Assembly: GCF_011308835.1 (NCBI RefSeq)
Contig: NZ_JAAOHY010000001.1
Span: 434,001-498,000 of the forward strand
Reading direction: 5' to 3'
Source: Paracoccus xiamenensis
GTDB lineage: Bacteria > Pseudomonadota > Alphaproteobacteria > Rhodobacterales > Rhodobacteraceae
DNA: 64,000 bases
Shown: positions 1 through 64,000 of the stretch, one piece after another
Layout of the letters: every line of letters begins with the position of its first letter
Numbering within the stretch: the first letter of the stretch is position 1
The notes under the pieces: generated by a model
Databases searched by the model: none
The model's input: only the letters and a program-made list of their open reading frames with translations
What the model was told of the DNA's origin: nothing
Program-made: the position numbers and the translations under genes

Positions 1-2
1 GC

Positions 3-302
3 ATCGACGCCGACAGCTCACCCCTGCGTTACCGGTCCTGCTTCCGCATCACCGACATGGCGGCGCTGCAGGATGCCCAGCAGTTCGAAGGCGCGACGCC
101 GCTGGTCGGGCCGCGCTGGTTTTCCTGCTTTTCCGCCAAGGGCCTGACCGCCGACCTGGAAAGCGGGGCGGCCGTGGCCTATCTTGGGCAGTCCGAAATC
201 CACCCGGACGTGGACCGGGTGATCGCCGTCTATCCCGATGGCCGCGCCTTTGCCTGGCACCAGATCAATGACAAGACCCCCGAACGCGGAGTGATGGACT
301 GA
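3..302 (+). CDS. DUF6446-like protein, 3' fragment
   Basis: The frame is open from the left edge, so the N terminus lies outside the window. About 99 residues are visible, ending in a TGA that shares one base with the glyS start (TGATG), so the two genes are probably translationally coupled. The visible part has cysteines in an RSCF and a WFSCFS context and no membrane segment. A small protein of the DUF6446 family often lies directly upstream of glyS in Rhodobacteraceae; the assignment here rests on that position and general resemblance. Function is unknown. Confidence 0.6.
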   Translation: MDADSSPLRYRSCFRITDMAALQDAQQFEGATPLVGPRWFSCFSAKGLTADLESGAAVAYLGQSEIHPDVDRVIAVYPDGRAFAWHQINDKTPERGVMD

Positions 303-2590
303 TGGCCGACCTTCTGATCGAGCTTTTCTCAGAGGAAATTCCGGCGCGGATGCAGCCGAAGGCCCGCGAGGACCTGAAGAAGCTGATGACCGACGGGCTG
401 GTCGAGGCCGGGCTGACCTATGCCAGCGCCGGGGCGTTTTCGACGCCGCGCCGGCTGGCGCTGTCCGTCGAAGGGCTGGACGCGGCATCGAAGCCCGTGC
501 GCGAGGAACGCAAGGGCCCCCGCACAGACGCGCCCGAAAAGGCGCTGGAGGGTTTTCTGCGTTCGACCGGGTTGACCAAGGATCAGCTGGAGGTTCGGGA
601 CGAGAAGAAGGGGCAGGTCTATTTCGCCGTCATCGAACGCCCCGGCCGCCCCGCGGCGGATATCGTCGCCGAGGTGCTGGAAAAGACCATCCGCAACTTC
701 CCCTGGCCCAAGTCGATGCGCTGGGGCACTGGCGCGCTTCGCTGGGTGCGCCCCTTGCATTCGATCCTGTGCATCCTGACTGACGAGGGCGGCGCGCAAG
801 TCGTGGCCCTTGACGTGGATGGCATCAAGTCGGGCGATACCACGCGCGGCCACCGCTTCATGGCGCCGGACGCCTTTGCCGTGACCAGCTTTGACGATTA
901 CGCCGCCAAGCTGCGTCGCGCCAAGGTGATGCTGGATGCGGGCGAACGCGCCGATGCCATCGCGCAGGAAGCCGCGAACCTGGCCTTCGCGCGCGGCTGG
1001 GAGATTGTCGAGGACAAGGGCCTTCTGACCGAGGTCGCCGGGCTGGTCGAATGGCCGGTGCCGCTGATGGGCGCGATCGAGGAACGCTTTCTGGCCCTGC
1101 CGCCAGAGGTGCTGCAAACCTCGATGAAGGAGCACCAGAAGTTCTTTTCGGCGAAGAACCCCAAGTCCGGCCGGATCGAGGGCTATGTCACCGTCGCCAA
1201 TATCGAGGCCGCCGATGACGGCCAGATGATCCTTGCCGGCAATCAGCGTGTGCTGGCGGCGCGGCTGTCTGACGGGCTGTTCTTCTGGGAAAACGACCTG
1301 CGTCAGGCGAAATCGGGCATGACGGATTGGGCCGAGGGGCTGAAATCCGTGACCTTCCACAACAAGCTTGGATCGCAGGCGGATCGCGTGGCCCGCATCG
1401 CGGCTTTGGCGCGCGAGATCGCGCCGCTGGTGGGTGCTGACCCGGATCAGGCCGGGCGCGCGGCGGAACTCGCCAAGCTGGACCTGCGCAGCGACATGGT
1501 CGGCGAGTTCCCCGAACTGCAGGGGGTGATGGGCCGCTATTACGCGCTTGCGGCGGGCGAACCCGATGCCGTGGCCGACGCCGCCCGCGACCATTACTCG
1601 CCGCTGGGGCCGTCGGACGATGTGCCGAGTGCGCCGGTCTCCGTCGCCGTGGCACTCGCCGACAAGATCGACACGTTGACCGGCTTTTGGGCGATTGATG
1701 AGAAGCCCACGGGCTCGAAGGATCCCTTTGCGCTGCGGCGGGCTGCGTTGGGGATTATTCGGTTGGTGCTTTCAAACGATATTCGGCTGAATATTCGTGA
1801 AGTCGTAGCACAACATTGTACGCAGCTTTTCGACAGTGATCAGTTGGCGCGCGATATCGCAAACGCACACGACGTTGGCGATTCCATTGCGGAGGAATTG
1901 AAGGAAGCCGAAACGATCTTGAAGACTCTTGATGGGGGTGCACTTCAATCACTAGTCATACGCTTGGTCGAAGAGAAAGCGAATGAACTGCAAATTTGGA
2001 ACGAGAATATTGCCCATAAGGAGCATACTATTGCTTTGGCCGATGATGCCAAGATGGCATTGCCACCAGACCTCCTCGCTTTCCTCCACGACCGCCTGAA
2101 AGTCTATCTCCGCGATCAGGGCATCCGGCATGACATCATCGACGCCGTGCTCGCGCAGCCCGGCAATGACGATCTGGTGCTGGTGGTGAACCGGGCGACG
2201 GCGCTGAACGATATGCTGAAGACCGAGGACGGGCAGAACCTGACGCAGGGCCTCAAGCGGGCGTCGAATATTCTGACGCAGGCCGAGGAAAAGGACGGCG
2301 TCGAATACAGCTTCGGGGCCGATCCGAAATTCGCCGAGACGGACGAGGAACGCGCCCTGTTCACCGCACTCGACACCGCCGAACCGGCGATCAAGGCCGC
2401 CACGGCGAACGAGGATTTCCCCGCCGCCATGTCCGCCATCGCCGCCCTGCGCGCGCCCATCGACGCCTTCTTTGAAGCCGTGCAGGTGAACACCGACAAC
2501 CAGATCATGCGCCGCAACCGGCTGAACCTGCTGTCGCGCATCCGCGCGGCGGGGCGAGAGATCGCGGATTTCACCCGCATTGAAGGTTAA
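302..2590 (+). CDS. glyS: Glycyl-tRNA synthetase beta subunit
   Basis: This is the beta subunit of the bacterial alpha2beta2 glycyl-tRNA synthetase, needed with GlyQ to charge tRNA-Gly in the cytoplasm. It starts with the typical ADLLIELFSEEIPARMQ and contains the conserved segments LPPEVLQTSMKEHQKFF, SDGLFFWENDLR, ADKIDTLTGFWAI and the C-terminal FFEAVQVNTDNQIMRRNRL. The 762 aa length is at the long end for the family. The extra length seems to lie at about residues 489-589, where base composition drops sharply (separate entry). ATG 302 overlaps the upstream stop codon. A weak hairpin follows the stop, then alaS. Confidence 0.96.
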   Translation: MADLLIELFSEEIPARMQPKAREDLKKLMTDGLVEAGLTYASAGAFSTPRRLALSVEGLDAASKPVREERKGPRTDAPEKALEGFLRSTGLTKDQLEVRDEKKGQVYFAVIERPGRPAADIVAEVLEKTIRNFPWPKSMRWGTGALRWVRPLHSILCILTDEGGAQVVALDVDGIKSGDTTRGHRFMAPDAFAVTSFDDYAAKLRRAKVMLDAGERADAIAQEAANLAFARGWEIVEDKGLLTEVAGLVEWPVPLMGAIEERFLALPPEVLQTSMKEHQKFFSAKNPKSGRIEGYVTVANIEAADDGQMILAGNQRVLAARLSDGLFFWENDLRQAKSGMTDWAEGLKSVTFHNKLGSQADRVARIAALAREIAPLVGADPDQAGRAAELAKLDLRSDMVGEFPELQGVMGRYYALAAGEPDAVADAARDHYSPLGPSDDVPSAPVSVAVALADKIDTLTGFWAIDEKPTGSKDPFALRRAALGIIRLVLSNDIRLNIREVVAQHCTQLFDSDQLARDIANAHDVGDSIAEELKEAETILKTLDGGALQSLVIRLVEEKANELQIWNENIAHKEHTIALADDAKMALPPDLLAFLHDRLKVYLRDQGIRHDIIDAVLAQPGNDDLVLVVNRATALNDMLKTEDGQNLTQGLKRASNILTQAEEKDGVEYSFGADPKFAETDEERALFTALDTAEPAIKAATANEDFPAAMSAIAALRAPIDAFFEAVQVNTDNQIMRRNRLNLLSRIRAAGREIADFTRIEG
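1755..2075 (+). other. AT-rich insert-like segment inside glyS
   Basis: Within the glyS frame, the stretch between the conserved FALRRAALGIIRL and DLLAFLHDRLKVYLRDQG segments is clearly richer in A and T than the flanks and uses codons such as ATT, AGT, TTG, ACT and CTA that are rare elsewhere in the gene. It encodes about 90-100 charged, helical-looking residues (for example EELKEAETILKTL, VEEKANELQIW). The frame is intact. It looks like a lineage-specific insertion or recombined tract in the variable region ahead of the C-terminal anticodon-binding part; this is inferred from composition only. Confidence 0.5.
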
Positions 2591-2595
2591 CAGGC

Positions 2596-2618
2596 CGGGG
2601 CCGTAGACAGCGGCCCCG
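2596..2618 (+). terminator. Weak hairpin after glyS
   Basis: CGGGGCC (2596-2602) and GGCCCCG (2612-2618) form a 7-bp stem with a 9-nt loop just after the glyS stop. No T-run follows, so it is at most a weak or Rho-assisted terminator, and glyS and alaS may be partly co-transcribed. Confidence 0.35.
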
Positions 2619-2657
2619 CGCAGAACTACATCAGGGCGACCAGCCCGAGGAAACGCC

Positions 2658-5306
2658 ATGCCCAGCCTTAACGATATCCGCTCGACCTATCTCGATTTCT
2701 TCAAGCGCAACGATCACGAGGTCGTCGCGTCCTCGCCTCTGGTGCCGCGGAACGACCCGACGCTGATGTTCACCAATTCGGGCATGGTGCAGTTCAAGAA
2801 CCGCTTCACCGGGGTCGAGAAGGGAGATTACCAGCGTGCGACATCCTCGCAGAAATGCGTGCGCGCAGGCGGCAAGCATAATGACCTCGACAATGTGGGT
2901 TACACGGCGCGGCACCATACCTTCTTTGAAATGCTGGGAAATTTCAGCTTCGGCGATTATTTCAAGTCGCAGGCGATCCCCTTCGCGTGGGAACTGCTGA
3001 CCAAGGATTTTGGCATCCCCAAGGACAAGTTGCTGGTCACGGTTTACCATACCGATGATGAGGCGGCTGATCTGTGGAAGAAGGTCGCGGGTCTGACCGA
3101 CGACCGCATCATCCGCATCCCCACTGACGATAATTTCTGGCGCATGGGCCCGACCGGTCCCTGCGGCCCCTGCACCGAGATCTTCTACGATCACGGTGAC
3201 AAGATCTGGGGCGGCCCGCCCGGCAGCGCCGAGGAAGACGGCGACCGCTTCATCGAGATCTGGAACCTCGTTTTCATGCAATACGAGCAGTTCGAAGACG
3301 GCACCATGCGCGACCTCGACATGCAGTCGATCGACACCGGCATGGGGCTGGAACGGATCGGCGCGCTGTTGCAGGGCAAGCACGACAACTATGACACCGA
3401 CCTGATGCGCGCGCTGATTGAGGCTTCGGCCCATGCGACCAGCAGCGACCCTGACGGGCCGGGCAAGGTTCATCACCGGGTGATCGCGGACCACCTGCGC
3501 TCGACCAGCTTCCTGCTGGCCGATGGGGTGATGCCGTCCAATGAAGGCCGCGGCTATGTGCTGCGCCGGATCATGCGCCGTGCGATGCGCCATGTGCATA
3601 TGCTGGGCGCGCAGGATCCGGTGATGCACAAGCTGGTGCCCGCGCTTGTGCGCCAGATGGGCGCGGCTTACCCGGAACTTGGCCGGGCGCAGTCGATGAT
3701 CGAGGAATCGCTGCTGTCCGAAGAAACCCGCTTCCGCAAGACGCTGGATCGCGGCCTGCGGCTGCTGGATGACGAATTGGGCAAGCTGCCCGAAGGCGCT
3801 GATCTTCCGGGTGAGGCGGCGTTCAAGCTGTATGATACCTATGGCTTCCCGCTGGACCTGACGCAGGACGCGCTGCGCGAGCAGGGCCGCAGCGTGGATA
3901 CGGCGGGCTTCGACGCCGCCATGGCCGAACAGAAGGCACAGGCGCGTGCTGCTTGGGCTGGCAGCGGCGAGACGAAGGACGCTGCGATCTGGTTCGAACT
4001 GGGCGAGAAGCACGGCGCGACCGAGTTTCTGGGCTATGATACCGAAATCGCCGAAGGGCAGGTGTTGTCGCTGGTCCGCGACGGCGCGGAGATCGAGACC
4101 GCCAGGGAAGGCGAGACCGTTCAGGTCGTCGTGAACCAGTCTCCCTTCTACGCCGAATCCGGCGGGCAGGTCGGCGATATGGGCACGATCCAGACCGAAA
4201 GCGGGCTGGTGCGCGTGTCCGACACCAAGAAATCCGGCGGCGTGTTCATTCATGTCGGTGAAGTGACCATGGGCCAGATCAACCGCGGTCAGGCCGCCAA
4301 GTTGGAGCTGGACCATGCACGGCGCGGGGCGATCCGGGCCAACCACTCGGCCACGCACCTGCTGCACGAGGCGCTGCGCCGCACGCTGGGCGATCACGTG
4401 GCACAGCGTGGCTCCCTCAACGCGCCCGACCGGCTGCGCTTTGACTTCAGCCATAACCACGCGGTAACGGCGGACGAGCTGGGCAAGGTCGAGGCCGAGG
4501 TGAACGAATTCATTCGCCAGAACGCGCCGGTCGAAACACGCATCATGACCCCTGACGATGCCCGCGCCATCGGCGCGCAGGCGCTGTTTGGCGAGAAATA
4601 TGGCGATGAGGTGCGTGTCGTGTCGATGGGCAAGCAGCCCGACTCTGGCAAGGGCGGGGACGGCCACACCTATTCGCTGGAACTCTGCGGCGGCACCCAT
4701 GTCGGGCGCACCGGCGACATCGGCATGTTCGTTCTGCTGGGCGACAGTGCGTCTTCGGCCGGGGTGCGCCGGATCGAGGCGTTGACCGGGCAGGCGGCGC
4801 TGGATCAGCTGCGCAGCGCCGATGCGCAGCTGGCGGAAATCGCCGGGCTGCTGAAGGCGCAGGCGGGCGATCTCGTCGGCCGGGTCAAGGCACTTTCGGA
4901 CGAGCGCAAGGCGCTGGAACGCGAACTGGCGACGCTGAAGCGCCAGATGGCGATGGGCGGCGGTGACGAGGCCAAGGACGTCGCGGGCGTGCAGTTCATC
5001 GGCCGCAAGGTCGACGGTGTCTCGGGCAAGGAACTGGCGCCGCTGATTGAGGAGATGAAGCAGAAGCTGGGCTCTGGCGCGGTGCTGCTGCTGGCCGAGG
5101 CTGACGGCAAGGCCACGGTTGCCTCGGGCGTGACGGCGGATCTGACCGACCGGATCAGCGCGGTTGCGCTGGTGCAGGCGGCGGTGGCGGCACTGGGTGG
5201 CAAGGGCGGCGGCGGCCGGCCGGACCGCGCGCAGGGCGGTGCGCCCTCGCTGGCGGCCGCGGATGCGGCACTGGCGGCGGCAGAAGGCGTGATTGCTTCG
5301 GCCTGA
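2658..5306 (+). CDS. alaS: Alanyl-tRNA synthetase
   Basis: Class II synthetase that charges tRNA-Ala and edits mischarged tRNA. The 882 aa length is normal. The N-terminal catalytic part begins [13 protein letters not shown] and includes the [15 protein letters not shown] segment. The editing-domain zinc/water motif is complete: H563-S-A-T-H567, with the distal C677-G-G-T-H681. A helical region (about 715-780) leads to the glycine-rich C-Ala domain ([15 protein letters not shown]). The start at ATG 2658 has GAGGAA upstream. A strong terminator follows the stop. Confidence 0.98.
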
Positions 5307-5327
5307 TCAGGTTGAGAGTATTGAAAT

Positions 5328-5373
5328 CTGGGCGGATCATTCCCGAAAGCGGCTGATCCGCCCAGCTATTTTT
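5328..5373 (+). terminator. Rho-independent terminator of alaS
   Basis: A perfect 12-bp stem, CTGGGCGGATCA (5328-5339) with TGATCCGCCCAG (5354-5365), is followed by CTATTTTT. It ends the alaS transcript and separates it from the convergent DUF1127 gene. Confidence 0.9.
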
Positions 5374-5421
5374 GGCAAGTGACCAAGTTAGCAACGCCGC
5401 AAAGGTCGTTGCCGTTGGCGG

Positions 5422-5652
5422 TTACAGCCACATCCGGTCGCGGAAAACATAGTAGGGGATCTGGGCGCGGGTGATCCCCAGCTTGGCCAGTTCCTCGTCG
5501 GATTTGTTTTCCAGCGCGGTCATCTTGTCCATGCGCGACCGCAATTCCATCGATTGCTGCATGCTTTCGCCCAGGCGCTTCATCAGTCCCGCAAACCAGT
5601 TGCGCAGGCCGGTGCCGAATTGGGCGGAGGTGTTGGTGGTTTGAACAGACAT
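5422..5652 (-). CDS. DUF1127 domain small protein
   Basis: A 76-aa protein with a C-terminal DUF1127-type segment ([20 protein letters not shown], then [10 protein letters not shown]). Such small arginine-rich proteins are common in alphaproteobacteria and have been tied to phosphate, stress or RNA-related phenotypes in some species; the role here is unknown. The start at 5652 (MSVQTTNT) is chosen because AGAGG lies about 8 nt upstream; a longer frame up to 5712 lacks this support. The gene converges on alaS and is divergent from purA. Confidence 0.8.
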
Positions 5653-5887
5653 TTGGAAACCTCTGCATCTTGTCTTGCGATTGGTTTCCTCCCTTGAGGT
5701 TAGAATAGTCATTGGTTCTGACTTATCCAGAGAATTCGCTGCAACGCAGCATTGCGTCAGACGGGATGCTGACGAAACGGGCAGGGGCCTGAATAACCGG
5801 CAGGTTAGGCCGTCGAATGGACTTTCTTCCGGGCAGCGGGGCGACTATACCATGCGCGGCATTCATGATCGCGAAAAGGAAAGCAGC
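5653..5887 (+). promoter_or_regulatory. Intergenic region between DUF1127 gene and purA
   Basis: This 235-bp divergent region must hold both promoters. It contains two small dyads: GCTGC/GCAGC around 5738-5750 and CGTCAG (5755-5760) with CTGACG (5769-5774). AAGGA at 5876-5880 is the purA ribosome binding site. The frame upstream of purA is open, but its codons do not resemble any known N-terminal extension of PurA, so I treat it as untranslated. Confidence 0.4.
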
Positions 5888-7180
5888 ATGGCCAATGTGG
5901 TGGTTGTCGGCGCGCAATGGGGCGACGAAGGCAAGGGCAAGATCGTCGACTGGCTGTCAGAACGGGCCGAGATCATCGCCCGGTTTCAAGGCGGCCATAA
6001 TGCCGGGCATACGCTGGTGATTGGCGATGTGGTCTACAAGCTGTCGCTGCTGCCCTCGGGGATCGTGCGCAAGGGCAAGCTGGCGGTCATCGGCAATGGC
6101 GTCGTGCTGGACCCATGGTCGCTGTTTGCGGAAATCGACAAGCTGGCGGCGCAAGGCGTCGAGATCTCGACCGAAAACCTGATTATCGCGGAAAACGCCC
6201 CGCTGATCCTGCCGCTGCATCAGGATCTGGACAAGCTGCGCGAGGAAGCCGCCGGCAAAGCCAAGATCGGCACCACAGGGCGCGGCATCGGCCCGGCCTA
6301 TGAGGACAAGGTCGGTCGCCGCAGCATTCGCCTGGCTGATCTGGGTGATGAGGAAACGCTGGATTCGCGGCTGGACCGCCTGCTGGCCCATCACGATGCG
6401 CTGCGCCAGGGTCTGGGGGCCACCCCGATCGACCGGGCAGAGCTGAAGGCAAAGCTGCTGGAAATCGCGCCGAAGCTGCTGCCCTATGCGCAGCCGGTCT
6501 GGAAGGTGCTGAATGAGGCCCGCAAGGGCGGCAAGCGCATCCTGTTCGAAGGCGCGCAGGGTAGCCTGCTGGATATCGACTTTGGCACCTATCCCTACGT
6601 GACCTCCTCGACCGTCATCGCGGGTCAGGCAGCTGCCGGCACCGGCATGGGGCCAAGCGCCATCGATTTCGTGCTGGGCATCGTCAAGGCCTATACCACC
6701 CGCGTGGGCGAAGGCCCGTTCCCGACCGAATTGCTGGACGAAGACGGCCAGCGTCTGGGCGAGCGGGGCCATGAATTCGGCACCGTCACCGGCCGCAAGC
6801 GCCGCTGTGGCTGGTTCGATGCGGTTCTGGTGCGCCAGACCTGTGCGATTTCCGGCGTGAACGGCATTGCGCTGACCAAGCTGGACGTGCTGGACGGGTT
6901 CGAGACGCTGAAAATCTGCACCGGCTATGAAATCGACGGCGTGACCTATGACTACCTGCCCACCGCAGCCGCGCTGCAAAACAAGGTGACGCCGATCTAT
7001 GAAGAAATGCCGGGCTGGTCGGAATCCACCGCCGGCGCGCGCAGCTGGGCCGATCTGCCGGCGGCGGCGATCAAATATGTCCGCCGGGTCGAGGAGCTGA
7101 TCCAGTGCCCGGTGGCGCTGTTGTCGACCTCGCCGGAACGCGATGACACCATCCTTGTGACTGACCCCTTTGCGGACTGA
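5888..7180 (+). CDS. purA: Adenylosuccinate synthetase
   Basis: Catalyses GTP-dependent condensation of IMP and aspartate to adenylosuccinate, the first committed step to AMP. The protein is 430 aa, the normal length. It starts [18 protein letters not shown], with the P-loop-like GDEGKGK at 12-18 (catalytic Asp13) and His41 in [10 protein letters not shown], followed by the IMP-binding [12 protein letters not shown] and the C-terminal [18 protein letters not shown] 5888 is chosen over the longer open frame because it has AAGGA upstream and matches the family N terminus. Three bases separate it from the next gene. Confidence 0.97.
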
Positions 7181-7183
7181 TCC

Positions 7184-7783
7184 ATGCGCGCCCTGCTGAT
7201 CGATGGCCACCCGGATGCCAACCGGCTGACGGCGCATCTGCTGGACGAGTATCAGCAGGCCCTGCCGGAAGGGGTTGAGGTGACGCGGCTGGCCATTCGC
7301 GACATGGATTTCAACGCGGATCTTACCCGCGGCTATACGGATATGCCCGAGCTGGAGCCGGATCTGGCCGCAGCGCTTGACGCGATCGAGGGGTGCGACC
7401 ATCTGGTGTTGGCCTTCCCGCTGTGGTGGGGGGCGGAACCGGCGCGGATGAAGGGGTTCTGGGATCGGATCCTGTTGCCGCGCCGCGCGTTTCGTTACCA
7501 CAAGACGGACCTTTTCTGGGACCGCTTGCTGCAAGGCCGCTCGGCGGATCTGCTGGTCAGCATGGACACGCCGCCGGCTTATCTGCGGCTGGTTTATTTC
7601 GATCCGATCGGCTGGCGCTACAAGCGGCAGGTGCTGGGTTTCGTTGGCTTCAAGCCGATCCGGCTGGGATATTTCGGTATGGTCCGGCGCGGCGGGGCTG
7701 AAAAGAACCTTGAAAAGTGGCGCGCTCGCATCCGTAAGATGGCAACGAGTGCCGGTCGGCTGCGGCGCGGAAGGAAAAGCTGA
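7184..7783 (+). CDS. NAD(P)H quinone oxidoreductase-like flavoprotein
   Basis: A 199-aa protein of the flavodoxin-like NQO/KefF/MdaB family. It starts with a first beta strand and FMN/FAD-binding loop (MRALLIDGHPDANRLT) and has the characteristic FPLWWGAEPARMKGFWDRI segment about a third of the way in. Members reduce quinones by two electrons with NAD(P)H in the cytoplasm. The C terminus is basic (RRGRKS). The gene sits 3 nt after purA and its stop overlaps the start of the DUF2842 gene, so they probably share a transcript. Confidence 0.85.
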   Translation: MRALLIDGHPDANRLTAHLLDEYQQALPEGVEVTRLAIRDMDFNADLTRGYTDMPELEPDLAAALDAIEGCDHLVLAFPLWWGAEPARMKGFWDRILLPRRAFRYHKTDLFWDRLLQGRSADLLVSMDTPPAYLRLVYFDPIGWRYKRQVLGFVGFKPIRLGYFGMVRRGGAEKNLEKWRARIRKMATSAGRLRRGRKS

Positions 7784-7998
7784 TGGATCTCAAGACCCGC
7801 AAACGCCTGTCCCTGTTGATCCTGTTGCTGGGGCTTCCCGGCTATATCGTCATCGCCTGGATGCTGATGGCCTGGATTGACGATACCTGGGGCCGCCTGC
7901 CCATCTGGGCAGAGCTTCTGGTCGTCGTGGGGCTTGGGATCATCTGGATCCTGCCCTTCAAGCGGGTCTTTTCCGGCATCGGCAAGGGCGAGGAGTGA
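7783..7998 (+). CDS. DUF2842 small membrane protein
   Basis: A 71-aa protein with two predicted membrane helices (about residues 9-29 and 43-60) separated by the conserved IDDTWGRLPIW motif, typical of the alphaproteobacterial DUF2842 family. Its function is unknown. It overlaps the preceding gene by one base and the following gene by four (GTGA), so it is in the middle of a coupled cluster. Confidence 0.85.
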   Translation: MDLKTRKRLSLLILLLGLPGYIVIAWMLMAWIDDTWGRLPIWAELLVVVGLGIIWILPFKRVFSGIGKGEE

Positions 7999-8702
7999 GC
8001 GCCCCCCTGCAGGTGCAGGGCGGTGTCACGCTGATCGGCGGCGGCGCTGTCACGCCCGAGGATCTGGCGCTGGCGCTGGCATCCGCGCCGGTGCTGGTGG
8101 CGGCAGATGGCGGGGCCGATGCGGCGATTGCGCTGGGGCATGTCCCCGATCTGGCAATCGGAGATTTCGATTCCATCAGTGAAGCCGCCCGTGCCGAACT
8201 CGGCCCGGGCCGGCTGATCCACGTGGCCGAACAGGACAGCACCGATTTCGCCAAGGCGCTGCGCCATATCCGCGCCGATTTCGTCATTGCCGTGGGCTTT
8301 TCCGGGCGACGGCTGGACCATACGCTGGCGGTGCTGAATGTCATGGCCCGCCACCCCACGCCGCCCTGCGTGATGCTGGCGGCCGAAGATATCGTCTTTC
8401 TTTCCCCGCCCACGCTTGCGCTGCCGCTGCCTCCCGGCACGCGGGTTTCGCTGTTTCCGATGGGTCCAGCCTCTGGCCGGTCCGAAGGCTTGCGTTGGCC
8501 CATCGACGGGATCCGCTTTGCGCCCGAGGGGCGGATCGGCACCTCGAACGAGGCCACCGGCCCGGTGCGGCTGGCGCTGGAAGGGCCGATGATGGTGATG
8601 TTGCCACGCGATTGTCTTCAGATCGTGCTGGCGGCGCTTACCGCGCCCACCTCTAGCGTTCCCAGGTCCGGCGCAGGACATCCATCCAGTTCCGCCAGCT
8701 GA
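7995..8702 (+). CDS. Thiamine pyrophosphokinase
   Basis: Transfers pyrophosphate from ATP to thiamine to make thiamine diphosphate. The 235-aa sequence has the family signatures VAADGGADAAI, PDLAIGDFDSIS, QDSTDFAKAL and GFSGRRLDHTLA, which supply the metal- and substrate-binding aspartates. It starts at GTG 7995 inside the GTGA overlap with the DUF2842 gene. The C terminus beyond about residue 217 (TAPTSSVPRSGAGHPSSSAS) is low complexity and overlaps the 3' end of the convergent dipeptidase gene by 50 bp, so it looks like read-through past an ancestral stop. Confidence 0.9.
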   Translation: MSAPLQVQGGVTLIGGGAVTPEDLALALASAPVLVAADGGADAAIALGHVPDLAIGDFDSISEAARAELGPGRLIHVAEQDSTDFAKALRHIRADFVIAVGFSGRRLDHTLAVLNVMARHPTPPCVMLAAEDIVFLSPPTLALPLPPGTRVSLFPMGPASGRSEGLRWPIDGIRFAPEGRIGTSNEATGPVRLALEGPMMVMLPRDCLQIVLAALTAPTSSVPRSGAGHPSSSAS

Positions 8703-9702
8703 TCTTTTCGATCAACGCATCGCCGTAGCCGTGCTGGCGCATGGCGTCGATCAGGCGCGGCAGGTCGCTGGCCTGTGCCAGATCGTTGGGCATCTGGGCC
8801 CCGTCGAAATCAGAGCCGAGCGCGACACCATTTTCACCCAGCTTTTCAAGCAGATGGTCCAGATGCCTCAGGTAAGGATCGAAGCCGTCGAAGGGCAGGC
8901 GGCGGCCATCCTCGCGGGTGAAACCGGCGGCAAAGTTCAGCCCGACCAACCCGCCGGTTCCGGCGATCAGTTCCAGCTGGGCATCGGTCAGGTTGCGGGT
9001 CGAGGCGCTGATGGCATGGGCACCCGAATGGGTGCTGACCAGCGGCGCGCCGCTGATCCGGGCCACATCCTCGATCCCTTTCAGGTTGAGATGCGCCAGA
9101 TCGACAAGAATGCGCAGCCGGTCGCATTCGGCGATCAAGGCCTTCCCGGCAGCGGTCAGACCCGGCCCGGTATCCGGGCTGGCGGGGAATTCGAACGGGA
9201 CGCCATGCCCGTAAGCGTTCGACCGCGACCAGACCGGCCCCAGCGAGCGCAGGCCGATCCGGTGCCACAGATGCAGCATTGCCGGGTCGGCGATGCCTTC
9301 GGCCCCTTCCATATGCAGGATGGCGGCGATGCGGCCCGCATCCTTTGCGGCCAGAATCTCGTCGACCGTGCGGCAGATCGACAGCGTCCCGGTCCCTTCC
9401 AGCGCCAGCAGCGCCGAGGTCAGCCGGAACATATGCGCGATGCCGGCATCGGTGCCGACCGGGTCGGCCAGCGGCACCGCATAGGGCGGGTTTTCCTGCC
9501 GCGCCTTCCAGTCGATCCCGTCATCAACCGCATCCGAAGGCACCCAAAGCGCAAAGAAGCCCCCGAACATGCCCCCCGTCTGCAGGCGCGGAAGGTCGAT
9601 TTGGCCGGTCCCGTCGCCTTCGGTCCAGATCTTCAGCGCATCGGCGCCGTCTTCGATCAGGCGTTGCAGGAAATCGTTGTGGCCGTCGAAAACCGGGGTC
9701 AT
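8653..9702 (-). CDS. Membrane dipeptidase-like (peptidase M19)
   Basis: A 349-aa metallodipeptidase of the renal dipeptidase family. Metal-ligand motifs are in order: DGHND near the N terminus, ILHMEGAEG around residue 120, LVDLAHL, STHSGAHAIS and GSDFDGAQMP. No clear signal peptide is seen, so it is probably cytoplasmic and cleaves dipeptides, possibly including D-residue substrates as known for the family. The start at 9702 (MTPVFDGHNDF) has GAAGGAG upstream; a longer frame to 9996 overlaps the divergent promoter region and is rejected. Confidence 0.9.
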   Translation of the reverse strand: MTPVFDGHNDFLQRLIEDGADALKIWTEGDGTGQIDLPRLQTGGMFGGFFALWVPSDAVDDGIDWKARQENPPYAVPLADPVGTDAGIAHMFRLTSALLALEGTGTLSICRTVDEILAAKDAGRIAAILHMEGAEGIADPAMLHLWHRIGLRSLGPVWSRSNAYGHGVPFEFPASPDTGPGLTAAGKALIAECDRLRILVDLAHLNLKGIEDVARISGAPLVSTHSGAHAISASTRNLTDAQLELIAGTGGLVGLNFAAGFTREDGRRLPFDGFDPYLRHLDHLLEKLGENGVALGSDFDGAQMPNDLAQASDLPRLIDAMRQHGYGDALIEKISWRNWMDVLRRTWER

Positions 9703-9820
9703 GTGGCGCTCCTTCGCAGTTCGGCGCGATACTGCGGCGGGGCGGCAGTGACCGCAACCCGCTTTGCCCGCGCGAAGATCCGTGGCAGGCTGGCCCCGAA
9801 ACCATCGCAGCGAGGACAAC

Positions 9821-10144
9821 ATGCCCCAGATTCGCCAGGATTTCACCGGCCAGACCGTCATCACCACCTTCGATGTCACGCCGGGCACCGCCCATGACCA
9901 TCTGGATGCGTTGACCGATGCCTGGGACAAGGTCATCCGCCAGCAGCCGGGGTTTCTGGGCGGCGCGGTGCATCTGAACGACGCCCAGACCCGCATCGCG
10001 ACCTATTCGCAATGGCAGCAGCGCGGCGATTATCAGGCCATGCTGCGCCTGCCCGAAATGCGCGACCGCAATCGAGAGATCAACGCGCTCTGCCGCAGCT
10101 TCGAGCCGGTGATGTACGAGGTGCAATCCGTCTTCGATCCATGA
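9821..10144 (+). CDS. Antibiotic biosynthesis monooxygenase (ABM) domain protein
   Basis: A 107-aa single-domain protein with the ferredoxin-like ABM pattern: an early beta strand (TVITTFDVTPG), a helix, GFLGGAVHLNDAQTRIATYSQW and a final helix and strand. Family members act as small cofactor-free oxygenases, haem-degrading enzymes or signalling-molecule (AI-2) processing proteins; the substrate cannot be told here. ATG 9821 has GAGGA just upstream. It is divergent from the dipeptidase gene. Confidence 0.75.
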   Translation: MPQIRQDFTGQTVITTFDVTPGTAHDHLDALTDAWDKVIRQQPGFLGGAVHLNDAQTRIATYSQWQQRGDYQAMLRLPEMRDRNREINALCRSFEPVMYEVQSVFDP

Positions 10145-10224
10145 TGCAGGCGCAGAAAACCCCTCGCCATGCCAGAATCGCCTCGCTAAGGTCGGCCTGA
10201 GGCAGCAGGGGCAGGGGGCAGTCA

Positions 10225-10860
10225 ATGGCCGGACGTATCATCACCGTCGCGCAACAAAAGGGCGGATCGGGCAAGACCACGCTGGCGGCCAATCTGGCCG
10301 TGGCGATGCGGGCGCGCGGGTTAAGCGTGGCGCTGATCGACACCGACCCGCAAGGCAGCCTTGGCCGCTGGTATATCGAACGGCTGGGTCGCCGGGGCGA
10401 GGATGACGAGCTGGAATTTTCCACCTCCTCGGCCTGGGGCGCGTCCTATGAAAGCGAGAAGCTTGTCAAACGCTTTGACGTGGTCATCATCGACACTCCG
10501 CCCAAGATCGACAGCGATCTGCGCCCGGCGCTGCGGGTGGCCGATCTGGTGGTGGTGCCTGTTGCCTCCAGCCAGGTGGACCTGTGGGCGACCGAGGGCG
10601 TTCTGGATCTGGCCCGGCGCGAAAAGGCGCCGGTTCTGGTGGTGATGAACCGCGCCCGCCCGAACACCCGGCTGGGCGTCGAGGTTGCACAAGGCGCGGC
10701 CGATCTGGGCGCGACGCTGGCCGATACTCAGATTGGCAACCGCGTGGCCTATGCCGAAACGCTGGGGCAGGGCCTGTCTGTCTGCGAACGCAACGATGCC
10801 CGTCCCGCGCGTGACGAATTCGACAGTCTCACCGACGAGGTTATCCGCTGCTGGGGCTGA
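10225..10860 (+). CDS. ParA/MinD-family ATPase
   Basis: A 211-aa P-loop ATPase with a deviant Walker A (QQKGGSGKTT, residues 9-18), switch-type DTDPQGSLGRW and VVIIDTPPK. It belongs to the ParA/Soj branch that partitions DNA or positions protein complexes. There is no parB gene or recognisable parS cluster beside it, so it is an orphan ParA rather than the chromosome partition operon. It starts at ATG 10225 after a GGGGCAGGGGG stretch. Confidence 0.85.
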   Translation: MAGRIITVAQQKGGSGKTTLAANLAVAMRARGLSVALIDTDPQGSLGRWYIERLGRRGEDDELEFSTSSAWGASYESEKLVKRFDVVIIDTPPKIDSDLRPALRVADLVVVPVASSQVDLWATEGVLDLARREKAPVLVVMNRARPNTRLGVEVAQGAADLGATLADTQIGNRVAYAETLGQGLSVCERNDARPARDEFDSLTDEVIRCWG

Positions 10861-10971
10861 TGGCTGCGGGCAAGGAACTTTTCCGCGTCCCGCGCCTTTT
10901 CCTCATCACAGGCGGCCGGTCCCGTTCGGGGCGACCGTCATCGCATAACCCGATGAAGGAAGGATGAAATC

Positions 10972-11277
10972 ATGACCCTGATCCGAAAATCCGGCCTGAC
11001 GATGGCACTGCTGGCCCCGCTGGCGCTGATGGCCTGCGCCGACACAACCGAGATCGTGCTGCCTGATGCCGATGTCGTCACCGATCCCGGCGACACCTGC
11101 GGCGCCGCGGCCTATCAGCAATATGTGGGCCAGAAATCGCCCGCGATCTCTCTGCCGGCCGGGACGGTCGTCCGCGACTATCGCACCGGCGATCCGGTGA
11201 CCATGGATATGGCGCCCGCGCGGATCAACTTTGAATATGACCGCAGCGGCACCCTGGTGAAGGTCACCTGCGGCTAA
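10972..11277 (+). CDS. I78-family peptidase inhibitor-like lipoprotein
   Basis: A 101-aa exported protein with a lipobox (LALMAC, Cys at about residue 22) at the end of a short hydrophobic signal. The mature part has the I78 pattern: DTCGAAAYQQYVGQ, a central AGTVVRDY and the C-terminal ARINFEYDRSGTLVKVTCG, with two cysteines likely to form a disulfide. I78 proteins inhibit serine proteases or resemble such inhibitors. A paralogue lies at 11748-12014. AAGGAAGG precedes ATG 10972. Confidence 0.8.
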   Translation: MTLIRKSGLTMALLAPLALMACADTTEIVLPDADVVTDPGDTCGAAAYQQYVGQKSPAISLPAGTVVRDYRTGDPVTMDMAPARINFEYDRSGTLVKVTCG

Positions 11278-11284
11278 GCGGATT

Positions 11285-11309
11285 GGGGCGGCACCGTGCC
11301 GCCCCTTTT
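11285..11309 (+). terminator. Terminator between convergent small genes
   Basis: A perfect 9-bp stem, GGGGCGGCA (11285-11293) with TGCCGCCCC (11297-11305), has a 3-nt loop and is followed by TTTT. It ends transcription from the I78-like gene. Confidence 0.8.
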
Positions 11310-11626
11310 CAGTCAGACCCGGCCGCGAAGGGTGAGGTCAATTCGGCGGTCTTTGACTGTTTGTCATAGATGCAGATCATCCGGTCGGCGCTGCTATCGG
11401 CCAGGGTGACGGTCACCAGCGCCGCGCCGTAGGTCTGTGACCCGAAGGGATTAACCTCGATTTCGGTCGTGGCATCGGCGGGCGCGTCGATCAGCTTTGC
11501 ACATTCTACCTCGACTGCGCTGCGGAACTCGGCCCAGGCATCCTCGGATGAGGACTGCGCCGGCACAGCCGCAAGAAGGGCCAATGGCGCTGCAGAAAGG
11601 GCGGCGATGATGGGGTTGCGGAACAT
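11309..11626 (-). CDS. Small secreted protein of unknown function
   Basis: A 105-aa protein with an N-terminal signal peptide (MFRNPIIAALSAAPLALLAAVPAQ) and a short mature domain with two cysteines (VECAKL and MICIYD). I do not recognise the family. The start at 11626 is preceded by AGGAGG at good spacing, better than the upstream ATG at 11644. It converges on the first I78-like gene and is divergent from the second. Possibly periplasmic. Confidence 0.7.
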   Translation of the reverse strand: MFRNPIIAALSAAPLALLAAVPAQSSSEDAWAEFRSAVEVECAKLIDAPADATTEIEVNPFGSQTYGAALVTVTLADSSADRMICIYDKQSKTAELTSPFAAGSD

Positions 11627-11747
11627 GGGATCCTCCTGCGTCATGCCGCGACCAACGCGTGTGCGGCCTTCACGGATGCGTCACGTTTTCGCAAGCCCGA
11701 TTGACGCGCGGCGCAAGGCCCTGTCTGCTGAGGGAAAAGGATCCAAC

Positions 11748-12014
11748 ATGCGCCTGCTTCTGCCCTTCCTGCCGCTGGCCCTGCTGGCCGCCTGCGCGCC
11801 GACCGCACCCACTGCCACGCCCGGACTGCCCAATCGCTGCGGCCCGGAATATGACATCCTGGTCGGTCGCAATATCGGCGAGTTCACCCTGCCGCCCGGT
11901 CTTGCCCATCGTGTCGCCCAGCCGGGCGCCACCCTGACCGAGGATCACAATCCGGCCCGCCTGAATATCTTTGTCGACGACAAGGGGTGGGTGCAGAAGG
12001 TCGAGTGCTGGTAG
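11748..12014 (+). CDS. I78-family peptidase inhibitor-like lipoprotein, second copy
   Basis: An 88-aa paralogue of the protein at 10972-11277. It has a lipobox (ALLAAC), then NRCGPEYDILVGR, a central PPGLAHRV and the terminal ARLNIFVDDKGWVQKVECW, keeping both cysteines and the I78 C-terminal strand. ATG 11748 follows AGGGAAAAGG. The two copies flank an unrelated small secreted protein gene on the opposite strand. Likely periplasmic and membrane-anchored. Confidence 0.75.
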   Translation: MRLLLPFLPLALLAACAPTAPTATPGLPNRCGPEYDILVGRNIGEFTLPPGLAHRVAQPGATLTEDHNPARLNIFVDDKGWVQKVECW

Positions 12015-12039
12015 TCCCTTCCCCTGCGCCCCAGTCTTC

Positions 12040-14226
<2,187 letters not shown>

Positions 14227-14405
14227 GGTTTCACCTTTGTTCCGCACCCCAATCTGGACATTCGCGGCGCATATGCAAGGGGCGTGCCTGCGGGCGCTGT
14301 TATTGTTCCGGCAGGCAGTGGCGCGCTGCGGCACCACGGCACTTGATCCTGACGGGCGCATGGCTGATAAGGTTTGCAAAGATCCATCTTTGGGAACGAT
14401 CCGCC

Positions 14406-14717
14406 ATGCGCGTCCGCATCTACCAGCCCGCCCGCAATGCCATGCAATCCGGAACCGCACGCTCGCGGCTATGGGTGCTGGAATTTCCGCAGGCGGACCG
14501 GCGCGACATCGACCCGCTGATGGGCTGGACCAGTTCCGATGACACCCAGTCGCAGGTCCGCCTGCGCTTCGCCACCCGCGCCGAGGCCGAAGATTACGCC
14601 AAGGAAAACGGGCTGGATTACGTGGTGGTCGACCCGCAAAAACGGGCCGCAAATGTGCGCCCGCGCGGTTATGGCGAGAACTTCGCCACCGACCGCCACG
14701 CGCCCTGGACGCATTGA
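14406..14717 (+). CDS. NADH dehydrogenase accessory subunit (NDUFS4-like)
   Basis: A 103-aa protein of the 'ETC complex I subunit conserved region' family, the bacterial homologue of mitochondrial NDUFS4. Alphaproteobacterial complex I, including that of Paracoccus, carries this accessory subunit. Signatures are [16 protein letters not shown] near residue 25, [18 protein letters not shown] and [10 protein letters not shown]. It is encoded away from the nuo operon, as is usual. ATG 14406 is divergent from uvrB across 179 bp. Confidence 0.9.
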
Positions 14718-14732
14718 CGGGCCGGCACGGCG

Positions 14733-15197
14733 ATGGATGCGCTGACGCTGGGGCCGGAAAGCCCGCTGCACCCCGATCTCGATCTGTTGTTCGCGCGGCA
14801 TCGCGCCTTTTGCCAGGCCGACACGCCGCCCGAATCCATGCACATGATGGATCGGGCAGCGCTGGATGTGCCGGGAATCAAGTTCCTCGCCCTGCGTGAC
14901 GGCGCACGCGCCATTGCCATGGGGGCGATCAAGGACTTGGGCGATGGCACTGCCGAGTTGAAATCAATGCATGTTCTGGATGAGAGCCGCGGCTCTGGCG
15001 CGGCGCTGCGCATGCTTGAGGCGCTGATTGCGGCGGCACGCTCTGCCGGGCACCGGGCGATTTTGCTGGAAACCGGGGCTCAGCCCAGCTTTACCCCGGC
15101 GCGGAACTTCTACGCGCGTGCAGGTTTCATCGAATGCGCACCCTTCGCGGGCTATGTGCCTGACCCAAACAGCACCTTCATGCGGCTCGACCTGTGA
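14733..15197 (+). CDS. GNAT-family N-acetyltransferase
   Basis: A 154-aa acetyltransferase with the GNAT acetyl-CoA pattern: strand 4 ([19 protein letters not shown], with R-G-S-G-A in place of the classical Q/RxxGxG/A loop), then a helix, ILLETG and the C-terminal [13 protein letters not shown]. The substrate is unknown; some relatives acetylate small molecules or protein N termini. It is 15 nt downstream of the complex I subunit gene and likely co-transcribed. Confidence 0.85.
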
Positions 15198-15429
15198 CCC
15201 AGGTTGTGCGGGTCAGCTGAACCGCGCGATTTGGCGTTAACCCGTGCGGCAAATGCCGGGCTTGCGCAGCACTCACTGCCGATCTTGCAGGGATTCTGGA
15301 AAAACCGGTAGGCGCGGTTGCCTGCATATTTCCGGTTCTCTCTACGCATCTTATTCGGATGGCGGTGTCGCCTTAGAGTTGCCTTTTACGTTGCGTGGGC
15401 CGCGCTTTTCGGCCATCAACGCGCCGTGC

Positions 15430-15506
15430 GGCCCCGTAGCTCAACTGGATAGAGCACGGACCTTCTAAGTCTGGGGTTGAGGGTTCAAGTCCTTCCGGGG
15501 TCGCCA
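15430..15506 (+). tRNA. tRNA-Arg (anticodon TCT)
   Basis: A complete cloverleaf with encoded CCA. The acceptor stem is GGCCCCG with CGGGGTC (one G-T pair), the D stem GCTC/GAGC, the anticodon stem CGGAC/GTCTG around loop CTTCTAA (anticodon TCT, reading AGA/AGG) and the T stem GAGGG/CCTTC around TTCAAGT. AGA and AGG are rare codons in this GC-rich genome, so this is a minor tRNA. Confidence 0.96.
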
Positions 15507-15540
15507 GAATCAAAAGTAACGCAATAAATACAAATCATTG

Positions 15541-15563
15541 CAGGGCGGGTTGCCGCCTGTTTT
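15541..15563 (+). terminator. Terminator after tRNA-Arg
   Basis: CAGG-G-CGG pairs with CCG-CCTG around GTTG (one bulged G), followed by TTTT. It lies 35 bp past the tRNA 3' end. Confidence 0.6.
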
Positions 15564-15620
15564 CGCGCTGTGCGGTTCATGCTGTCGATGTCGGCAAGGG
15601 CCGTGCCAGATGAATTGCCG

Positions 15621-16403
15621 CTATTCTTCCTGCGCCCGCCAAACCGGCTGCCGCTTCTCGGCAAATGCGCGTGCGCCCTCGGCGGCGTCGTCGCTGGCGA
15701 TCAGATCGCGTAGCTGGCGGTCGTTCTGCTGCCACAGCCGGTCCATGTCGGCCTCATCAGAGGCACGAACCAGATCCAGGCTTGCCGCGATCGAAAGCGG
15801 CGCGTTCGCAGCGATGCGTTCAGCCATCTGCAGGCATTCGGTCATCGGCGGCGCGTCGGTTACCCGGTTGATCAGCCCCCAACGCAGCGCCTGTTCGGCA
15901 TCGAAACGATCACCCAGCAACAGGATTTCGTTGGCGATGACGGGCGGCAGTCGTCGACCGACGCGGATCGCGCCGCCGCCGCCGGCGACCAGCCCCAGCC
16001 GCGATTCCGGCAGGCCGAACACTGCCTCGCGCGCGGCCACGACCAGATCGCAGGCCAGCACCAGTTCAAAGCCGCCAGCAAGGGCCGGTCCCTGCACGCA
16101 GGCAATCACAGGCTTCGATCTTGGCTGGCTGACGAAGCCGCCGAAACGGCCGTCGCCGAAAAGGATCTGTTCCGCTTCGCCGGTCAGAAACGCCTTCAGG
16201 TCCATGCCGGCGCTGAACACCGGCCCGTTCGCGGCCAGAATTGTGACGCGCAGATTGCGGTCGCTTTCGACGCGCGAAATCGCCGCATGAAGGGCTGCGG
16301 TCATCTCGGTATTCATGGCGTTGCGCTGTTGGGGCCGGTTCAGCGTGATGATGGCAACGGCACCACGCGTTTCGAACAGCACGTCTTCGGCGTTTGCGGT
16401 CAT
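15621..16403 (-). CDS. Enoyl-CoA hydratase/isomerase family protein
   Basis: A 260-aa crotonase-fold protein. It has the oxyanion-hole segments FSAGMDLKAFLTG and the GPALAGGFELVLACDLVVAA region, where one or both catalytic acidic residues of hydratases usually lie, and FGLPESRLGLVAGGGG. Such enzymes hydrate or isomerise enoyl-CoA thioesters; the exact substrate cannot be told. The start at 16403 directly abuts the stop of the acyl-CoA synthetase gene, and AGGAGG precedes it inside that gene, so the two are coupled. Confidence 0.9.
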   Translation of the reverse strand: MTANAEDVLFETRGAVAIITLNRPQQRNAMNTEMTAALHAAISRVESDRNLRVTILAANGPVFSAGMDLKAFLTGEAEQILFGDGRFGGFVSQPRSKPVIACVQGPALAGGFELVLACDLVVAAREAVFGLPESRLGLVAGGGGAIRVGRRLPPVIANEILLLGDRFDAEQALRWGLINRVTDAPPMTECLQMAERIAANAPLSIAASLDLVRASDEADMDRLWQQNDRQLRDLIASDDAAEGARAFAEKRQPVWRAQEE

Positions 16404-18086
16404 CTATTCCTCCTGTGCCGTCTGGCTTTCCGCCGCAGCTTCTTCTTCTGCCATGCGGCGAAGCGTGGCGCGGATGATCTTGCCGGTGGTCGTCATCGGC
16501 ATCTCGGTGATGAAGCGGACGACGCGGGGGTATTCATAGGCGGCAAGGTGCGATTTCACATGCTGGGCAATCTGCTGCGCAAGCTGGTCGCTGCCGTCAT
16601 AGCCTTCGTTCAGGACCAGATAGGCGGCCACCACCGATCCGCGCAGCGGGTCCGGCTTGCCAACCACGCCCGCCATCTGAACGGCGGGATGAGAGATCAG
16701 GCTGTTTTCGATCTCTGCCGGGCCGATCCGATAGCCGGCAGAGCCGATGACATCGTCATCGCGCCCGACAAAGCGCAGCCGGCCATCGGGGTCGGCAGTG
16801 CCGCGATCCCCGGTCAGAAGCCAGCGTTCGGCGCCGGATTGCGCGAACTTTTCTTCCGTTGCCTGCGGATTGTTCCAATAGCCCAGAAACATAACAGGAT
16901 CGGGCGCGCGTACCGCGATATCGCCTTCTTCACCGGGTTCCAGAGTGCGTCCGTTTGCGGCATCGATCACGGCCACCTCGTGGCCCGGAACCGGGCGGCC
17001 CATCCATCCGGGGACGGGTGCCTCCAGCGCGGCGCAGCTGGAGACGATCATGTTGCATTCGGTCTGGCCGTAGAATTCGTTGATGGTGGTCCCGAAGACC
17101 TCGCGGCCCCAATTCAGCAGCTCTGCGCCCAGGGTCTCGCCACCGCTGGCGACGGATCGCATCTGTAGGCCATAGCTGGCGGCGTCAGGGTGCTGGCGCA
17201 TGATCTTCAGCGCGGTGGGCGGCAGGAAGGCATTGCGGATCCGGTAATCACGGATCAGCTCGAACGCGGTTTCGGCGGAAAACTTGGCAAAGCGGCGCGC
17301 GACGACCGGAATGCCGTGATGCAGCGCCGGCATCAGCACATCCAGCAGCCCGCCAATCCACGCCCAGTCGGCCGGCGTCCACATGCGGTCGCCGGGCTGG
17401 GGCAGGAAATCATGGCTGATCTCGACCCCCGGCAGGTGGCCCAGCAGCACGCGATGGGCATGCAGCGCGCCCTTCGGGTTGCCGGTCGTGCCCGAGGTAT
17501 AGATCAGGATGGCCGGATCGTCGGCGCGGGTGGCAACCGGCGTAAAACTGTCCGGCTGCGCGTCGCAGGCATCGTGAAAGCTGCTGGCACCTTCGGCCGG
17601 GCCGTCGACCGACAAGACGACCTGCAGATTGGGCAGGCGGTCGCGCAGCTGGGCCAGCTTTTGCGCGCCTTCCGAATTTGTGATGACTGCCCGCGCACCG
17701 GAATCGCGCAACCGGTGCAGCAGGGCCTCTTCCCCGAACAGGGTAAACAGCGGGATCGAGATGCAGCCCATGCGCGTGACGGCGACATGGCAGACGGCGG
17801 TTTCAAAGCTTTGCGGCAGCAGCACGCCGACCCGGTCGCCCATGCCGTCGCGGCGCGCGATGCCAAGCGCGCCAAGCGCATTCGCCAGCTGATTCGACCG
17901 CGCGCGCAGATCGCCGAAACTGTATTTGCGCGCCGTGCCATCCGCGCCCACGTCGATGATGGCCAGCATGTCAGGGTCGCGGTCGGCCCATTTGTCGCAG
18001 GTGTCGATGCCGATATTGTAGAATTCGGGAATGTCCCAGCGAAAGCTGTCACGCAGTTCGCTGAATGTCGCCTTTTGCGGCAGCAT
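16404..18086 (-). CDS. AMP-dependent acyl-CoA synthetase
   Basis: A 560-aa ANL-superfamily ligase that activates a carboxylic acid as acyl-AMP and then acyl-CoA. Core motifs are ILIYTSGTTGNPKGALHAHR near residue 195, FYGQTECNMI near 337, LLTGDRGTADPDGRLRFVGRDDDVI and the C-terminal catalytic lysine context TTTGKIIRATLRRM. The family (acetyl/medium-chain-like) is clear; the substrate is not. It is co-transcribed with the enoyl-CoA hydratase gene and divergent from a TRAP transporter that might import its substrate. Confidence 0.92.
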   Translation of the reverse strand: MLPQKATFSELRDSFRWDIPEFYNIGIDTCDKWADRDPDMLAIIDVGADGTARKYSFGDLRARSNQLANALGALGIARRDGMGDRVGVLLPQSFETAVCHVAVTRMGCISIPLFTLFGEEALLHRLRDSGARAVITNSEGAQKLAQLRDRLPNLQVVLSVDGPAEGASSFHDACDAQPDSFTPVATRADDPAILIYTSGTTGNPKGALHAHRVLLGHLPGVEISHDFLPQPGDRMWTPADWAWIGGLLDVLMPALHHGIPVVARRFAKFSAETAFELIRDYRIRNAFLPPTALKIMRQHPDAASYGLQMRSVASGGETLGAELLNWGREVFGTTINEFYGQTECNMIVSSCAALEAPVPGWMGRPVPGHEVAVIDAANGRTLEPGEEGDIAVRAPDPVMFLGYWNNPQATEEKFAQSGAERWLLTGDRGTADPDGRLRFVGRDDDVIGSAGYRIGPAEIENSLISHPAVQMAGVVGKPDPLRGSVVAAYLVLNEGYDGSDQLAQQIAQHVKSHLAAYEYPRVVRFITEMPMTTTGKIIRATLRRMAEEEAAAESQTAQEE

Positions 18087-18263
18087 GTTGGCCCCCCTTG
18101 TTCTTGCCTGCGACCAAGACAGTCGGCCAGCTTCGGGGCAGGCGTCAAGGCCGTCATTCTGCGGCCTTCCCTTACGTCAGCGTCGGAGGCACCTCCCGAA
18201 ATCGTTGACAACAAAGGAGTCAGCCGAAACACTCTGCCCCAATAAGGGAGAGAGCAGACAAAA
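18087..18263 (+). promoter_or_regulatory. Divergent promoter region: acyl-CoA synthetase and TRAP operon
   Basis: The 177-bp region contains a consensus -35 hexamer TTGACA at 18205-18210, embedded in the palindrome GTTG-A-CAAC (18204-18212), which could be a regulator site. The expected -10 position (about 18227-18233) is poor, as expected for an activated promoter. GGGAG about 12 nt before ATG 18264 is the ribosome binding site. Confidence 0.4.
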
Positions 18264-18779
18264 ATGATAACCGTGATCGACTGGATCAACGAGGCGGTGG
18301 GGCGTGTCGTCTCGCTGCTGGCGGGCGTGTTCGCCGCAATCATCATCTACGACGTGTTCATGCGATACGTGATGCGAGAGCCGACGGCTTGGGCATTCGA
18401 CCTGACCAAGATGATTTTCGGCTTCTATTTCATCATGCTGGGCGGATATGCGCTGCGCCACCAGTCGCATGTCCGGGTCGATCTGCTGACCGCGACCATG
18501 CGGCCCGCGCTGCGCCGCTGGGTGGAAATTGCGGGCTATGTGATCTTCTTCTTCCCCTTCGCGATCATCTTTGCGCTGTATAGCTGGCAATTCGGGCTGC
18601 GCTCGCTGGCGCAGGGGGAAAAGACCTATGGCGCGGTGCAACTGCCGGTCTATCCGATCAAGCTGGCGATGGGGGTCGCCGCTGTGCTGCTGCTGATACA
18701 GGGCCTGTCAGAGCTGCTGAAACTGCTGCTGCACCGCACCGATGATCTGACCCCGATGGAGCCGAACGATGTTCGCTGA
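18264..18779 (+). CDS. TRAP transporter small permease (DctQ type)
   Basis: A 171-aa inner-membrane protein with four predicted helices (about residues 12-32, 48-68, 91-113, 132-152) typical of the DctQ small subunit; the motif FDLTKMIFGFYFIMLGGYAL follows the first helix. It pairs with the large permease encoded next, which it overlaps by 11 bp. Confidence 0.9.
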   Translation: MITVIDWINEAVGRVVSLLAGVFAAIIIYDVFMRYVMREPTAWAFDLTKMIFGFYFIMLGGYALRHQSHVRVDLLTATMRPALRRWVEIAGYVIFFFPFAIIFALYSWQFGLRSLAQGEKTYGAVQLPVYPIKLAMGVAAVLLLIQGLSELLKLLLHRTDDLTPMEPNDVR

Positions 18780-20166
18780 TTTCATCGACGGCGCCATCGC
18801 CTTCCTGCCCAATCTGCTGGGTTGGATGGCGATTCCGGGAATCGACGGCGGAAGCATTGCGCTGATCATGGCGGGCCTGCTGGTGCTGGGTCTGTTCATG
18901 GGGCATCCGCTGGCCTTCGTGCTGGGCGGCACTGCGGTGCTGGGCGCATTCATCGCTGGCAAGCCCATGGTGTTGGGCATCACCATCAACCGCATCTTTG
19001 GCGATGTGCTGGACAACTTCACCCTGATCGCCATCCCGCTTTTCGTCCTGATGGCGCGGTTTCTGTCCGATAGCGGCGTCACCGACAAGATGTTCGAGGC
19101 GCTGCGTCACCTTATGGCCAATGTGCGCGGTGGGCTGGGGCTGGCGGTCGTGTTTATCTCGATCCTGCTGGCGGCGACCACGGGGATCATCGGCGCTTCC
19201 ATCACCGTGATGGGCGTCATGGCGCTGAAGCCGATGCTGCAATACGGCTATGACAAGCGGCTGACGACGGGGCTGATCGGGGCCTCGGGTTGCCTTGGCA
19301 TTCTTATCCCGCCGTCCATCATGCTGATCCTGATGGCGTCCTATGCGCCCGGCCTGTCGGTGGGCGAGCTGTTCGCAGGTGCAATGCTGCCCGGCGTGTT
19401 GCTGGGGCTGATGTATGCGATCTATGTCTATCTGCTGGCGGTGATCCGGCCCGATCTGGCGCCGCGCGTGGCAGAACACGAACAGATCTCGCGCGGCGAG
19501 ATGTGGAAGATGCTGATCGTCGAGGCGGTGCCGCCGCTGATCCTGATCCTTGGTATCCTCGGCTCGATGCTGATGGGGATTGCAACGGCGACCGAGGCCT
19601 CGGCCATCGGGGCCTTGCTGGCCCTGCTGATCGTAATCTTCCGGGGCCGGTTCACATGGGCGAATTTCTACAGCGCGTTTCTGGAAACCGGCCGCACCTC
19701 GGCGATGATCCTGTTCATCGTGGTCGGTGCGACGGCCTTCACCGGCGTCTTCAACATCACTGGCGGTCTGACGGCGACGCAGGACCTGATCCGGGGGCTG
19801 GCCGAAAACCCCAGCACGCTGCTGGTGGTGATGCTGGTGACAGTGTTCATTCTGGGCATGTTCCTTGACTGGACGGGCATCGTGCTGCTGTGCTTCCCGA
19901 TCTTCCTGCCCATCGTGAACGAAATGGGCGTCAGCCCGCTGTGGTTCGTGGTCCTGATGGCGGTGGTTCTGCAGACCAGCTTCCTGTCGCCGCCATTCGG
20001 CTATGCGCTGTTCTATATGCGCGCGATCTCTCCGCCCGATATCAGCACCGGCGACATCATTCGCGGCGTGGTGCCGTTCATCATGATGGTGCTGATCATG
20101 TGCGGGTTGATCGTGCTGTTCCCGCAACTGGTCACCTGGTTGCCCGATACCCTTTACCGAAGCTGA
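18769..20166 (+). CDS. TRAP transporter large permease (DctM type)
   Basis: A 465-aa membrane protein with about a dozen hydrophobic segments. DctM-family landmarks include GHPLAFVLGGTAVLGAF near the N terminus, IPLFVLMARFLSDSG, GASGCLGILIPPSIMLI and FLDWTGIVLLCFPIFLPI. It forms the sodium-driven channel for a carboxylate or related solute in the inner membrane. The long form with an extended loop resembles the TakP/2-oxoacid and lactate TRAP group. It overlaps dctQ and is followed 26 nt later by the binding-protein gene. Confidence 0.92.
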   Translation: MFADFIDGAIAFLPNLLGWMAIPGIDGGSIALIMAGLLVLGLFMGHPLAFVLGGTAVLGAFIAGKPMVLGITINRIFGDVLDNFTLIAIPLFVLMARFLSDSGVTDKMFEALRHLMANVRGGLGLAVVFISILLAATTGIIGASITVMGVMALKPMLQYGYDKRLTTGLIGASGCLGILIPPSIMLILMASYAPGLSVGELFAGAMLPGVLLGLMYAIYVYLLAVIRPDLAPRVAEHEQISRGEMWKMLIVEAVPPLILILGILGSMLMGIATATEASAIGALLALLIVIFRGRFTWANFYSAFLETGRTSAMILFIVVGATAFTGVFNITGGLTATQDLIRGLAENPSTLLVVMLVTVFILGMFLDWTGIVLLCFPIFLPIVNEMGVSPLWFVVLMAVVLQTSFLSPPFGYALFYMRAISPPDISTGDIIRGVVPFIMMVLIMCGLIVLFPQLVTWLPDTLYRS

Positions 20167-20192
20167 AGAAGAAACTGACAAGGAGGAAGTCA

Positions 20193-21287
20193 ATGTATTC
20201 GAAATTTCTGATCGGGGCGGCCACAGCCGCGTTGCTGGCGGGGCCGGCACTGGCCGAAAACTGGACCATGACCACGACCTGGCCCGCCTCGCTTGAACTG
20301 ATCGAGATCGACAAGAAATTCGTCGAGATCGCCAATGCGCTGGTTGATGACGAAGACCTGACCATCGAGTTCTTCGAAGGCGGCGCACTGGTTCCGGCGG
20401 GCGAGGTTTTCGGGGCCGTCGAATCCGGCACCATTCAGGCCGGCGGCGACTGGCCGGGTTACTGGGCCGGACGCGATGCGGCGTTTTCGCCGCTGTCGAC
20501 CACCACCAGCCTGTTCAATGCGGTTGATTACATCAACTGGATCAAGGGCTGGGGCGGGGCCGAGATGTATAACGAGGTCTATGGCAAGTTCGGCATGGTC
20601 TATCTGCCTTACGGCGTGACCAACAACGAATCCGGCTTCCGCACCGTCGACAAGCCGATCAAGACGACCGAGGACCTGCAGGGTCTGCGTCTGCGCCTTT
20701 CCGGTCTCGAACAGGGGAAACTGCTGGGCAAGCTGGGCGGCAGCCAGGTCAGCATGGCCGGGGGTGAGATCTATCAGTCGCTGGAGCGCGGCGTGATCGA
20801 CGGGGCCGAATTCTCGACTCCGAACGTCGACCTGTCGGGTGGCTTCGATCAGGTGACGAAACACTGGTCGACGCCGGGCTGGCACCAGTCCTCGTCCGTC
20901 TTCGGGGTGATGATCAACAAGGCGTCCTGGGATGCGCTGTCGCCGGAAACCCAGGAAAAGCTGAAGGTCGCGGCGGATGCGACGCTGCTGTGGTCGCTGG
21001 CCAACACCGAAAAGCGCGCGACCGAGGCCTATCAGGCCTTCCAGGAAGCCGGGACCGAGATCAGCCGTCTGGACGACGCCACGCTGGAGAATATCCAGAC
21101 CATGGCGAACGAGACCATCACCGAAGTGGCCTGCGAAAATCCCAGCTCGGCCAAGGTCTATGCTTCGATGCTGACCTATCTGCAGGACTACGCCAAATGG
21201 CGTGATGCCTCGGCGCCCTATAACCTGGGTCGCACGCCCGCCGGGCCGGATCTGGCGAAAATCCAGGAATGCGCGGGCGGCGCCTGA
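20193..21287 (+). CDS. TRAP transporter solute-binding protein (DctP family)
   Basis: A 364-aa periplasmic protein with a cleavable signal (MYSKFLIGAATAALLAGPALA, then ENWTM). It carries DctP-family motifs: a carboxylate-binding arginine region (LQGLRLRLSGLEQGKLLGKLG) and ERGVIDGAEFSTPNVD. The sequence is closest in style to TakP-like proteins that bind 2-oxo acids or other monocarboxylates, an inference. ATG 20193 has AGGAGG at 20181-20186. As the last gene of the operon, it ends in a hairpin shared with the convergent LysR gene. Confidence 0.9.
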   Translation: MYSKFLIGAATAALLAGPALAENWTMTTTWPASLELIEIDKKFVEIANALVDDEDLTIEFFEGGALVPAGEVFGAVESGTIQAGGDWPGYWAGRDAAFSPLSTTTSLFNAVDYINWIKGWGGAEMYNEVYGKFGMVYLPYGVTNNESGFRTVDKPIKTTEDLQGLRLRLSGLEQGKLLGKLGGSQVSMAGGEIYQSLERGVIDGAEFSTPNVDLSGGFDQVTKHWSTPGWHQSSSVFGVMINKASWDALSPETQEKLKVAADATLLWSLANTEKRATEAYQAFQEAGTEISRLDDATLENIQTMANETITEVACENPSSAKVYASMLTYLQDYAKWRDASAPYNLGRTPAGPDLAKIQECAGGA

Positions 21288-21301
21288 TCCGATAACAGGT
21301 T

Positions 21302-21325
21302 GGCCCCGGCGATCACGTCGGGGCC
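21302..21325 (+). terminator. Hairpin between TRAP operon and LysR gene
   Basis: GGCCCCG (21302-21308) pairs with CGGGGCC (21319-21325), followed by TTCAA. It sits between two convergent genes and may act in both directions; the T-run is short. Confidence 0.5.
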
Positions 21326-21326
21326 T

Positions 21327-22235
21327 TCAACTCGCCTTTGCCAGTTTCTCCACCGCCTTTTCGGCGAGAAACTCGATCAGCAGCCGGATCTTCAGATCCT
21401 GCAATTTGCGATGCGGATAAAGGCAGCCGAATATGGATGGCACGGGTCGAAAGGCGGGCAGAACCTCGACCAGGGCGCCACTGGCTAGGTGGTCCTTGAC
21501 CTCGAAGACGGGCTTGTTTGCGATCCCGGCGCCGGCCAGCACCCAATCCGTCAGGACATCGCTGTCATCGGCGTCGAATTTGCCGGAAACTTCCAGTTTG
21601 CGCGGTCCCTTGGGCGTTTCCAGCAGCCAGTAATATTCGGGCGAACGCGGATAGCGCAGCAGCAGGCAGTTGTGGTTTCGCAGCAGATCCTCTGGCCTTT
21701 CGGGGGTGCCGTAGCGCTCGAGATAGGCGGGTGTGGCGCACAGAACGCGCTGACAATCCGCGATCTTGCGCATTTTCAGGCTGGAATCGTGGGGGGTGCC
21801 GACGAAAAAGGCCAGATCAATCCCGTCGGCAAGAATGTCGATCTTGCGGTCCGACATGCGCATGCGGATTTCCGTGTGGGGGTAGTTATCGGAAAATGCG
21901 GGGATCAGCGGCGCGATCAGGCGACGGCCTGCGGCAAGTGGCGCGGCAAGCCGGATCACGCCGCGCGGACCGCCCGAAAACTGCGCGGCCACGGATTCGG
22001 CATGTGCGATGGATTCCAGAACATGCCGCGCCTCGTCATAAAAGCGGCTGCCGGCCTCGGTCGGTGTCAATGAACGCGTGGTGCGATTGAACAGCCGCAC
22101 ACCCAGCTTCTGTTCCAGTTCCTTGATGCGCTTGCTGGCGACCGCCGGCGTCATGCGCAGATCGCGCCCGCCCGAGGTAATGCTGCCAAGTTCGACGGTG
22201 CGAACGAAAACGCGCAGGCAGTCGATATAAAGCAT
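21327..22235 (-). CDS. LysR-family transcriptional regulator
   Basis: A 302-aa regulator with an N-terminal winged helix-turn-helix (VFVRTVELGSITSGGRDLRMTPAVASKRIKELE is the region, residues 9-41) and a C-terminal inducer-binding domain. The start at 22235 has GAAGGA upstream. It is divergent from xdhA, so it probably controls purine catabolism, and a perfect 15-bp palindrome lies between the two. Substrate and regulon are inferred from position only. Confidence 0.9.
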   Translation of the reverse strand: MLYIDCLRVFVRTVELGSITSGGRDLRMTPAVASKRIKELEQKLGVRLFNRTTRSLTPTEAGSRFYDEARHVLESIAHAESVAAQFSGGPRGVIRLAAPLAAGRRLIAPLIPAFSDNYPHTEIRMRMSDRKIDILADGIDLAFFVGTPHDSSLKMRKIADCQRVLCATPAYLERYGTPERPEDLLRNHNCLLLRYPRSPEYYWLLETPKGPRKLEVSGKFDADDSDVLTDWVLAGAGIANKPVFEVKDHLASGALVEVLPAFRPVPSIFGCLYPHRKLQDLKIRLLIEFLAEKAVEKLAKAS

Positions 22236-22304
22236 CTGGACTTTCCTTCATCATTTCCGGCCCGACGCTAGCCTGCGGGGCGGCAGATGTTCAGTCTAGT
22301 ATTC

Positions 22305-22319
22305 TCAACAGGCTGTTGA
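22305..22319 (+). promoter_or_regulatory. Palindromic operator candidate before xdhA
   Basis: TCAACAG-G-CTGTTGA is a perfect 15-bp palindrome in the 172-bp LysR-xdhA divergent region, 70 bp upstream of the LysR start codon and 90-100 bp upstream of xdhA. The T...A-bounded dyad fits a LysR-type site. Confidence 0.5.
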
Positions 22320-22407
22320 AAGAGTTTCCCGAATGCCTCCGTTTTTCGAATTAGTCACAAGAGGTAGAGTAGCCGGATAGACCAAGACAGGCATCATTGG
22401 GGTGGGG

Positions 22408-23871
22408 ATGGCTTATCAAGGCGAAATTCGGTTCCTTCTGAACGGCAAAACGGTTGTGCTGGCAGAGACGCGCGCCACGCAGACGCTGCTGGATTATCTG
22501 CGCATCGACCGCAGTCTGACCGGCACCAAGGAAGGCTGCGCCGAGGGCGATTGCGGGGCCTGCACCGTGCTGGTGGGGCGGCTGCACGAAGGTGCCCTGC
22601 GATATGAGGCGGTGAACGCCTGCATCCGCTTTCTCGCCTCGCTGAACGGCTGCCACATCGTCACGGTGGAACATCTGGCCGGGCCGCGTGGTCGCCTGCA
22701 TCCGGTGCAGCAGGCCATGGTCGCCCAGCACGGCACCCAATGCGGCTTTTGCACGCCGGGTTTCGTGATGTCGCTTTATGCGCTGTGGATGGGCAATCCA
22801 ACCCCGACGGTGACCGAAATCGAAACGGCGCTGCAGGGCAATCTGTGCCGCTGCACGGGGTACGAGCCGATCATCAAGGCGGCCCATGCCGTCAACAGCT
22901 ATGGCTCGCCCGCCAATGACCATCTGAACCGCGAACGCGCAAACGTGACCGCGCAGCTTCGGGCGCTGCAACCCGAGGGCCGGATCGAGACGGGACCGGC
23001 GGATGACCGCGCCATCCTGCCCGCCGATCTGGACGATCTGGCCGTCGTGCTGGCCGAATATCCCAAGGCCACGATTGTCGCCGGATCGACCGATGTCGGG
23101 CTTTGGGTGACGAAATTCCTGCGCCCGATCTCGCCCGTGGTGTTCGTCGGCCATCTGGAGGAGCTGAAGCGGATCGAGATGACGGATGACGCCCTGACCA
23201 TCGGTGCCGGCGTGACCTATTCCGAATCCGAAACCGCCATTCGTGCAGGCTTTCCCCATCTTGGCGAATACTGGGACCGGATTGCCGGCTGGCAGGTGCG
23301 CAATATGGGCACGATCGGCGGCAATATCGCCAATGGCTCGCCCATCGGGGATACGCCGCCGGTGCTGATCTCGCTGGGGGCAGAGGTGACCTTGCAAAAG
23401 GCGGGCGGCAAGCGGGTATTGCCGCTTGAAAAGTTCTTCATCGATTACGGCAAGCAGGATCGCGAGCCGGGCGATTTCGTGGCCGCCATCCGCATCCCGC
23501 GCCCTGCGCCGGGCCAGATCGACGCGGCCTATAAGATCTCCAAGCGCCGGGACGAGGATATTTCTTCGGTCGCGGCGGGGATCAGCGTGACCGTGACGGA
23601 TGGTGCCATCACCGACGCGCGCATTGCCTTTGGCGGCATGGCGGCGACGCCGAAACGCGCCGCGACTGTCGAAGCGGCGCTGATCGGGCAGCCTTGGGAC
23701 AAGGCCACGTTCGACGCGGCAGCGGCGCGGATCGGCATGGATTTCAAGCCGCTGACCGACTGGCGCGCCAGTGCCGATTACCGGCTGCTGGTCGCGGGCA
23801 ATTTGCTGAAGCGGTTTTTCCTGGAACATGACGCCAACAGCGCCGCGCCGGCGCGGCTGGCCATCGCGTAA
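22408..23871 (+). CDS. xdhA: Xanthine dehydrogenase small subunit (FeS/FAD)
   Basis: A 487-aa subunit carrying the two [2Fe-2S] clusters and FAD of xanthine dehydrogenase, which oxidises hypoxanthine to xanthine and urate. The first cluster motif is CAEGDCGACTVLV (about residues 40-50), the second comprises CGFCTPGFVMSLY and NLCRCTGYEPI. The FAD domain follows (TIVAGSTDVGLWVTK; NMGTIGGNIANGSPIGDTPP). ATG 22408 is chosen; GTG 22402 is an in-frame alternative, and both have weak ribosome sites. Eleven bases separate it from xdhB. Confidence 0.95.
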   Translation: MAYQGEIRFLLNGKTVVLAETRATQTLLDYLRIDRSLTGTKEGCAEGDCGACTVLVGRLHEGALRYEAVNACIRFLASLNGCHIVTVEHLAGPRGRLHPVQQAMVAQHGTQCGFCTPGFVMSLYALWMGNPTPTVTEIETALQGNLCRCTGYEPIIKAAHAVNSYGSPANDHLNRERANVTAQLRALQPEGRIETGPADDRAILPADLDDLAVVLAEYPKATIVAGSTDVGLWVTKFLRPISPVVFVGHLEELKRIEMTDDALTIGAGVTYSESETAIRAGFPHLGEYWDRIAGWQVRNMGTIGGNIANGSPIGDTPPVLISLGAEVTLQKAGGKRVLPLEKFFIDYGKQDREPGDFVAAIRIPRPAPGQIDAAYKISKRRDEDISSVAAGISVTVTDGAITDARIAFGGMAATPKRAATVEAALIGQPWDKATFDAAAARIGMDFKPLTDWRASADYRLLVAGNLLKRFFLEHDANSAAPARLAIA

Positions 23872-23882
23872 GGGGGGGCAAG

Positions 23883-26201
23883 ATGAAGGATCATACGACC
23901 ATCAACGGCGCGGTGCATCACGACCTGCAGCATGACAGCGCCATCAAACAGGTAAGCGGCACGGCCGATTACACTGACGACATTGCCGAGCCGCGCGGCA
24001 CGCTGCACGCCTATCTGGGCGTCGGGAACGTCACCCATGCGCGCATCCTGTCGATGGATCTTGCGCGGGTCCGTAATGCCCCCGGCGTGGTCGATGTATT
24101 GACGGCTGCGGATATTCCCGGCGTCAACGACATCAGCCCGACCCACCGCCATGATGAGCCGGTCTTTCCGACCGAGAAGGTGGAATATCACGGCCAGCCC
24201 CTGTTCGCCGTGATCGCCGAAACCCGCGACGCGGCCCGGCGCGCGGCTGAACTGGCTGATGTGAAATACGAGGTCTTGCCGCATGCGCTCGATCCGATTG
24301 CGGCCGTCGCAGCCGGGCTGCCGATGGTGACAGAGCCGCTTTTGCTTCAGCGCGGCGATGTGTCGGGCGGGCAGGCCGATGCCACCCATCGCGTCAAGGG
24401 GCGCATGGTCGTTGGCGGGCAGGACCACATGTATCTGGAAGGGCAGGTCTCTTTCGCCATTCCGGGTGAGGATGACGAGGTGGTCGTCCACTGCTCGACC
24501 CAGCATCCCAGCGAGGCGCAGCATATGGTGGCGCAGGTGTTGGGTGTGCCCTCGAACGCGGTGACGGTGAATGTGCGCCGCATGGGCGGCGGGTTTGGCG
24601 GCAAGGAAAGCCAGATGAACATCTTCGCCGTGGTTGCCGCATTGGCGGCCAAGCGGCTGAACCGTCCGGTGAAGATCCGGCCCGACCGCGACCAGGACAT
24701 GAGTGCGACCGGCAAGCGGCACGATTTCGTCATCGATTATGACCTGGCCTTTGATGACAGTGGCCGCATTCAGGCGGTCGAGGGCCATTTCGCGGCGCGT
24801 TGCGGCTATTCCTCGGACCTGTCGGGGCCGGTGACCGACCGCGCGCTGTTTCATGCCGACAACGCCTATTATTACCCGCATGTCCGGCTGACCTCGAACC
24901 CGCAAAAGACGAACACGGTGTCGAACACCGCCTTTCGCGGCTTTGGCGGCCCGCAGGGCGTGGTCGCGGCCGAGCGGATGATCGAAGAAATCGCCTATGC
25001 GCTTGGGCGCGACACGCTGGAGGTGCGGCGCACCAATTTCTACGGCGACGACGGTCGCGACATGACGCCCTATCACCAGCAGGTGCAGGACAATATCATC
25101 GGGCGCATCGTCGATCAGCTGGAGGTCAGTTCGGATTATCAGGCGCGGCGTCGGGCGGTGCTGGACCACAATGCGCAAGGCGGCATCATCCGGCGCGGGA
25201 TCGCGCTGACGCCGGTGAAGTTCGGGATTTCGTTTACCAAGACGAATTACAATCAGGCCGGATCGCTGATCCATATCTACACCGACGGCTCGATCCAGCT
25301 GAACCATGGCGGGACCGAGATGGGGCAGGGCCTGAATACCAAGGTCGCGCAGGTTGTGGCTGACGCGTTCCAGGTGGATTTCGACCGCATCAAGATCACC
25401 AAGACCACGACCGAAAAGGTGCCCAACACCTCTGCCACCGCCGCATCCAGCGGCTCGGACCTGAACGGGATGGCGGCGCTGAACGCGGCCGAGCAGCTGA
25501 AAGACCGGCTGACCGCCTTTGCTGCCGATAAGTGGCAGGTCACACCCGAACAGGTGGCGTTCCTGCCCAACGCGGTCAGGGTCGGTGACGAGGTGATGCC
25601 CTTCGCCAGTTTCATCAATCACGCCTATGAGGCGCGGGTGCATCTGTCGGCGGCGGGCTTCTACAAGACCCCCGATATTCACTGGGACCGCGCGGCGGGC
25701 AAGGGACGCCCGTTCTACTACTACGCCTATGGCGCGGCCTGTTCAGAGGTTTCGGTCGACACGCTGACCGGCGAATACCGGGTGGAACGCACCGACATTC
25801 TGCACGACGTCGGCCGCTCGCTGAACCCGATCATCGACAAGGGACAGGTCGAAGGCGCCTTCATTCAGGGTATGGGCTGGCTGACCACCGAAGAGCTTTG
25901 GTGGGACGACAAGGGGCGGCTTCGCACACATGCGCCCTCGACCTACAAGATCCCGCTTGCCAGTGACCGGCCCCGCATCTTCAACACGGAACTGGCCGAT
26001 TGGTCGGAAAACCGCGAGATGACCATCAAACGGTCCAAGGCCGTGGGCGAGCCGCCCTTCATGCTGGGCATCTCGGTCTTCGAGGCGATTTCCATGGCTG
26101 TCGCCAGTACGGCGGATTACCGGATCTGCCCACGTCTGGACGCGCCGGCGACGCCGGAACGGGTGCTGATGGCCATTCAGCGCCTGCAGTCGGGCGGCTA
26201 G
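23883..26201 (+). CDS. xdhB: Xanthine dehydrogenase molybdopterin-binding subunit
   Basis: The 772-aa molybdenum subunit. Landmarks are GQDHMYLEGQ, RRMGGGFGGKESQ, AFRGFGGPQGV (substrate-arginine region), GGTEMGQGLNTK and the C-terminal KAVGEPPFMLG, whose glutamate is the catalytic base in the family. It forms the active enzyme with XdhA and needs XdhC for sulfurated cofactor. A G-rich stretch precedes ATG 23883; four bases separate the stop from xdhC. Confidence 0.96.
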   Translation: MKDHTTINGAVHHDLQHDSAIKQVSGTADYTDDIAEPRGTLHAYLGVGNVTHARILSMDLARVRNAPGVVDVLTAADIPGVNDISPTHRHDEPVFPTEKVEYHGQPLFAVIAETRDAARRAAELADVKYEVLPHALDPIAAVAAGLPMVTEPLLLQRGDVSGGQADATHRVKGRMVVGGQDHMYLEGQVSFAIPGEDDEVVVHCSTQHPSEAQHMVAQVLGVPSNAVTVNVRRMGGGFGGKESQMNIFAVVAALAAKRLNRPVKIRPDRDQDMSATGKRHDFVIDYDLAFDDSGRIQAVEGHFAARCGYSSDLSGPVTDRALFHADNAYYYPHVRLTSNPQKTNTVSNTAFRGFGGPQGVVAAERMIEEIAYALGRDTLEVRRTNFYGDDGRDMTPYHQQVQDNIIGRIVDQLEVSSDYQARRRAVLDHNAQGGIIRRGIALTPVKFGISFTKTNYNQAGSLIHIYTDGSIQLNHGGTEMGQGLNTKVAQVVADAFQVDFDRIKITKTTTEKVPNTSATAASSGSDLNGMAALNAAEQLKDRLTAFAADKWQVTPEQVAFLPNAVRVGDEVMPFASFINHAYEARVHLSAAGFYKTPDIHWDRAAGKGRPFYYYAYGAACSEVSVDTLTGEYRVERTDILHDVGRSLNPIIDKGQVEGAFIQGMGWLTTEELWWDDKGRLRTHAPSTYKIPLASDRPRIFNTELADWSENREMTIKRSKAVGEPPFMLGISVFEAISMAVASTADYRICPRLDAPATPERVLMAIQRLQSGG

Positions 26202-26205
26202 GGCC

Positions 26206-27057
26206 ATGTTGCACCGCGCCAACCTGACCGAATTTCTTGCACGGCCGGGCCCGTTGATCCGGCTTTGCATCGCGAATGTGCGCGGATCGTCCCCCCGCGA
26301 AGTCGGGGCAGAGATGTTCGTGCGCGAACGCGGCCTGCACGGCACCATCGGCGGTGGTCGGCTGGAACATATGGCAATCGAGACCGCGCGCCGGATGCTG
26401 TCAGGTGACGAGATCGCGACGCAGCTGGACGTGGCCCTTGGCCCCGAGATCGGGCAGTGCTGCGGTGGCCGGATCACCGTCGATCTGAAACGGATGACTG
26501 CGGGCGACATCGAACAGGCGCTTGATCGCGCGGCAGCTGATGAGGCAGCGTGGCCAGAGGTCTACATCCTTGGTGCAGGCCATGTCGGTCGGGCCTTGGC
26601 CGATCTGTTCCAGCACATGCCGGTTCGCACCATCCTGATCGACCCGCGACTGGAGGAGCTGTCGTTGAACCGGGCGATGGTCGAGGCGCGCAACTCGGTC
26701 CTGCCAGAGCTGGACATCTCGATCGCCGGGCCGGGCAGCGCCTTCATCGTCGTCACCCACGATCACGGGCTGGATTTCCTGTTGGCGCAGGCCGCACTTG
26801 CGCGGACCGATGCGTGCTATGTCGGCATGATCGGATCGGCGACCAAGCGGGCCAAGTTCGAAAGCTGGTCCCGTCACCAATGCGACGCGCAGCTGGCCGA
26901 GCATCTGGTCTGCCCGATTGGCGCGGGCGGGACCCGTGACAAGCGACCCGCCGTCATCGCCGCCTTCGTGGTGGCCGAGGTGATGGCGCGGCTGACCAGT
27001 GCCGTTGCCGACAATTCGACGAACAGAACTGCTTGGCCGCTTTTCGCGGCCGAGTGA
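26206..27057 (+). CDS. xdhC: Xanthine dehydrogenase accessory protein XdhC
   Basis: A 283-aa chaperone that binds molybdenum cofactor and promotes its sulfuration and insertion into XdhB. The N-terminal XdhC domain has NVRGSSPREVGAEMFV and IGGGRLE, followed by GQCCGGRI. A Rossmann-like domain follows (YILGAGHVGRALADLF, about residue 122 on) and ends with the VCPIGAGGTRDKRPAVIA segment. It is the third gene of the xdh operon. Confidence 0.95.
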   Translation: MLHRANLTEFLARPGPLIRLCIANVRGSSPREVGAEMFVRERGLHGTIGGGRLEHMAIETARRMLSGDEIATQLDVALGPEIGQCCGGRITVDLKRMTAGDIEQALDRAAADEAAWPEVYILGAGHVGRALADLFQHMPVRTILIDPRLEELSLNRAMVEARNSVLPELDISIAGPGSAFIVVTHDHGLDFLLAQAALARTDACYVGMIGSATKRAKFESWSRHQCDAQLAEHLVCPIGAGGTRDKRPAVIAAFVVAEVMARLTSAVADNSTNRTAWPLFAAE

Positions 27058-27119
27058 AACGAGGATGGGCTGCCGAATGTCCGAGGAAACTGACGCGGCC
27101 CAAACATAAGGAGATCCCG

Positions 27120-27236
27120 ATGAGGGAGGGGAGAGGAACCACCGCCGCCCACGCGCAGCCAAACCGGCGCCGATGCGCTGCTTTTGGCAATCGGCCACGA
27201 CGCCGATTGAACACACTGCGAAATCCCCCGACATGA
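27120..27236 (+). CDS. Possible 38-aa basic peptide (leader ORF)
   Basis: In the 276-bp gap between xdhC and the permease gene, ATG 27120 lies 7 nt after AAGGAG, a strong ribosome site, and opens a 38-codon frame rich in arginine (MREGRGTTAAHAQPNRRR at the start). A 7-bp hairpin, CAATCGG/CCGATTG (27188-27209), lies inside it. No family is recognised. It could be a leader peptide or a chance ORF. Confidence 0.3.
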   Translation: MREGRGTTAAHAQPNRRRCAAFGNRPRRRLNTLRNPPT

Positions 27237-27333
27237 CGGGCGTCTGACGCAAGCTGTCTGGGACGAAATCATTCACGTCAATATGATGAAACGGTCGATG
27301 ACAAAGCGGCCGGGACCCGTGGGAGGGGACTTC

Positions 27334-28632
27334 ATGGAAAAATTCTTTGGGCTGGCGGCCCATAAAACAAGCGTCAGGACAGAGGTGATCGCAGGGATCA
27401 CGACCTTCCTGACCATGGCCTATATCATCTTCGTCAACCCCGAAATCCTGTCGACGACGGGCATGGACCGGGATGCGGTCTTTGTCGCCACCTGTCTGGC
27501 GGCGGCGCTTGGATCGGCGATCATGGCGATCTGGGCGAACTGGCCCATCGGCATGGCGCCGGGCATGGGGCTGAACGCGTTTTTCGCCTTTACCGTCGTC
27601 GGCGCGCTTGGCTTTACCTGGCAGCAGGCGCTTGGCGCGGTCTTCATTTCCGGCATCATCTTCCTGATCCTGTCCGTCACCGGCATCCGGCGCTGGCTGA
27701 TCGCGGGCATTCCGCATTCGATGCGCAGCGCCATCGCTGCGGGCATCGGGATGTTCCTTGGACTGATCGCGCTGAAAACCTCGGGCATCGTGGTGGACAA
27801 TCCGGCGACGCTGGTTGGCCTTGGCGATCTGACGCAGGTCGGCACGCTGCTGGCGATACTGGGCTTCTTCATCATCGCGGCACTGGATGCGTTGAAGGTG
27901 CGCGGGTCGATCCTGATCGGCATTCTGGTCATCACCGTCCTGTCGATCCTGCTGGGTGCCAGCCAGTTCGGCGGCGTCATGTCCATGCCGCCTTCGATCG
28001 CGCCGACCTTTATGCAGCTTGACCTGATGGGCGCGCTGAGCGTCGGCATCTTCCATGTCATCCTAGTCATGGTGTTGGTCGAGGTCTTTGACGCCACCGG
28101 CACGCTGATCGGCGTCGCCAAGCGGGCAGGGCTGCTGACCGAAGGGCCTGCGCATACGAACAAGGGCCTCAGCCGCGCGCTGATGGCGGATTCGACCGCG
28201 ATCCTTGCCGGTTCGGTTCTGGGCACCAGCTCGACCACGGCTTACGTCGAAAGCGCCTCGGGCGTGCAGGCGGGTGGTCGCACGGGTCTGACCGCGCTGA
28301 CCGTGGCGGTTCTGTTCCTGCTGGCGATGTTCTTCGCGCCGCTGGCCGGATCGGTTCCGGGCTATGCCACCGCGCCGGCGCTTCTGTATGTCGCCTGCCT
28401 GATGGTGCGCGAGTTTTCGGAAATCACCTGGGACGACGTAACCGAGGCCGCGCCCGCCGTGCTGACCGCGCTGATGATGCCCTTCACCTATTCCATCGCC
28501 AACGGCCTTGCCTTCGGCTTTGTCAGCTATGCGCTGATCAAGCTGCTGACCGGCCGCGCGAAAGAAGTGCATATGGCGACCTGGGTCGTCGCGGGGCTGT
28601 TCGTCATCCGCTTCGCCTTCTTCGCCGAATAA
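27334..28632 (+). CDS. AzgA-type purine (hypoxanthine/guanine/adenine) permease
   Basis: A 432-aa inner-membrane transporter of the NCS2/AzgA branch with 12-14 hydrophobic segments. Family motifs are GITTFLTMAYIIFVNPEIL near the start, GMAPGMGLNAFFAF, AGIGMFLGLIALKTSGIV, FDATGTLIGVAKRAG and TTAYVESASGVQAGGRTGL. It probably imports hypoxanthine or guanine for the adjacent Xdh and GuaD. The start at 27334 (MEKFFGL) has GGAGGGG five bases upstream, better than ATG 27283. Confidence 0.92.
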   Translation: MEKFFGLAAHKTSVRTEVIAGITTFLTMAYIIFVNPEILSTTGMDRDAVFVATCLAAALGSAIMAIWANWPIGMAPGMGLNAFFAFTVVGALGFTWQQALGAVFISGIIFLILSVTGIRRWLIAGIPHSMRSAIAAGIGMFLGLIALKTSGIVVDNPATLVGLGDLTQVGTLLAILGFFIIAALDALKVRGSILIGILVITVLSILLGASQFGGVMSMPPSIAPTFMQLDLMGALSVGIFHVILVMVLVEVFDATGTLIGVAKRAGLLTEGPAHTNKGLSRALMADSTAILAGSVLGTSSTTAYVESASGVQAGGRTGLTALTVAVLFLLAMFFAPLAGSVPGYATAPALLYVACLMVREFSEITWDDVTEAAPAVLTALMMPFTYSIANGLAFGFVSYALIKLLTGRAKEVHMATWVVAGLFVIRFAFFAE

Positions 28633-28653
28633 CCGGCTGAAGCACCACAGTAC

Positions 28654-28682
28654 GCGCGGGCCGCCCGGCCGGTGGCCCGCGC
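28654..28682 (+). terminator. Hairpin after purine permease gene
   Basis: GCGCGGGCC (28654-28662) pairs with GGCCCGCGC (28674-28682), a 9-bp GC stem followed by GATTTGTTT. It may partly terminate the permease transcript before guaD. Confidence 0.55.
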
Positions 28683-28733
28683 GATTTGTTTGGCAATTTT
28701 CACTTATCGCAAACAAAGCTTAGGACGATGACA

Positions 28734-30035
28734 ATGACAGCCAGCAAAACCTTGCTGCGCGGGCGGATCCTTGATTTCCGCGCAGAGCCGCAGGACGCGG
28801 ACGATACCGACGCCTATCGCTATGTCGAAGACGGCGCGATCCTGATCGCGAACGGCATGATCAAGGCGTCGGGCGATTTCGCGACTGTAGCGGCACAGGC
28901 CCCCGACGCGCAGGTGATCGACCACCGCCCGCATCTGCTGATGGCTGGCTTCATCGACACCCATATCCATTTCCCGCAGGTGCAGGTGATCGCCAGCTGG
29001 GGTTCGCAACTGCTGGACTGGCTGAACAATTACACCTTCCCCGAAGAAACCCGCTTTGCCGATCCGGGCCATTCTGCGGCAATGGCGGCGCGTTTCTATG
29101 ACCTGCTGCTGTCGCATGGCACGACCTCGGCCGTGGCCTTCTGTTCGGTCCATCCGACCTCTGCCGAGGCCTATTTCGGTGAGGCCGCGCGCCGCAACAT
29201 GCGCATGATCGGCGGAAAGGTGATGATGGACCGCAACGCGCCCGACGGGCTGCTGGACACGCCGCAGACGGGTTACGACGAAAGCAAGGCGCTGATCGAG
29301 AGATGGCACGGCAAGGGGCGCGGCCTTTATGCGATCACGCCGCGCTTCGCGATCACCTCGACCCCCGAACAGCTGGACATGGCGGGGGCGCTGGTGGCCG
29401 AGCATCCCGATTGCTTCGTCCAGACCCACCTGAGCGAGAACCACGACGAAATCGCCTTCACCCGCTCGCTTTATCCCGATGCGCCGGACTATCTGGGCAT
29501 CTATGAACGCTACGGCTTGCTGACGGCCAGGGCGCTGCTGGGGCATTCGATCCACCTGACGCCGCGCGAAATCGACGTGCTGGCGGAAACCGGCGCGAAG
29601 CCTGTCTTCTGCCCGACCTCGAACCTGTTCCTGGGCAGCGGGCTGTTCGACGATGCGGGTCTGCGCGGGCGCGGCATCACCAACGCGATTGCGACCGATG
29701 TCGGTGCCGGCACCAGCTATTCGATGCTGCCGACCCTGCGCGAGGGCTACAAGATCCTGCAATTGCAGAACCAGAAGCTGCACCCCCTGCGCGCCTTCCA
29801 CTGGATCACGCGCGGCAATGCCGTGGCGCTTGGCCTGCAGAATCAGATCGGCACGCTGGCCGAGGGGACCGAGGCGGACGTGGTCGTCCTGAACGCCAAC
29901 GCGACCCCGGCCATGGCCCTGCGGATGGAGCGGGCAGAGACGCTGTCAGAAGAATTGTTCATCCTGCAGACCCTTGGCGACGACCGCGCCATTGCGCAGA
30001 CCTATGTTGCCGGGCAGGCGATGAAGACGAGCTGA
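28734..30035 (+). CDS. guaD: Guanine deaminase
   Basis: Hydrolyses guanine to xanthine and ammonia, feeding xanthine dehydrogenase. The 433-aa amidohydrolase has the first metal motif DTHIHFPQVQVI, the characteristic GSQLLDWLNNYTFPEE segment, FVQTHLSENHDEI (second metal histidines), GHSIHL and ATDVGAGTSYSML with the metal aspartate. ATG 28734 has AGGA eight bases upstream; ATG 28728 is two codons earlier but too close to it. The stop is followed by a strong bidirectional terminator. Confidence 0.95.
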   Translation: MTASKTLLRGRILDFRAEPQDADDTDAYRYVEDGAILIANGMIKASGDFATVAAQAPDAQVIDHRPHLLMAGFIDTHIHFPQVQVIASWGSQLLDWLNNYTFPEETRFADPGHSAAMAARFYDLLLSHGTTSAVAFCSVHPTSAEAYFGEAARRNMRMIGGKVMMDRNAPDGLLDTPQTGYDESKALIERWHGKGRGLYAITPRFAITSTPEQLDMAGALVAEHPDCFVQTHLSENHDEIAFTRSLYPDAPDYLGIYERYGLLTARALLGHSIHLTPREIDVLAETGAKPVFCPTSNLFLGSGLFDDAGLRGRGITNAIATDVGAGTSYSMLPTLREGYKILQLQNQKLHPLRAFHWITRGNAVALGLQNQIGTLAEGTEADVVVLNANATPAMALRMERAETLSEELFILQTLGDDRAIAQTYVAGQAMKTS

Positions 30036-30054
30036 GCCGGCGTGGCTCCAATAC

Positions 30055-30090
30055 GAAAAAAGGCCGCCCGGTTTGGGCGGCCTTTGCTTT
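30055..30090 (+). terminator. Bidirectional terminator between guaD and bhcD
   Basis: An 11-bp stem, AAAGGCCGCCC (30059-30069) with GGGCGGCCTTT (30075-30085), has a GGTTT loop, an A-run on the left and TTTGCTTTT on the right. It can terminate both convergent operons. Confidence 0.92.
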
Positions 30091-30108
30091 TCAGGCATGC
30101 GGCTGGCG

Positions 30109-31074
30109 TCAGAAATCGACCTCGATGGCGACGCCTTTTTCGGCGGCCAGTTCGACCACCGAAGCCGCAACCGCAAGATCCTGCAACCCGACGCCAGTGC
30201 CGTCAAACAGCGTGATCTGATCGTCCGAGGCGCGGCCCGGATCGGTGCCGTTGATGACCGCGCCAAGCTGCGCGATATCCGCCTCTGCGATCAGCCCCGA
30301 TGCAATCGCGTGCTGCGCCTCGCCAATGGTGACGGATTGCGCGACCTCATCGGTGAAGACGCGGGCAGCGGCCAGAAGCTGGGCGTCGACTTCCTGCTTG
30401 CCCTTGGTGTCGGTGCCCATGCAGGCGATATGCGTGCCGGGGCTGACATGATCCTTCATCAGGATCGGCGCGAAGGACGAGGTGATGGTGACGATCACGT
30501 CGGCATCACGCATCCCGTCCAGTTCGACCGCCTCGAACGGCAGGCCGGCCTCGGCTGCGACCTCTTCCAGGTTTTTCAGCATCTCGGGATGCAGGTTCCA
30601 GCCGATCACCTTTTCGAAATCGCGCTGCTCCATTGCGGCGCGCAGCTGGAATTTCGCCTGATGCCCCGCGCCGACCATGCCGATCACCTTCGCATCCTTG
30701 CGCGCCAGATGCCGGATCGACACCGAGGATGCGGCGGCGGTCCGCAAAGCCGTCAACAGGTTGCCGCCGACCATGGCAATCGCCTTGCCGGTATCGGGAT
30801 CGAACAGGAAAACCGTCGACTGGTGGTTGATAAGGCCGCGCTTTTCCAGGTTGTTCGGCCAGTAGCCGCCCGCCTTCAGCCCCAGCGTCAGGCCGGCCCG
30901 GTCGAACCCGCCCTTGAAGCCGTAAAGCGCATCCTCATGCCCGATGGCCTCGCGCACGACGGGGAAGTTGTAGGCGTCGCCCGCAGCCATGGCGGCAAAC
31001 ACCTTCTCGACCGCGTCGAAAGCGGCCTCGCGCGTCATCAGATCTGCAATTTCGCGCTCTGGCACGATCAGCAT
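30109..31074 (-). CDS. bhcD: Iminosuccinate reductase of the beta-hydroxyaspartate cycle
   Basis: A 321-aa ornithine cyclodeaminase/mu-crystallin-fold reductase. In the beta-hydroxyaspartate cycle it reduces iminosuccinate to L-aspartate with a nicotinamide cofactor, regenerating the amino donor for BhcA. The Rossmann motif is VIGMVGAGHQAKFQL near residue 125, and GGNLLTALRTAAASSVS precedes it. The start at 31074 (MLIVPEREI) has AGGGAG seven bases upstream. By sequence alone it could be an ornithine cyclodeaminase-like protein; its place at the end of bhcABC decides the call. Confidence 0.92.
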   Translation of the reverse strand: MLIVPEREIADLMTREAAFDAVEKVFAAMAAGDAYNFPVVREAIGHEDALYGFKGGFDRAGLTLGLKAGGYWPNNLEKRGLINHQSTVFLFDPDTGKAIAMVGGNLLTALRTAAASSVSIRHLARKDAKVIGMVGAGHQAKFQLRAAMEQRDFEKVIGWNLHPEMLKNLEEVAAEAGLPFEAVELDGMRDADVIVTITSSFAPILMKDHVSPGTHIACMGTDTKGKQEVDAQLLAAARVFTDEVAQSVTIGEAQHAIASGLIAEADIAQLGAVINGTDPGRASDDQITLFDGTGVGLQDLAVAASVVELAAEKGVAIEVDF

Positions 31075-31099
31075 AGTGTCACTCCCTCTCAAAGAAATT

Positions 31100-31136
31100 G
31101 CCCGTGCGCCGGCTGCTGGAGGGCCGGCGCACGGGC
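31100..31136 (-). terminator. Large intercistronic hairpin between bhcC and bhcD
   Basis: A perfect 14-bp stem, GCCCGTGCGCCGGC (31100-31113) with GCCGGCGCACGGGC (31123-31136), has a 9-nt loop in the 104-bp gap between bhcC and bhcD. On the minus strand it is followed by AATTTCTTT, a weak T-run. It may attenuate bhcD transcription or stabilise the bhcABC mRNA end. Confidence 0.65.
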
Positions 31137-31178
31137 GTGTTTCGGGCCGGAGGACCCGGAACGCCTGTGATGATGGCC

Positions 31179-32342
31179 TTAATACGCCTTGCCGCGGGCC
31201 GAGACCGGCCAGACCACCTCGACCTTGTCGCCGCGCACGCCGACATACCAGTCATGGACATTGGCCGTCGGGTCGCAATGGCCGGGAACCAGCCGCAGCT
31301 TTTCGCCCACTTTCAGCACCCCTTGCGGGTCGGCGATGACGCCATGCTCGTCCGAGCATTTGACGTATTCGACATCATTGCGGCCATAGATGAAGGGCAG
31401 GCCGCTATCGACCGATTGCGCCTTCAGCCCGGCATCGCAGATCGCCTTGTCGGCTTTCGCGTGGCTCATCACCTGGGTCAGGATGAAGAAGGCGTTTTCC
31501 CATTCGCCCTGATCGATCCGGTTGCCGTCCTTGTCCAGAATGCGGCCATAATCCGCGTCCATGAAGGCGTAGGAACCGCATTGCAATTCGTTGAACACGC
31601 CCGAGTTGGATTCGAAGTAGTAAGACCCGGTGCCGCCACCGGAGACCAGTTCCGGCTTCAGCCCGACCGCTTCCAGACCGGCCACGGCGTCCTTGACCAT
31701 CGCAATCGCGATATCCAGCTTTTCCTTGCGGGCCTCATAGCTGTCCAGATGCTGCATCGCGCCCTGATAGGCCTGAATGCCGGTGAATTTCAGCCCCGGT
31801 GCCGCATCAATCGCCATCGCGATCTTCACCACCGCCTCGGTCGAGGTCACACCGCAGCGACCGGCGCCGCAGTCGATTTCGACGAAGCATTCGATCTCGG
31901 TCCCGTGCTTCTGCGCCGCGGCCGACAGATCGGCGACATTGGCGACATCATCGACGCAGACGATGATGCGTGCGCCCAGTTTCGGCAGACGGGCAAGACG
32001 GTCTATCTTCGCCAGATCGCGGACCTGGTTCGACACCAGCACGTCCTTGATGCCGCCACGGGCAAAGACCTCGGCTTCGGACACCTTCTGGCAGCAGACG
32101 CCGACAGCGCCGCCCAGACGTTCCTGCAGCTTGGCCACATCGACCGACTTGTGCATCTTGCCGTGGACGCGGTGGCGCATCCCGTGCGCCTTGGCGTAAT
32201 CGCCCATCTTCTTGATGTTGCGTTCCAGCGCGTCCAGATCAAGGATCAGGCAAGGCGTCTGGATATCCGCCGCATCCATGCCGGGCAGGGCGGGGACGTC
32301 GAAGCCGACATCCAGCGTTTCGAGGTTGACAGGTGCGTTCAT
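31179..32342 (-). CDS. bhcC: beta-Hydroxyaspartate aldolase
   Basis: A 387-aa PLP enzyme of the D-threonine aldolase/DSD1 (fold III, alanine-racemase-like) family. In the cycle it condenses glycine and glyoxylate to beta-hydroxyaspartate. The PLP lysine lies in RHRVHGKMHKSVDV near residue 60; ECFVEIDCGAGRCGV and the C-terminal VPGHCDPTANVHD (metal-type His/Cys) fit the family. The start at 32342 (MNAPVNLETL) has GAGGA upstream. The gene begins 10 nt after the bhcB stop. Confidence 0.93.
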   Translation of the reverse strand: MNAPVNLETLDVGFDVPALPGMDAADIQTPCLILDLDALERNIKKMGDYAKAHGMRHRVHGKMHKSVDVAKLQERLGGAVGVCCQKVSEAEVFARGGIKDVLVSNQVRDLAKIDRLARLPKLGARIIVCVDDVANVADLSAAAQKHGTEIECFVEIDCGAGRCGVTSTEAVVKIAMAIDAAPGLKFTGIQAYQGAMQHLDSYEARKEKLDIAIAMVKDAVAGLEAVGLKPELVSGGGTGSYYFESNSGVFNELQCGSYAFMDADYGRILDKDGNRIDQGEWENAFFILTQVMSHAKADKAICDAGLKAQSVDSGLPFIYGRNDVEYVKCSDEHGVIADPQGVLKVGEKLRLVPGHCDPTANVHDWYVGVRGDKVEVVWPVSARGKAY

Positions 32343-32352
32343 GGCTTTGTCC

Positions 32353-33303
32353 TCAGTTATTCCAGGGCAGGCGGTCCAGATCGACATTGCCGCCCGTGAT
32401 GATGATACCGACGCGCTTGCCCCTGAAGGCGTCGGGGTTCTTCAGGATCGTCGCCAGCGGGACCGAGCTTGACGGCTCTGCCACCACCCGCAGGTGCTTC
32501 CAGATCAGCTTCATCGCCTCGACGATCTCCTGTTCGGAGGCCGTATAGATCTGCGCGACATGGTTCGAAACGAAATGCCATGTCAGGTCCTTCAGCGGCA
32601 CCAGCAGCCCGTCGGCGACCGATTTCGGCGCGTCGTCAGCGATGATCCGGCCGGCCTTGAAGCTGCGATAGGCATCGTCGGCGGTTTCGGGTTCTGCCGC
32701 GATCACCTGCGTCTCGGGCGCCAGCGTCGACAGCGTCAGGCAGGTGCCCGAAATCATCCCGCCGCCGCCGATGGGCGCCACGACCATATCGAGCCCGCCC
32801 GTCTGCTCGATCAGTTCCTTGGAACATGTTCCCTGACCCGCGATCACGCGCGGATCGTTATAGGGATGGACGAAATCGCCCCCGGTTTCGGCCTGCACGC
32901 GCGCGAATGTCTCCTCACGCGACGAGGTCGACGGCTCGCATTCGGTGATCCTGCCGCCATAGCGGCGCACGGTGTCCTTCTTCGCCTGCGGTGCTGTGCG
33001 TGGCATCACGACATTGCAGGGAATGCCCCGCAGCATCGCGGCATAGGACAGGCAGGAGGCGTGGTTGCCCGACGAATGCGTGGCAACACCCAGCTTCGCC
33101 TGTTCCTCGCTCAGCCCGAAAACCGCGTTGCTGGCGCCGCGGACCTTGAAGGCCCCCGGTTCCTGAAAGTTTTCGCATTTGAAGAACAGCTGCGCGCCGG
33201 TCAACTCGTTCAGGTAGTCCGACACGCGAACCGGGGTCAGGCGGATATGCGGCCTGATCCGGTCATGCGCGTCCAGCATGTCCTGATAGCTGGGGATCTG
33301 CAT
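32353..33303 (-). CDS. bhcB: beta-Hydroxyaspartate dehydratase
   Basis: A 316-aa fold-II PLP enzyme resembling threonine/serine dehydratase. In the cycle it dehydrates beta-hydroxyaspartate to iminosuccinate. The PLP lysine is in FKVRGASNAVF near residue 55, the SSGNHA motif binds substrate and the glycine loop is PIGGGGMISG. The start at 33303 (MQIPSYQDML) has AAGGA seven bases upstream, located within codons of a longer frame; ATG 33318, overlapping the bhcA stop, is an alternative. Sequence alone would give a threonine dehydratase. Confidence 0.92.
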   Translation of the reverse strand: MQIPSYQDMLDAHDRIRPHIRLTPVRVSDYLNELTGAQLFFKCENFQEPGAFKVRGASNAVFGLSEEQAKLGVATHSSGNHASCLSYAAMLRGIPCNVVMPRTAPQAKKDTVRRYGGRITECEPSTSSREETFARVQAETGGDFVHPYNDPRVIAGQGTCSKELIEQTGGLDMVVAPIGGGGMISGTCLTLSTLAPETQVIAAEPETADDAYRSFKAGRIIADDAPKSVADGLLVPLKDLTWHFVSNHVAQIYTASEQEIVEAMKLIWKHLRVVAEPSSSVPLATILKNPDAFRGKRVGIIITGGNVDLDRLPWNN

Positions 33304-33317
33304 CGCCGCGTCCTTCA

Positions 33318-34508
33318 TCACGCGGCGGCCTTGTGGGCCGTCGCCGGATTTGCGCGGTAATATTCCTGCGCTGCCGCAACCCCCGAACCCAGCCGGATCT
33401 CAAGCCCCAGATCGGCCATGCACATTTCCGCCGTGGCCAGACCCGACAGCATCATGACGTCGGTCAGGCTGCCCAGATGGCCGATGCGGAAGACCTTGCC
33501 CGCGACTTCACCCAAGCCCACCCCGAAGGCGACGCCGTAGGTCTTGGCGGCATGGGTGACGATATCGGTCGCGTTGAAGCCTTCCGGCGTGCGGACCGCG
33601 CTGACCGTGTCGGAATAGACCGACGGATTGGCGGCACACAGCTTCAGCCCCCAGGCTTCGGTCGCGGCACGAACGCCCTCGGCGATGCGGTGGTGACGGG
33701 CAAAGACGTTCTCCAGCCCTTCGTTCAGCAGCATCCCGCAGGCGGTGTTCAGCCCGTTCAGCAGGCCAACCGCCGGGGTGTAGGGATAGGCGTTGTTGGC
33801 ATAGCTTTTTTCCATGTCGCGGACATCGAAGAAGGTCCGGGGCAGGGTGGCCGATTTCGTGGCCTCCATCGCCTTCTGGCTGAAGCCAAGGATGGCAAGG
33901 CCGGGCGGCAGCATGAAGCCCTTCTGCGAACCGGCGACGGCGATATCGACGCCCCAGTCGTCAAAACGGAAATCCATCGACGCGATCGAGCTGACGCCAT
34001 CGACAAACAGCAGCGCCGGGTGGCCTGCCGCATCCAGTGCGCGGCGGACGGCGGCAATGTCCGACTTCACGCCGGTTGCGGTTTCGTTATGCGTGGCCAG
34101 AACGACCTTGATCTCATGGTTCTTGTCGGCGGTCAGGATGTCTTCATAGCGATCCGCCGGCAGACCTTCGCCCCAGGGCGTTTCGACGACCTGAACCTCC
34201 AGCCCGTGGCGCTGGCACATGTCGATCCAGCGATGGCTGAACATGCCGTTGCGCGCCGCCAGAACCTTGTCACCTGCCGACAGCGTGTTGCTGAGCGCGG
34301 TTTCCCAACCGCCGGTCCCGGTCGACGGGAAGATGAAGATCTCGGCCTTGTCGCTTTTCAGCACCTTCTTCACGCCCTCGCGGGCGGGGTGCAGGATCTG
34401 GCCGAACAGCGGCGAACGATGGTCGATCGTCGGCATGTCGCAGGCCTTGCGCAGGTTTTCCGGGATATTCGTCGGGCCCGGAATGAAGACTGGGTTCTGA
34501 AAGCTCAT
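33318..34508 (-). CDS. bhcA: L-aspartate:glyoxylate aminotransferase
   Basis: A 396-aa fold-I PLP aminotransferase of the serine-glyoxylate/alanine-glyoxylate group. In the cycle it transfers the amino group of aspartate to glyoxylate, giving glycine and oxaloacetate. Motifs: FIPGPTNIPENLRKA, FPSTGTGGWETAL, FVDGVSSIASMDFRFDDWGVD and the PLP lysine in AGSQKGFMLPPG (about residue 195). AAGGA precedes ATG 34508. First gene of bhcABCD and divergent from bhcR. Confidence 0.94.
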   Translation of the reverse strand: MSFQNPVFIPGPTNIPENLRKACDMPTIDHRSPLFGQILHPAREGVKKVLKSDKAEIFIFPSTGTGGWETALSNTLSAGDKVLAARNGMFSHRWIDMCQRHGLEVQVVETPWGEGLPADRYEDILTADKNHEIKVVLATHNETATGVKSDIAAVRRALDAAGHPALLFVDGVSSIASMDFRFDDWGVDIAVAGSQKGFMLPPGLAILGFSQKAMEATKSATLPRTFFDVRDMEKSYANNAYPYTPAVGLLNGLNTACGMLLNEGLENVFARHHRIAEGVRAATEAWGLKLCAANPSVYSDTVSAVRTPEGFNATDIVTHAAKTYGVAFGVGLGEVAGKVFRIGHLGSLTDVMMLSGLATAEMCMADLGLEIRLGSGVAAAQEYYRANPATAHKAAA

Positions 34509-34566
34509 GGCGGTTTCCTTCCTCGTTTCCCAGCAGGTTAGGACCAGTGCCCGGATCAGCCAATTT

Positions 34567-34656
34567 TTTTGAGCCGCGTCGCGGAAAGACGCTGGTCTCA
34601 AAATTATTTAGAGTTGTCAGATGGTTGTATTTTTCATATCTTGAAATGCAATTTCA
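34567..34656 (+). promoter_or_regulatory. bhcR-bhcA operator region
   Basis: The 168-bp divergent region holds several dyads. TGAAAT-GCA-ATTTCA (34642-34656) is a perfect 15-bp palindrome. TTTCA (34632-34636) also pairs with TGAAA (34642-34646), giving three alternating half sites. CTCAAAAT-T-ATTTAGAG (34597-34613) is a 17-bp near-palindrome, and TTTTGAG (34567-34573) matches CTCAAAA (34597-34603) in inverted order. These are candidate BhcR binding sites and the area is strongly AT-rich. Confidence 0.55.
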
Positions 34657-34676
34657 TTGATGACGGAAAGGTTCTC

Positions 34677-35513
34677 ATGGAATCCCAAGATAATGACCCC
34701 GCCGAGGTCAGAAAGGCCCGCGGACGGCCGCGCGGCTGGGACGACAAGAGCGATCAGAACACCATCAAATCGCTAGACCGGGCGATGCAGGTCTTCGAAT
34801 ATCTCAGCGAGACGCAGGGCAAGACCCTGACCGCGATCTCGCAGGAAATGGGGCAGTCGCCGGCGACGGTCTACCGGGTGCTGACGACGCTTGCCCTGCG
34901 CGAGCTGGTGGAGTTCGATCCGGCCGAACAGCTTTGGCATATCGGCCCGCGCGCCTTCGTCATCGGATCGCGCTTCCTGCGCCGAACCAGCCTTGTCGAC
35001 CGTGCGCGCCCCTTCCTGCGCAAGCTGATGGAGGAGACGGGCGAGACCGCGAACCTCGGCATAGAACGCGACGCCTCGGTCCTGTTCGTCAGCCAGGTCG
35101 AGACCCATGCCAGCATCCGCGCTTTCTTTCCGCCGGGGACGCTGTCGCCGATGCATTGTTCGGGCATCGGCAAGGCGCTTCTGGCCTTCATGGACGGGGC
35201 GCGGCTGGACCGGGTTATGCGCTCGGGCATGCAGTCCTTCACCCCGAAGACGATCACCGATCCCCAGCGGCTCAGATCCGCGCTTGGCGAGATCCGCGCG
35301 CGGGGATATTCGGTCGATGACGAGGAAAAGAATGTCGGCATGCGCTGCATCGCGGCGCCGGTCTTCGACATGAACGGCGAGGCGGTGGCCGGCATATCCG
35401 TTTCGGGCCCCACCAACCGCATCACCGAGGCAAGCACCGAATGGCTGAGCCGCCCCGTGATCGAGGCGGCCCGGCATTTGACACAGGCAGTCGGCGGACC
35501 GGCCGGGGGCTGA
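34677..35513 (+). CDS. bhcR: IclR-family regulator of the beta-hydroxyaspartate cycle
   Basis: A 278-aa IclR-family protein with an N-terminal winged helix (LTAISQEMGQSPATVYRVLTTL region) after a basic start (RKARGRPRGW), and a C-terminal effector domain (FFPPGTLSPMHCSGIGKALLAF; GYSVDDEEKNVGMRCIAAPVF). In P. denitrificans the homologue controls bhcABCD in response to glyoxylate. ATG 34677 has AAAGG six bases upstream; the in-frame extension to 34569 crosses operator-like DNA and is rejected. Four bases separate its stop from the convergent allA. Confidence 0.93.
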   Translation: MESQDNDPAEVRKARGRPRGWDDKSDQNTIKSLDRAMQVFEYLSETQGKTLTAISQEMGQSPATVYRVLTTLALRELVEFDPAEQLWHIGPRAFVIGSRFLRRTSLVDRARPFLRKLMEETGETANLGIERDASVLFVSQVETHASIRAFFPPGTLSPMHCSGIGKALLAFMDGARLDRVMRSGMQSFTPKTITDPQRLRSALGEIRARGYSVDDEEKNVGMRCIAAPVFDMNGEAVAGISVSGPTNRITEASTEWLSRPVIEAARHLTQAVGGPAGG

Positions 35514-35517
35514 CCGG

Positions 35518-36006
35518 TCAGCCTTCGACGATGACGATTTCGCGGTCGAACCAATGTTCCTCAAGGTTCGGGCCGGTGCCGATGCGGTCGACGACCATGA
35601 ACAGGCCGGGCGCGCTAAGCGGTGCCAGCGCCCCATGCCAGACCCCGCGGTGATAGTTTACGGCCTGCCCCGGCTGGGTCAGGAATGCCAGCGGCTGTCC
35701 GGGCTTGCCGCCCTCATCCGGGGCGACGACGACCAGAAAGGGTTCCTGGCTCATCGGGACAAAAGCCTGACTGCCCTCGGGGTGGCGTTCGACCATGTCC
35801 AGCTTCAGCGGCAGGCTGCGGGGTGCGGCGTTGAACAGGCTCATCCCCGCGTGACCATCCACGAAATCAAGGCTGGCGCGATTGTGGTAACGCCCGCACA
35901 TACCCTGATTCAGCATGCGATCCGGTTCACCGCTGGTTTCCAATACGTCGCCAAAGGCGGAAAAGGCTTCCGCGGTCAGCGGTTGAATGCTGATTGTCTG
36001 GGTCAT
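35518..36006 (-). CDS. allA: Ureidoglycolate lyase
   Basis: A 162-aa cupin-like enzyme that splits ureidoglycolate to glyoxylate and urea at the end of allantoin breakdown. Family signatures: ISIQPLTAEAFSAFGDVLE, MSLFNAAPRSLPLKLDMVERHPEGSQAF (positions about 55-82), VNYHRGVWHGALAPL and VVDRIG. Its glyoxylate product is the substrate of BhcA and BhcC next door. The start at 36006 lies in an ATGA overlap with a 26-codon ORF upstream. Confidence 0.93.
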   Translation of the reverse strand: MTQTISIQPLTAEAFSAFGDVLETSGEPDRMLNQGMCGRYHNRASLDFVDGHAGMSLFNAAPRSLPLKLDMVERHPEGSQAFVPMSQEPFLVVVAPDEGGKPGQPLAFLTQPGQAVNYHRGVWHGALAPLSAPGLFMVVDRIGTGPNLEEHWFDREIVIVEG

Positions 36007-36083
36007 GCTTGCTGCCCTTCGTTCCGGCCGGCCGTCCGCAGCCCGCTGTCGCAAAGGGTGATGTGGCAGGGATGGTTATTCAT
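36003..36083 (-). CDS. Possible 26-aa ORF coupled to allA
   Basis: ATG 36083 is preceded by AGGAGGAG at ideal spacing, the best ribosome site in this operon, and opens a 26-codon frame (starting MNNHPCHITLCDSG) whose TGA overlaps the allA ATG as ATGA. It may be a leader that loads ribosomes onto allA. No family is recognised, and the two His and two Cys residues in the first 11 are only suggestive. Confidence 0.45.
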   Translation of the reverse strand: MNNHPCHITLCDSGLRTAGRNEGQQA

Positions 36084-36127
36084 GTTGCGCTCCTCCTGAT
36101 CTGTCTGTCTGATAAATCGGAAGAACG

Positions 36128-36148
36128 GGATATATTATCAAAATATCC
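36128..36148 (-). promoter_or_regulatory. Inverted repeat upstream of allA
   Basis: GGATAT (36128-36133) and ATATCC (36143-36148) flank a 9-nt AT-rich spacer, 45 bp upstream of the 26-codon ORF. On the minus strand, TTGGAT and TTGATA in this tract are possible promoter elements. The AT-rich island stands out from its surroundings. Confidence 0.4.
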
Positions 36149-36175
36149 AAGAAACTGCTTCGACAGGCCTTCGGC

Positions 36176-37189
36176 TTAGGGCAGAGGTCGCAGGATGCAG
36201 GGCAGCTTGATCGCGGCTGTCGACGACTGGCCGCCGGCGTCGATGACCCGGAAAAGTTCGGCCAGCATTCCCGTCACGTCCTGCTCGGTCATGCCGACAT
36301 TCTGCGGAAGAAGCGCGGCGAAGGGGTCCCAGTCAAAGCAGCCGAACCGTACCGCTTTCAGGCTGGGGTGCTGGTTCAGCCATCGGACCACGCCCTCCAG
36401 TGCGATGGTTGAATTGACGAAAATCGCCGCTTGCTGCGGGATTTCTGCGCCTTCCATTGCGGCGAATGCCTTTTGTGGCGAGTAGCCGGGCATCAGCACG
36501 CGCTGGGGCGCGAACGGCTGGCCGGATTCATCGCAGGCGGCGCGAAAGCCGCGCAGGCGCTCCATGCTGTTGTGATCGTGTTGACGGCCGCCGACGAACC
36601 AAAGGGGCGGGGCGGCGCCGAATGCTTCGGTCGCGCGTTTCAGGATCAGCCGGGTCAGATCCTTCGCACCGCCAAAATTGTCTGATAGGATTGACGGCGC
36701 CTTGCTGCCCGGCAGGTCCAGGTTGATCGTGCGGACGCCCGAAGCTGCGCAAAGTTCGGAAATTCGATCCGGGTCGGTCGCCCCGGTCACGACCAGTGTT
36801 TCGGCCTGATAGGACAGCAATTCGCGCGCCGCCTCGAATTCAAGCTCGGGGTCGCGCTGGGTGCAGGTGATGACCGGGAAAAGACCCTTGGCGCGGGCCA
36901 TCGTTTCGAACTGCTCGGCGATGGCGCCGAAATATCGGTTGTCGTATTTCGGCACGATCATCCCGATGATGTGCGAGCGGTCGCGGCGCAGCAGGCTGGC
37001 CTGCCGGTTCACCGCATAGCCCTGTTCCTGCGCGATCCGGATCACCCGTTTGGCGGTGGCCGCGCTGATCCGGCGCTTTTCCCAGCTTCCGTTCAGGATC
37101 GAGCTGACCGCGCTGGGGCTGGCGCCGGCGATCCGGGCCAGGTCGTAAATCGTCGGACGTTTTGACGAAACTCCGCCTTTTCTGGTCAT
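36176..37189 (-). CDS. LacI-family transcriptional regulator
   Basis: A 337-aa repressor with an N-terminal LacI helix-turn-helix (RPTIYDLARIAGASPSAVSS, residues about 9-28) and a periplasmic-binding-like effector domain (HIIGMIVPKYDNRYFGAIAEQFE). It is divergent from a sugar-type ABC transporter, polyol dehydrogenase and kinase operon, and LacI-type operators lie between. The start at 37189 (MTRKGG) is chosen for fit to the family; ATG 37237 would add 16 residues. Neither has a strong ribosome site. Confidence 0.9.
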   Translation of the reverse strand: MTRKGGVSSKRPTIYDLARIAGASPSAVSSILNGSWEKRRISAATAKRVIRIAQEQGYAVNRQASLLRRDRSHIIGMIVPKYDNRYFGAIAEQFETMARAKGLFPVITCTQRDPELEFEAARELLSYQAETLVVTGATDPDRISELCAASGVRTINLDLPGSKAPSILSDNFGGAKDLTRLILKRATEAFGAAPPLWFVGGRQHDHNSMERLRGFRAACDESGQPFAPQRVLMPGYSPQKAFAAMEGAEIPQQAAIFVNSTIALEGVVRWLNQHPSLKAVRFGCFDWDPFAALLPQNVGMTEQDVTGMLAELFRVIDAGGQSSTAAIKLPCILRPLP

Positions 37190-37267
37190 CCGCACCCGTC
37201 CATTCGATCCGTCAACATGCTGCCTGCTTCGCGGCATCTTGACAGAATCAGATAAGCTGGACAATGT

Positions 37268-37307
37268 TGCTCAACCGATTGAGCATGGAAGCTGTATCGG
37301 TTGAGCA
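37268..37307 (+). promoter_or_regulatory. LacI-type operator pair
   Basis: TGCTCAA-CCGA-TTGAGCA (37268-37285) is an 18-bp LacI-type operator with a central CG and 7-bp perfect arms. A second half site, ATCGGTTGAGCA (37296-37307), is the exact reverse complement of the left part of the first (TGCTCAACCGAT). The centres are about 22 bp apart, near two helical turns. It lies 140-180 bp before the binding-protein gene. Confidence 0.75.
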
Positions 37308-37446
37308 GTCGGAGGAGCGGCTGGTGGTATCGATCCGATCAAGGCGCTGCGCCGGGGCTTTGCCATGCCCGCGCGCCGCGACCATATCGACCGGCCACCG
37401 CCCGACCGTCCCGCCGCTGATCGGTCATAAGGGGAGGAAAATTCGA

Positions 37447-38496
37447 ATGACCACGAAATATGCGATTGCTGCGGCCTCTGCCGCGATCATGGCGCTGTCG
37501 GCGGGTGCGTCGCTGGCGCAAGAGGCGGCGACGGTCGCCTTTCTGATGCCCGACCAGGCATCGACCCGCTACGAAGAACACGACTTTCCGGGCTTCGAGG
37601 CCGCGATGAAAGAGCTGTGCGCCGATTGCACGGTGATTTACCAGAACGCGAATGCCGATGTGTCGCTGCAACAGCAGCAGGTGAACTCGGTCATCGCCCA
37701 AGGGGCCAAGGTCATCGTGCTGGATCCGGTGGACAGTGCGGCAGCCGCCGGGCTGGTGCAGATGGCGCAAAGTCAGGGCATCAAGGTCATCGCCTATGAC
37801 CGGCCGATCCCGGACAAGCCGGCAGACTACTATGTCTCGTTCGACAATGAAGGCATCGGTGCGGCCATCGCGCAATCGCTGGTCGATCACCTGATGGCCG
37901 AAGGCGTCGAGGCCGGGGCAGGGGTGCTGCAGATCAACGGCTCGCCCACCGACGCGGCGGCCGGTCTGATCCGCGACGGCATCGATTCCTCGCTTGATGG
38001 GTCGGAATACAAGACCCTGTCCGAATTCGATACGCCCGATTGGGCGCCGCCGCGCGCGCAGGAATGGACCGCCGGCCAGATCACCCGTTTTGGCAGTGAC
38101 ATCAAGGGCATCGTCGCCGCGAATGACGGGACGGCGGGCGGTGCCATCGCCGCGCTGAAGGCCGCGGGCGTTGATCCGGTGCCGCCGGTGACCGGCAATG
38201 ACGCCACCATCGCGGCATTGCAGCTGATCATCGCGGGGGACCAGTACAACACCATCTCGAAACCGTCCGAGATCGTGGCCCGCGCCGCCGCCGAGGTCGC
38301 CGTGACCTTCCTGAAAGGTGAGACGCCCGAGGCGAAAACCACGCTGTACGACACGCCTTCGGAGCTGTTCGTGCCAGCCGTGGTGACGCGCGAAAACATC
38401 AAGGCAGAGATCTTCGACAAGGGTATTCAGACCCCCGAGGAGATCTGCACCGCCGATTACGCAGAAGGCTGCAAGGAACTGGGCATTACCCAGTAA
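37447..38496 (+). CDS. Sugar/polyol ABC transporter substrate-binding protein
   Basis: A 349-aa periplasmic binding protein (type I fold, RbsB/XylF group) with a signal peptide ending about GASLAQ (residue 25). It contains VIVLDPVDSAAAAGLVQMAQ and VIAYDRPIPDKPADYYVSFDNEGIG, typical of XylF-like proteins. Given the polyol dehydrogenase and pentulokinase downstream, the ligand is probably ribitol or a related pentitol; this is inference. GGAGGA precedes ATG 37447. Confidence 0.92.
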   Translation: MTTKYAIAAASAAIMALSAGASLAQEAATVAFLMPDQASTRYEEHDFPGFEAAMKELCADCTVIYQNANADVSLQQQQVNSVIAQGAKVIVLDPVDSAAAAGLVQMAQSQGIKVIAYDRPIPDKPADYYVSFDNEGIGAAIAQSLVDHLMAEGVEAGAGVLQINGSPTDAAAGLIRDGIDSSLDGSEYKTLSEFDTPDWAPPRAQEWTAGQITRFGSDIKGIVAANDGTAGGAIAALKAAGVDPVPPVTGNDATIAALQLIIAGDQYNTISKPSEIVARAAAEVAVTFLKGETPEAKTTLYDTPSELFVPAVVTRENIKAEIFDKGIQTPEEICTADYAEGCKELGITQ

Positions 38497-38505
38497 CACC
38501 AGCCC

Positions 38506-38530
38506 GGGCGCGCGGCATCCCCGCGCGCCC
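38506..38530 (+). terminator. Intra-operon hairpin after binding-protein gene
   Basis: A perfect 10-bp stem, GGGCGCGCGG (38506-38515) with CCGCGCGCCC (38521-38530), has a 5-nt loop in the 57-bp gap before the ATPase gene. No T-run follows. Such hairpins usually raise the binding protein above the other transporter subunits by protecting its mRNA. Confidence 0.6.
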
Positions 38531-38553
38531 ATATCGAAAATGGGGGAGATCAG

Positions 38554-39351
38554 ATGGCCAGCAGCCATATTTCGGCCGAGCCGATCCTGAAATTACGCGG
38601 CGTGTCCAAGCAGTTCGGTGCCGTTTCCGCGCTGACGGATATTGATCTGGATATTCACGCGGGCGAAGTCGTGGCCCTTGTCGGCGATAACGGCGCGGGC
38701 AAGTCCACGCTGGTCAAGGTGCTGGCAGGCGTGCATCAGCCGACCGCCGGGGCCATCGAATTCATGGGCAAGCCGGTCGATCTGGACAGTCCCGGCAAGG
38801 CGCTGGAAATGGGCATCGCCACAGTGTTCCAGGATCTTGCCCTGTGCGAGAACCTCGACGTGGTGGCCAACCTGTTCCTCGGCCACGAACTGAACCCTTG
38901 GGCGCTTGACGAGGTGCAGATGGAGGTCCGGGCCTGGACCTTGCTGCGCGAACTTGCCGCGCGCATCCCGTCGGTTCGCGAACCCATCGCCTCGCTTTCG
39001 GGCGGGCAGCGCCAGACCGTCGCCATCGCGCGTTCGCTGCTGCTGGACCCCAAGATCATCATGCTGGACGAACCCACCGCCGCGCTTGGCGTGGCCCAGA
39101 CCGCCGAGGTGCTGAACCTGATCGAGCGGGTGCGCGACCGCGGTCATGGCGTCGTCCTGATCTCGCATAACATGGAGGACGTGCGTGCCGTCGCAGACCG
39201 CATCGTGGTGCTGCGCCTTGGCCGCAACAATGGCGTCTTCACCGCCGAAACCTCGAATGCCGAACTGGTGGCCGCCATCACCGGCGCGACCGAAAACGCA
39301 GTATCGCGCCGCCGCGCGCGCAAGGACGAACAGATGGAGCCGCAGGCATGA
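38554..39351 (+). CDS. Sugar ABC transporter ATP-binding protein
   Basis: A 265-aa single-cassette ATPase of the RbsA/FrcA type. Walker A is LVGDNGAGKSTLVK, the signature is SLSGGQRQTVAIAR, Walker B is IIMLDEPTAALGV and the H-loop is VVLISHN. It has one nucleotide-binding domain rather than the fused two of RbsA, as in the FrcA-type systems of alphaproteobacteria. GGGGGAG precedes ATG 38554. Its stop overlaps the permease start (ATGA). Confidence 0.93.
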   Translation: MASSHISAEPILKLRGVSKQFGAVSALTDIDLDIHAGEVVALVGDNGAGKSTLVKVLAGVHQPTAGAIEFMGKPVDLDSPGKALEMGIATVFQDLALCENLDVVANLFLGHELNPWALDEVQMEVRAWTLLRELAARIPSVREPIASLSGGQRQTVAIARSLLLDPKIIMLDEPTAALGVAQTAEVLNLIERVRDRGHGVVLISHNMEDVRAVADRIVVLRLGRNNGVFTAETSNAELVAAITGATENAVSRRRARKDEQMEPQA

Positions 39352-40592
39352 GCGATCAGAACCCGCAAACCGCGCTTGACCGGTCCGACAGCCGTGTCCG
39401 CCATGACGAAGGCATCGCCGGCGCCATCCGCGCCTTTATCGACCGGGTCCGTTCGGGCGATCTGGGCATGCTGCCCGTCGCCGTGGGGCTGGTGCTGATC
39501 TCGGTCGTCTTCGCCTCGCTCAACCCGGTGTTTCTGGCGCCGAACAACCTTGTGAATCTACTGTTTGACGCCGCTGCCGTGGGCTGCATCTCGCTGGGGG
39601 TCGTTTGCGTTCTGATCCTGGGCGAGATCGACCTTTCCGTCGGCTCGATGAGCGGTCTCGCGTCGGCGCTGGTGGGCGTCATCTGGGCGAATATGGGCTT
39701 TCCGGTGCTGGTCGCCATCGCGGCGGCGCTGCTGGCCGGGGCCGTCATGGGCATGATCTATGCGATGCTGTTGAACAAGTTCGGCATGCCCAGCTTCGTG
39801 TCGACGCTGTCGGGGCTGCTGGCGCTGCTGGGGATGCAGCTTTACATCCTCGGGCCCACGGGTTCGATCAACCTCAGCTATAACTCGGCGCTGGTGAAGT
39901 TCGGGCAGATCCTGATCATGCCGCATTGGCTCAGCTATCTGCTGGCGATCCTGCCGGGCGTGGTGATGGTGGTGCTGGGGCTTGGCACGATGCGCCGCCG
40001 GGCCGAGGCGAACCTGTCCAGCCCCGGCCTGTCGGTGCTGGTGGCCAAGGCCGCGCTGCTGACGGTCGCGCTGCTGATCGCAGTCTTTTACCTCAACCGC
40101 GGTCGGGGTGTGCCCTATATGTTCGGGGTGTTTGTGGCGCTGGTGGTCGGGATGAACTATATGCTGACGCGCACCAAATGGGGCCGCTCGATGTTCGCCG
40201 TCGGCGGCAACCGCGAGGCCGCGCGCCGTGCTGGCATCAATGTCGGGCGGATCCGCATGACGGCCTTTATGCTGTGTTCGTCGCTGGCCGCACTGGGGGG
40301 CGTGTTCGCCTCGGCCCGGCTGGCCACGTCCAGCCAGCAGGCGGGGACCGGTGACGTGAACCTGAACGCCATTGCGGCGGCGGTGATCGGGGGGACCTCT
40401 CTGTTCGGCGGGCGTGGGTCCGCATGGTCGGCGCTGCTGGGGATTCTGGTCATTCAGGCGATTTCAAACGGGCTGACGCTGCTGAACCTCAGCTCCTCGC
40501 TGCGCTACATGATTACCGGGGCTGTGCTGGCGATTGCCGTGATCGTCGACTCGCTGGCCCGCCAGTCCCGCGCCAGCCATGGCCGCGGCTGA
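39348..40592 (+). CDS. Sugar ABC transporter permease
   Basis: A 414-aa permease of the RbsC/XylH family with about ten membrane helices. Landmarks are GCISLGVVCVLILGEIDLSVG (typical of the family), MSGLASALVGVIW, AVGGNREAARRAGINVGRIR and AAVIGGTSLFGGRGS. A 40-residue cytoplasmic N terminus precedes the first helix. It overlaps the ATPase gene by four bases. Confidence 0.93.
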   Translation: MSDQNPQTALDRSDSRVRHDEGIAGAIRAFIDRVRSGDLGMLPVAVGLVLISVVFASLNPVFLAPNNLVNLLFDAAAVGCISLGVVCVLILGEIDLSVGSMSGLASALVGVIWANMGFPVLVAIAAALLAGAVMGMIYAMLLNKFGMPSFVSTLSGLLALLGMQLYILGPTGSINLSYNSALVKFGQILIMPHWLSYLLAILPGVVMVVLGLGTMRRRAEANLSSPGLSVLVAKAALLTVALLIAVFYLNRGRGVPYMFGVFVALVVGMNYMLTRTKWGRSMFAVGGNREAARRAGINVGRIRMTAFMLCSSLAALGGVFASARLATSSQQAGTGDVNLNAIAAAVIGGTSLFGGRGSAWSALLGILVIQAISNGLTLLNLSSSLRYMITGAVLAIAVIVDSLARQSRASHGRG

Positions 40593-40610
40593 TAGACAAA
40601 GGACAGAAAC

Positions 40611-41339
40611 ATGACGGAACTGATGAAGGGCAAGGTCGCGGCCGTAACCGGCGCGGCCTCGGGGATCGGGCTTGCATGCGCAAAGACCCTGCTGGCCGAA
40701 GGCGCGACGGTGGTGCTGATCGACCGCGCCGGGGACAAGCTGGACGCGCTATGCGCCGAGCTTGGCCCGAATGCGAAGCCGCTGGTTATCGACCTGATGG
40801 ACGGCGCGCAGGTTGACGGCATGGCGGCCGGGATCGAGGCGCTTGCCGGGCCGCTGGACATCCTGCACGCCAATGCCGGCGCCTATATCGGCGGACCGGC
40901 GGCAGAGGGCGACCCGGACGCCTGGGACCGGATGCTGCATCTGAACATCAACGCCGCCTTCCGCTGCGTCCGCGCCGTCCTGCCCGGCATGATCGAACGA
41001 AAAACCGGCGATGTGATCTTCACCTCTTCCGTCGCGGGCGTCGTGCCGGTGGTGTGGGAGCCGATTTATACCGCGTCGAAATTCGCCGTTCAGGCCTTTC
41101 TGCACGCCACCCGGCGGCAGGTCAGCCAACACGGCATCCGCATGGGCGCGGTGCTGCCCGGCCCTGTGGTCACCGCCCTGCTGGACGACTGGCCCAAGGA
41201 GAAGATGGAGGAGGCGCTGGCGAACGGTTCCCTGATGCAGCCGGACGAAGTGGCCGCGGCGGTGCTGTTCATGCTGTCGCGCCCGCGCAATGTCGTCATC
41301 CGCGATCTGGTCATCCTGCCCAACAGCGTCGATCTGTGA
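40611..41339 (+). CDS. Short-chain dehydrogenase, probably ribitol 2-dehydrogenase
   Basis: A 242-aa SDR with the NAD-binding TGAASGIG near residue 14, NAG (HANAGAY), catalytic Ser in [10 protein letters not shown] and YTASK (Tyr-x-x-x-Lys), all present and well spaced. It most resembles ribitol 2-dehydrogenases, which oxidise ribitol to D-ribulose; the adjacent pentulokinase supports this. AAAGGA precedes ATG 40611. Confidence 0.85.
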
Positions 41340-41360
41340 GCACCGGTTAAGGAGAAGAAC

Positions 41361-42956
41361 ATGAGCGATGCCGTTTTCCTTGGCGTGGATGTCGGCACCG
41401 GCAGCGCGCGGGCCGGCCTGTTCGATATGCAGGGCAAGATGCTGGCTGCGGCCAAGCGCGACATCGCCATGTGGCGCGACGGTCCCGATTTCGTGGAACA
41501 GTCCAGCGATGATATCTGGCAGGCGGTTTGTGCCGCGACGCGTGAGGCCATCGAGAAGGCTGGAATAGACCCGGCGCGCGTGGCGGGCATCGGCTTTGAC
41601 GCGACCTGTTCGCTGGTTGTGCTGGACGATCAGGGCCAGCCGCTGACGGTCAGTCCTTCGGGCGATAATGCGCGTAACATCATCGTCTGGATGGATCATC
41701 GGGCGCTGGAACAGGCGGCGCGGATCAACGCCACCGGCCATGATGTGCTGCGCTATGTCGGCGGGGTGATCTCGCCCGAGATGGAGACGCCCAAACTGCT
41801 GTGGCTGAAGGAAAACCTGCCGCAGACATATGCCTCGGCATGGCAGTTCCTTGATCTGGCGGATTTCCTCAGCTGGCGCGCGACGGGAGAGCTGGCGCGT
41901 TCGACCTGCACCGTCACCTGCAAATGGACCTATCTGGCCCATGAAGGCCGCTGGGATCCGGATTACTTCCGCAAGGTCGGGCTGGGCGATCTGGCCGATC
42001 AGGATTTTGCGCGGATCGGCCAGCAGGTGGTGGCGCCCGGAACGCCGCTTGGCGCCGGGCTGACCGATCAGGCGGCGGCCGATCTGGGCCTGATGCCCGG
42101 CACGCCGGTTGCGGCGGGGCTGATCGACGCCCACGCAGGCGGCATCGGGACTGTGGGCGTGGAAGGCCAGCCGCAGGACAACCTCGCCTATGTCTTCGGC
42201 ACCTCGTCCTGTACCATGACCACCACGGCGGAACCCGCTTTTGTGCCGGGGGTCTGGGGGCCGTATTATCAGGCGATGATGCCGGGCATGTGGCTGAACG
42301 AGGGCGGCCAATCCGCAGCGGGCGCGGCAATTGACCAGCTTCTGTCCTTCCACCCCGCCGCGGCAGAGGCTGCCGATGCCGCCCGCGCCGCCGGCCAGCC
42401 GCTGCCGGTCTGGCTTGCGGCGCAGGCCGCCGCATCCATTGAAGATCTGTCATCGGCGGTGGAACTGGCCGGCAAGCTGCATGTGGTGCCCGAGTTTCTG
42501 GGCAACCGCGCCCCATTCGCCGATCCGAACGCCCGCGCCATCGTCGCCGGGCTGGGGATGGAGCGCGACCTGCCCAGCCTGATCGCGCTGTATATCGCCG
42601 GCATCTGCGGCATTGGTTACGGCCTGCGCCAGATCATCGAGGCGCAGGACCGCGAAGGCGTTTCAGTCGACCGGGTGGTCATATCGGGCGGGGCTGGCAA
42701 TCTGCCGCTGATCCGGCAGCTGTTTGCAGATGCAACGGGTAAGCCCGTCATTTCTGTTCAGGCCGAAGAACCGGTGCTGGCCGGGTCGGCCATGATTGGC
42801 GCGGTCGCCGCCGGGGCCTATGCGGGCCTTCCCGAGGCGATGGATGCGATGACCGCGAAGGCCGATGAATACCACCCGTCCAAGCCTGCCGCCGCCCGCC
42901 ATCAGGCCCGGTTCGAGGTGTTTTCTGCGCTGCAAGCTGCGGCCAGAACCGGATGA
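41361..42956 (+). CDS. FGGY-family pentulokinase (D-ribulokinase-like)
   Basis: A 531-aa sugar kinase. It begins with the phosphate-1 motif LGVDVGTGSARAGLFD and includes GIGFDATCSLVVLD, the catalytic-type aspartate in GLIDAHAGGIG, and VVISGGAGNLPLIRQLFADATGKPV at the adenosine site. The TCSLVVLD variant is characteristic of the D-ribulokinase/FGGY branch rather than xylulokinase. With the dehydrogenase it would yield D-ribulose 5-phosphate. AAGGAG precedes ATG 41361; it is the last gene of the operon and no clear terminator was seen. Confidence 0.9.
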   Translation: MSDAVFLGVDVGTGSARAGLFDMQGKMLAAAKRDIAMWRDGPDFVEQSSDDIWQAVCAATREAIEKAGIDPARVAGIGFDATCSLVVLDDQGQPLTVSPSGDNARNIIVWMDHRALEQAARINATGHDVLRYVGGVISPEMETPKLLWLKENLPQTYASAWQFLDLADFLSWRATGELARSTCTVTCKWTYLAHEGRWDPDYFRKVGLGDLADQDFARIGQQVVAPGTPLGAGLTDQAAADLGLMPGTPVAAGLIDAHAGGIGTVGVEGQPQDNLAYVFGTSSCTMTTTAEPAFVPGVWGPYYQAMMPGMWLNEGGQSAAGAAIDQLLSFHPAAAEAADAARAAGQPLPVWLAAQAAASIEDLSSAVELAGKLHVVPEFLGNRAPFADPNARAIVAGLGMERDLPSLIALYIAGICGIGYGLRQIIEAQDREGVSVDRVVISGGAGNLPLIRQLFADATGKPVISVQAEEPVLAGSAMIGAVAAGAYAGLPEAMDAMTAKADEYHPSKPAAARHQARFEVFSALQAAARTG

Positions 42957-43007
42957 GAGGTTCCGAAATCATGCCGGCCGTTTGCCGCGCAATCAGGTCC
43001 CTGATCG

Positions 43008-44030
43008 TCACGGCAAGCTGACTGTCTCGACCGCGACGTGCAGGCTGCGTGCGGCCTCGATCAGCCGATCCTGCGTTGTGCGACGGCCGGCATCACGCGC
43101 GGCCTGACCCAGTAGCCCGCCGAGCGTAAAGCCACGCATCGCCTGCCAGTCATGACCGCCCGCGCGCGCCCAGTCGAAAGCCGCGCGGTCGGGCAGGGCG
43201 ATCGTCAGCTGCGCGCCTTGGGTCACCAGATCCGCCGCCGCGGGTCCAAGGATGTCGATGCAGCCGTAAAAATGCTGTCCGGCCGCGACGTTGCCGGGTG
43301 GTTCAAGCGCCAGGATCGACGGCGCTGTCTTCGCAAGGGTCAGGCCGGTGGCTTCCGCGCGATAGGCGATGTCGGCAGGCGATCCACCCAGCAGCGCGAA
43401 TTGCGATGCTCCGGCCTGTTTCAGCGCGTTCATGCTGGCATTCAGGCAGGCCTCGGTGATCGCGGGCGCGGCTTCGTCGGCCAGCCGGGAAAGGGGGACG
43501 CCCGGCCCGGTTTCTGTCAGGACCATCTGGCGACCATAGGCGCCGCCGCTGGCATTGAAGCGTTCGGCGGCGGCGGCAAAGCCCTGATCGAGCGCATCGT
43601 TGCCGCTTCTCAGCACTTGGATCCGATCAGGCAGGATCGCGTCGCGCGCGGCCTCCAACCCCTGAAGATAGGCGATAAGCGAATCCATCACCTCGGGCTG
43701 GGCGTCATAGCGCGGCATCGCGGCATTCAGCATCCGCCCATCCGGTGCCCGCCCGTCACGCAGCACGCGCAACACCGCCTCGGCGTCATAGGGCGTGGGT
43801 CGCTGCGTCAGCGCCGACCAATGGATCGGCGGAAACGCGGTGCCGCCTTCCGCCCGGCCATCGCCATCCGCGCCGTGACAGCCCGCGCAGGCAAAGCGGC
43901 TGGCAGGCAGTCGCACCGCACCGCCACCGATGATCGCTTGCGCCCCTTCACCGCGCAGAAACAGCGCCTCGCCCGGCGTTTCTGCCGTCGCAGCCGTTCC
44001 CGCCAGCAGCAAGATCAGGACGAGACGCAT
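43008..44030 (-). CDS. c-type cytochrome fused to a binding-protein-like domain
   Basis: A 340-aa exported protein. A signal peptide ends about ATAE (residue 17). The N-terminal cytochrome c domain has the haem motif C48-A-G-C51-H52, with MLNAAMPRYD supplying likely methionine ligands, and ends near residue 120. The remaining 220 residues (from VLRSGNDALDQGFAAAAERFNASGG) resemble a type I periplasmic binding fold, an inference from the FAAAAERFNASGGAYGR pattern. It overlaps the SCO gene by 16 bp and ends the giant-oxidase operon. It may pass electrons from the oxidase to the respiratory chain. Confidence 0.75.
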   Translation of the reverse strand: MRLVLILLLAGTAATAETPGEALFLRGEGAQAIIGGGAVRLPASRFACAGCHGADGDGRAEGGTAFPPIHWSALTQRPTPYDAEAVLRVLRDGRAPDGRMLNAAMPRYDAQPEVMDSLIAYLQGLEAARDAILPDRIQVLRSGNDALDQGFAAAAERFNASGGAYGRQMVLTETGPGVPLSRLADEAAPAITEACLNASMNALKQAGASQFALLGGSPADIAYRAEATGLTLAKTAPSILALEPPGNVAAGQHFYGCIDILGPAAADLVTQGAQLTIALPDRAAFDWARAGGHDWQAMRGFTLGGLLGQAARDAGRRTTQDRLIEAARSLHVAVETVSLP

Positions 44031-44629
44031 TCAGGCACGTCACGCGCCATCGCGATCAGCGCCTTGGGTTCCGGGATGCCGATGATGCGGGTGAATGCGC
44101 CCGAACAGAAATCGCCGACAAGGAACATCGGGTCATGCGTTTCGATGCTGTCAAAAGCGACGCCCAGACTGTCCAGCAGCGGCGAGGTTCCCCGCATGCC
44201 CGCCGTCAGCCACAGCCAGCGATCAGAGGCGGAAAATTCCGCCGCGGTCTTGCGCAAGGCCTCGGGGGTGTCATTCGCGGGGTCGATGGCAACGCTGACC
44301 AGGGTGATCCGGTCGTCCTGTCCGGCCAGATCCTGATCGACGCCGTAAAGGATGCCGTTGGTGATGTCGCAGACGGTTTCGCAATTCGTGTACATGAAGC
44401 TGACGATCACCGGCCCGGTGTTGCGCATTCGGGTCGTAAAACCCTCGGTGCGGCCGGCGGCGTCGGTGACCGGAATGTCGGGCGGGGCCAACTGTTCCTG
44501 CGTATTGCTTTGCATCTGCATCTGCATCTGCATCTGCGATCCGTCCGCATGCTGCATGGTGCCATGAGCGTGGACGGAAAAGGCGGCAAGGGACGCAAGG
44601 GCGGCGATCGGGATCAGGGGATGTTTCAT
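44015..44629 (-). CDS. SCO1/SenC-family copper chaperone
   Basis: A 204-aa exported protein of the SCO family, thioredoxin-fold proteins that bind copper and serve in metallation of copper oxidases. The CxxxC copper site is C83-E-T-V-C87 and the third ligand is H165 (SIETHDPMF). A signal peptide ends about VHA. Before the fold lies a His/Met/Gln-rich stretch (HAHGTMQH then four Met-Gln units), encoded by a 6-base repeat. Its start overlaps the stop of the preceding gene (ATGA); GGAG precedes ATG 44629. Probably dedicated to the giant oxidase. Confidence 0.88.
   Translation of the reverse strand: MKHPLIPIAALASLAAFSVHAHGTMQHADGSQMQMQMQMQSNTQEQLAPPDIPVTDAAGRTEGFTTRMRNTGPVIVSFMYTNCETVCDITNGILYGVDQDLAGQDDRITLVSVAIDPANDTPEALRKTAAEFSASDRWLWLTAGMRGTSPLLDSLGVAFDSIETHDPMFLVGDFCSGAFTRIIGIPEPKALIAMARDVPECVSS
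44511..44534 (-). repeat. Hexanucleotide repeat encoding Met-Gln units
   Basis: Four perfect tandem copies of TGCATC (plus strand), followed by TGC, encode the (Met-Gln)n run of the SCO protein. Unit gain or loss would keep the frame and change only the number of methionines. Confidence 0.9.
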
Positions 44630-46428
44630 GGTGGCTCCAATACAAAGGGGTGAAAGCCCGGACCGTCGGACGCGGTGACGGCGATGACAGTCAGGTCGTG
44701 GACCGGCACCGAGACGGGCTGGATTGCGCGGCCGTCCGTATCCAGCTGCAGCTGTGACAGCTTGCGCCACGGGCTGCGCAAACCGCTGACCAGCACGGTC
44801 AGGTGGCCAGCGGGGGCGGGCGCGCCGCTTTCGGTCTGAAAGCGCAGATAGACCTGTGTCGGATCGGCCGCGTCACGCAGCGCGCTGAGCCTGCCGGGCT
44901 GTTCTTCGGGCGGTGCCTCGCCCGATGTTTCGGGCAGGGCTGCGCAGAAGGATAGCGCACCGATGCCGGTCGTGGTGACCAGTTCGTACAGGCCGGGTGC
45001 TGGCAGCACGGCGGTTGTGTGGAACTGCCCGCGAGAGACCTCGCGGAAGCTGCGATCAAAGGTTGCCACCACGGCCGGGACGCCGCCGCGCAGGCGCAGC
45101 GCGCTCATCGGCGGGGAATCTCCCATCACGCTGGAATCGTGGATCAGGAAGCCGGTATAGTTCTGCGCGTGAACCGCCAGCATGCCCGGTTGCGGCCAAA
45201 GGGCCGCCAGCATTCCCGGACCCTGACGCAGCGGGCTTTGCGGCTGGCCCAGCATCACGTCGCGCAGCAGTGATGGCTTGTCGGGGGACACCGTCGTCAG
45301 GTCCAGTACGCCGACGCGCGACTGATCGGCCAACATCAGGTAAGCCGCGCGGTCGGTAAAGGCGATCTCGGACACAGGAACGCCGGTGGTGATGCGCTGA
45401 ACGGCGGTACCGCTGGCCACGTCGATCAGCGCGGCGGGCTGCAGGCTGGTCGGGTCAAAAGCCAGGATCCACCGGCCGTAGATGCTGGACACGATCCGCG
45501 TTGCCGGATCGGGCAGGGCGACGCGCACCGGGTGGTCCGGCGTATCGAGGTAATGGATCAGCACCTCTTGTCCGCGCAGTCGGGCAAGGGCGAAGCTGCC
45601 GGTATCGTCGTCCAGCGGCAGCGCATCGACGGCCCCCTGATCGATGCGCAGCAGAACTTCGGCACTGGCGGCATCCAGCAGGATGCTGCTGGAGGTGCCG
45701 GCCACCGCAAGCGTGTCGCCGCGGATGCCGGGGGTCAGGGTCAGCGCATCTTGAACAATGGTTTCAGGGGGCAGGGGTGGCTGCACATGCAGGACTGCGC
45801 CCTCGCCCTTGCCCTCGGCCCGGTCCAGCACCCAGACCGCGCCACCGGGGCCCGGAAACGCCGCGACGGGCTGCGAAAGCTCCCCGACGACCGCCCTGCT
45901 GGCGGCGGTGGGTACGTCGATGGCCTGCACCTCGCCCCGGTCAGGGAAGGCCGCAAGGAAGCGGCGGTTATCGATATCTGCCACCAGACTGGCCGGTGGG
46001 CTGTCGAAACGTGCCGCCCCCATCAGATTGGCCGTGGCAAGGTTCAGTTCCGGGTCGGCGATGACGAAAGCGCCGTCGCGGCTGGCAACCCCGATCACCG
46101 GCCCGTTCAGCTTGATCGCGCCGGTGGGCAGCCGCGCCGTCGCCAGAAAGCTGCGCGCGGCCTCTGTGCAGTCCAGGTTGCTGTCCGAAACCGGCCGCAG
46201 CCAGCCGGCAAGCGTCAGCCCGGCCGGGGGATCGCGGCCAAGGCTGTTTGTCACCGTGACGGTGATGTCGAAGGGGACGCCCGGATCTATCCGGCCCAGG
46301 CTTTGACCATCAGCACCCGTAAATGCGACCGAGGCATGCAGCGCCGGGCGCAGCTCTCGCGATTGCTGGCCATGCGCGGCGGGGGCAAGCGCCACGGTCG
46401 ATGCGGCGATCAGAACGGATAGGCGCAT
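44626..46428 (-). CDS. Secreted propeller-like protein of unknown function
   Basis: A 600-aa exported protein with a signal peptide (MRLSVLIAASTVALAPAAHG, cut near residue 20). The mature part opens with an Ig-like beta segment (VPFDITVTVTN), then repeats of roughly 40-50 residues with short hydrophobic strands and DVxT/DRAE turns (for example AIDVPTAASRAVVG, WVLDRAEGKGEG, GVLDLTTVSPDKP) that suggest a YncE/cytochrome-d1-type beta propeller, and ends with another Ig-like region. The repeats are weak, so the fold is inferred. Overlaps the giant oxidase by 19 bp and the SCO gene by 4 bp, all on one transcript. Confidence 0.75.
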   Translation of the reverse strand: MRLSVLIAASTVALAPAAHGQQSRELRPALHASVAFTGADGQSLGRIDPGVPFDITVTVTNSLGRDPPAGLTLAGWLRPVSDSNLDCTEAARSFLATARLPTGAIKLNGPVIGVASRDGAFVIADPELNLATANLMGAARFDSPPASLVADIDNRRFLAAFPDRGEVQAIDVPTAASRAVVGELSQPVAAFPGPGGAVWVLDRAEGKGEGAVLHVQPPLPPETIVQDALTLTPGIRGDTLAVAGTSSSILLDAASAEVLLRIDQGAVDALPLDDDTGSFALARLRGQEVLIHYLDTPDHPVRVALPDPATRIVSSIYGRWILAFDPTSLQPAALIDVASGTAVQRITTGVPVSEIAFTDRAAYLMLADQSRVGVLDLTTVSPDKPSLLRDVMLGQPQSPLRQGPGMLAALWPQPGMLAVHAQNYTGFLIHDSSVMGDSPPMSALRLRGGVPAVVATFDRSFREVSRGQFHTTAVLPAPGLYELVTTTGIGALSFCAALPETSGEAPPEEQPGRLSALRDAADPTQVYLRFQTESGAPAPAGHLTVLVSGLRSPWRKLSQLQLDTDGRAIQPVSVPVHDLTVIAVTASDGPGFHPFVLEPP

Positions 46429-49400
46429 TGATCCTTCGCTGCCACTTCCAGCAGCCCCCAGGTTCCGCCCGCGCGGGTGGTGGTCGGGCCGTCATGCCAC
46501 AGATAGGTGCCCGCCTTGATCCGGGGCGACAGCCAGGCCGAGATGGTCTTGCCCGGCGCCACCAAGGCCGAACGCGGGAAGCCGAAGCCCGGGAACAGGT
46601 CGTCATAATCGGCGCCGTTCATCACGAAGGCGCGTTGACGGGCGCGGCCGCCGGGATGGATGACGCGAATGACCACCTGTTCGCCCGCGCAGGCCTTCAG
46701 CCTGATCGCATTGGGATGATCGACCCAGAAACGCGCCGGGAATTTCAGGGCGTTCAGATCGTCGCTGTTTTCCACGGACTGGCCGCCAAATGACAAGCCC
46801 TGCACGAAAGCCGGAGAGCGATAGCTGACGCCGAGGTCGCCAAGGTCATAGCTGTCATCGCAATGGATACACTCGGGCACCATTTTCAGCGGCAGGCCGC
46901 GGATGCCCTCGACCTCGCTGCCGTCGCCGACCCCGTCGTCGTTCGTGTCCCATTTCCAGGTGATGTTGCTGTTGTTGTCCCACAGGTTCAGACCATCCTG
47001 ATAGTACAGGACAAATTCGCGCACCTGCTCGGCCTCTGTCCCTTCCGGTGCGTCGTCCAGCGGTTCCGCCGTATACAGTGCCGGGCTGCCATCGCCTGCG
47101 CCATCGGGTGCATTTTCGGCATGTGTGACCTGGCAATAGTTGTAGGGGCCGCGCTCCTCGCATTCGGCGGCTTGCGGGGCCGAGATCGGGACGTCGTCTG
47201 CACCGCCGCCCCAGCTGCTGGGCACCACGTCGATGGCACCGAACAACCCATGCGGCGCATGACCGATCACGTCCGAGGTCGAGCGGATCGGCACCGCACC
47301 GAAGGCATAGGGAATCCAGTGCACCTTCTCGTTCAGTTTCGCGCGTGCGATCGGACCCGCCACTTCCATCAGGCGCTGATGCGCGGCAGCGGCATTAAAC
47401 GCGCAATTGGCCTGACCCGTGCAGGCCAAACTGGTCAGCCCGGCCATGCTTTCGGCCGAGGCGTCGATGATGGGCGGGTTCATGACAGACAGGCTTTGCG
47501 CAAGCGCGCCAGTCAGGTCCTGCGGCTGAACCGCGATCCCATATTCCACGCCCAGCAGGCTGAACACGCCCGGACCATCGTCGCGGTCGAGCGCCTGATG
47601 CGTCAGGAACCCGGTTTCGCCCGGTGCGGGAACGTTGCTGGTGCCATCGGTCAGCCAGGGCTGCGGACCGGCCGCGAGTTCATCGGCGATCGACTTTACG
47701 ATATCCGCAATCAGCAAGTTCAGCAGATCCTGCTCGTTCAGATTGGGGGTCGTGACACCCGCCCCCAGATTCACGCGCATCCGCCCGGCATAGAACATGA
47801 ACGGATTGCTGACACCGACCGCATCACCCTCAGCGGCGGGCAGGGCGGGTGCGCCGTAGCCATAGGCCAGCGGCAGGTCGCGGTTCATGTCCATGCCCGG
47901 CAGGGCGACGCTCAGCCCCAGCTGTGCCGAGGGGCGCAGCCCGCCCAAGGGGCCGCTGGCGGGTTCCAGCGCGCCGATGCGCTTGCCAGATTCCGGCTTT
48001 GTGGGAACCGGATCGGTGTTCAGCGGTGTGATCGGCGGCAAGCGGGCATCGCCCAGCTCATCACGCAGCCCGTCATTGCTGTCCTTCAGCGCGTTGACAA
48101 AGCGCAGCCGCACACAATCGCCGGCCTGAACACGCAGAGTCATCGGACGCGGGCCGTGCGGATAGGCATCACTGATCGCTTTATTCAGCGTGGTACGCGT
48201 CAGCGTGTCCCAATTCCCGCCATCCAGTCCATCTTCTACAAGCACTGTGGGCGACAGCAGCGCCAGCATCAGCCCGTCCGGGTCATAGCGCCCGCGCCCG
48301 TAATCGGTTCCGCCGGGGCGACCGTCACCTATGGGCCAGATGTCGTCCGTTTCCACGGCGGCCAGAACGGCTTCGATGACTCGCTGTTTCGGGCCATTTT
48401 CGGATGTTTGGCCCTCAGGCAGATAGGGGCAGGACAGCCCGCCCGTCCCCATGGGCAGAACCTGCTCCTCACCCTCAACGGATGTTTCGCGCGCCGCACC
48501 GAACGGCATGGAGCCGAGGCGGTCGAATATCTGCGTGCCTGCCGGTGACAGCTTGGCGGGGTCGGCGCTTGTATTGCGGGTGTTTAGCGATGCCAGCGTG
48601 GCCGGATCTGGCGTGTCCTGATTGCCATAGATACGCAGCAACCCCCATGCCCCGTTCCACAGCGCATCGACCGAGCCGAAATTGTACAGGTAATCCGAAG
48701 AATCCTGCGCGATGCTGATATCTTCATCAGAATTGGTCGTCGCCGCATCAGCTTCGGGTTGCGCCCATTCCGCGCTGTGCGGAAGGTCCGCGCGCAGCGA
48801 CCCGGTCATTTCGAAATGTTCCGAAATGCCGATCTCCTGCGCGAAGGTCAGCCCTTCCAGGTTGTCGCAACCCGCCAGCGCGGTCTCATATTCCTCCCAA
48901 TCGGAGCCGTGGCCGGCGTGATCCGGCTCATCGTCGCGCCATTGCACATAGTCGTCCGGTCGGCCCCGCAGGCCGATGCCGGCACGCATGCAGCGCTCGC
49001 GCAGTGAAGGGTTGTTGTTGCGGTCATCCGACATGCCCAGCAATTGCCGGCCGGCGGGATAGGTCTGGTCGATATTGCGCTTGAAGGCCAGCCCGGCGAC
49101 GTTGAAGGTGTGCTGCACCTCTTGCGCGCCCTGTATCAGGCGGATGACCAGCCGTTCGTTCTGATAGGCTTCCAGCACCGGGGTTTCGGGATCGCCATGC
49201 AGTCCTGACATCAGCGCGCCGCCCATGTCCCCATATTCGCCCGCCATCTGCCAGTCGATCGAACATTCGCCGAAGGCAGCGGCTTTCAGTGCCCTGACGA
49301 CCGGGCTTTCGGGGTTTGTATGGCTTCCATCCGGGTTCAGCAGCGGATTGCCCTTGGCATCAGTGAAATGCACGCCCTGAACGCCCATGCCCAAAAGCCG

Positions 49401-52400
49401 GCAATCATTGCTGTGACCCGGCCCGTCGGGATTGGTTTGTTCCTTGTTACCGATGCGCAGCGGCAGCGGCGCGTTGCGGTAGCTGACCAGATAGGGGTCA
49501 TGGTGGTCGACCGAGATCGATTCCGGCCGCGCGGGCGGGGCAACCGGCTTGGCCAAAGCCGCGATCGAGGTATTCGCGGGCGGCACCAGATGGCCAGCCG
49601 CGCGGGCGCGATAGGAAACCATATGCGCGAACAGGTCGCGCACCTCGCGACCGGGTGCGGCCGGATTGGTGAACAGGTCGCCGCCGACATAGCGGGCCTT
49701 GTGGACATCGTCGCGATATGCCCCGCCCGCAATCCATGCCGGCGGGATGGTTTCGCCGGCCATGTACCAGCTGCGCGGGCTAACCGCGTTATCCGGTTCG
49801 ACATTCACCCCGCAAAGCTGTTTCAGGATCAGCGGGCTTTGGCGCCATTTCGCCTCGCAATAGATCTGACCCATCCCGAACTGTTCGGCATAGGGCGGAT
49901 CGCTGGGGTCCAGTGCGTTATTCGGGCCAAGGCGCGAGGTACGGCGCAGTTCCGCCTCGCTGGTGCGGTCGCGCGGGTCGTAGAGAAGTGCGAAATCTGC
50001 AATCGAGATCGCAAATTCGCGATAATCCGGATGGGCGGGGTTCTTGCCCTTCAGGCTGACCTTGCGTTTGGTGCCGTCCCAGACCTCGCCGCCCCATGCG
50101 ACGCTGCCTTCGCGCCGATCCTCTGACAGCGGAGTCACGCAACTCGCCCCGTCCTCGGTGCAGATCCGGTCCAGTTCAGGCTTCGGCTGACCGGCGGGAA
50201 GATCGGCCAGATCGGCAAAGTCGACCTCGCTCGCATTCACCCCCGGCTCGATCACCAGCGCCGAGTAGAAGCCATGCTGCTGGATCGAGGAGGGGCCGAA
50301 ATGGTCATGCGTAAAGACAGTGCGCATCGTTCTGTCGCGCAGTGTCGGCGCAGCATCGTTGCCGTTAAAGGTCAGGATCGGATCGGCAAACCAGCGTTGC
50401 ACGGTCGTCTGGAACCGGTCACGGTTTTCGCCAAGCGGACGTCGCCAGATCTCCTTGGCGGCCTCGCTGACGCTGTTGCCGGTACATTCACCGGCAATCT
50501 GGGTGATGCCGGCCGCGTCTTCGACCTGGGTGACCGTGCCCGCCGTGGATGCGCAGCGGCGGGCCGACAGCTCATCGGCGGCGAAGGTGCCGTCTTCGTA
50601 GTTCCAGCCATTGCCCGACCCGTCCGAAGAGGTAACGTCGAATTTCACCAGATGGATATGCTGGCCAATCGTGTCGGTCGGGGTCTTGACCTGGAAATCG
50701 TCAAGCTCCAGCTCCTTGGGCAATTCGTTGGTGTGGCGGAATTCGATGCATTCGCCGGACAGCGCCCGGAAGAAGAAGGGTTCCTCGGTATCGCTGACCG
50801 TGGGCGAAATGGGTTTCGGCCCGGTCGTCAGAACCCGATCCTTGAAGCGTTCCGATTCCGAGGTGCGGACATTGATGCGGGCCTGCGGATCGTGCCAGCC
50901 AGCGCGATTGACCACCATGTCCAGCTGCACCGCCGATACCTCGTAACGCCGATAGCCGATCAGCAGCGGATCGCGCCAGAAGTTCTGATCCGCCAGATAC
51001 AGCGGGTCGATGCCTGCATTTGCGCTTTCGCGTCCGGCGGGCGAGGTGCCGCAGGGATCGGCGAAGGGCGCGCCGGGTTTCGGGGGTGAGCCGTTCACAT
51101 AGATCCCGCGGCTGGTGTCTTGGGGATCATCTCCATTCGGCAATTCCGCGTGCGAGGTGGGATAATTCCCGCCGAACCCGGCGCCGCTTGCCGGGACAGT
51201 CAGATCGGTGCCGTTCGCATTCGACAGGGCCAGCTGGTCATTCAGTCCGTCCGCCCGATAAAGCAGTCCATTGTAATGGAACCCCATCGCCCCGCGTTCC
51301 AGCCGGGTGCCGTCATTGGGCAGCGTTTCGATATTCGCCCGCGTCAGGTGCCCGCTGAGATCGCCAAGCGCAAAAGCCTTGGCCACCACCTGCGACGTCA
51401 GCATGCCGCGCTCGGCCTGATCCAACGTATCGAATTCATCTGGCTCCAGCATGTTGGCGACCGCGTCGGGCAGGTAAAAGCCCAGCTCGCGATCCGATCC
51501 GTCGGTCACGACATGCCGCCCCAGCCCGCCATCCAGCCAGCCATCGGCGATGCTGCGGGTGTCGACCTCGGTCAGGATGGTCTGACCGGCATCCAGATCG
51601 ACGATGCCGTCCTCGTCACTCGGATCGGTCGGGGCCAGCTTACGGGCTATATCCAGCGGTGCCTGCGGCGGGCGGTGGCCCGGCTGGCCGGCGATATAGA
51701 AGGGAAAGCCGGGCATAGGCGTCTTCGCCTCGTCGGCCAACCGCGGGACGGGCCCGCTGGTGTCCACATCATCCTCGCTGGCATAGGTCGGCAGCAGCGG
51801 CAGCGGTTCGCCCGGCAGCGGGATCAGCGCCGGGATCGGTGTGCCATAGCTTTCATCCGGGTCAGCGCCATTCGTCGGCCCGATCCAGCGCCCGGTCAGC
51901 CGCTCGACCGTGCCCGGCCGGCTGTGGCCGCGATCTGCGGCTTCGGGAAACTCGGTCGAAAGCCCGGGATCGACCTGTCCGTCGGGCATCTTGCGGGTGC
52001 CGTCTTCCAGCACATCATGGACGCGCCACAAGGCCCACATGCCCTGCGCGAAATGCGGGTAAAGGTGACAGTGAAAGATGGAATCCCCGATGGTGCGGTT
52101 CCGGTTGCCCGACCCTTGCGTATCCCACCAGCCCTTTGGCGCACCGTTCAGGTTGTTCATGCCGCCGTGATAGATGTTATAGGTAAAGCCCTGCTGTGGC
52201 GCGACGGTCTGACTGTCCAGATAAGAGCCTCGGCTGGGGTCATTGCCGGCAAACCACTGATGCGCATGCAGGTGGAACACATGGGTTTCCTTCGGTCCGG
52301 CGTGGAAATTGCGGAAGACCACCGGATCGTTCAGATAGGAATGGTGGACGTTCGACGGATCATCGGCATACCATTCCAGCAAGGCCGGATCGCCATTGGC

Positions 52401-53930
52401 CCATGAGGTCAGGAAAAACTCCTCGTAAAGGCATTCCTTGCATTCGGATGCCGGGCCCATCCCCTTGCGGTTCGCCAATAGCAGCGAGCCCATCCCCGAG
52501 GCGCCGTAATTGATCGCGAAGCCGTCCTTGACCCCGGCAAGCTGGCCAAGTTTTCCGAGTTCTTCGAAGTTCTTGGTGTAGAAGGTTTTCAATTCGTCAT
52601 GGAAGAAGACCGAGAACTCGCGGAAAGCGCTATAGATCGGCTCTGAGGTTGTTGCTGGCGCCGGTGCCTGATCCTGCCGGCAATCGTCGCCCTCGATCGC
52701 GGGATCGCAATAGATGATCGCGTTCAGGTCGGAATGGACAATCTCCAGACGCTTTGCGCCGGCAAACTCATCCTGTACCGGCATCCCGCCACCATCCGGC
52801 TGGTCCAGTACCATGGCCATGTTCAGCAGCGGGGTGCGTTGCAGCGGATCATTCGCATCGGCCGGTTGGGGGGCATCATCGCCCTGATCCTGCAGATATT
52901 CGAACTGGGTTTTTTCATAGTCGATGATCTGGGTCCGGGCATGGCGGCGCCCGTTTTCCGCGCGCGGCCAGACGGCGTCGAATGTCTTGGCCGAGGTCTG
53001 GCTGCGATAGGCGCGCGCGCCTTCGCGTTCGACCATCAGTGCGCCAAAAAGCCCATGCACGATAGAGCCGCCTTCGCCTTCGCCACCGGCGGGCGCGGCC
53101 TGAGAGGCGAAGAAATAGGTGCCCTCGCGTTCCAGGCGGTATTTGCACAGAAAGCTGTTCTCCGCGCCCGGTGCGGCATAGCCGGCGCCGATGCAGGCAT
53201 CGTTGATCGCTCCATCAATCGGCAGCGGGGTCAGCCCCTGGATCAGCAGGTTGACACCGCGCGTATTGGGCCAGTTGGGGGCATCGGTCAGCGTGCTTGC
53301 CGCGCTTGCGTTGCCGGGGGAGCCGTCAGTGGTGCAAAGAACCTCGCCATGGCGTTCAAGGCTTGCGGAACCCACGGACAGATCCGGCCTGACGGCTTCG
53401 GCATTGCTGTCCTGCGTCGATTGCGGCGGGCAGAAATCGCGTGAAAAATCGGGCGATTCCGGCTGCGCCAGCCAATTCGTGACACGAATGATCAGCGTAT
53501 CATCGACATTAGCGCGCAGAACCAGCGGCCGCGGCCGCTTACAATCGCGCAACCTGACCTGACCGGGCGATAAGGTTTGCCCCGGATGGCCATGTTCCGC
53601 GCCGGTCTGAGTGGTGCAATCGGATGCCGTCAGCGGCAATGCGTCAGCGGTTTTTTGGTTTATGGGCGACAGGTCGCGATCAAGCGCGAAAATCATGCCG
53701 AATGGATTGAACGATCCAAAACGGTTATAAACCAATGTCTGATCCAGCGCCCCTATATCGGCACAGATTACCCTGCCGGTATCTTTTGCCTCTCGGCAGA
53801 TATCGGCCATTTCCTTGCGTATTGTCGGGGGATCTGCCGGTTTCGCGGCTTGCGCGTAAAGTCCCAAGGGAACCAACGCGAGGAAAACGCCCGCGACAAC
53901 TGCGGGAAACAGGAAACTGACTCTGGGCAT
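46410..53930 (-). CDS. Giant multicopper oxidase-like protein (about 2,506 aa)
   Basis: An exported protein (signal MPRVSFLFPAVVAGVFLALV, cut about QA, residue 27) many times longer than a normal multicopper oxidase and built from several cupredoxin-like segments. Numbering from ATG 53930, the H-x-x-H-x-H motif is H550/H553/H555, and the type 1/type 3 motif is H620-C621-H622-x3-H626-x4-M631. Two more HxH motifs with oxidase-like context are HIH 1091-1093 and HDH 1208-1210 (then QQHGF, H1219). The usual gene order is therefore reversed: the C-terminal type motifs come first. Further cupredoxin-like segments (GTYFFASQ, HGLFGA, LWHDGP) lie near residues 280, 2230 and 2490. It resembles the giant oxidases (MnxG/MofA) tied to Mn(II) oxidation; this is inferred. 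The start is ATG 53930 with GGAG just upstream; GTG 53948 is an alternative. Confidence 0.82.
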   Translation of the reverse strand: MPRVSFLFPAVVAGVFLALVPLGLYAQAAKPADPPTIRKEMADICREAKDTGRVICADIGALDQTLVYNRFGSFNPFGMIFALDRDLSPINQKTADALPLTASDCTTQTGAEHGHPGQTLSPGQVRLRDCKRPRPLVLRANVDDTLIIRVTNWLAQPESPDFSRDFCPPQSTQDSNAEAVRPDLSVGSASLERHGEVLCTTDGSPGNASAASTLTDAPNWPNTRGVNLLIQGLTPLPIDGAINDACIGAGYAAPGAENSFLCKYRLEREGTYFFASQAAPAGGEGEGGSIVHGLFGALMVEREGARAYRSQTSAKTFDAVWPRAENGRRHARTQIIDYEKTQFEYLQDQGDDAPQPADANDPLQRTPLLNMAMVLDQPDGGGMPVQDEFAGAKRLEIVHSDLNAIIYCDPAIEGDDCRQDQAPAPATTSEPIYSAFREFSVFFHDELKTFYTKNFEELGKLGQLAGVKDGFAINYGASGMGSLLLANRKGMGPASECKECLYEEFFLTSWANGDPALLEWYADDPSNVHHSYLNDPVVFRNFHAGPKETHVFHLHAHQWFAGNDPSRGSYLDSQTVAPQQGFTYNIYHGGMNNLNGAPKGWWDTQGSGNRNRTIGDSIFHCHLYPHFAQGMWALWRVHDVLEDGTRKMPDGQVDPGLSTEFPEAADRGHSRPGTVERLTGRWIGPTNGADPDESYGTPIPALIPLPGEPLPLLPTYASEDDVDTSGPVPRLADEAKTPMPGFPFYIAGQPGHRPPQAPLDIARKLAPTDPSDEDGIVDLDAGQTILTEVDTRSIADGWLDGGLGRHVVTDGSDRELGFYLPDAVANMLEPDEFDTLDQAERGMLTSQVVAKAFALGDLSGHLTRANIETLPNDGTRLERGAMGFHYNGLLYRADGLNDQLALSNANGTDLTVPASGAGFGGNYPTSHAELPNGDDPQDTSRGIYVNGSPPKPGAPFADPCGTSPAGRESANAGIDPLYLADQNFWRDPLLIGYRRYEVSAVQLDMVVNRAGWHDPQARINVRTSESERFKDRVLTTGPKPISPTVSDTEEPFFFRALSGECIEFRHTNELPKELELDDFQVKTPTDTIGQHIHLVKFDVTSSDGSGNGWNYEDGTFAADELSARRCASTAGTVTQVEDAAGITQIAGECTGNSVSEAAKEIWRRPLGENRDRFQTTVQRWFADPILTFNGNDAAPTLRDRTMRTVFTHDHFGPSSIQQHGFYSALVIEPGVNASEVDFADLADLPAGQPKPELDRICTEDGASCVTPLSEDRREGSVAWGGEVWDGTKRKVSLKGKNPAHPDYREFAISIADFALLYDPRDRTSEAELRRTSRLGPNNALDPSDPPYAEQFGMGQIYCEAKWRQSPLILKQLCGVNVEPDNAVSPRSWYMAGETIPPAWIAGGAYRDDVHKARYVGGDLFTNPAAPGREVRDLFAHMVSYRARAAGHLVPPANTSIAALAKPVAPPARPESISVDHHDPYLVSYRNAPLPLRIGNKEQTNPDGPGHSNDCRLLGMGVQGVHFTDAKGNPLLNPDGSHTNPESPVVRALKAAAFGECSIDWQMAGEYGDMGGALMSGLHGDPETPVLEAYQNERLVIRLIQGAQEVQHTFNVAGLAFKRNIDQTYPAGRQLLGMSDDRNNNPSLRERCMRAGIGLRGRPDDYVQWRDDEPDHAGHGSDWEEYETALAGCDNLEGLTFAQEIGISEHFEMTGSLRADLPHSAEWAQPEADAATTNSDEDISIAQDSSDYLYNFGSVDALWNGAWGLLRIYGNQDTPDPATLASLNTRNTSADPAKLSPAGTQIFDRLGSMPFGAARETSVEGEEQVLPMGTGGLSCPYLPEGQTSENGPKQRVIEAVLAAVETDDIWPIGDGRPGGTDYGRGRYDPDGLMLALLSPTVLVEDGLDGGNWDTLTRTTLNKAISDAYPHGPRPMTLRVQAGDCVRLRFVNALKDSNDGLRDELGDARLPPITPLNTDPVPTKPESGKRIGALEPASGPLGGLRPSAQLGLSVALPGMDMNRDLPLAYGYGAPALPAAEGDAVGVSNPFMFYAGRMRVNLGAGVTTPNLNEQDLLNLLIADIVKSIADELAAGPQPWLTDGTSNVPAPGETGFLTHQALDRDDGPGVFSLLGVEYGIAVQPQDLTGALAQSLSVMNPPIIDASAESMAGLTSLACTGQANCAFNAAAAHQRLMEVAGPIARAKLNEKVHWIPYAFGAVPIRSTSDVIGHAPHGLFGAIDVVPSSWGGGADDVPISAPQAAECEERGPYNYCQVTHAENAPDGAGDGSPALYTAEPLDDAPEGTEAEQVREFVLYYQDGLNLWDNNSNITWKWDTNDDGVGDGSEVEGIRGLPLKMVPECIHCDDSYDLGDLGVSYRSPAFVQGLSFGGQSVENSDDLNALKFPARFWVDHPNAIRLKACAGEQVVIRVIHPGGRARQRAFVMNGADYDDLFPGFGFPRSALVAPGKTISAWLSPRIKAGTYLWHDGPTTTRAGGTWGLLEVAAKDQCAYPF

Positions 53931-54063
53931 GACTCCACCCTCAACCACTTGGTTAGTGATTCAACGGATTTAGGCATCGATTTTTTAATAAGATAGTTGC
54001 CAATTAATGTATCATAATTTTCGATTCGTTCAAAGAAGTCATCGAAAGTGAGGTTATATTTCG
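53931..54063 (+). promoter_or_regulatory. AT-rich divergent spacer between oxidase and protease genes
   Basis: This 133-bp spacer is markedly AT-rich and must hold both promoters. AACCA-CT-TGGTT (53943-53954) is a perfect palindrome next to the oxidase start. CATAAT (54013-54018) is a -10-like element for the plus-strand gene, though no well-spaced -35 is apparent. GAGG (54050-54053) is a ribosome site ten bases before the TTG start of the protease gene. Confidence 0.45.
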
Positions 54064-56928
54064 TTGATTAACATTGATTCAGCTATTCATCTGCGACCTT
54101 TGGTGGCAGAGGACCGCGGGGTCGATGCCAGACACCCGTCCCGGGTTGGCCGCGTCATCCGCCGGATCCGCCCCGGCATCTTGACGCTGGATGGCGATCT
54201 GGTCGATCTGGACGGCTCGGTTGTCGATGCGGATACCAAATTGCCATGGCTTGGCTGTGCCGCACGACAGAAGGCGGTCGATATTGTGCGGCAATGGTCC
54301 GGGGCCATCGGCCGCATTGATGTCATGCAAAAGGATGGTAGCTGGTTGCCGGTTGGAAGCTGCTGGGTCACCAGCGCCGGCGGCAACGGCGCCAATGCCC
54401 GCATCATCACCGCCGGGCATCTGCTATGTGCGATGACGAAGCCCGGCAACAGCTTTGCCCGCGGGCGCGTGCGGACAGCCTTCGACGCTGCGCCGATGCG
54501 AGAAACGCGGGTCACTCTTGCCGATAACCCCGAAGACAATCCCGGCGATCTGCGCGTGACGGCGGTCATCTGGGCGCATTGGTACTGGGATCTGGTGATT
54601 TGCGAACTCGACGCCGAGTTGCCGGGGCTGGCAGTGCCGCCATTGGCCGGTGCGCAAGATAAGCCAAGCACCGAAATGGCCGTCTTTGGCTATCCAATGA
54701 CCCAAGGGACGATTGACCCGGCCCTTGATGACAGCGGCTTTGCCCAGATATTCGAGGGCGATCTGAAGACCAGGCGCCTGTCGCCTGGCCTGTTCGTCGA
54801 TACCGAGACGTCGGGGATCAATGTCGACAGCGACGTAGCGGCGGCGGCAGTAAGCTTGTGCCATGACGCATCGACGCTTGCCGGCAGTTCCGGCTCGCCC
54901 GTCTTCTGCCTGCAAAGCGGCAATATTGTCGGTCTGCATTTTCGCGGTGGCGGCTATTACAATGATGACAACCCGGGCGTTCCGACGCCCGCCCGCTATG
55001 CCAACCTGACGGTTCCCCTGATGCGGGCGATGATGGCCGAGCCGCTGTTGGCGATCGAAATGCAAGGCGGTCCGATGCCGGCGGGCATGGCGGTCAAGGA
55101 AAATTTCAAGGGTCTGTGGAAAGCCAGCAACCTGAATAAGCTGGACGAATCCGAATCGATATTCGTGACCAACGCCCCGAAGGAGCTGCCCGCGGATCTG
55201 TTACGCGCGGTCGCTCCGGACCGGCCGGACAACCGTGATTACTTCTATACCCCGCCGCTTAGCGCGCCCCGCGATAAGATCCCCCGTGACCGGGACATGA
55301 CGGTCTTCGACAGGGCGAAGATCCTCAATCAGGGTGCCGATCCGGCCTGTGTCGGGTTCGCACTGGCTGCGCTGATCAATTTGCAGCGTCGTCTGGCCGA
55401 TCAGAAGGCTTTGCTGGTCAGCCCCCGGATGCTGTACGAGATGGCGCTCAATCACGACGAATGGCTTGATGAGGCGGTGGGCGGCACCAGCCTGCGCGCC
55501 GCGATCAAGGGGTTCGTGTACAGTGGCGTCTGCAGCGATGATGAAGCGCCCTATTTCGCGCCGCAAACCGATTGGCGCCTGAACCGGACAATCGCCGAGG
55601 ATGCCAAGAAGGTGATGCCCGGCACCTATTACCGGCTGCGCCACAATCTGGTCGATTTTCAGGCCGCCATTCAGGAAGCCGGTGGGATCATCATCTCTGC
55701 CTATATTCACGATGGCTGGTTTGCTTCGGGCGAAAACCGCATCCGCACGATCCAGCTGCGGCAGAGCAGTCTGGCAGATCGCGCGGCCCATGCCTTCATT
55801 GCCGTCGGCTATGACGAAACCGGGTTCATCATCCAGAATTCCTGGGGCAAGAACTGGGGCAATTGGGGCAAGCGCGCGGGCTTTGCGCGCTGGACCTATG
55901 ACGACTGGGCCCAGAATGTGATCGACGCATGGGTGCTGCGGCTGGCACCGTCGACGCCAAAGACCTTTGGCCTGCAGCCGGTCCTGTCACAGGGCGAAGA
56001 TCTCAGCATGCCCAAACCCTTGCGCCGCCTTCCAAGGCCGCATCGTTTCGCGCTGCTGGGCCATATCGTGCATGTTGAACGCGACGAGGTGGTGGTGCGC
56101 GGCCGGCTTGGCCTTGGGTTGGCGCCACTGCGCGAGGCAGCAGAGCTGTTGCGGGCCAAAGAGCTGGGCGATATTCGCCACATCCTGCTGATCTATCACG
56201 ATCCTTTCCTTGGCGCGGACGCGATCACGCGCATTGCCGCCTTCCAGACCGAGACATTTCTTCAGAACGGCATCTTTCCCCTGCATATCGCATATGGCGT
56301 GGACGAGGTGGCGACGATCAGTTCCCGGATGCTGTACGAGGCCGGAATCGTGCAGGACCGCTTTGGGGCCTCGCTTTCCGAGGCCAGCGGCTATCTGGAG
56401 CGGCGCGCGGGACGTCTGTGTGGCCGGTTGGTGCGGGATTACGGCGACGGCGTGGCGCAGGCCTCTGCCCCTGGCGGGCCGCTTTGGCAGGCACGCGCGG
56501 CGCTGTGCCTGGAGACCGCGAAGGATCTGCAGGTGTCAGCCCTGTCATTCGGCGCTGGCAGCATCGCGGCGCTGACCCAGGCCCGTCTGTCGCGGGCGGC
56601 GCGCAATCCCGCGCTGAACAGGCTGCTGCTGGTGGGCGGTATCGGGGCCCGTCCGACAGAGGCAGAGCTTGGGCCGACACGCGTTCACGAATGGCAATTG
56701 CCCTCTGCCGTGGAAATCGGTGCCGTCCCCGCCTATGCCGGCGACTGGAACGACCTTGTGCAGGCCGTCCAAGGCGGAGAGAGCCGCCCGCGCGTCGATG
56801 CCACGGCGGTTTCCGAACTGCCCGGCACGATTGCCGCCTGTTGTGTCGATCCGGTGCTGCTGAATGCGGTGATAAAGGCGGTAAAGGGCCGGGCGCCATC
56901 GGCGCAAAGCTGCTTTCGAACAGTGTAG
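54064..56928 (+). CDS. Trypsin-like/papain-like dual protease fusion with C-terminal hydrolase-like domain
   Basis: A 954-aa protein with no signal peptide or membrane helix, probably cytoplasmic. Domain 1 (about 85-330) is a chymotrypsin/V8-like serine protease: H119 in ITAGHLL, D176 in YWDLVICEL and S276 in AGSSGSPVF. Domain 2 (about 390-625) is a papain-like C1 protease: Q423, C429 (QGADPAC), H576 in AAHAFIAVGYD and N592 in IIQNSWGKNWG, with the same spacing as papain (Gln to Cys 6, His to Asn 16). Domain 3 (about 640-954) has an ALSFG nucleophile-elbow-like motif (S828) and HILLIYHDPFLGADA, suggesting an alpha/beta hydrolase; this is weak. The start is TTG 54064, since no ATG or GTG upstream is in frame; GTG 54103 is an alternative. 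It is divergent from the giant-oxidase operon. Confidence 0.85.
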   Translation: MINIDSAIHLRPLVAEDRGVDARHPSRVGRVIRRIRPGILTLDGDLVDLDGSVVDADTKLPWLGCAARQKAVDIVRQWSGAIGRIDVMQKDGSWLPVGSCWVTSAGGNGANARIITAGHLLCAMTKPGNSFARGRVRTAFDAAPMRETRVTLADNPEDNPGDLRVTAVIWAHWYWDLVICELDAELPGLAVPPLAGAQDKPSTEMAVFGYPMTQGTIDPALDDSGFAQIFEGDLKTRRLSPGLFVDTETSGINVDSDVAAAAVSLCHDASTLAGSSGSPVFCLQSGNIVGLHFRGGGYYNDDNPGVPTPARYANLTVPLMRAMMAEPLLAIEMQGGPMPAGMAVKENFKGLWKASNLNKLDESESIFVTNAPKELPADLLRAVAPDRPDNRDYFYTPPLSAPRDKIPRDRDMTVFDRAKILNQGADPACVGFALAALINLQRRLADQKALLVSPRMLYEMALNHDEWLDEAVGGTSLRAAIKGFVYSGVCSDDEAPYFAPQTDWRLNRTIAEDAKKVMPGTYYRLRHNLVDFQAAIQEAGGIIISAYIHDGWFASGENRIRTIQLRQSSLADRAAHAFIAVGYDETGFIIQNSWGKNWGNWGKRAGFARWTYDDWAQNVIDAWVLRLAPSTPKTFGLQPVLSQGEDLSMPKPLRRLPRPHRFALLGHIVHVERDEVVVRGRLGLGLAPLREAAELLRAKELGDIRHILLIYHDPFLGADAITRIAAFQTETFLQNGIFPLHIAYGVDEVATISSRMLYEAGIVQDRFGASLSEASGYLERRAGRLCGRLVRDYGDGVAQASAPGGPLWQARAALCLETAKDLQVSALSFGAGSIAALTQARLSRAARNPALNRLLLVGGIGARPTEAELGPTRVHEWQLPSAVEIGAVPAYAGDWNDLVQAVQGGESRPRVDATAVSELPGTIAACCVDPVLLNAVIKAVKGRAPSAQSCFRTV

Positions 56929-56994
56929 GGGCAGGGTGTCTTCGGCGCGGTAAGGGACAACGCAATGGTGGGCAATCTTGCCGCGAAAAAGGCG

Positions 56995-58050
56995 TCAGGC
57001 GAACTCCGGGCCATCCAGCACCAATCCGGCCGCCTGGGCGGTATCTGACCAGCTGGGAAGCTGGCCGGACACAGCCGACGCAGCAGCCGCAAGCCGCGCG
57101 CGCTTGTCCGGGTTCTCCAGCAGATCGCGCAGGGCGGCGGCAAAGCTGGCGCTGTCGTCGGGGGGGACCAGAATCCCTGCGCCGGCCGGTACGGTGTCGG
57201 GGACGGCGCCGGTCGCGCAGCTGACGATGGGCAGGCCGTGGCTCAGCGCTTCGTCAAAGACGATGCCGTAACCTTCGAACCGTGTCGCCAGCGCAAAGAT
57301 CGAGGCCTGGCTGTACAGCCGCTGCAAGGTTTCTGCCGGGACCTGCCCCGCAAGTCGCAGCCGGGGGCCCAGCCCGCTGCCCGCCGCCATGTTGGCCAAA
57401 TCGGCCGCGTGCTGCTTGTGCCAGGCATTCCCGACGATCACCGCCTGCCAGTCCAGATCGGCGATCCGCGTCAGGCTGTCGATCAGGACGTCATGGCCCT
57501 TGCGCGGGTGCAGGATGCCGACCGACAGAATCAGGGGCGGTTGGGTGGGCACGGCTTTGGCGGCGGGACGCTCGACGCCCGGTCGGGCGATGCTGATCCG
57601 CTCCGGGCTGAGGCCGTAACGGTCGATCAGAACGGCGCGGGTATGGGGACTGGGGACAAGCACATGGCGGGCCAGGCGAAGGTTGTCGCGCTCTGTTCGG
57701 TACAGATATGCGCGCTGATCGGGGTCGAGGCCGGTTTCCATGGCCAGCGGGTGATGCACCATTGCCAAAATCGGTGCGCGGACCGTTGCCAGCCCGGCCG
57801 AGGCGATTGCGCCGAAAACCAGCCCGTCAAGGATCAGGACGCGGTCGGCGGGCACCGATTGCAACCGCCGGACGGCCTGCGCCATCTCGGCGGGCGAGGG
57901 CGCGGGGAAGCTGGCGGGCAGCTCCATGTGCTGAACGTCGCGGCCCTGTTCGCGCAGCCCCTGCAACAGGCGGCGTTCATAGATATAGCCGCCGGTCAGC
58001 GTCTCTATATCGCCGGGGATGGCGAAGGTGGCGGGGCGCGGTGCGGTCAT
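56995..58050 (-). CDS. Glycosyltransferase family 4
   Basis: A 351-aa GT-B-fold glycosyltransferase. The nucleotide-sugar-binding C-terminal half has ILSVGILHPRKGHDVLIDSL, then RFEGYGIVFDEALSHGLPIVSC with the EX7E-type glutamates and TVPAGAGILVPPDD. Donor and acceptor are unknown. AGGAGG precedes ATG 58050, which overlaps the permease stop (ATGA). It is the last gene of the operon and converges on the dual-protease gene. Confidence 0.92.
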   Translation of the reverse strand: MTAPRPATFAIPGDIETLTGGYIYERRLLQGLREQGRDVQHMELPASFPAPSPAEMAQAVRRLQSVPADRVLILDGLVFGAIASAGLATVRAPILAMVHHPLAMETGLDPDQRAYLYRTERDNLRLARHVLVPSPHTRAVLIDRYGLSPERISIARPGVERPAAKAVPTQPPLILSVGILHPRKGHDVLIDSLTRIADLDWQAVIVGNAWHKQHAADLANMAAGSGLGPRLRLAGQVPAETLQRLYSQASIFALATRFEGYGIVFDEALSHGLPIVSCATGAVPDTVPAGAGILVPPDDSASFAAALRDLLENPDKRARLAAAASAVSGQLPSWSDTAQAAGLVLDGPEFA

Positions 58051-59627
58051 GGTTCCTCCTGTTCGGGCGCATAGCGCCGCAGGACGCGCCGTTCCAGCGC
58101 CGCGACCCCGGCGTGGCACAGCACTGACAGCACGGCCACCACCACCACCGATGCCCACAGCATGTCATAATCCGAAATCGAGGCCGACAGTGCCATCAGG
58201 CTGCCGATGCCGCGCCCTGTCGCCAGCCACTCGACCACGGTGACGGCCAGAATGGCGGCGGGCACGCTGACCCTCGCAGCGGCGAAAAAGGCCGGCAGCA
58301 TGGCGGGGATGCGGACATGGATCAGGCGGGAAAGGCGGCCAGCGGCGTGGCTGTCGAACACATCCATGATCTGCCCCGGGGCCTGTCGCAGCCCGTGCAG
58401 GCAGGCGACGAAGGTCGGAAAGAACACCATGACGGCGACCAGGGCGGTGGTGCCGGCGGCACCTCGGCCAAGGGCCAGCACGATCAGCGGCGCGGTGGTG
58501 ACGATGGGGACCGATCGCAATGCCACGGCCAGCGGCATTGCCAGCGCGGCCAGCGGCGGGACCAGCACGATCAGCGCAGCAAGCCCCGCCCCAAGCGCCA
58601 GCCCGGCCAGATAGCCGGGCAGCAGGTAAACCGCCGTTTCCAACAGCGCGCTGCCCAATGTGGCCCGCATCGCCCCGGCATCGGGGGCAAGGAACAGCGC
58701 GTCGAACACATCGCCCGGACGCTTGGCAAAGAACCGGTTGAGGTCGAGCGCCTGCATGGCCGCCCACCACAGCAGAAGCGCCAGCCCGCCCGTCATCAGC
58801 ATTTGCCGCAGCCCGGACCAGCGGCGCGCTCGGGCTGCGCGGGGCGGGGCGAGGATTACCGGTGGCGGCTCTGTCAGGACGGCACGGGCCAGCCAGCCGA
58901 TCGAAGCATAGGCAAGGATGGAAACGGCGGCCGCGACGCTTGCCAGCGCCCAGATGGCAGGCACATCCATGGCGCGGATAAAGCGAATGGTCAGCACCCC
59001 CATGCCGCGTTCTGCGCCGGTAAACTCACCGACCATGGCGCCCAGAAATGCGGCTGGCGCGGCGATCTGCAAACCGGCGAACAGATAGGGCAGGGCGGCG
59101 CGGGCGCGGATATGGATCAACTCGGCCCAGCGACCCCGCCCATGGCTGCGGACCAGATCCAGCCAGCTTGCCGGTGCCGCGCGCAGCCCGACCAGCAGCG
59201 GGATCAGCGTGGTGTAATAGACCGCCAGCGCCGCCAGCCAGATCTGCGGCCCGTTACCCGGCCCCAACAGCACCCGAAGGATCGGCCCGGTCGCGACCAG
59301 CGGCAGGCAGAAGATCAGCAGCGCCAGCCCGGTGACGGGCCTTTCCGTGCGGGGCCAGACGAATGCGATGCCGGCCAGAGCGATGGCCACCAGGTTTCCC
59401 GCCAGAAAGCCCGCCGCAGCATTGGCAAGCGTCTGGATCAGGGCGCGGGTCATCAGGCCGCGTTGCGCGTTCAGCCATGACAGCACCTCTGCCGGCGCGG
59501 CCAGAAGGAACTGCCCGGACAGCGCGCGGGCCAAGACCTCCCACAGAAGCAGCAGGATCAGCAGGCCGACCCCGGCGGTAATCCCGGCACGGAAACGCCC
59601 GCCGCCAAGCCTGTCCGCGCGCGTCAT
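58047..59627 (-). CDS. ABC transporter permease, two fused permease domains
   Basis: A 526-aa membrane protein with two tandem binding-protein-dependent permease domains (about 70-260 and 330-520), each with the EAA-loop-type sequence (ASWLDLVRSHGRGRWAELIHIRAR and DVFDSHAAGRLSRLIHVRIP). A single-domain subunit of this family (SsuC/ThiX type) would be about 250 aa, so one chain replaces a permease dimer. The start at 59627 overlaps the ATPase stop (ATGA). Longer frames are rejected because ATG 59627 matches the operon pattern. Confidence 0.88.
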   Translation of the reverse strand: MTRADRLGGGRFRAGITAGVGLLILLLLWEVLARALSGQFLLAAPAEVLSWLNAQRGLMTRALIQTLANAAAGFLAGNLVAIALAGIAFVWPRTERPVTGLALLIFCLPLVATGPILRVLLGPGNGPQIWLAALAVYYTTLIPLLVGLRAAPASWLDLVRSHGRGRWAELIHIRARAALPYLFAGLQIAAPAAFLGAMVGEFTGAERGMGVLTIRFIRAMDVPAIWALASVAAAVSILAYASIGWLARAVLTEPPPVILAPPRAARARRWSGLRQMLMTGGLALLLWWAAMQALDLNRFFAKRPGDVFDALFLAPDAGAMRATLGSALLETAVYLLPGYLAGLALGAGLAALIVLVPPLAALAMPLAVALRSVPIVTTAPLIVLALGRGAAGTTALVAVMVFFPTFVACLHGLRQAPGQIMDVFDSHAAGRLSRLIHVRIPAMLPAFFAAARVSVPAAILAVTVVEWLATGRGIGSLMALSASISDYDMLWASVVVVAVLSVLCHAGVAALERRVLRRYAPEQEEP

Positions 59628-60427
59628 GGCGCGGTCTGCGCGGGCACTTGACCGGCGCCCGCCATCAGCGCCGAAAAGATGCCGTCGGCCAGATCGTGAA
59701 ATGCTGCTTCCTGCGTGATGGCGGGACGGCGCGGATGTGGCAGCGTCACCGGAATATCGGCCACGACCCGCGCCGGGCGCGGCGACAGGACCAGCACCCG
59801 GTCGGCAAGCAGGACAGCCTCCGCGACGGAATGGGTGACCAGCAGAGTGGTGGTGCCGCGCGTCTCCCACAGACGGGGAAGATCGAAGGCCAGCTGCCGG
59901 CGGGTCAGTTCATCGACCGCGCCAAATGGTTCGTCCAGCAACAACAGACGCGGGCGGGTGACCATTGCGCGGGCGACAGCGGCGCGCTGACGCATCCCGC
60001 CCGACAATGCGGCGGGGCGGGCATCTTCAAAACCCGCAAGACCGACAAGCGCGATCATCCGGTCCACCGCGCCCGGATCTGCTGGTTGGTGCGCCAGCTT
60101 CAGCGCCAGCGCCAGATTGCCCCGGACCGTCCGCCACGGCAGCAGGGACGGATCCTGAAACGCCATCGAGATTGCACCGCGCTTTTGCATGGTGGCGGGG
60201 CTTTCGCCGCCGATGGTGACGCGGCCGGTATCGGGGGCCTCCAACCCCGCAATCAGGCGCAGCAATGTAGATTTGCCGCATCCCGACGGGCCAACCAGCG
60301 CCGTCGTCTGGCCGCCGGTCAGGGTCAGGTCCAGTGGTGGCAAAACCCGCAAACCCCCGGGGAAGGATTTCGACAGCCCGGCGCAGACGATCTCTGGCGG
60401 CATGGCAGAAGCTGTGTCAGCCTGCAT
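59624..60427 (-). CDS. ABC transporter ATP-binding protein (SsuB/ThiZ type)
   Basis: A 267-aa ATPase with Walker A (VGPSGCGKSTLLR), Q-loop (AFQDPSLLPWRTV), signature LSGGMRQRAAVARA and Walker B LLLLDEPFGAVDELTR, in the nitrate/sulfonate/taurine/HMP group. It overlaps the binding-protein gene by 11 bp and the permease gene by 4 bp. Confidence 0.92.
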   Translation of the reverse strand: MQADTASAMPPEIVCAGLSKSFPGGLRVLPPLDLTLTGGQTTALVGPSGCGKSTLLRLIAGLEAPDTGRVTIGGESPATMQKRGAISMAFQDPSLLPWRTVRGNLALALKLAHQPADPGAVDRMIALVGLAGFEDARPAALSGGMRQRAAVARAMVTRPRLLLLDEPFGAVDELTRRQLAFDLPRLWETRGTTTLLVTHSVAEAVLLADRVLVLSPRPARVVADIPVTLPHPRRPAITQEAAFHDLADGIFSALMAGAGQVPAQTAP

Positions 60428-61415
60428 GAACCTCGTCCAGGATCGACCGATCCCAGAGATCCGCTGTCACCTCGCGCCCTAGCAGGCCGAGCGTCTCGAT
60501 ATTGGCGGCGACCGCCTCATCGCTCCATGAACCGAAGCCGTTTCGGTCGGTCAGGTCGGAAAACATCAGCGGTAACTGGCGTTGCAGTTGCAGTTCCTGC
60601 GTCGGCAGGTCCAGCCCGGCATCGGGGAACATGGCCAGCGTCAGTTCCGCCGCGGCGCCCGGATCGGCGCGGCAGGCATCCCAGCCGCGCACCTCGCCCG
60701 CCATCAGCGCGACCAGCTCGGCCCGGCGATTGGTCAGGCTGTCTTCGGTGGCGATATAGGTCTGCGAATGAAGCGCATAGCCGTGATCGGCCAATAGCAT
60801 GGTCTGGGATTCAACACCCTGAATCGCCATGGCGACCGGCAGGTCGGTTTCCCAGCACAGCAGGCAATCGACCTCGCCCGCGACCAGCGGCTGCGCCGAA
60901 TATTGCGTCGGTACAATCTCGATCGTGCCGATATCGAGGTTGTTCAGCGTGCAGAGCGCCTGCAGAACCGGGGTATTGGCGACCGCCATGCCGATGCGCT
61001 TGCCCGCCAGATCGGCGGGTGTCGCGACCGGGTTTTGCGGCAGAGAGGCGATGGCGAAGGGGTTTTTCTGCATGGCCACGCCGATGATCCGAAAGGGCGC
61101 GCCTTCGGCCACGGCGGCGGCGGTGTAATCGGCGGCGGAAATGCCGATCAGGGCTGTGCCCGACACGACCGGCGGCTCGACCGGGGCGTTGGGACCGCCT
61201 TGCAGCAGCGCGACCTCCAGCCCCGCATCACGCCAGAAGCCGCGATCCTGCGCGATATAGCTGCCGGCGAATTGGGTCGAATGCAGCCATGACAGTTGCA
61301 GGCTGACCGGCGTCTGCGCGCGCGCGCGTCTCGTGGCAAGGCCAAGCGGCAGCGCGGCCAATCCGGCGCCGCCCATGGCCAGCATCCGGCGCCGGGTCCA
61401 ACGGATCGAGGGCAT
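60417..61415 (-). CDS. ABC transporter substrate-binding protein (NMT1/THI5-like)
   Basis: A 332-aa protein with a Tat-type signal (RRRMLAMGG, then a hydrophobic stretch, cut about ARAQ). The NMT1/THI5 domain (WLHSTQFAGSYIAQDRGFW; GISAADYTAAAVAEG; CCWETDL-type CLLCWETD) matches proteins that bind pyrimidine-like or similar small ligands, for example ThiY. The ligand is not certain. AGGAGG at 6 nt before ATG 61415 fixes the start; GTG 61418 is an alternative. Confidence 0.88.
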   Translation of the reverse strand: MPSIRWTRRRMLAMGGAGLAALPLGLATRRARAQTPVSLQLSWLHSTQFAGSYIAQDRGFWRDAGLEVALLQGGPNAPVEPPVVSGTALIGISAADYTAAAVAEGAPFRIIGVAMQKNPFAIASLPQNPVATPADLAGKRIGMAVANTPVLQALCTLNNLDIGTIEIVPTQYSAQPLVAGEVDCLLCWETDLPVAMAIQGVESQTMLLADHGYALHSQTYIATEDSLTNRRAELVALMAGEVRGWDACRADPGAAAELTLAMFPDAGLDLPTQELQLQRQLPLMFSDLTDRNGFGSWSDEAVAANIETLGLLGREVTADLWDRSILDEVHAG

Positions 61416-61521
61416 CACAAACCTCCTGTCATTTTGGCCAGACTAGCGGCTGAGGCCCTTGGGGCAAGCAGACAAATGTCAGGTGCGCAATGACGGCCTG
61501 TTGGCGGCGGGCAGGCGATAT

Positions 61522-63126
61522 TCAGGCGGGGGGTGTCTGCAGGGAACCGGAAAAGCCGTGAAGGATCAGATCGCGCATCGCCTCCATCGGGATGGCGGCT
61601 GTCCCCGCGGGCGGAACCAGTCCCGGCGTGAACCCCCAATCGGTGCTGCGTTCGACCAGAGCCTTCGGGCCGATGATATGGATGGGCACATCGCGGCGCG
61701 CGTCCTGCGCAATGCTGGCGGCGGCCTGATGATCGCCCAGCACGATCAGCAGCGGCGGGTCATCAGCATGGCGCAGCGCATATTCCGCGACGGCTTGCAG
61801 GGTATAGCTGATTGCCTTGCGGTATTGCTGGCGCACCCGCTCGGGGTCGCGCCAGACCACGCGCGGCGGATCGCCTGCCTCGGCCATGGCGTCAAAGACG
61901 CGGCCGTCGCCGACGGCGTCCCAATCGACCATTTCAGGCACCGGAACCCAAGGCGCATGAGAAGAGATCAGCGCGATCTGCGCAAACAGGCGGCGGTCAT
62001 GGTCGCCGCCAAGCAGCCTGTCGCTGGCCGCAAGCGTGAACTGATCGGGCATGGTGACCCAGTTGAAGGGCTTGCCGCGATAGCCCAGATCGTCCGCCGC
62101 CAGCACGCGGTCAAAGCCCATGCGCCGCGCCTCTGGCCACGGTCGGGTTATTGCGGGCATCACCGCTGCCGTCCGAAACCCAGCCCGCTGCGCGTGGTGA
62201 AACAGCGTCTGCCGCCCGCTTGCCAGCGCGGCAAGATAGCGCGACTGGTCGCTGACGGCCAACCCGTTGGCAAAGCTGGCATGGGCCAGCCAGCTTTGCC
62301 CGCCCTGCGTGGGCGAGGTCAGAAATCCCGACCGCATGGCAAGGCCCGCGCGGGCCAGATCGGCCTCGGCCCTGCGCAGGATCGGCAGGTGGGTTTCGGC
62401 GTAGAAAGGAGTGTCGAAACTGGTCCGGCCATAGCTTTCCAGAAAGATAACCAGCACGTCGCTGTCAATCGCGTTCAGCAGCTCTGGCCTGTCGGCGAAG
62501 GGGTCGCCGCGCGCCATCCGCCGGAACTGCCGCAAATCGGCATAGGTCCGCTGCGCCAGTGCCGTCCGCTGGGCCGCGAGGCGGATGGAATCCGTCGCGA
62601 TGGGCAGACCCCACGCCCCTGTCGGCGCGTTTGCATACGCAGCCAGGATCGCCATGGACGCCAGCGCGGCAAGGGCTGGCAGAGGACCGGGCCGATCAAG
62701 GTGGGACCAGATGCCCAACGCCCACCAGATCGCCGCCGCCAGCCCCAGCAGCAGCGCCCCAGCCGCTAGCACCGAAAACGCCGCTGCCGCGACCCCGAAT
62801 GTCCCCGCGACGATCCGAAGCGCCGCATCCAGCAGCGGCAGGTCGGCCACCGGATTGAAGGGGCGATCGAGAACCTGATATGTGACCAGATCGGCCAGCT
62901 TCAGCGCCGTCAGCAGCACCAGAAGCAGCGTGAGGATCAGCCGGGCGGCAGGGCGCTGTCCCAATGCGATCATCACCAGCAGCAAAGCCGGCAGCTCAAG
63001 CGGGAAAGTCAGTAGGGTCGCCGGTGTCATCTTGCCGGGATGGTTGGGCAAAACCAGCACAAGCCAGATCACCAGCGCTGCCAGGACCACCTGAGCCGGC
63101 CGGACGCGCGTGTAGGCGGGGCTCAT
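61522..63126 (-). CDS. Membrane sulfatase/phosphoethanolamine-transferase-like protein
   Basis: A 534-aa protein with about five N-terminal membrane helices (residues 13-190) and a C-terminal alkaline-phosphatase-fold domain from about residue 225. The nucleophile-type segment is SPTQGGQSWLAHASFANGL, and VLVIFLESYGRTSFDT and LLIVLGDHQAA supply metal-ligand-like residues, as in LTA synthase/EptA relatives. It may modify a lipid or glycan on the periplasmic side. Start 63126 overlaps the previous stop (ATGA). Confidence 0.85.
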   Translation of the reverse strand: MSPAYTRVRPAQVVLAALVIWLVLVLPNHPGKMTPATLLTFPLELPALLLVMIALGQRPAARLILTLLLVLLTALKLADLVTYQVLDRPFNPVADLPLLDAALRIVAGTFGVAAAAFSVLAAGALLLGLAAAIWWALGIWSHLDRPGPLPALAALASMAILAAYANAPTGAWGLPIATDSIRLAAQRTALAQRTYADLRQFRRMARGDPFADRPELLNAIDSDVLVIFLESYGRTSFDTPFYAETHLPILRRAEADLARAGLAMRSGFLTSPTQGGQSWLAHASFANGLAVSDQSRYLAALASGRQTLFHHAQRAGFRTAAVMPAITRPWPEARRMGFDRVLAADDLGYRGKPFNWVTMPDQFTLAASDRLLGGDHDRRLFAQIALISSHAPWVPVPEMVDWDAVGDGRVFDAMAEAGDPPRVVWRDPERVRQQYRKAISYTLQAVAEYALRHADDPPLLIVLGDHQAAASIAQDARRDVPIHIIGPKALVERSTDWGFTPGLVPPAGTAAIPMEAMRDLILHGFSGSLQTPPA

Positions 63127-63875
63127 CTTCGATGTGACCGCAGCCACAGGATGTCGGTAGCGAAGGACCACAGGAGCAGTGCCAGCGCGAGCCGCGCGGC
63201 GATGATCGCCGAATCCGCAGGCAGGTCCGGGATTTGCAGCAAGGTCAGCGTTGCCAGCTGCACCACGCAGATCGCCTTGCGCCGCCAACGTGGCGGCAGC
63301 GGCCCTGCCAGCCATGGCCAAAGCACCGAGGCCGCGACAAAGACATAGCGGACAAGCCCCAGCGCCAGCACCTCGGCCCCTGCGGCGGTGCCGGAATAGG
63401 CGTGGATTGACAGGATCAGCGCCGTAAGCGCGTCGATCTCGATATCGAACCTGGCGCCAAAATCCGACGCCAGAGCGCTGCGCCGGGCAAGCCAGCCGTC
63501 GACCCCGTCAAGGCACAGTGCCGCGCCTGCAACCACTGCGACGGTCCACCCGCCGGGCGCCCCCGACAGCAGCGGCGCCAGCAGGGCGCAAACCAGCGCG
63601 CCGCGGATCAGCGTCACCGTGTTGGCGGGGCCGAAGCGATCATGGGGATGGTAAGGCCGCAGCCGGACCCGGACCACCAGCCAAAGCAGCAGGAACGCCA
63701 CCAGTGCAAGGATTTTGCCCCAGAGCCAGCCAGACGGCAGCACCGCGCCTGCGCAAAGAAAGACACCCAGCCCGGCCAGCCCGGCAAGGTTCAAACCAGC
63801 CTGCAAGTCATCGGCACGGGGGCGCCGGATTGAACCGTTCGCGCCTGTCCGTGCATGCCCGTCCAGATCGCTCAT
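63123..63875 (-). CDS. CDP-alcohol phosphatidyltransferase family protein
   Basis: A 250-aa inner-membrane enzyme with about six helices. The family signature D-G-x2-A-R-x8-G-x3-D-x3-D is complete (DGWLARR to DIEID). The family transfers a phosphatidyl or similar group from a CDP-activated donor to an alcohol. Its adjacent membrane hydrolase/transferase and glycosyltransferase suggest a lipid- or glycan-modifying role, an inference. The start at 63875 (MSDLDGHAR) is preferred; the longer frame to 63992 has no support. Confidence 0.88.
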   Translation of the reverse strand: MSDLDGHARTGANGSIRRPRADDLQAGLNLAGLAGLGVFLCAGAVLPSGWLWGKILALVAFLLLWLVVRVRLRPYHPHDRFGPANTVTLIRGALVCALLAPLLSGAPGGWTVAVVAGAALCLDGVDGWLARRSALASDFGARFDIEIDALTALILSIHAYSGTAAGAEVLALGLVRYVFVAASVLWPWLAGPLPPRWRRKAICVVQLATLTLLQIPDLPADSAIIAARLALALLLWSFATDILWLRSHRR

Positions 63876-63978
63876 CCCCGCAGCGTGCGGAATATGGCGG
63901 CAGGCGTCAAGCATCCTCGATAGATGTTTGAAAGCGGGGCCGATCCGGCTAACCTGAGGGCGAGGGAGGCCTGACCGG

Positions 63979-64000
63979 ATGATGCCAGGCACCGAAGGTT
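63979..64000 (+). CDS. Possible 5' end of the next gene
   Basis: ATG 63979 (followed by ATG 63982) lies nine bases after GGGAGG and is divergent from the CDP-alcohol gene. Only seven codons remain before the window ends, so identity cannot be judged. Confidence 0.3.

Follow-up and report, generated by a model that had tools for sequence, protein, structure and literature searches.

The 64,000-nt stretch of Paracoccus xiamenensis DNA analyzed here (contig NZ_JAAOHY010000001.1; hereafter the window) carries a gene for a three-domain protein, hereafter the fusion, which is transcribed divergently from an operon headed by a giant multicopper oxidase. The features of this locus, in window coordinates, are as follows:

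54064–56928, plus strand: trypsin–papain–pseudo-alpha/beta-hydrolase protein (the fusion), 954 aa, TTG start, no signal peptide by eye
54355–54936, plus strand: trypsin-like domain, residues 98–291 (H119, D176, S276), Pfam Trypsin_2, E 2.2e-10
55213–55953, plus strand: papain-like domain, residues ~384–630 (Q423, C429, H576, N592), Peptidase_C1, xylellain 3ois
55981–56925, plus strand: alpha/beta-hydrolase-fold domain with a predicted dead active site, residues ~640–954, G830 in place of Ser
53949–54063, no strand: divergent intergenic region, 115 bp, between the longest open reading frames of fusion and oxidase
46410–53948, minus strand: MnxG-type giant multicopper oxidase, 2,512 aa (NF041487, 9bxa), signal peptide by eye
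44626–46428, minus strand: protein of ~600 aa with a signal peptide by eye and no Pfam family, next gene of the oxidase operon
44015–44770, minus strand: SCO1/SenC copper chaperone (PF02630, E 9.7e-13)
43008–44030, minus strand: c-type cytochrome (PF00034, E 1.1e-4, above cut-off)

As the preliminary description had proposed, the fusion carries two complete proteases on a single chain, and the seven catalytic residues were found in the translated reading frame at the positions it had given. Both Pfam matches were above cut-off: Trypsin_2 and a His/Asp/Ser triad present in 16/16 fusions place the first domain in peptidase family S1, while Peptidase_C1 (residues 419–602, E 2.3e-7), the Gln/Cys/His/Asn set, and a papain fold place the second in family C1. 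In the predicted structure of the full-length protein (mean pLDDT 75.2, pTM 0.62), the papain domain was the confident part, and it matched xylellain (3ois, Z 27.4, 242 residues aligned) and pro-cathepsins; the trypsin part was modeled with low confidence, i.e., several blocks <60. The papain domain resembles xylellain, papain, and the cathepsins of family C1 in fold and catalytic residues, and differs from them in having a trypsin on one side and the dead hydrolase on the other. Inspection by eye agreed with the earlier reading that the protein lacks a signal peptide.

Next, we evaluated how widely this architecture occurs and how strictly it is conserved. A profile search of genome contigs with the single fusion protein as query gave no match, and a search with an alignment of four fusions yielded 224 relatives, the best 80 of which were used. 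Overall, 16 distinct fusion loci were found, including five reached via the oxidase (L234–L237 and L241) and leaving out H2 and H5, near-copies of two fusion records. All taxonomically assigned fusions belong to the Rhodobacterales, which bears on the rarity of this combination, and outside Paracoccus the fusion occurs in L011, L063, L064, and G641. Despite pairwise identities of 29–69%, H119, D176, S276, Q423, C429, H576, and N592 are invariant in 16/16 distinct fusions, all with the same domain order, indicating that both proteases are under selection as working enzymes, with activity predicted for each. A pseudogene reading was rejected, since the frame is open and every protease catalytic residue is kept.

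The preliminary description had also seen a third domain, with ALSFG as a possible nucleophile elbow. The alpha/beta-hydrolase fold part of that claim held: modeled alone (pLDDT 89.3, pTM 0.90), the C-terminal part adopts this fold, and nearly all of the 50 matches listed in structure comparison are alpha/beta hydrolases by title (best Z 12.3), although a Foldseek search with the same model gave no match at E ≤ 0.001. The elbow did not hold, as the column aligned with GxSxG is S828-F829-G830-A831-G832, with Gly830 at the nucleophile position, where a Sinorhizobium fredii relative has GHSAG. All 16 fusions have Gly, and none has Ser, in the nucleophile column, and the late conserved His is absent in all 11 tested (in L011, a His lies three columns off). 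Since neither the GxSxG nucleophile nor the catalytic His of a working hydrolase is retained, the domain is predicted to be a hydrolase without catalysis.

The papain-hydrolase half has relatives in many lineages: those among the best 80 of 224 come from Gammaproteobacteria, Desulfobacteria, Nitrospinae, Acidobacteria, a Planctomycetota MAG, and others. These relatives function elsewhere without an MnxG-type oxidase, an observation that counts against a dedicated partnership of protease and oxidase. In 96 deduplicated trypsin-less papain-hydrolase sequences, i.e., excluding six duplicate loci (L172, L173, L178, L181, L183, and L191) and seven where the simple gene caller did not call the papain gene (L055, L110, L112, L123, L129, L138, and L190), the nucleophile position carries Ser in 83 cases, Gly in 9, and Ala in 1 and is gapped in 3, with the late His kept in 82/96. 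We considered whether a nearby second protease always goes with a dead hydrolase, and dropped this idea: Ser and His are both lost in 9/9 trypsin-less relatives with an adjacent GDSL-caspase gene, whereas both are kept in 7/7 with an adjacent separate trypsin gene, and the hydrolase-caspase protein of L206 has an intact GHSAG. The loss of catalysis thus tracks fusion to a trypsin or a GDSL-caspase neighbor, not any second protease. Ser and His are also both lost at L016, where the next gene lies beyond the examined stretch.

The fusion is flanked by the oxidase operon on one side and a glycosyltransferase gene on the other, and the scanned flanking genes encode transport, sugar, sulfatase, and glycosyltransferase functions by Pfam. 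The oxidase is homologous to MnxG, matching the copper_ox_MnxG model NF041487 (E 9.5e-140) and the MnxG structure 9bxa (E 7.4e-63) and having in common with MnxG the copper motifs ETHVFHxHxHQW, GDSIxHCHLYP, and HDH...QQHG. It differs in being twice as long as the 9bxa chain (1,227 residues), in falling far below the curated NF041487 equivalog cut-off (467 vs 3100 bits), and in having an adjacent protease gene; its manganese oxidation is putative. Homologs of the ~600-aa protein, for which no Pfam family was matched, follow the oxidase at other loci too. The gene order of the operon is also annotated on plasmids of Paracoccus aminovorans, P. yeei, and Sphingobium; in Shinella, a hypothetical protein takes the fourth place, and Roseomonas has an extra small gene.

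The association of the fusion with this exported oxidase operon, a conserved partner that the preliminary description had not named, was then evaluated from both sides. With the protease side as query, an oxidase gene was immediately adjacent and divergent in 11/11 fusions (the Paracoccus xiamenensis locus, plasmid records L011–L013, L062, L063, L064, L066, L067, G641, and G796, excluding L234–L237 and L241). This survey contained 13 oxidase genes, all beside fusions (two came from duplicate copies of loci among the 11), and no oxidase gene was found in it at trypsin-less papain-hydrolase loci. Oxidase and fusion distances were strongly correlated (Mantel r 0.913; 0/5000 permutations reached that value). 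Judging from these sequences, the two genes are divergent neighbors that are inherited together. The hexamer GATTCG occurs in 14/22 oxidase–protease intergenic regions (null mean 7.0, maximum 13 in 500), and we set it aside as evidence of a shared promoter motif since it was chosen after inspection.

Starting from the oxidase, which is present in 11/380 genomes of the order, 2/318 of a class sample, and 21/125 Paracoccus genomes (own genome counted), we found a recognized protease in the divergent slot in 18/21 oxidase-bearing Paracoccus genomes. The slot is occupied by the fusion in 12 of these (G000, G884, G782, G902, G908, G913, G930, G941, G942, G945, G796, and G967), by a trypsin alone in two (G963 and G971), and in four (G756, G788, G939, and G947) by a hydrolase-caspase gene, behind which lies a gene encoding an HEVTH motif, with no recognized protease in the remaining three (G943, G950, and G887). 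By their coordinates, G884 and G941 correspond to plasmid loci. The caspase is firm at L206 and L207 (Pfam E 1.7e-20 and 1.6e-19), where the thermolysin-like match of the HEVTH protein is weak (Pfam E 0.052 and 0.085); the hydrolase-caspase assignments at L244 and L246 rest on in-house profiles. Beyond Paracoccus, the slot in Shinella (L210) holds a trypsin (E 1.1e-11) and a subtilisin (E 3.9e-22), both apparently secreted by eye, and that of Methylobacterium sp. DM1 a protein that carries the motif HEIGHGLNLPH and matches a zincin weakly (E 0.015). The weakness of the thermolysin-like and zincin-like matches counts against a dedicated partnership.

At seven further alphaproteobacterial oxidase loci (L203, L204, L205, L213, L214, L215, and L248), no protease was recognized in the slot by in-house profiles, annotation, and eye. 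The L203 neighbor, scored as no protease, resembles HslU, the ATPase part of a protease; the 419-aa neighbor in L245, with no protease signature by eye, was scored likewise, and L208, too near a contig end, was left out of this count. Protease-less oxidase loci therefore exist both within Paracoccus (3/21) and beyond it (these seven), and the oxidase family does not require a protease. The protease neighbors are not what chance would be expected to produce, since the whole P. xiamenensis genome has four Trypsin_2 matches and no caspases. By their recognized domains, other proteases fill the oxidase-adjacent slot in other lineages.

How often the slot was filled anew can be examined from the trees. 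In an oxidase tree (35 sequences; quick method, SH-aLRT support only, some long branches), all 16 fusion loci fall within a single 20-member clade, a separate clade comprises the four hydrolase-caspase loci, the trypsin locus of G963 and that of Shinella lie in a third clade with three protease-less loci, and Methylobacterium falls outside. In a tree of trypsins, one clade (97/95) comprises those of all 16 fusions with that of G971 nested among them, while that of G963 lies outside; the Shinella trypsin, only remotely similar to the others, was left out. The G971 trypsin (P. yeei-type), which shares 98% identity with the trypsin encoded on a P. yeei plasmid, thus looks like the fusion minus its papain and hydrolase, suggesting that these two domains were lost. 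Taken together, the placements suggest four or five recruitments of a protease to the oxidase slot, or fewer if the fusion and G963/Shinella branches descend from an ancestor that already had a trypsin.

Given this pattern, protease and oxidase are very probably functionally coupled, and proteolysis seems integral to how this branch of MnxG-type oxidases works. Our best explanation, which we hold about evenly balanced between right and wrong, is that the fusion serves as a protease dedicated to an accessory, exported MnxG-type oxidase system, which also includes the ~600-aa exported protein, the SCO chaperone, and the cytochrome c. What is conserved would be the act of proteolysis rather than one fold, and the cytoplasmic double protease may be restrained or aimed by its dead hydrolase domain. 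If the two are coupled, a controlling role for the fusion is slightly favored: it may cut a component or regulator of the oxidase system and so set the timing or form of oxidase synthesis or activity. Direct cleavage of the oxidase itself appears rather unlikely. This reading is weakest on compartment: by eye, a signal peptide is present on the oxidase and absent from the fusion, so that the two should not meet in an intact cell; candidate routes around this compartment mismatch would be cleavage of the precursor before export, cleavage of a cytoplasmic regulator, or contact after lysis. A control switch, i.e., limited proteolysis of a precursor or regulator, would be likelier than a digestive enzyme, and a digestive or peptidoglycan-cutting role is not favored given a fixed oxidase partner and no signal peptide by eye.

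The same compartment mismatch would be resolved if the fusion served quality control, i.e., if a cytoplasmic double protease degraded unexported oxidase precursor and prevented its pile-up, or copper trapping, in the cell, with precursor and protease both cytoplasmic before export. This reading, which we consider unlikely, also fits the divergent genes and their co-inheritance; however, the fusion has no attached unfoldase or ATPase, the trypsin and subtilisin of the Shinella slot both look secreted by eye, and oxidases of ~2,640–2,716 aa in G574, G010, and G619 have no recognized adjacent protease. Shared regulation only, in which both genes answer one signal (e.g., Mn, Cu, or stationary phase) and the protease acts on unrelated proteins, would suit both the 115-bp divergent promoter region and the separation of the two products into different compartments. 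Co-regulation nevertheless leaves different proteases in the same slot unexplained, and we regard it as quite unlikely.

Equally doubtful to us is a conflict or immunity module, with a protease triggered by infection or stress and the oxidase as its toxic redox executioner, although several patterns point in this direction. The preliminary description had likewise been reminded of effectors from bacterial immunity or cell-death systems. In VMAP ternary conflict systems, trypsin and hydrolase-caspase modules exclude or replace each other, as described in parts of PMC7159879, and tested pro-nuclease pairs join one kind of enzyme to trypsin or caspase partners according to parts of PMC12799240; in addition, the papain-hydrolase half neighbors trypsin-, caspase-, and peroxidase-bearing genes, and the distribution is patchy and often plasmid-borne. 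Against this, no STAND-type NTPase, nuclease, or sensor was recognized at the locus, and the only NTPase among the 13/16 genes called in 38–64 kb and scanned with Pfam is an ABC-transporter ATPase. The scanned flanks hold the transport, sugar, sulfatase, and glycosyltransferase genes noted above, the executioner oxidase would sit outside the cytoplasm, and a search of phage records with the fusion gave no match, for which reason a phage origin was rejected. The fusion is likewise not a known anti-phage protein by PADLOC, whose best match was a fragment (E 0.0077 over 21 residues).

The locus shares with VMAP systems, as far as parts of PMC7159879 describe them, the interchange of trypsin and hydrolase-caspase modules, and differs in that no MoxR, vWA, or VMAP component was found among the 13/16 Pfam-scanned genes in 38–64 kb. 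With the Hachiman, AVAST, and canu pro-nuclease/protease pairs, as described in parts of PMC12799240, it shares an enzyme paired with a trypsin or, at other loci, a caspase; the partner there is an MBL-type nuclease within a defense system, and here an exported copper oxidase without a defense core, with no MBL-type pro-nuclease adjacent to the fusion or among the 13 Pfam-scanned genes. Since these defining partners were not found, the locus was not classed as a VMAP or pro-nuclease system, and since the conflict systems also exchange trypsin and hydrolase-caspase, a loose kinship with them may exist.

A dedicated protease partner would bear on why bacteria make MnxG-type oxidases and how these are controlled. 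The exchangeable partner is a strong hint of proteolytic control in one branch of the MnxG family, and would show that a partnership with interchangeable proteases, seen before for nucleases, also exists for a redox enzyme. No description of a protease beside MnxG or of a trypsin–papain fusion was found in one open-access literature collection, searched mostly short of full text, or in passages of PMC4861733, and none of proteolytic processing of manganese oxidases at the same level or in passages of PMC6247904.

In a stronger form of the dedicated-partner reading, which we think improbable, the oxidase would stay latent or unmade until a protease module fires, and this module would be exchanged between catalytic classes, forming a protease-gated redox system. 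The classes of the module would then be, with the same low probability, trypsin-papain, trypsin, hydrolase-caspase with metallopeptidase, and trypsin-subtilisin. In animals, protease cascades switch on phenoloxidases, and arthropod prophenoloxidase is a copper oxidase governed by trypsin-like proteases. A protease-gated oxidase would be a bacterial counterpart of these phenoloxidase-activating cascades, alike in that trypsin-like proteases govern a copper oxidase, and different in that homology of the oxidases is not claimed and the fusion appears cytoplasmic.

If gating were true, a second, haem-based version could be seen in operons that combine papain-hydrolases with GDSL-trypsin or GDSL-caspase genes and haem peroxidases. 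Most surveyed papain-hydrolase loci have neither a peroxidase nor a GDSL-caspase or GDSL-trypsin neighbor. A GDSL-caspase gene adjoins the papain-hydrolase gene in nine loci, one of them in Sinorhizobium (assigned by Pfam for some), and the papain-hydrolase gene stands behind a peroxidase gene in L016 and L060. In four distinct loci (L049, L117, L179, and L180), a GDSL-trypsin gene is followed by an animal-type haem peroxidase gene and then by the papain-hydrolase gene, so that the trypsin and papain-hydrolase fused in P. xiamenensis occur elsewhere as separate neighbors, again near a redox enzyme.

In four distinct loci of the window protein's family (L049, L117, L179 and L180), three consecutive genes encode a GDSL-trypsin, an animal-type haem peroxidase and a papain-hydrolase, i.e., a trypsin-less relative of the papain and alpha/beta-hydrolase half of the fusion. 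The L049 run is given here:

L049:5110-11177, GDSL-trypsin, haem peroxidase and papain-hydrolase genes

The GDSL-trypsin and papain-hydrolase of these runs are the counterpart of the window fusion in separate genes, although the redox enzyme differs: an animal-type haem peroxidase in these four loci, another kind beside the fusion. Across papain-hydrolase genes with a separate trypsin neighbour, the hydrolase Ser and His were both present (7/7), while both were gone in all nine genes with a GDSL-caspase neighbour (L017, L060, L061 and L184-L189).

Other loci adjoin the giant MnxG-type oxidase itself. In L206, L207, L244 and L246, a hydrolase-caspase protein is followed by a ~600-aa HEVTH-motif protein, the latter with only a weak thermolysin match in loci of this type; the GHSAG elbow of the L206 hydrolase-caspase protein is intact. 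The window's own oxidase operon includes a ~600-aa protein with no Pfam family, homologues of which come after the giant oxidase in many loci examined:

L206:4039-8467, hydrolase-caspase and HEVTH-protein pair
window 44626-46428, ~600-aa protein of the oxidase operon, apparently with a signal peptide

The intergenic region at window 53949-54063 was compared with 21 homologues. Of these 22 regions, 14 contain GATTCG, where the null gives 7.0 on average, but since this motif was picked post hoc, after the regions had been inspected, the enrichment is a lead only.

Two more Trypsin_2 proteins lie near each other in the P. xiamenensis genome (C21, L249:610-5838); in contrast to the fusion, each appears to carry a signal peptide. 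On Mesorhizobium onobrychidis plasmid pOM4, an alpha/beta hydrolase, a caspase, a 1,449-aa trypsin-PLD protein and a second trypsin form one run (L014:1716-9650) that looks like a conflict-type locus. On a Bradyrhizobium plasmid, as annotated, a non-specific endonuclease gene precedes two trypsin-type genes (L015:2494-7158), and this run adjoins a dpd-type 7-deazaguanine gene cluster.
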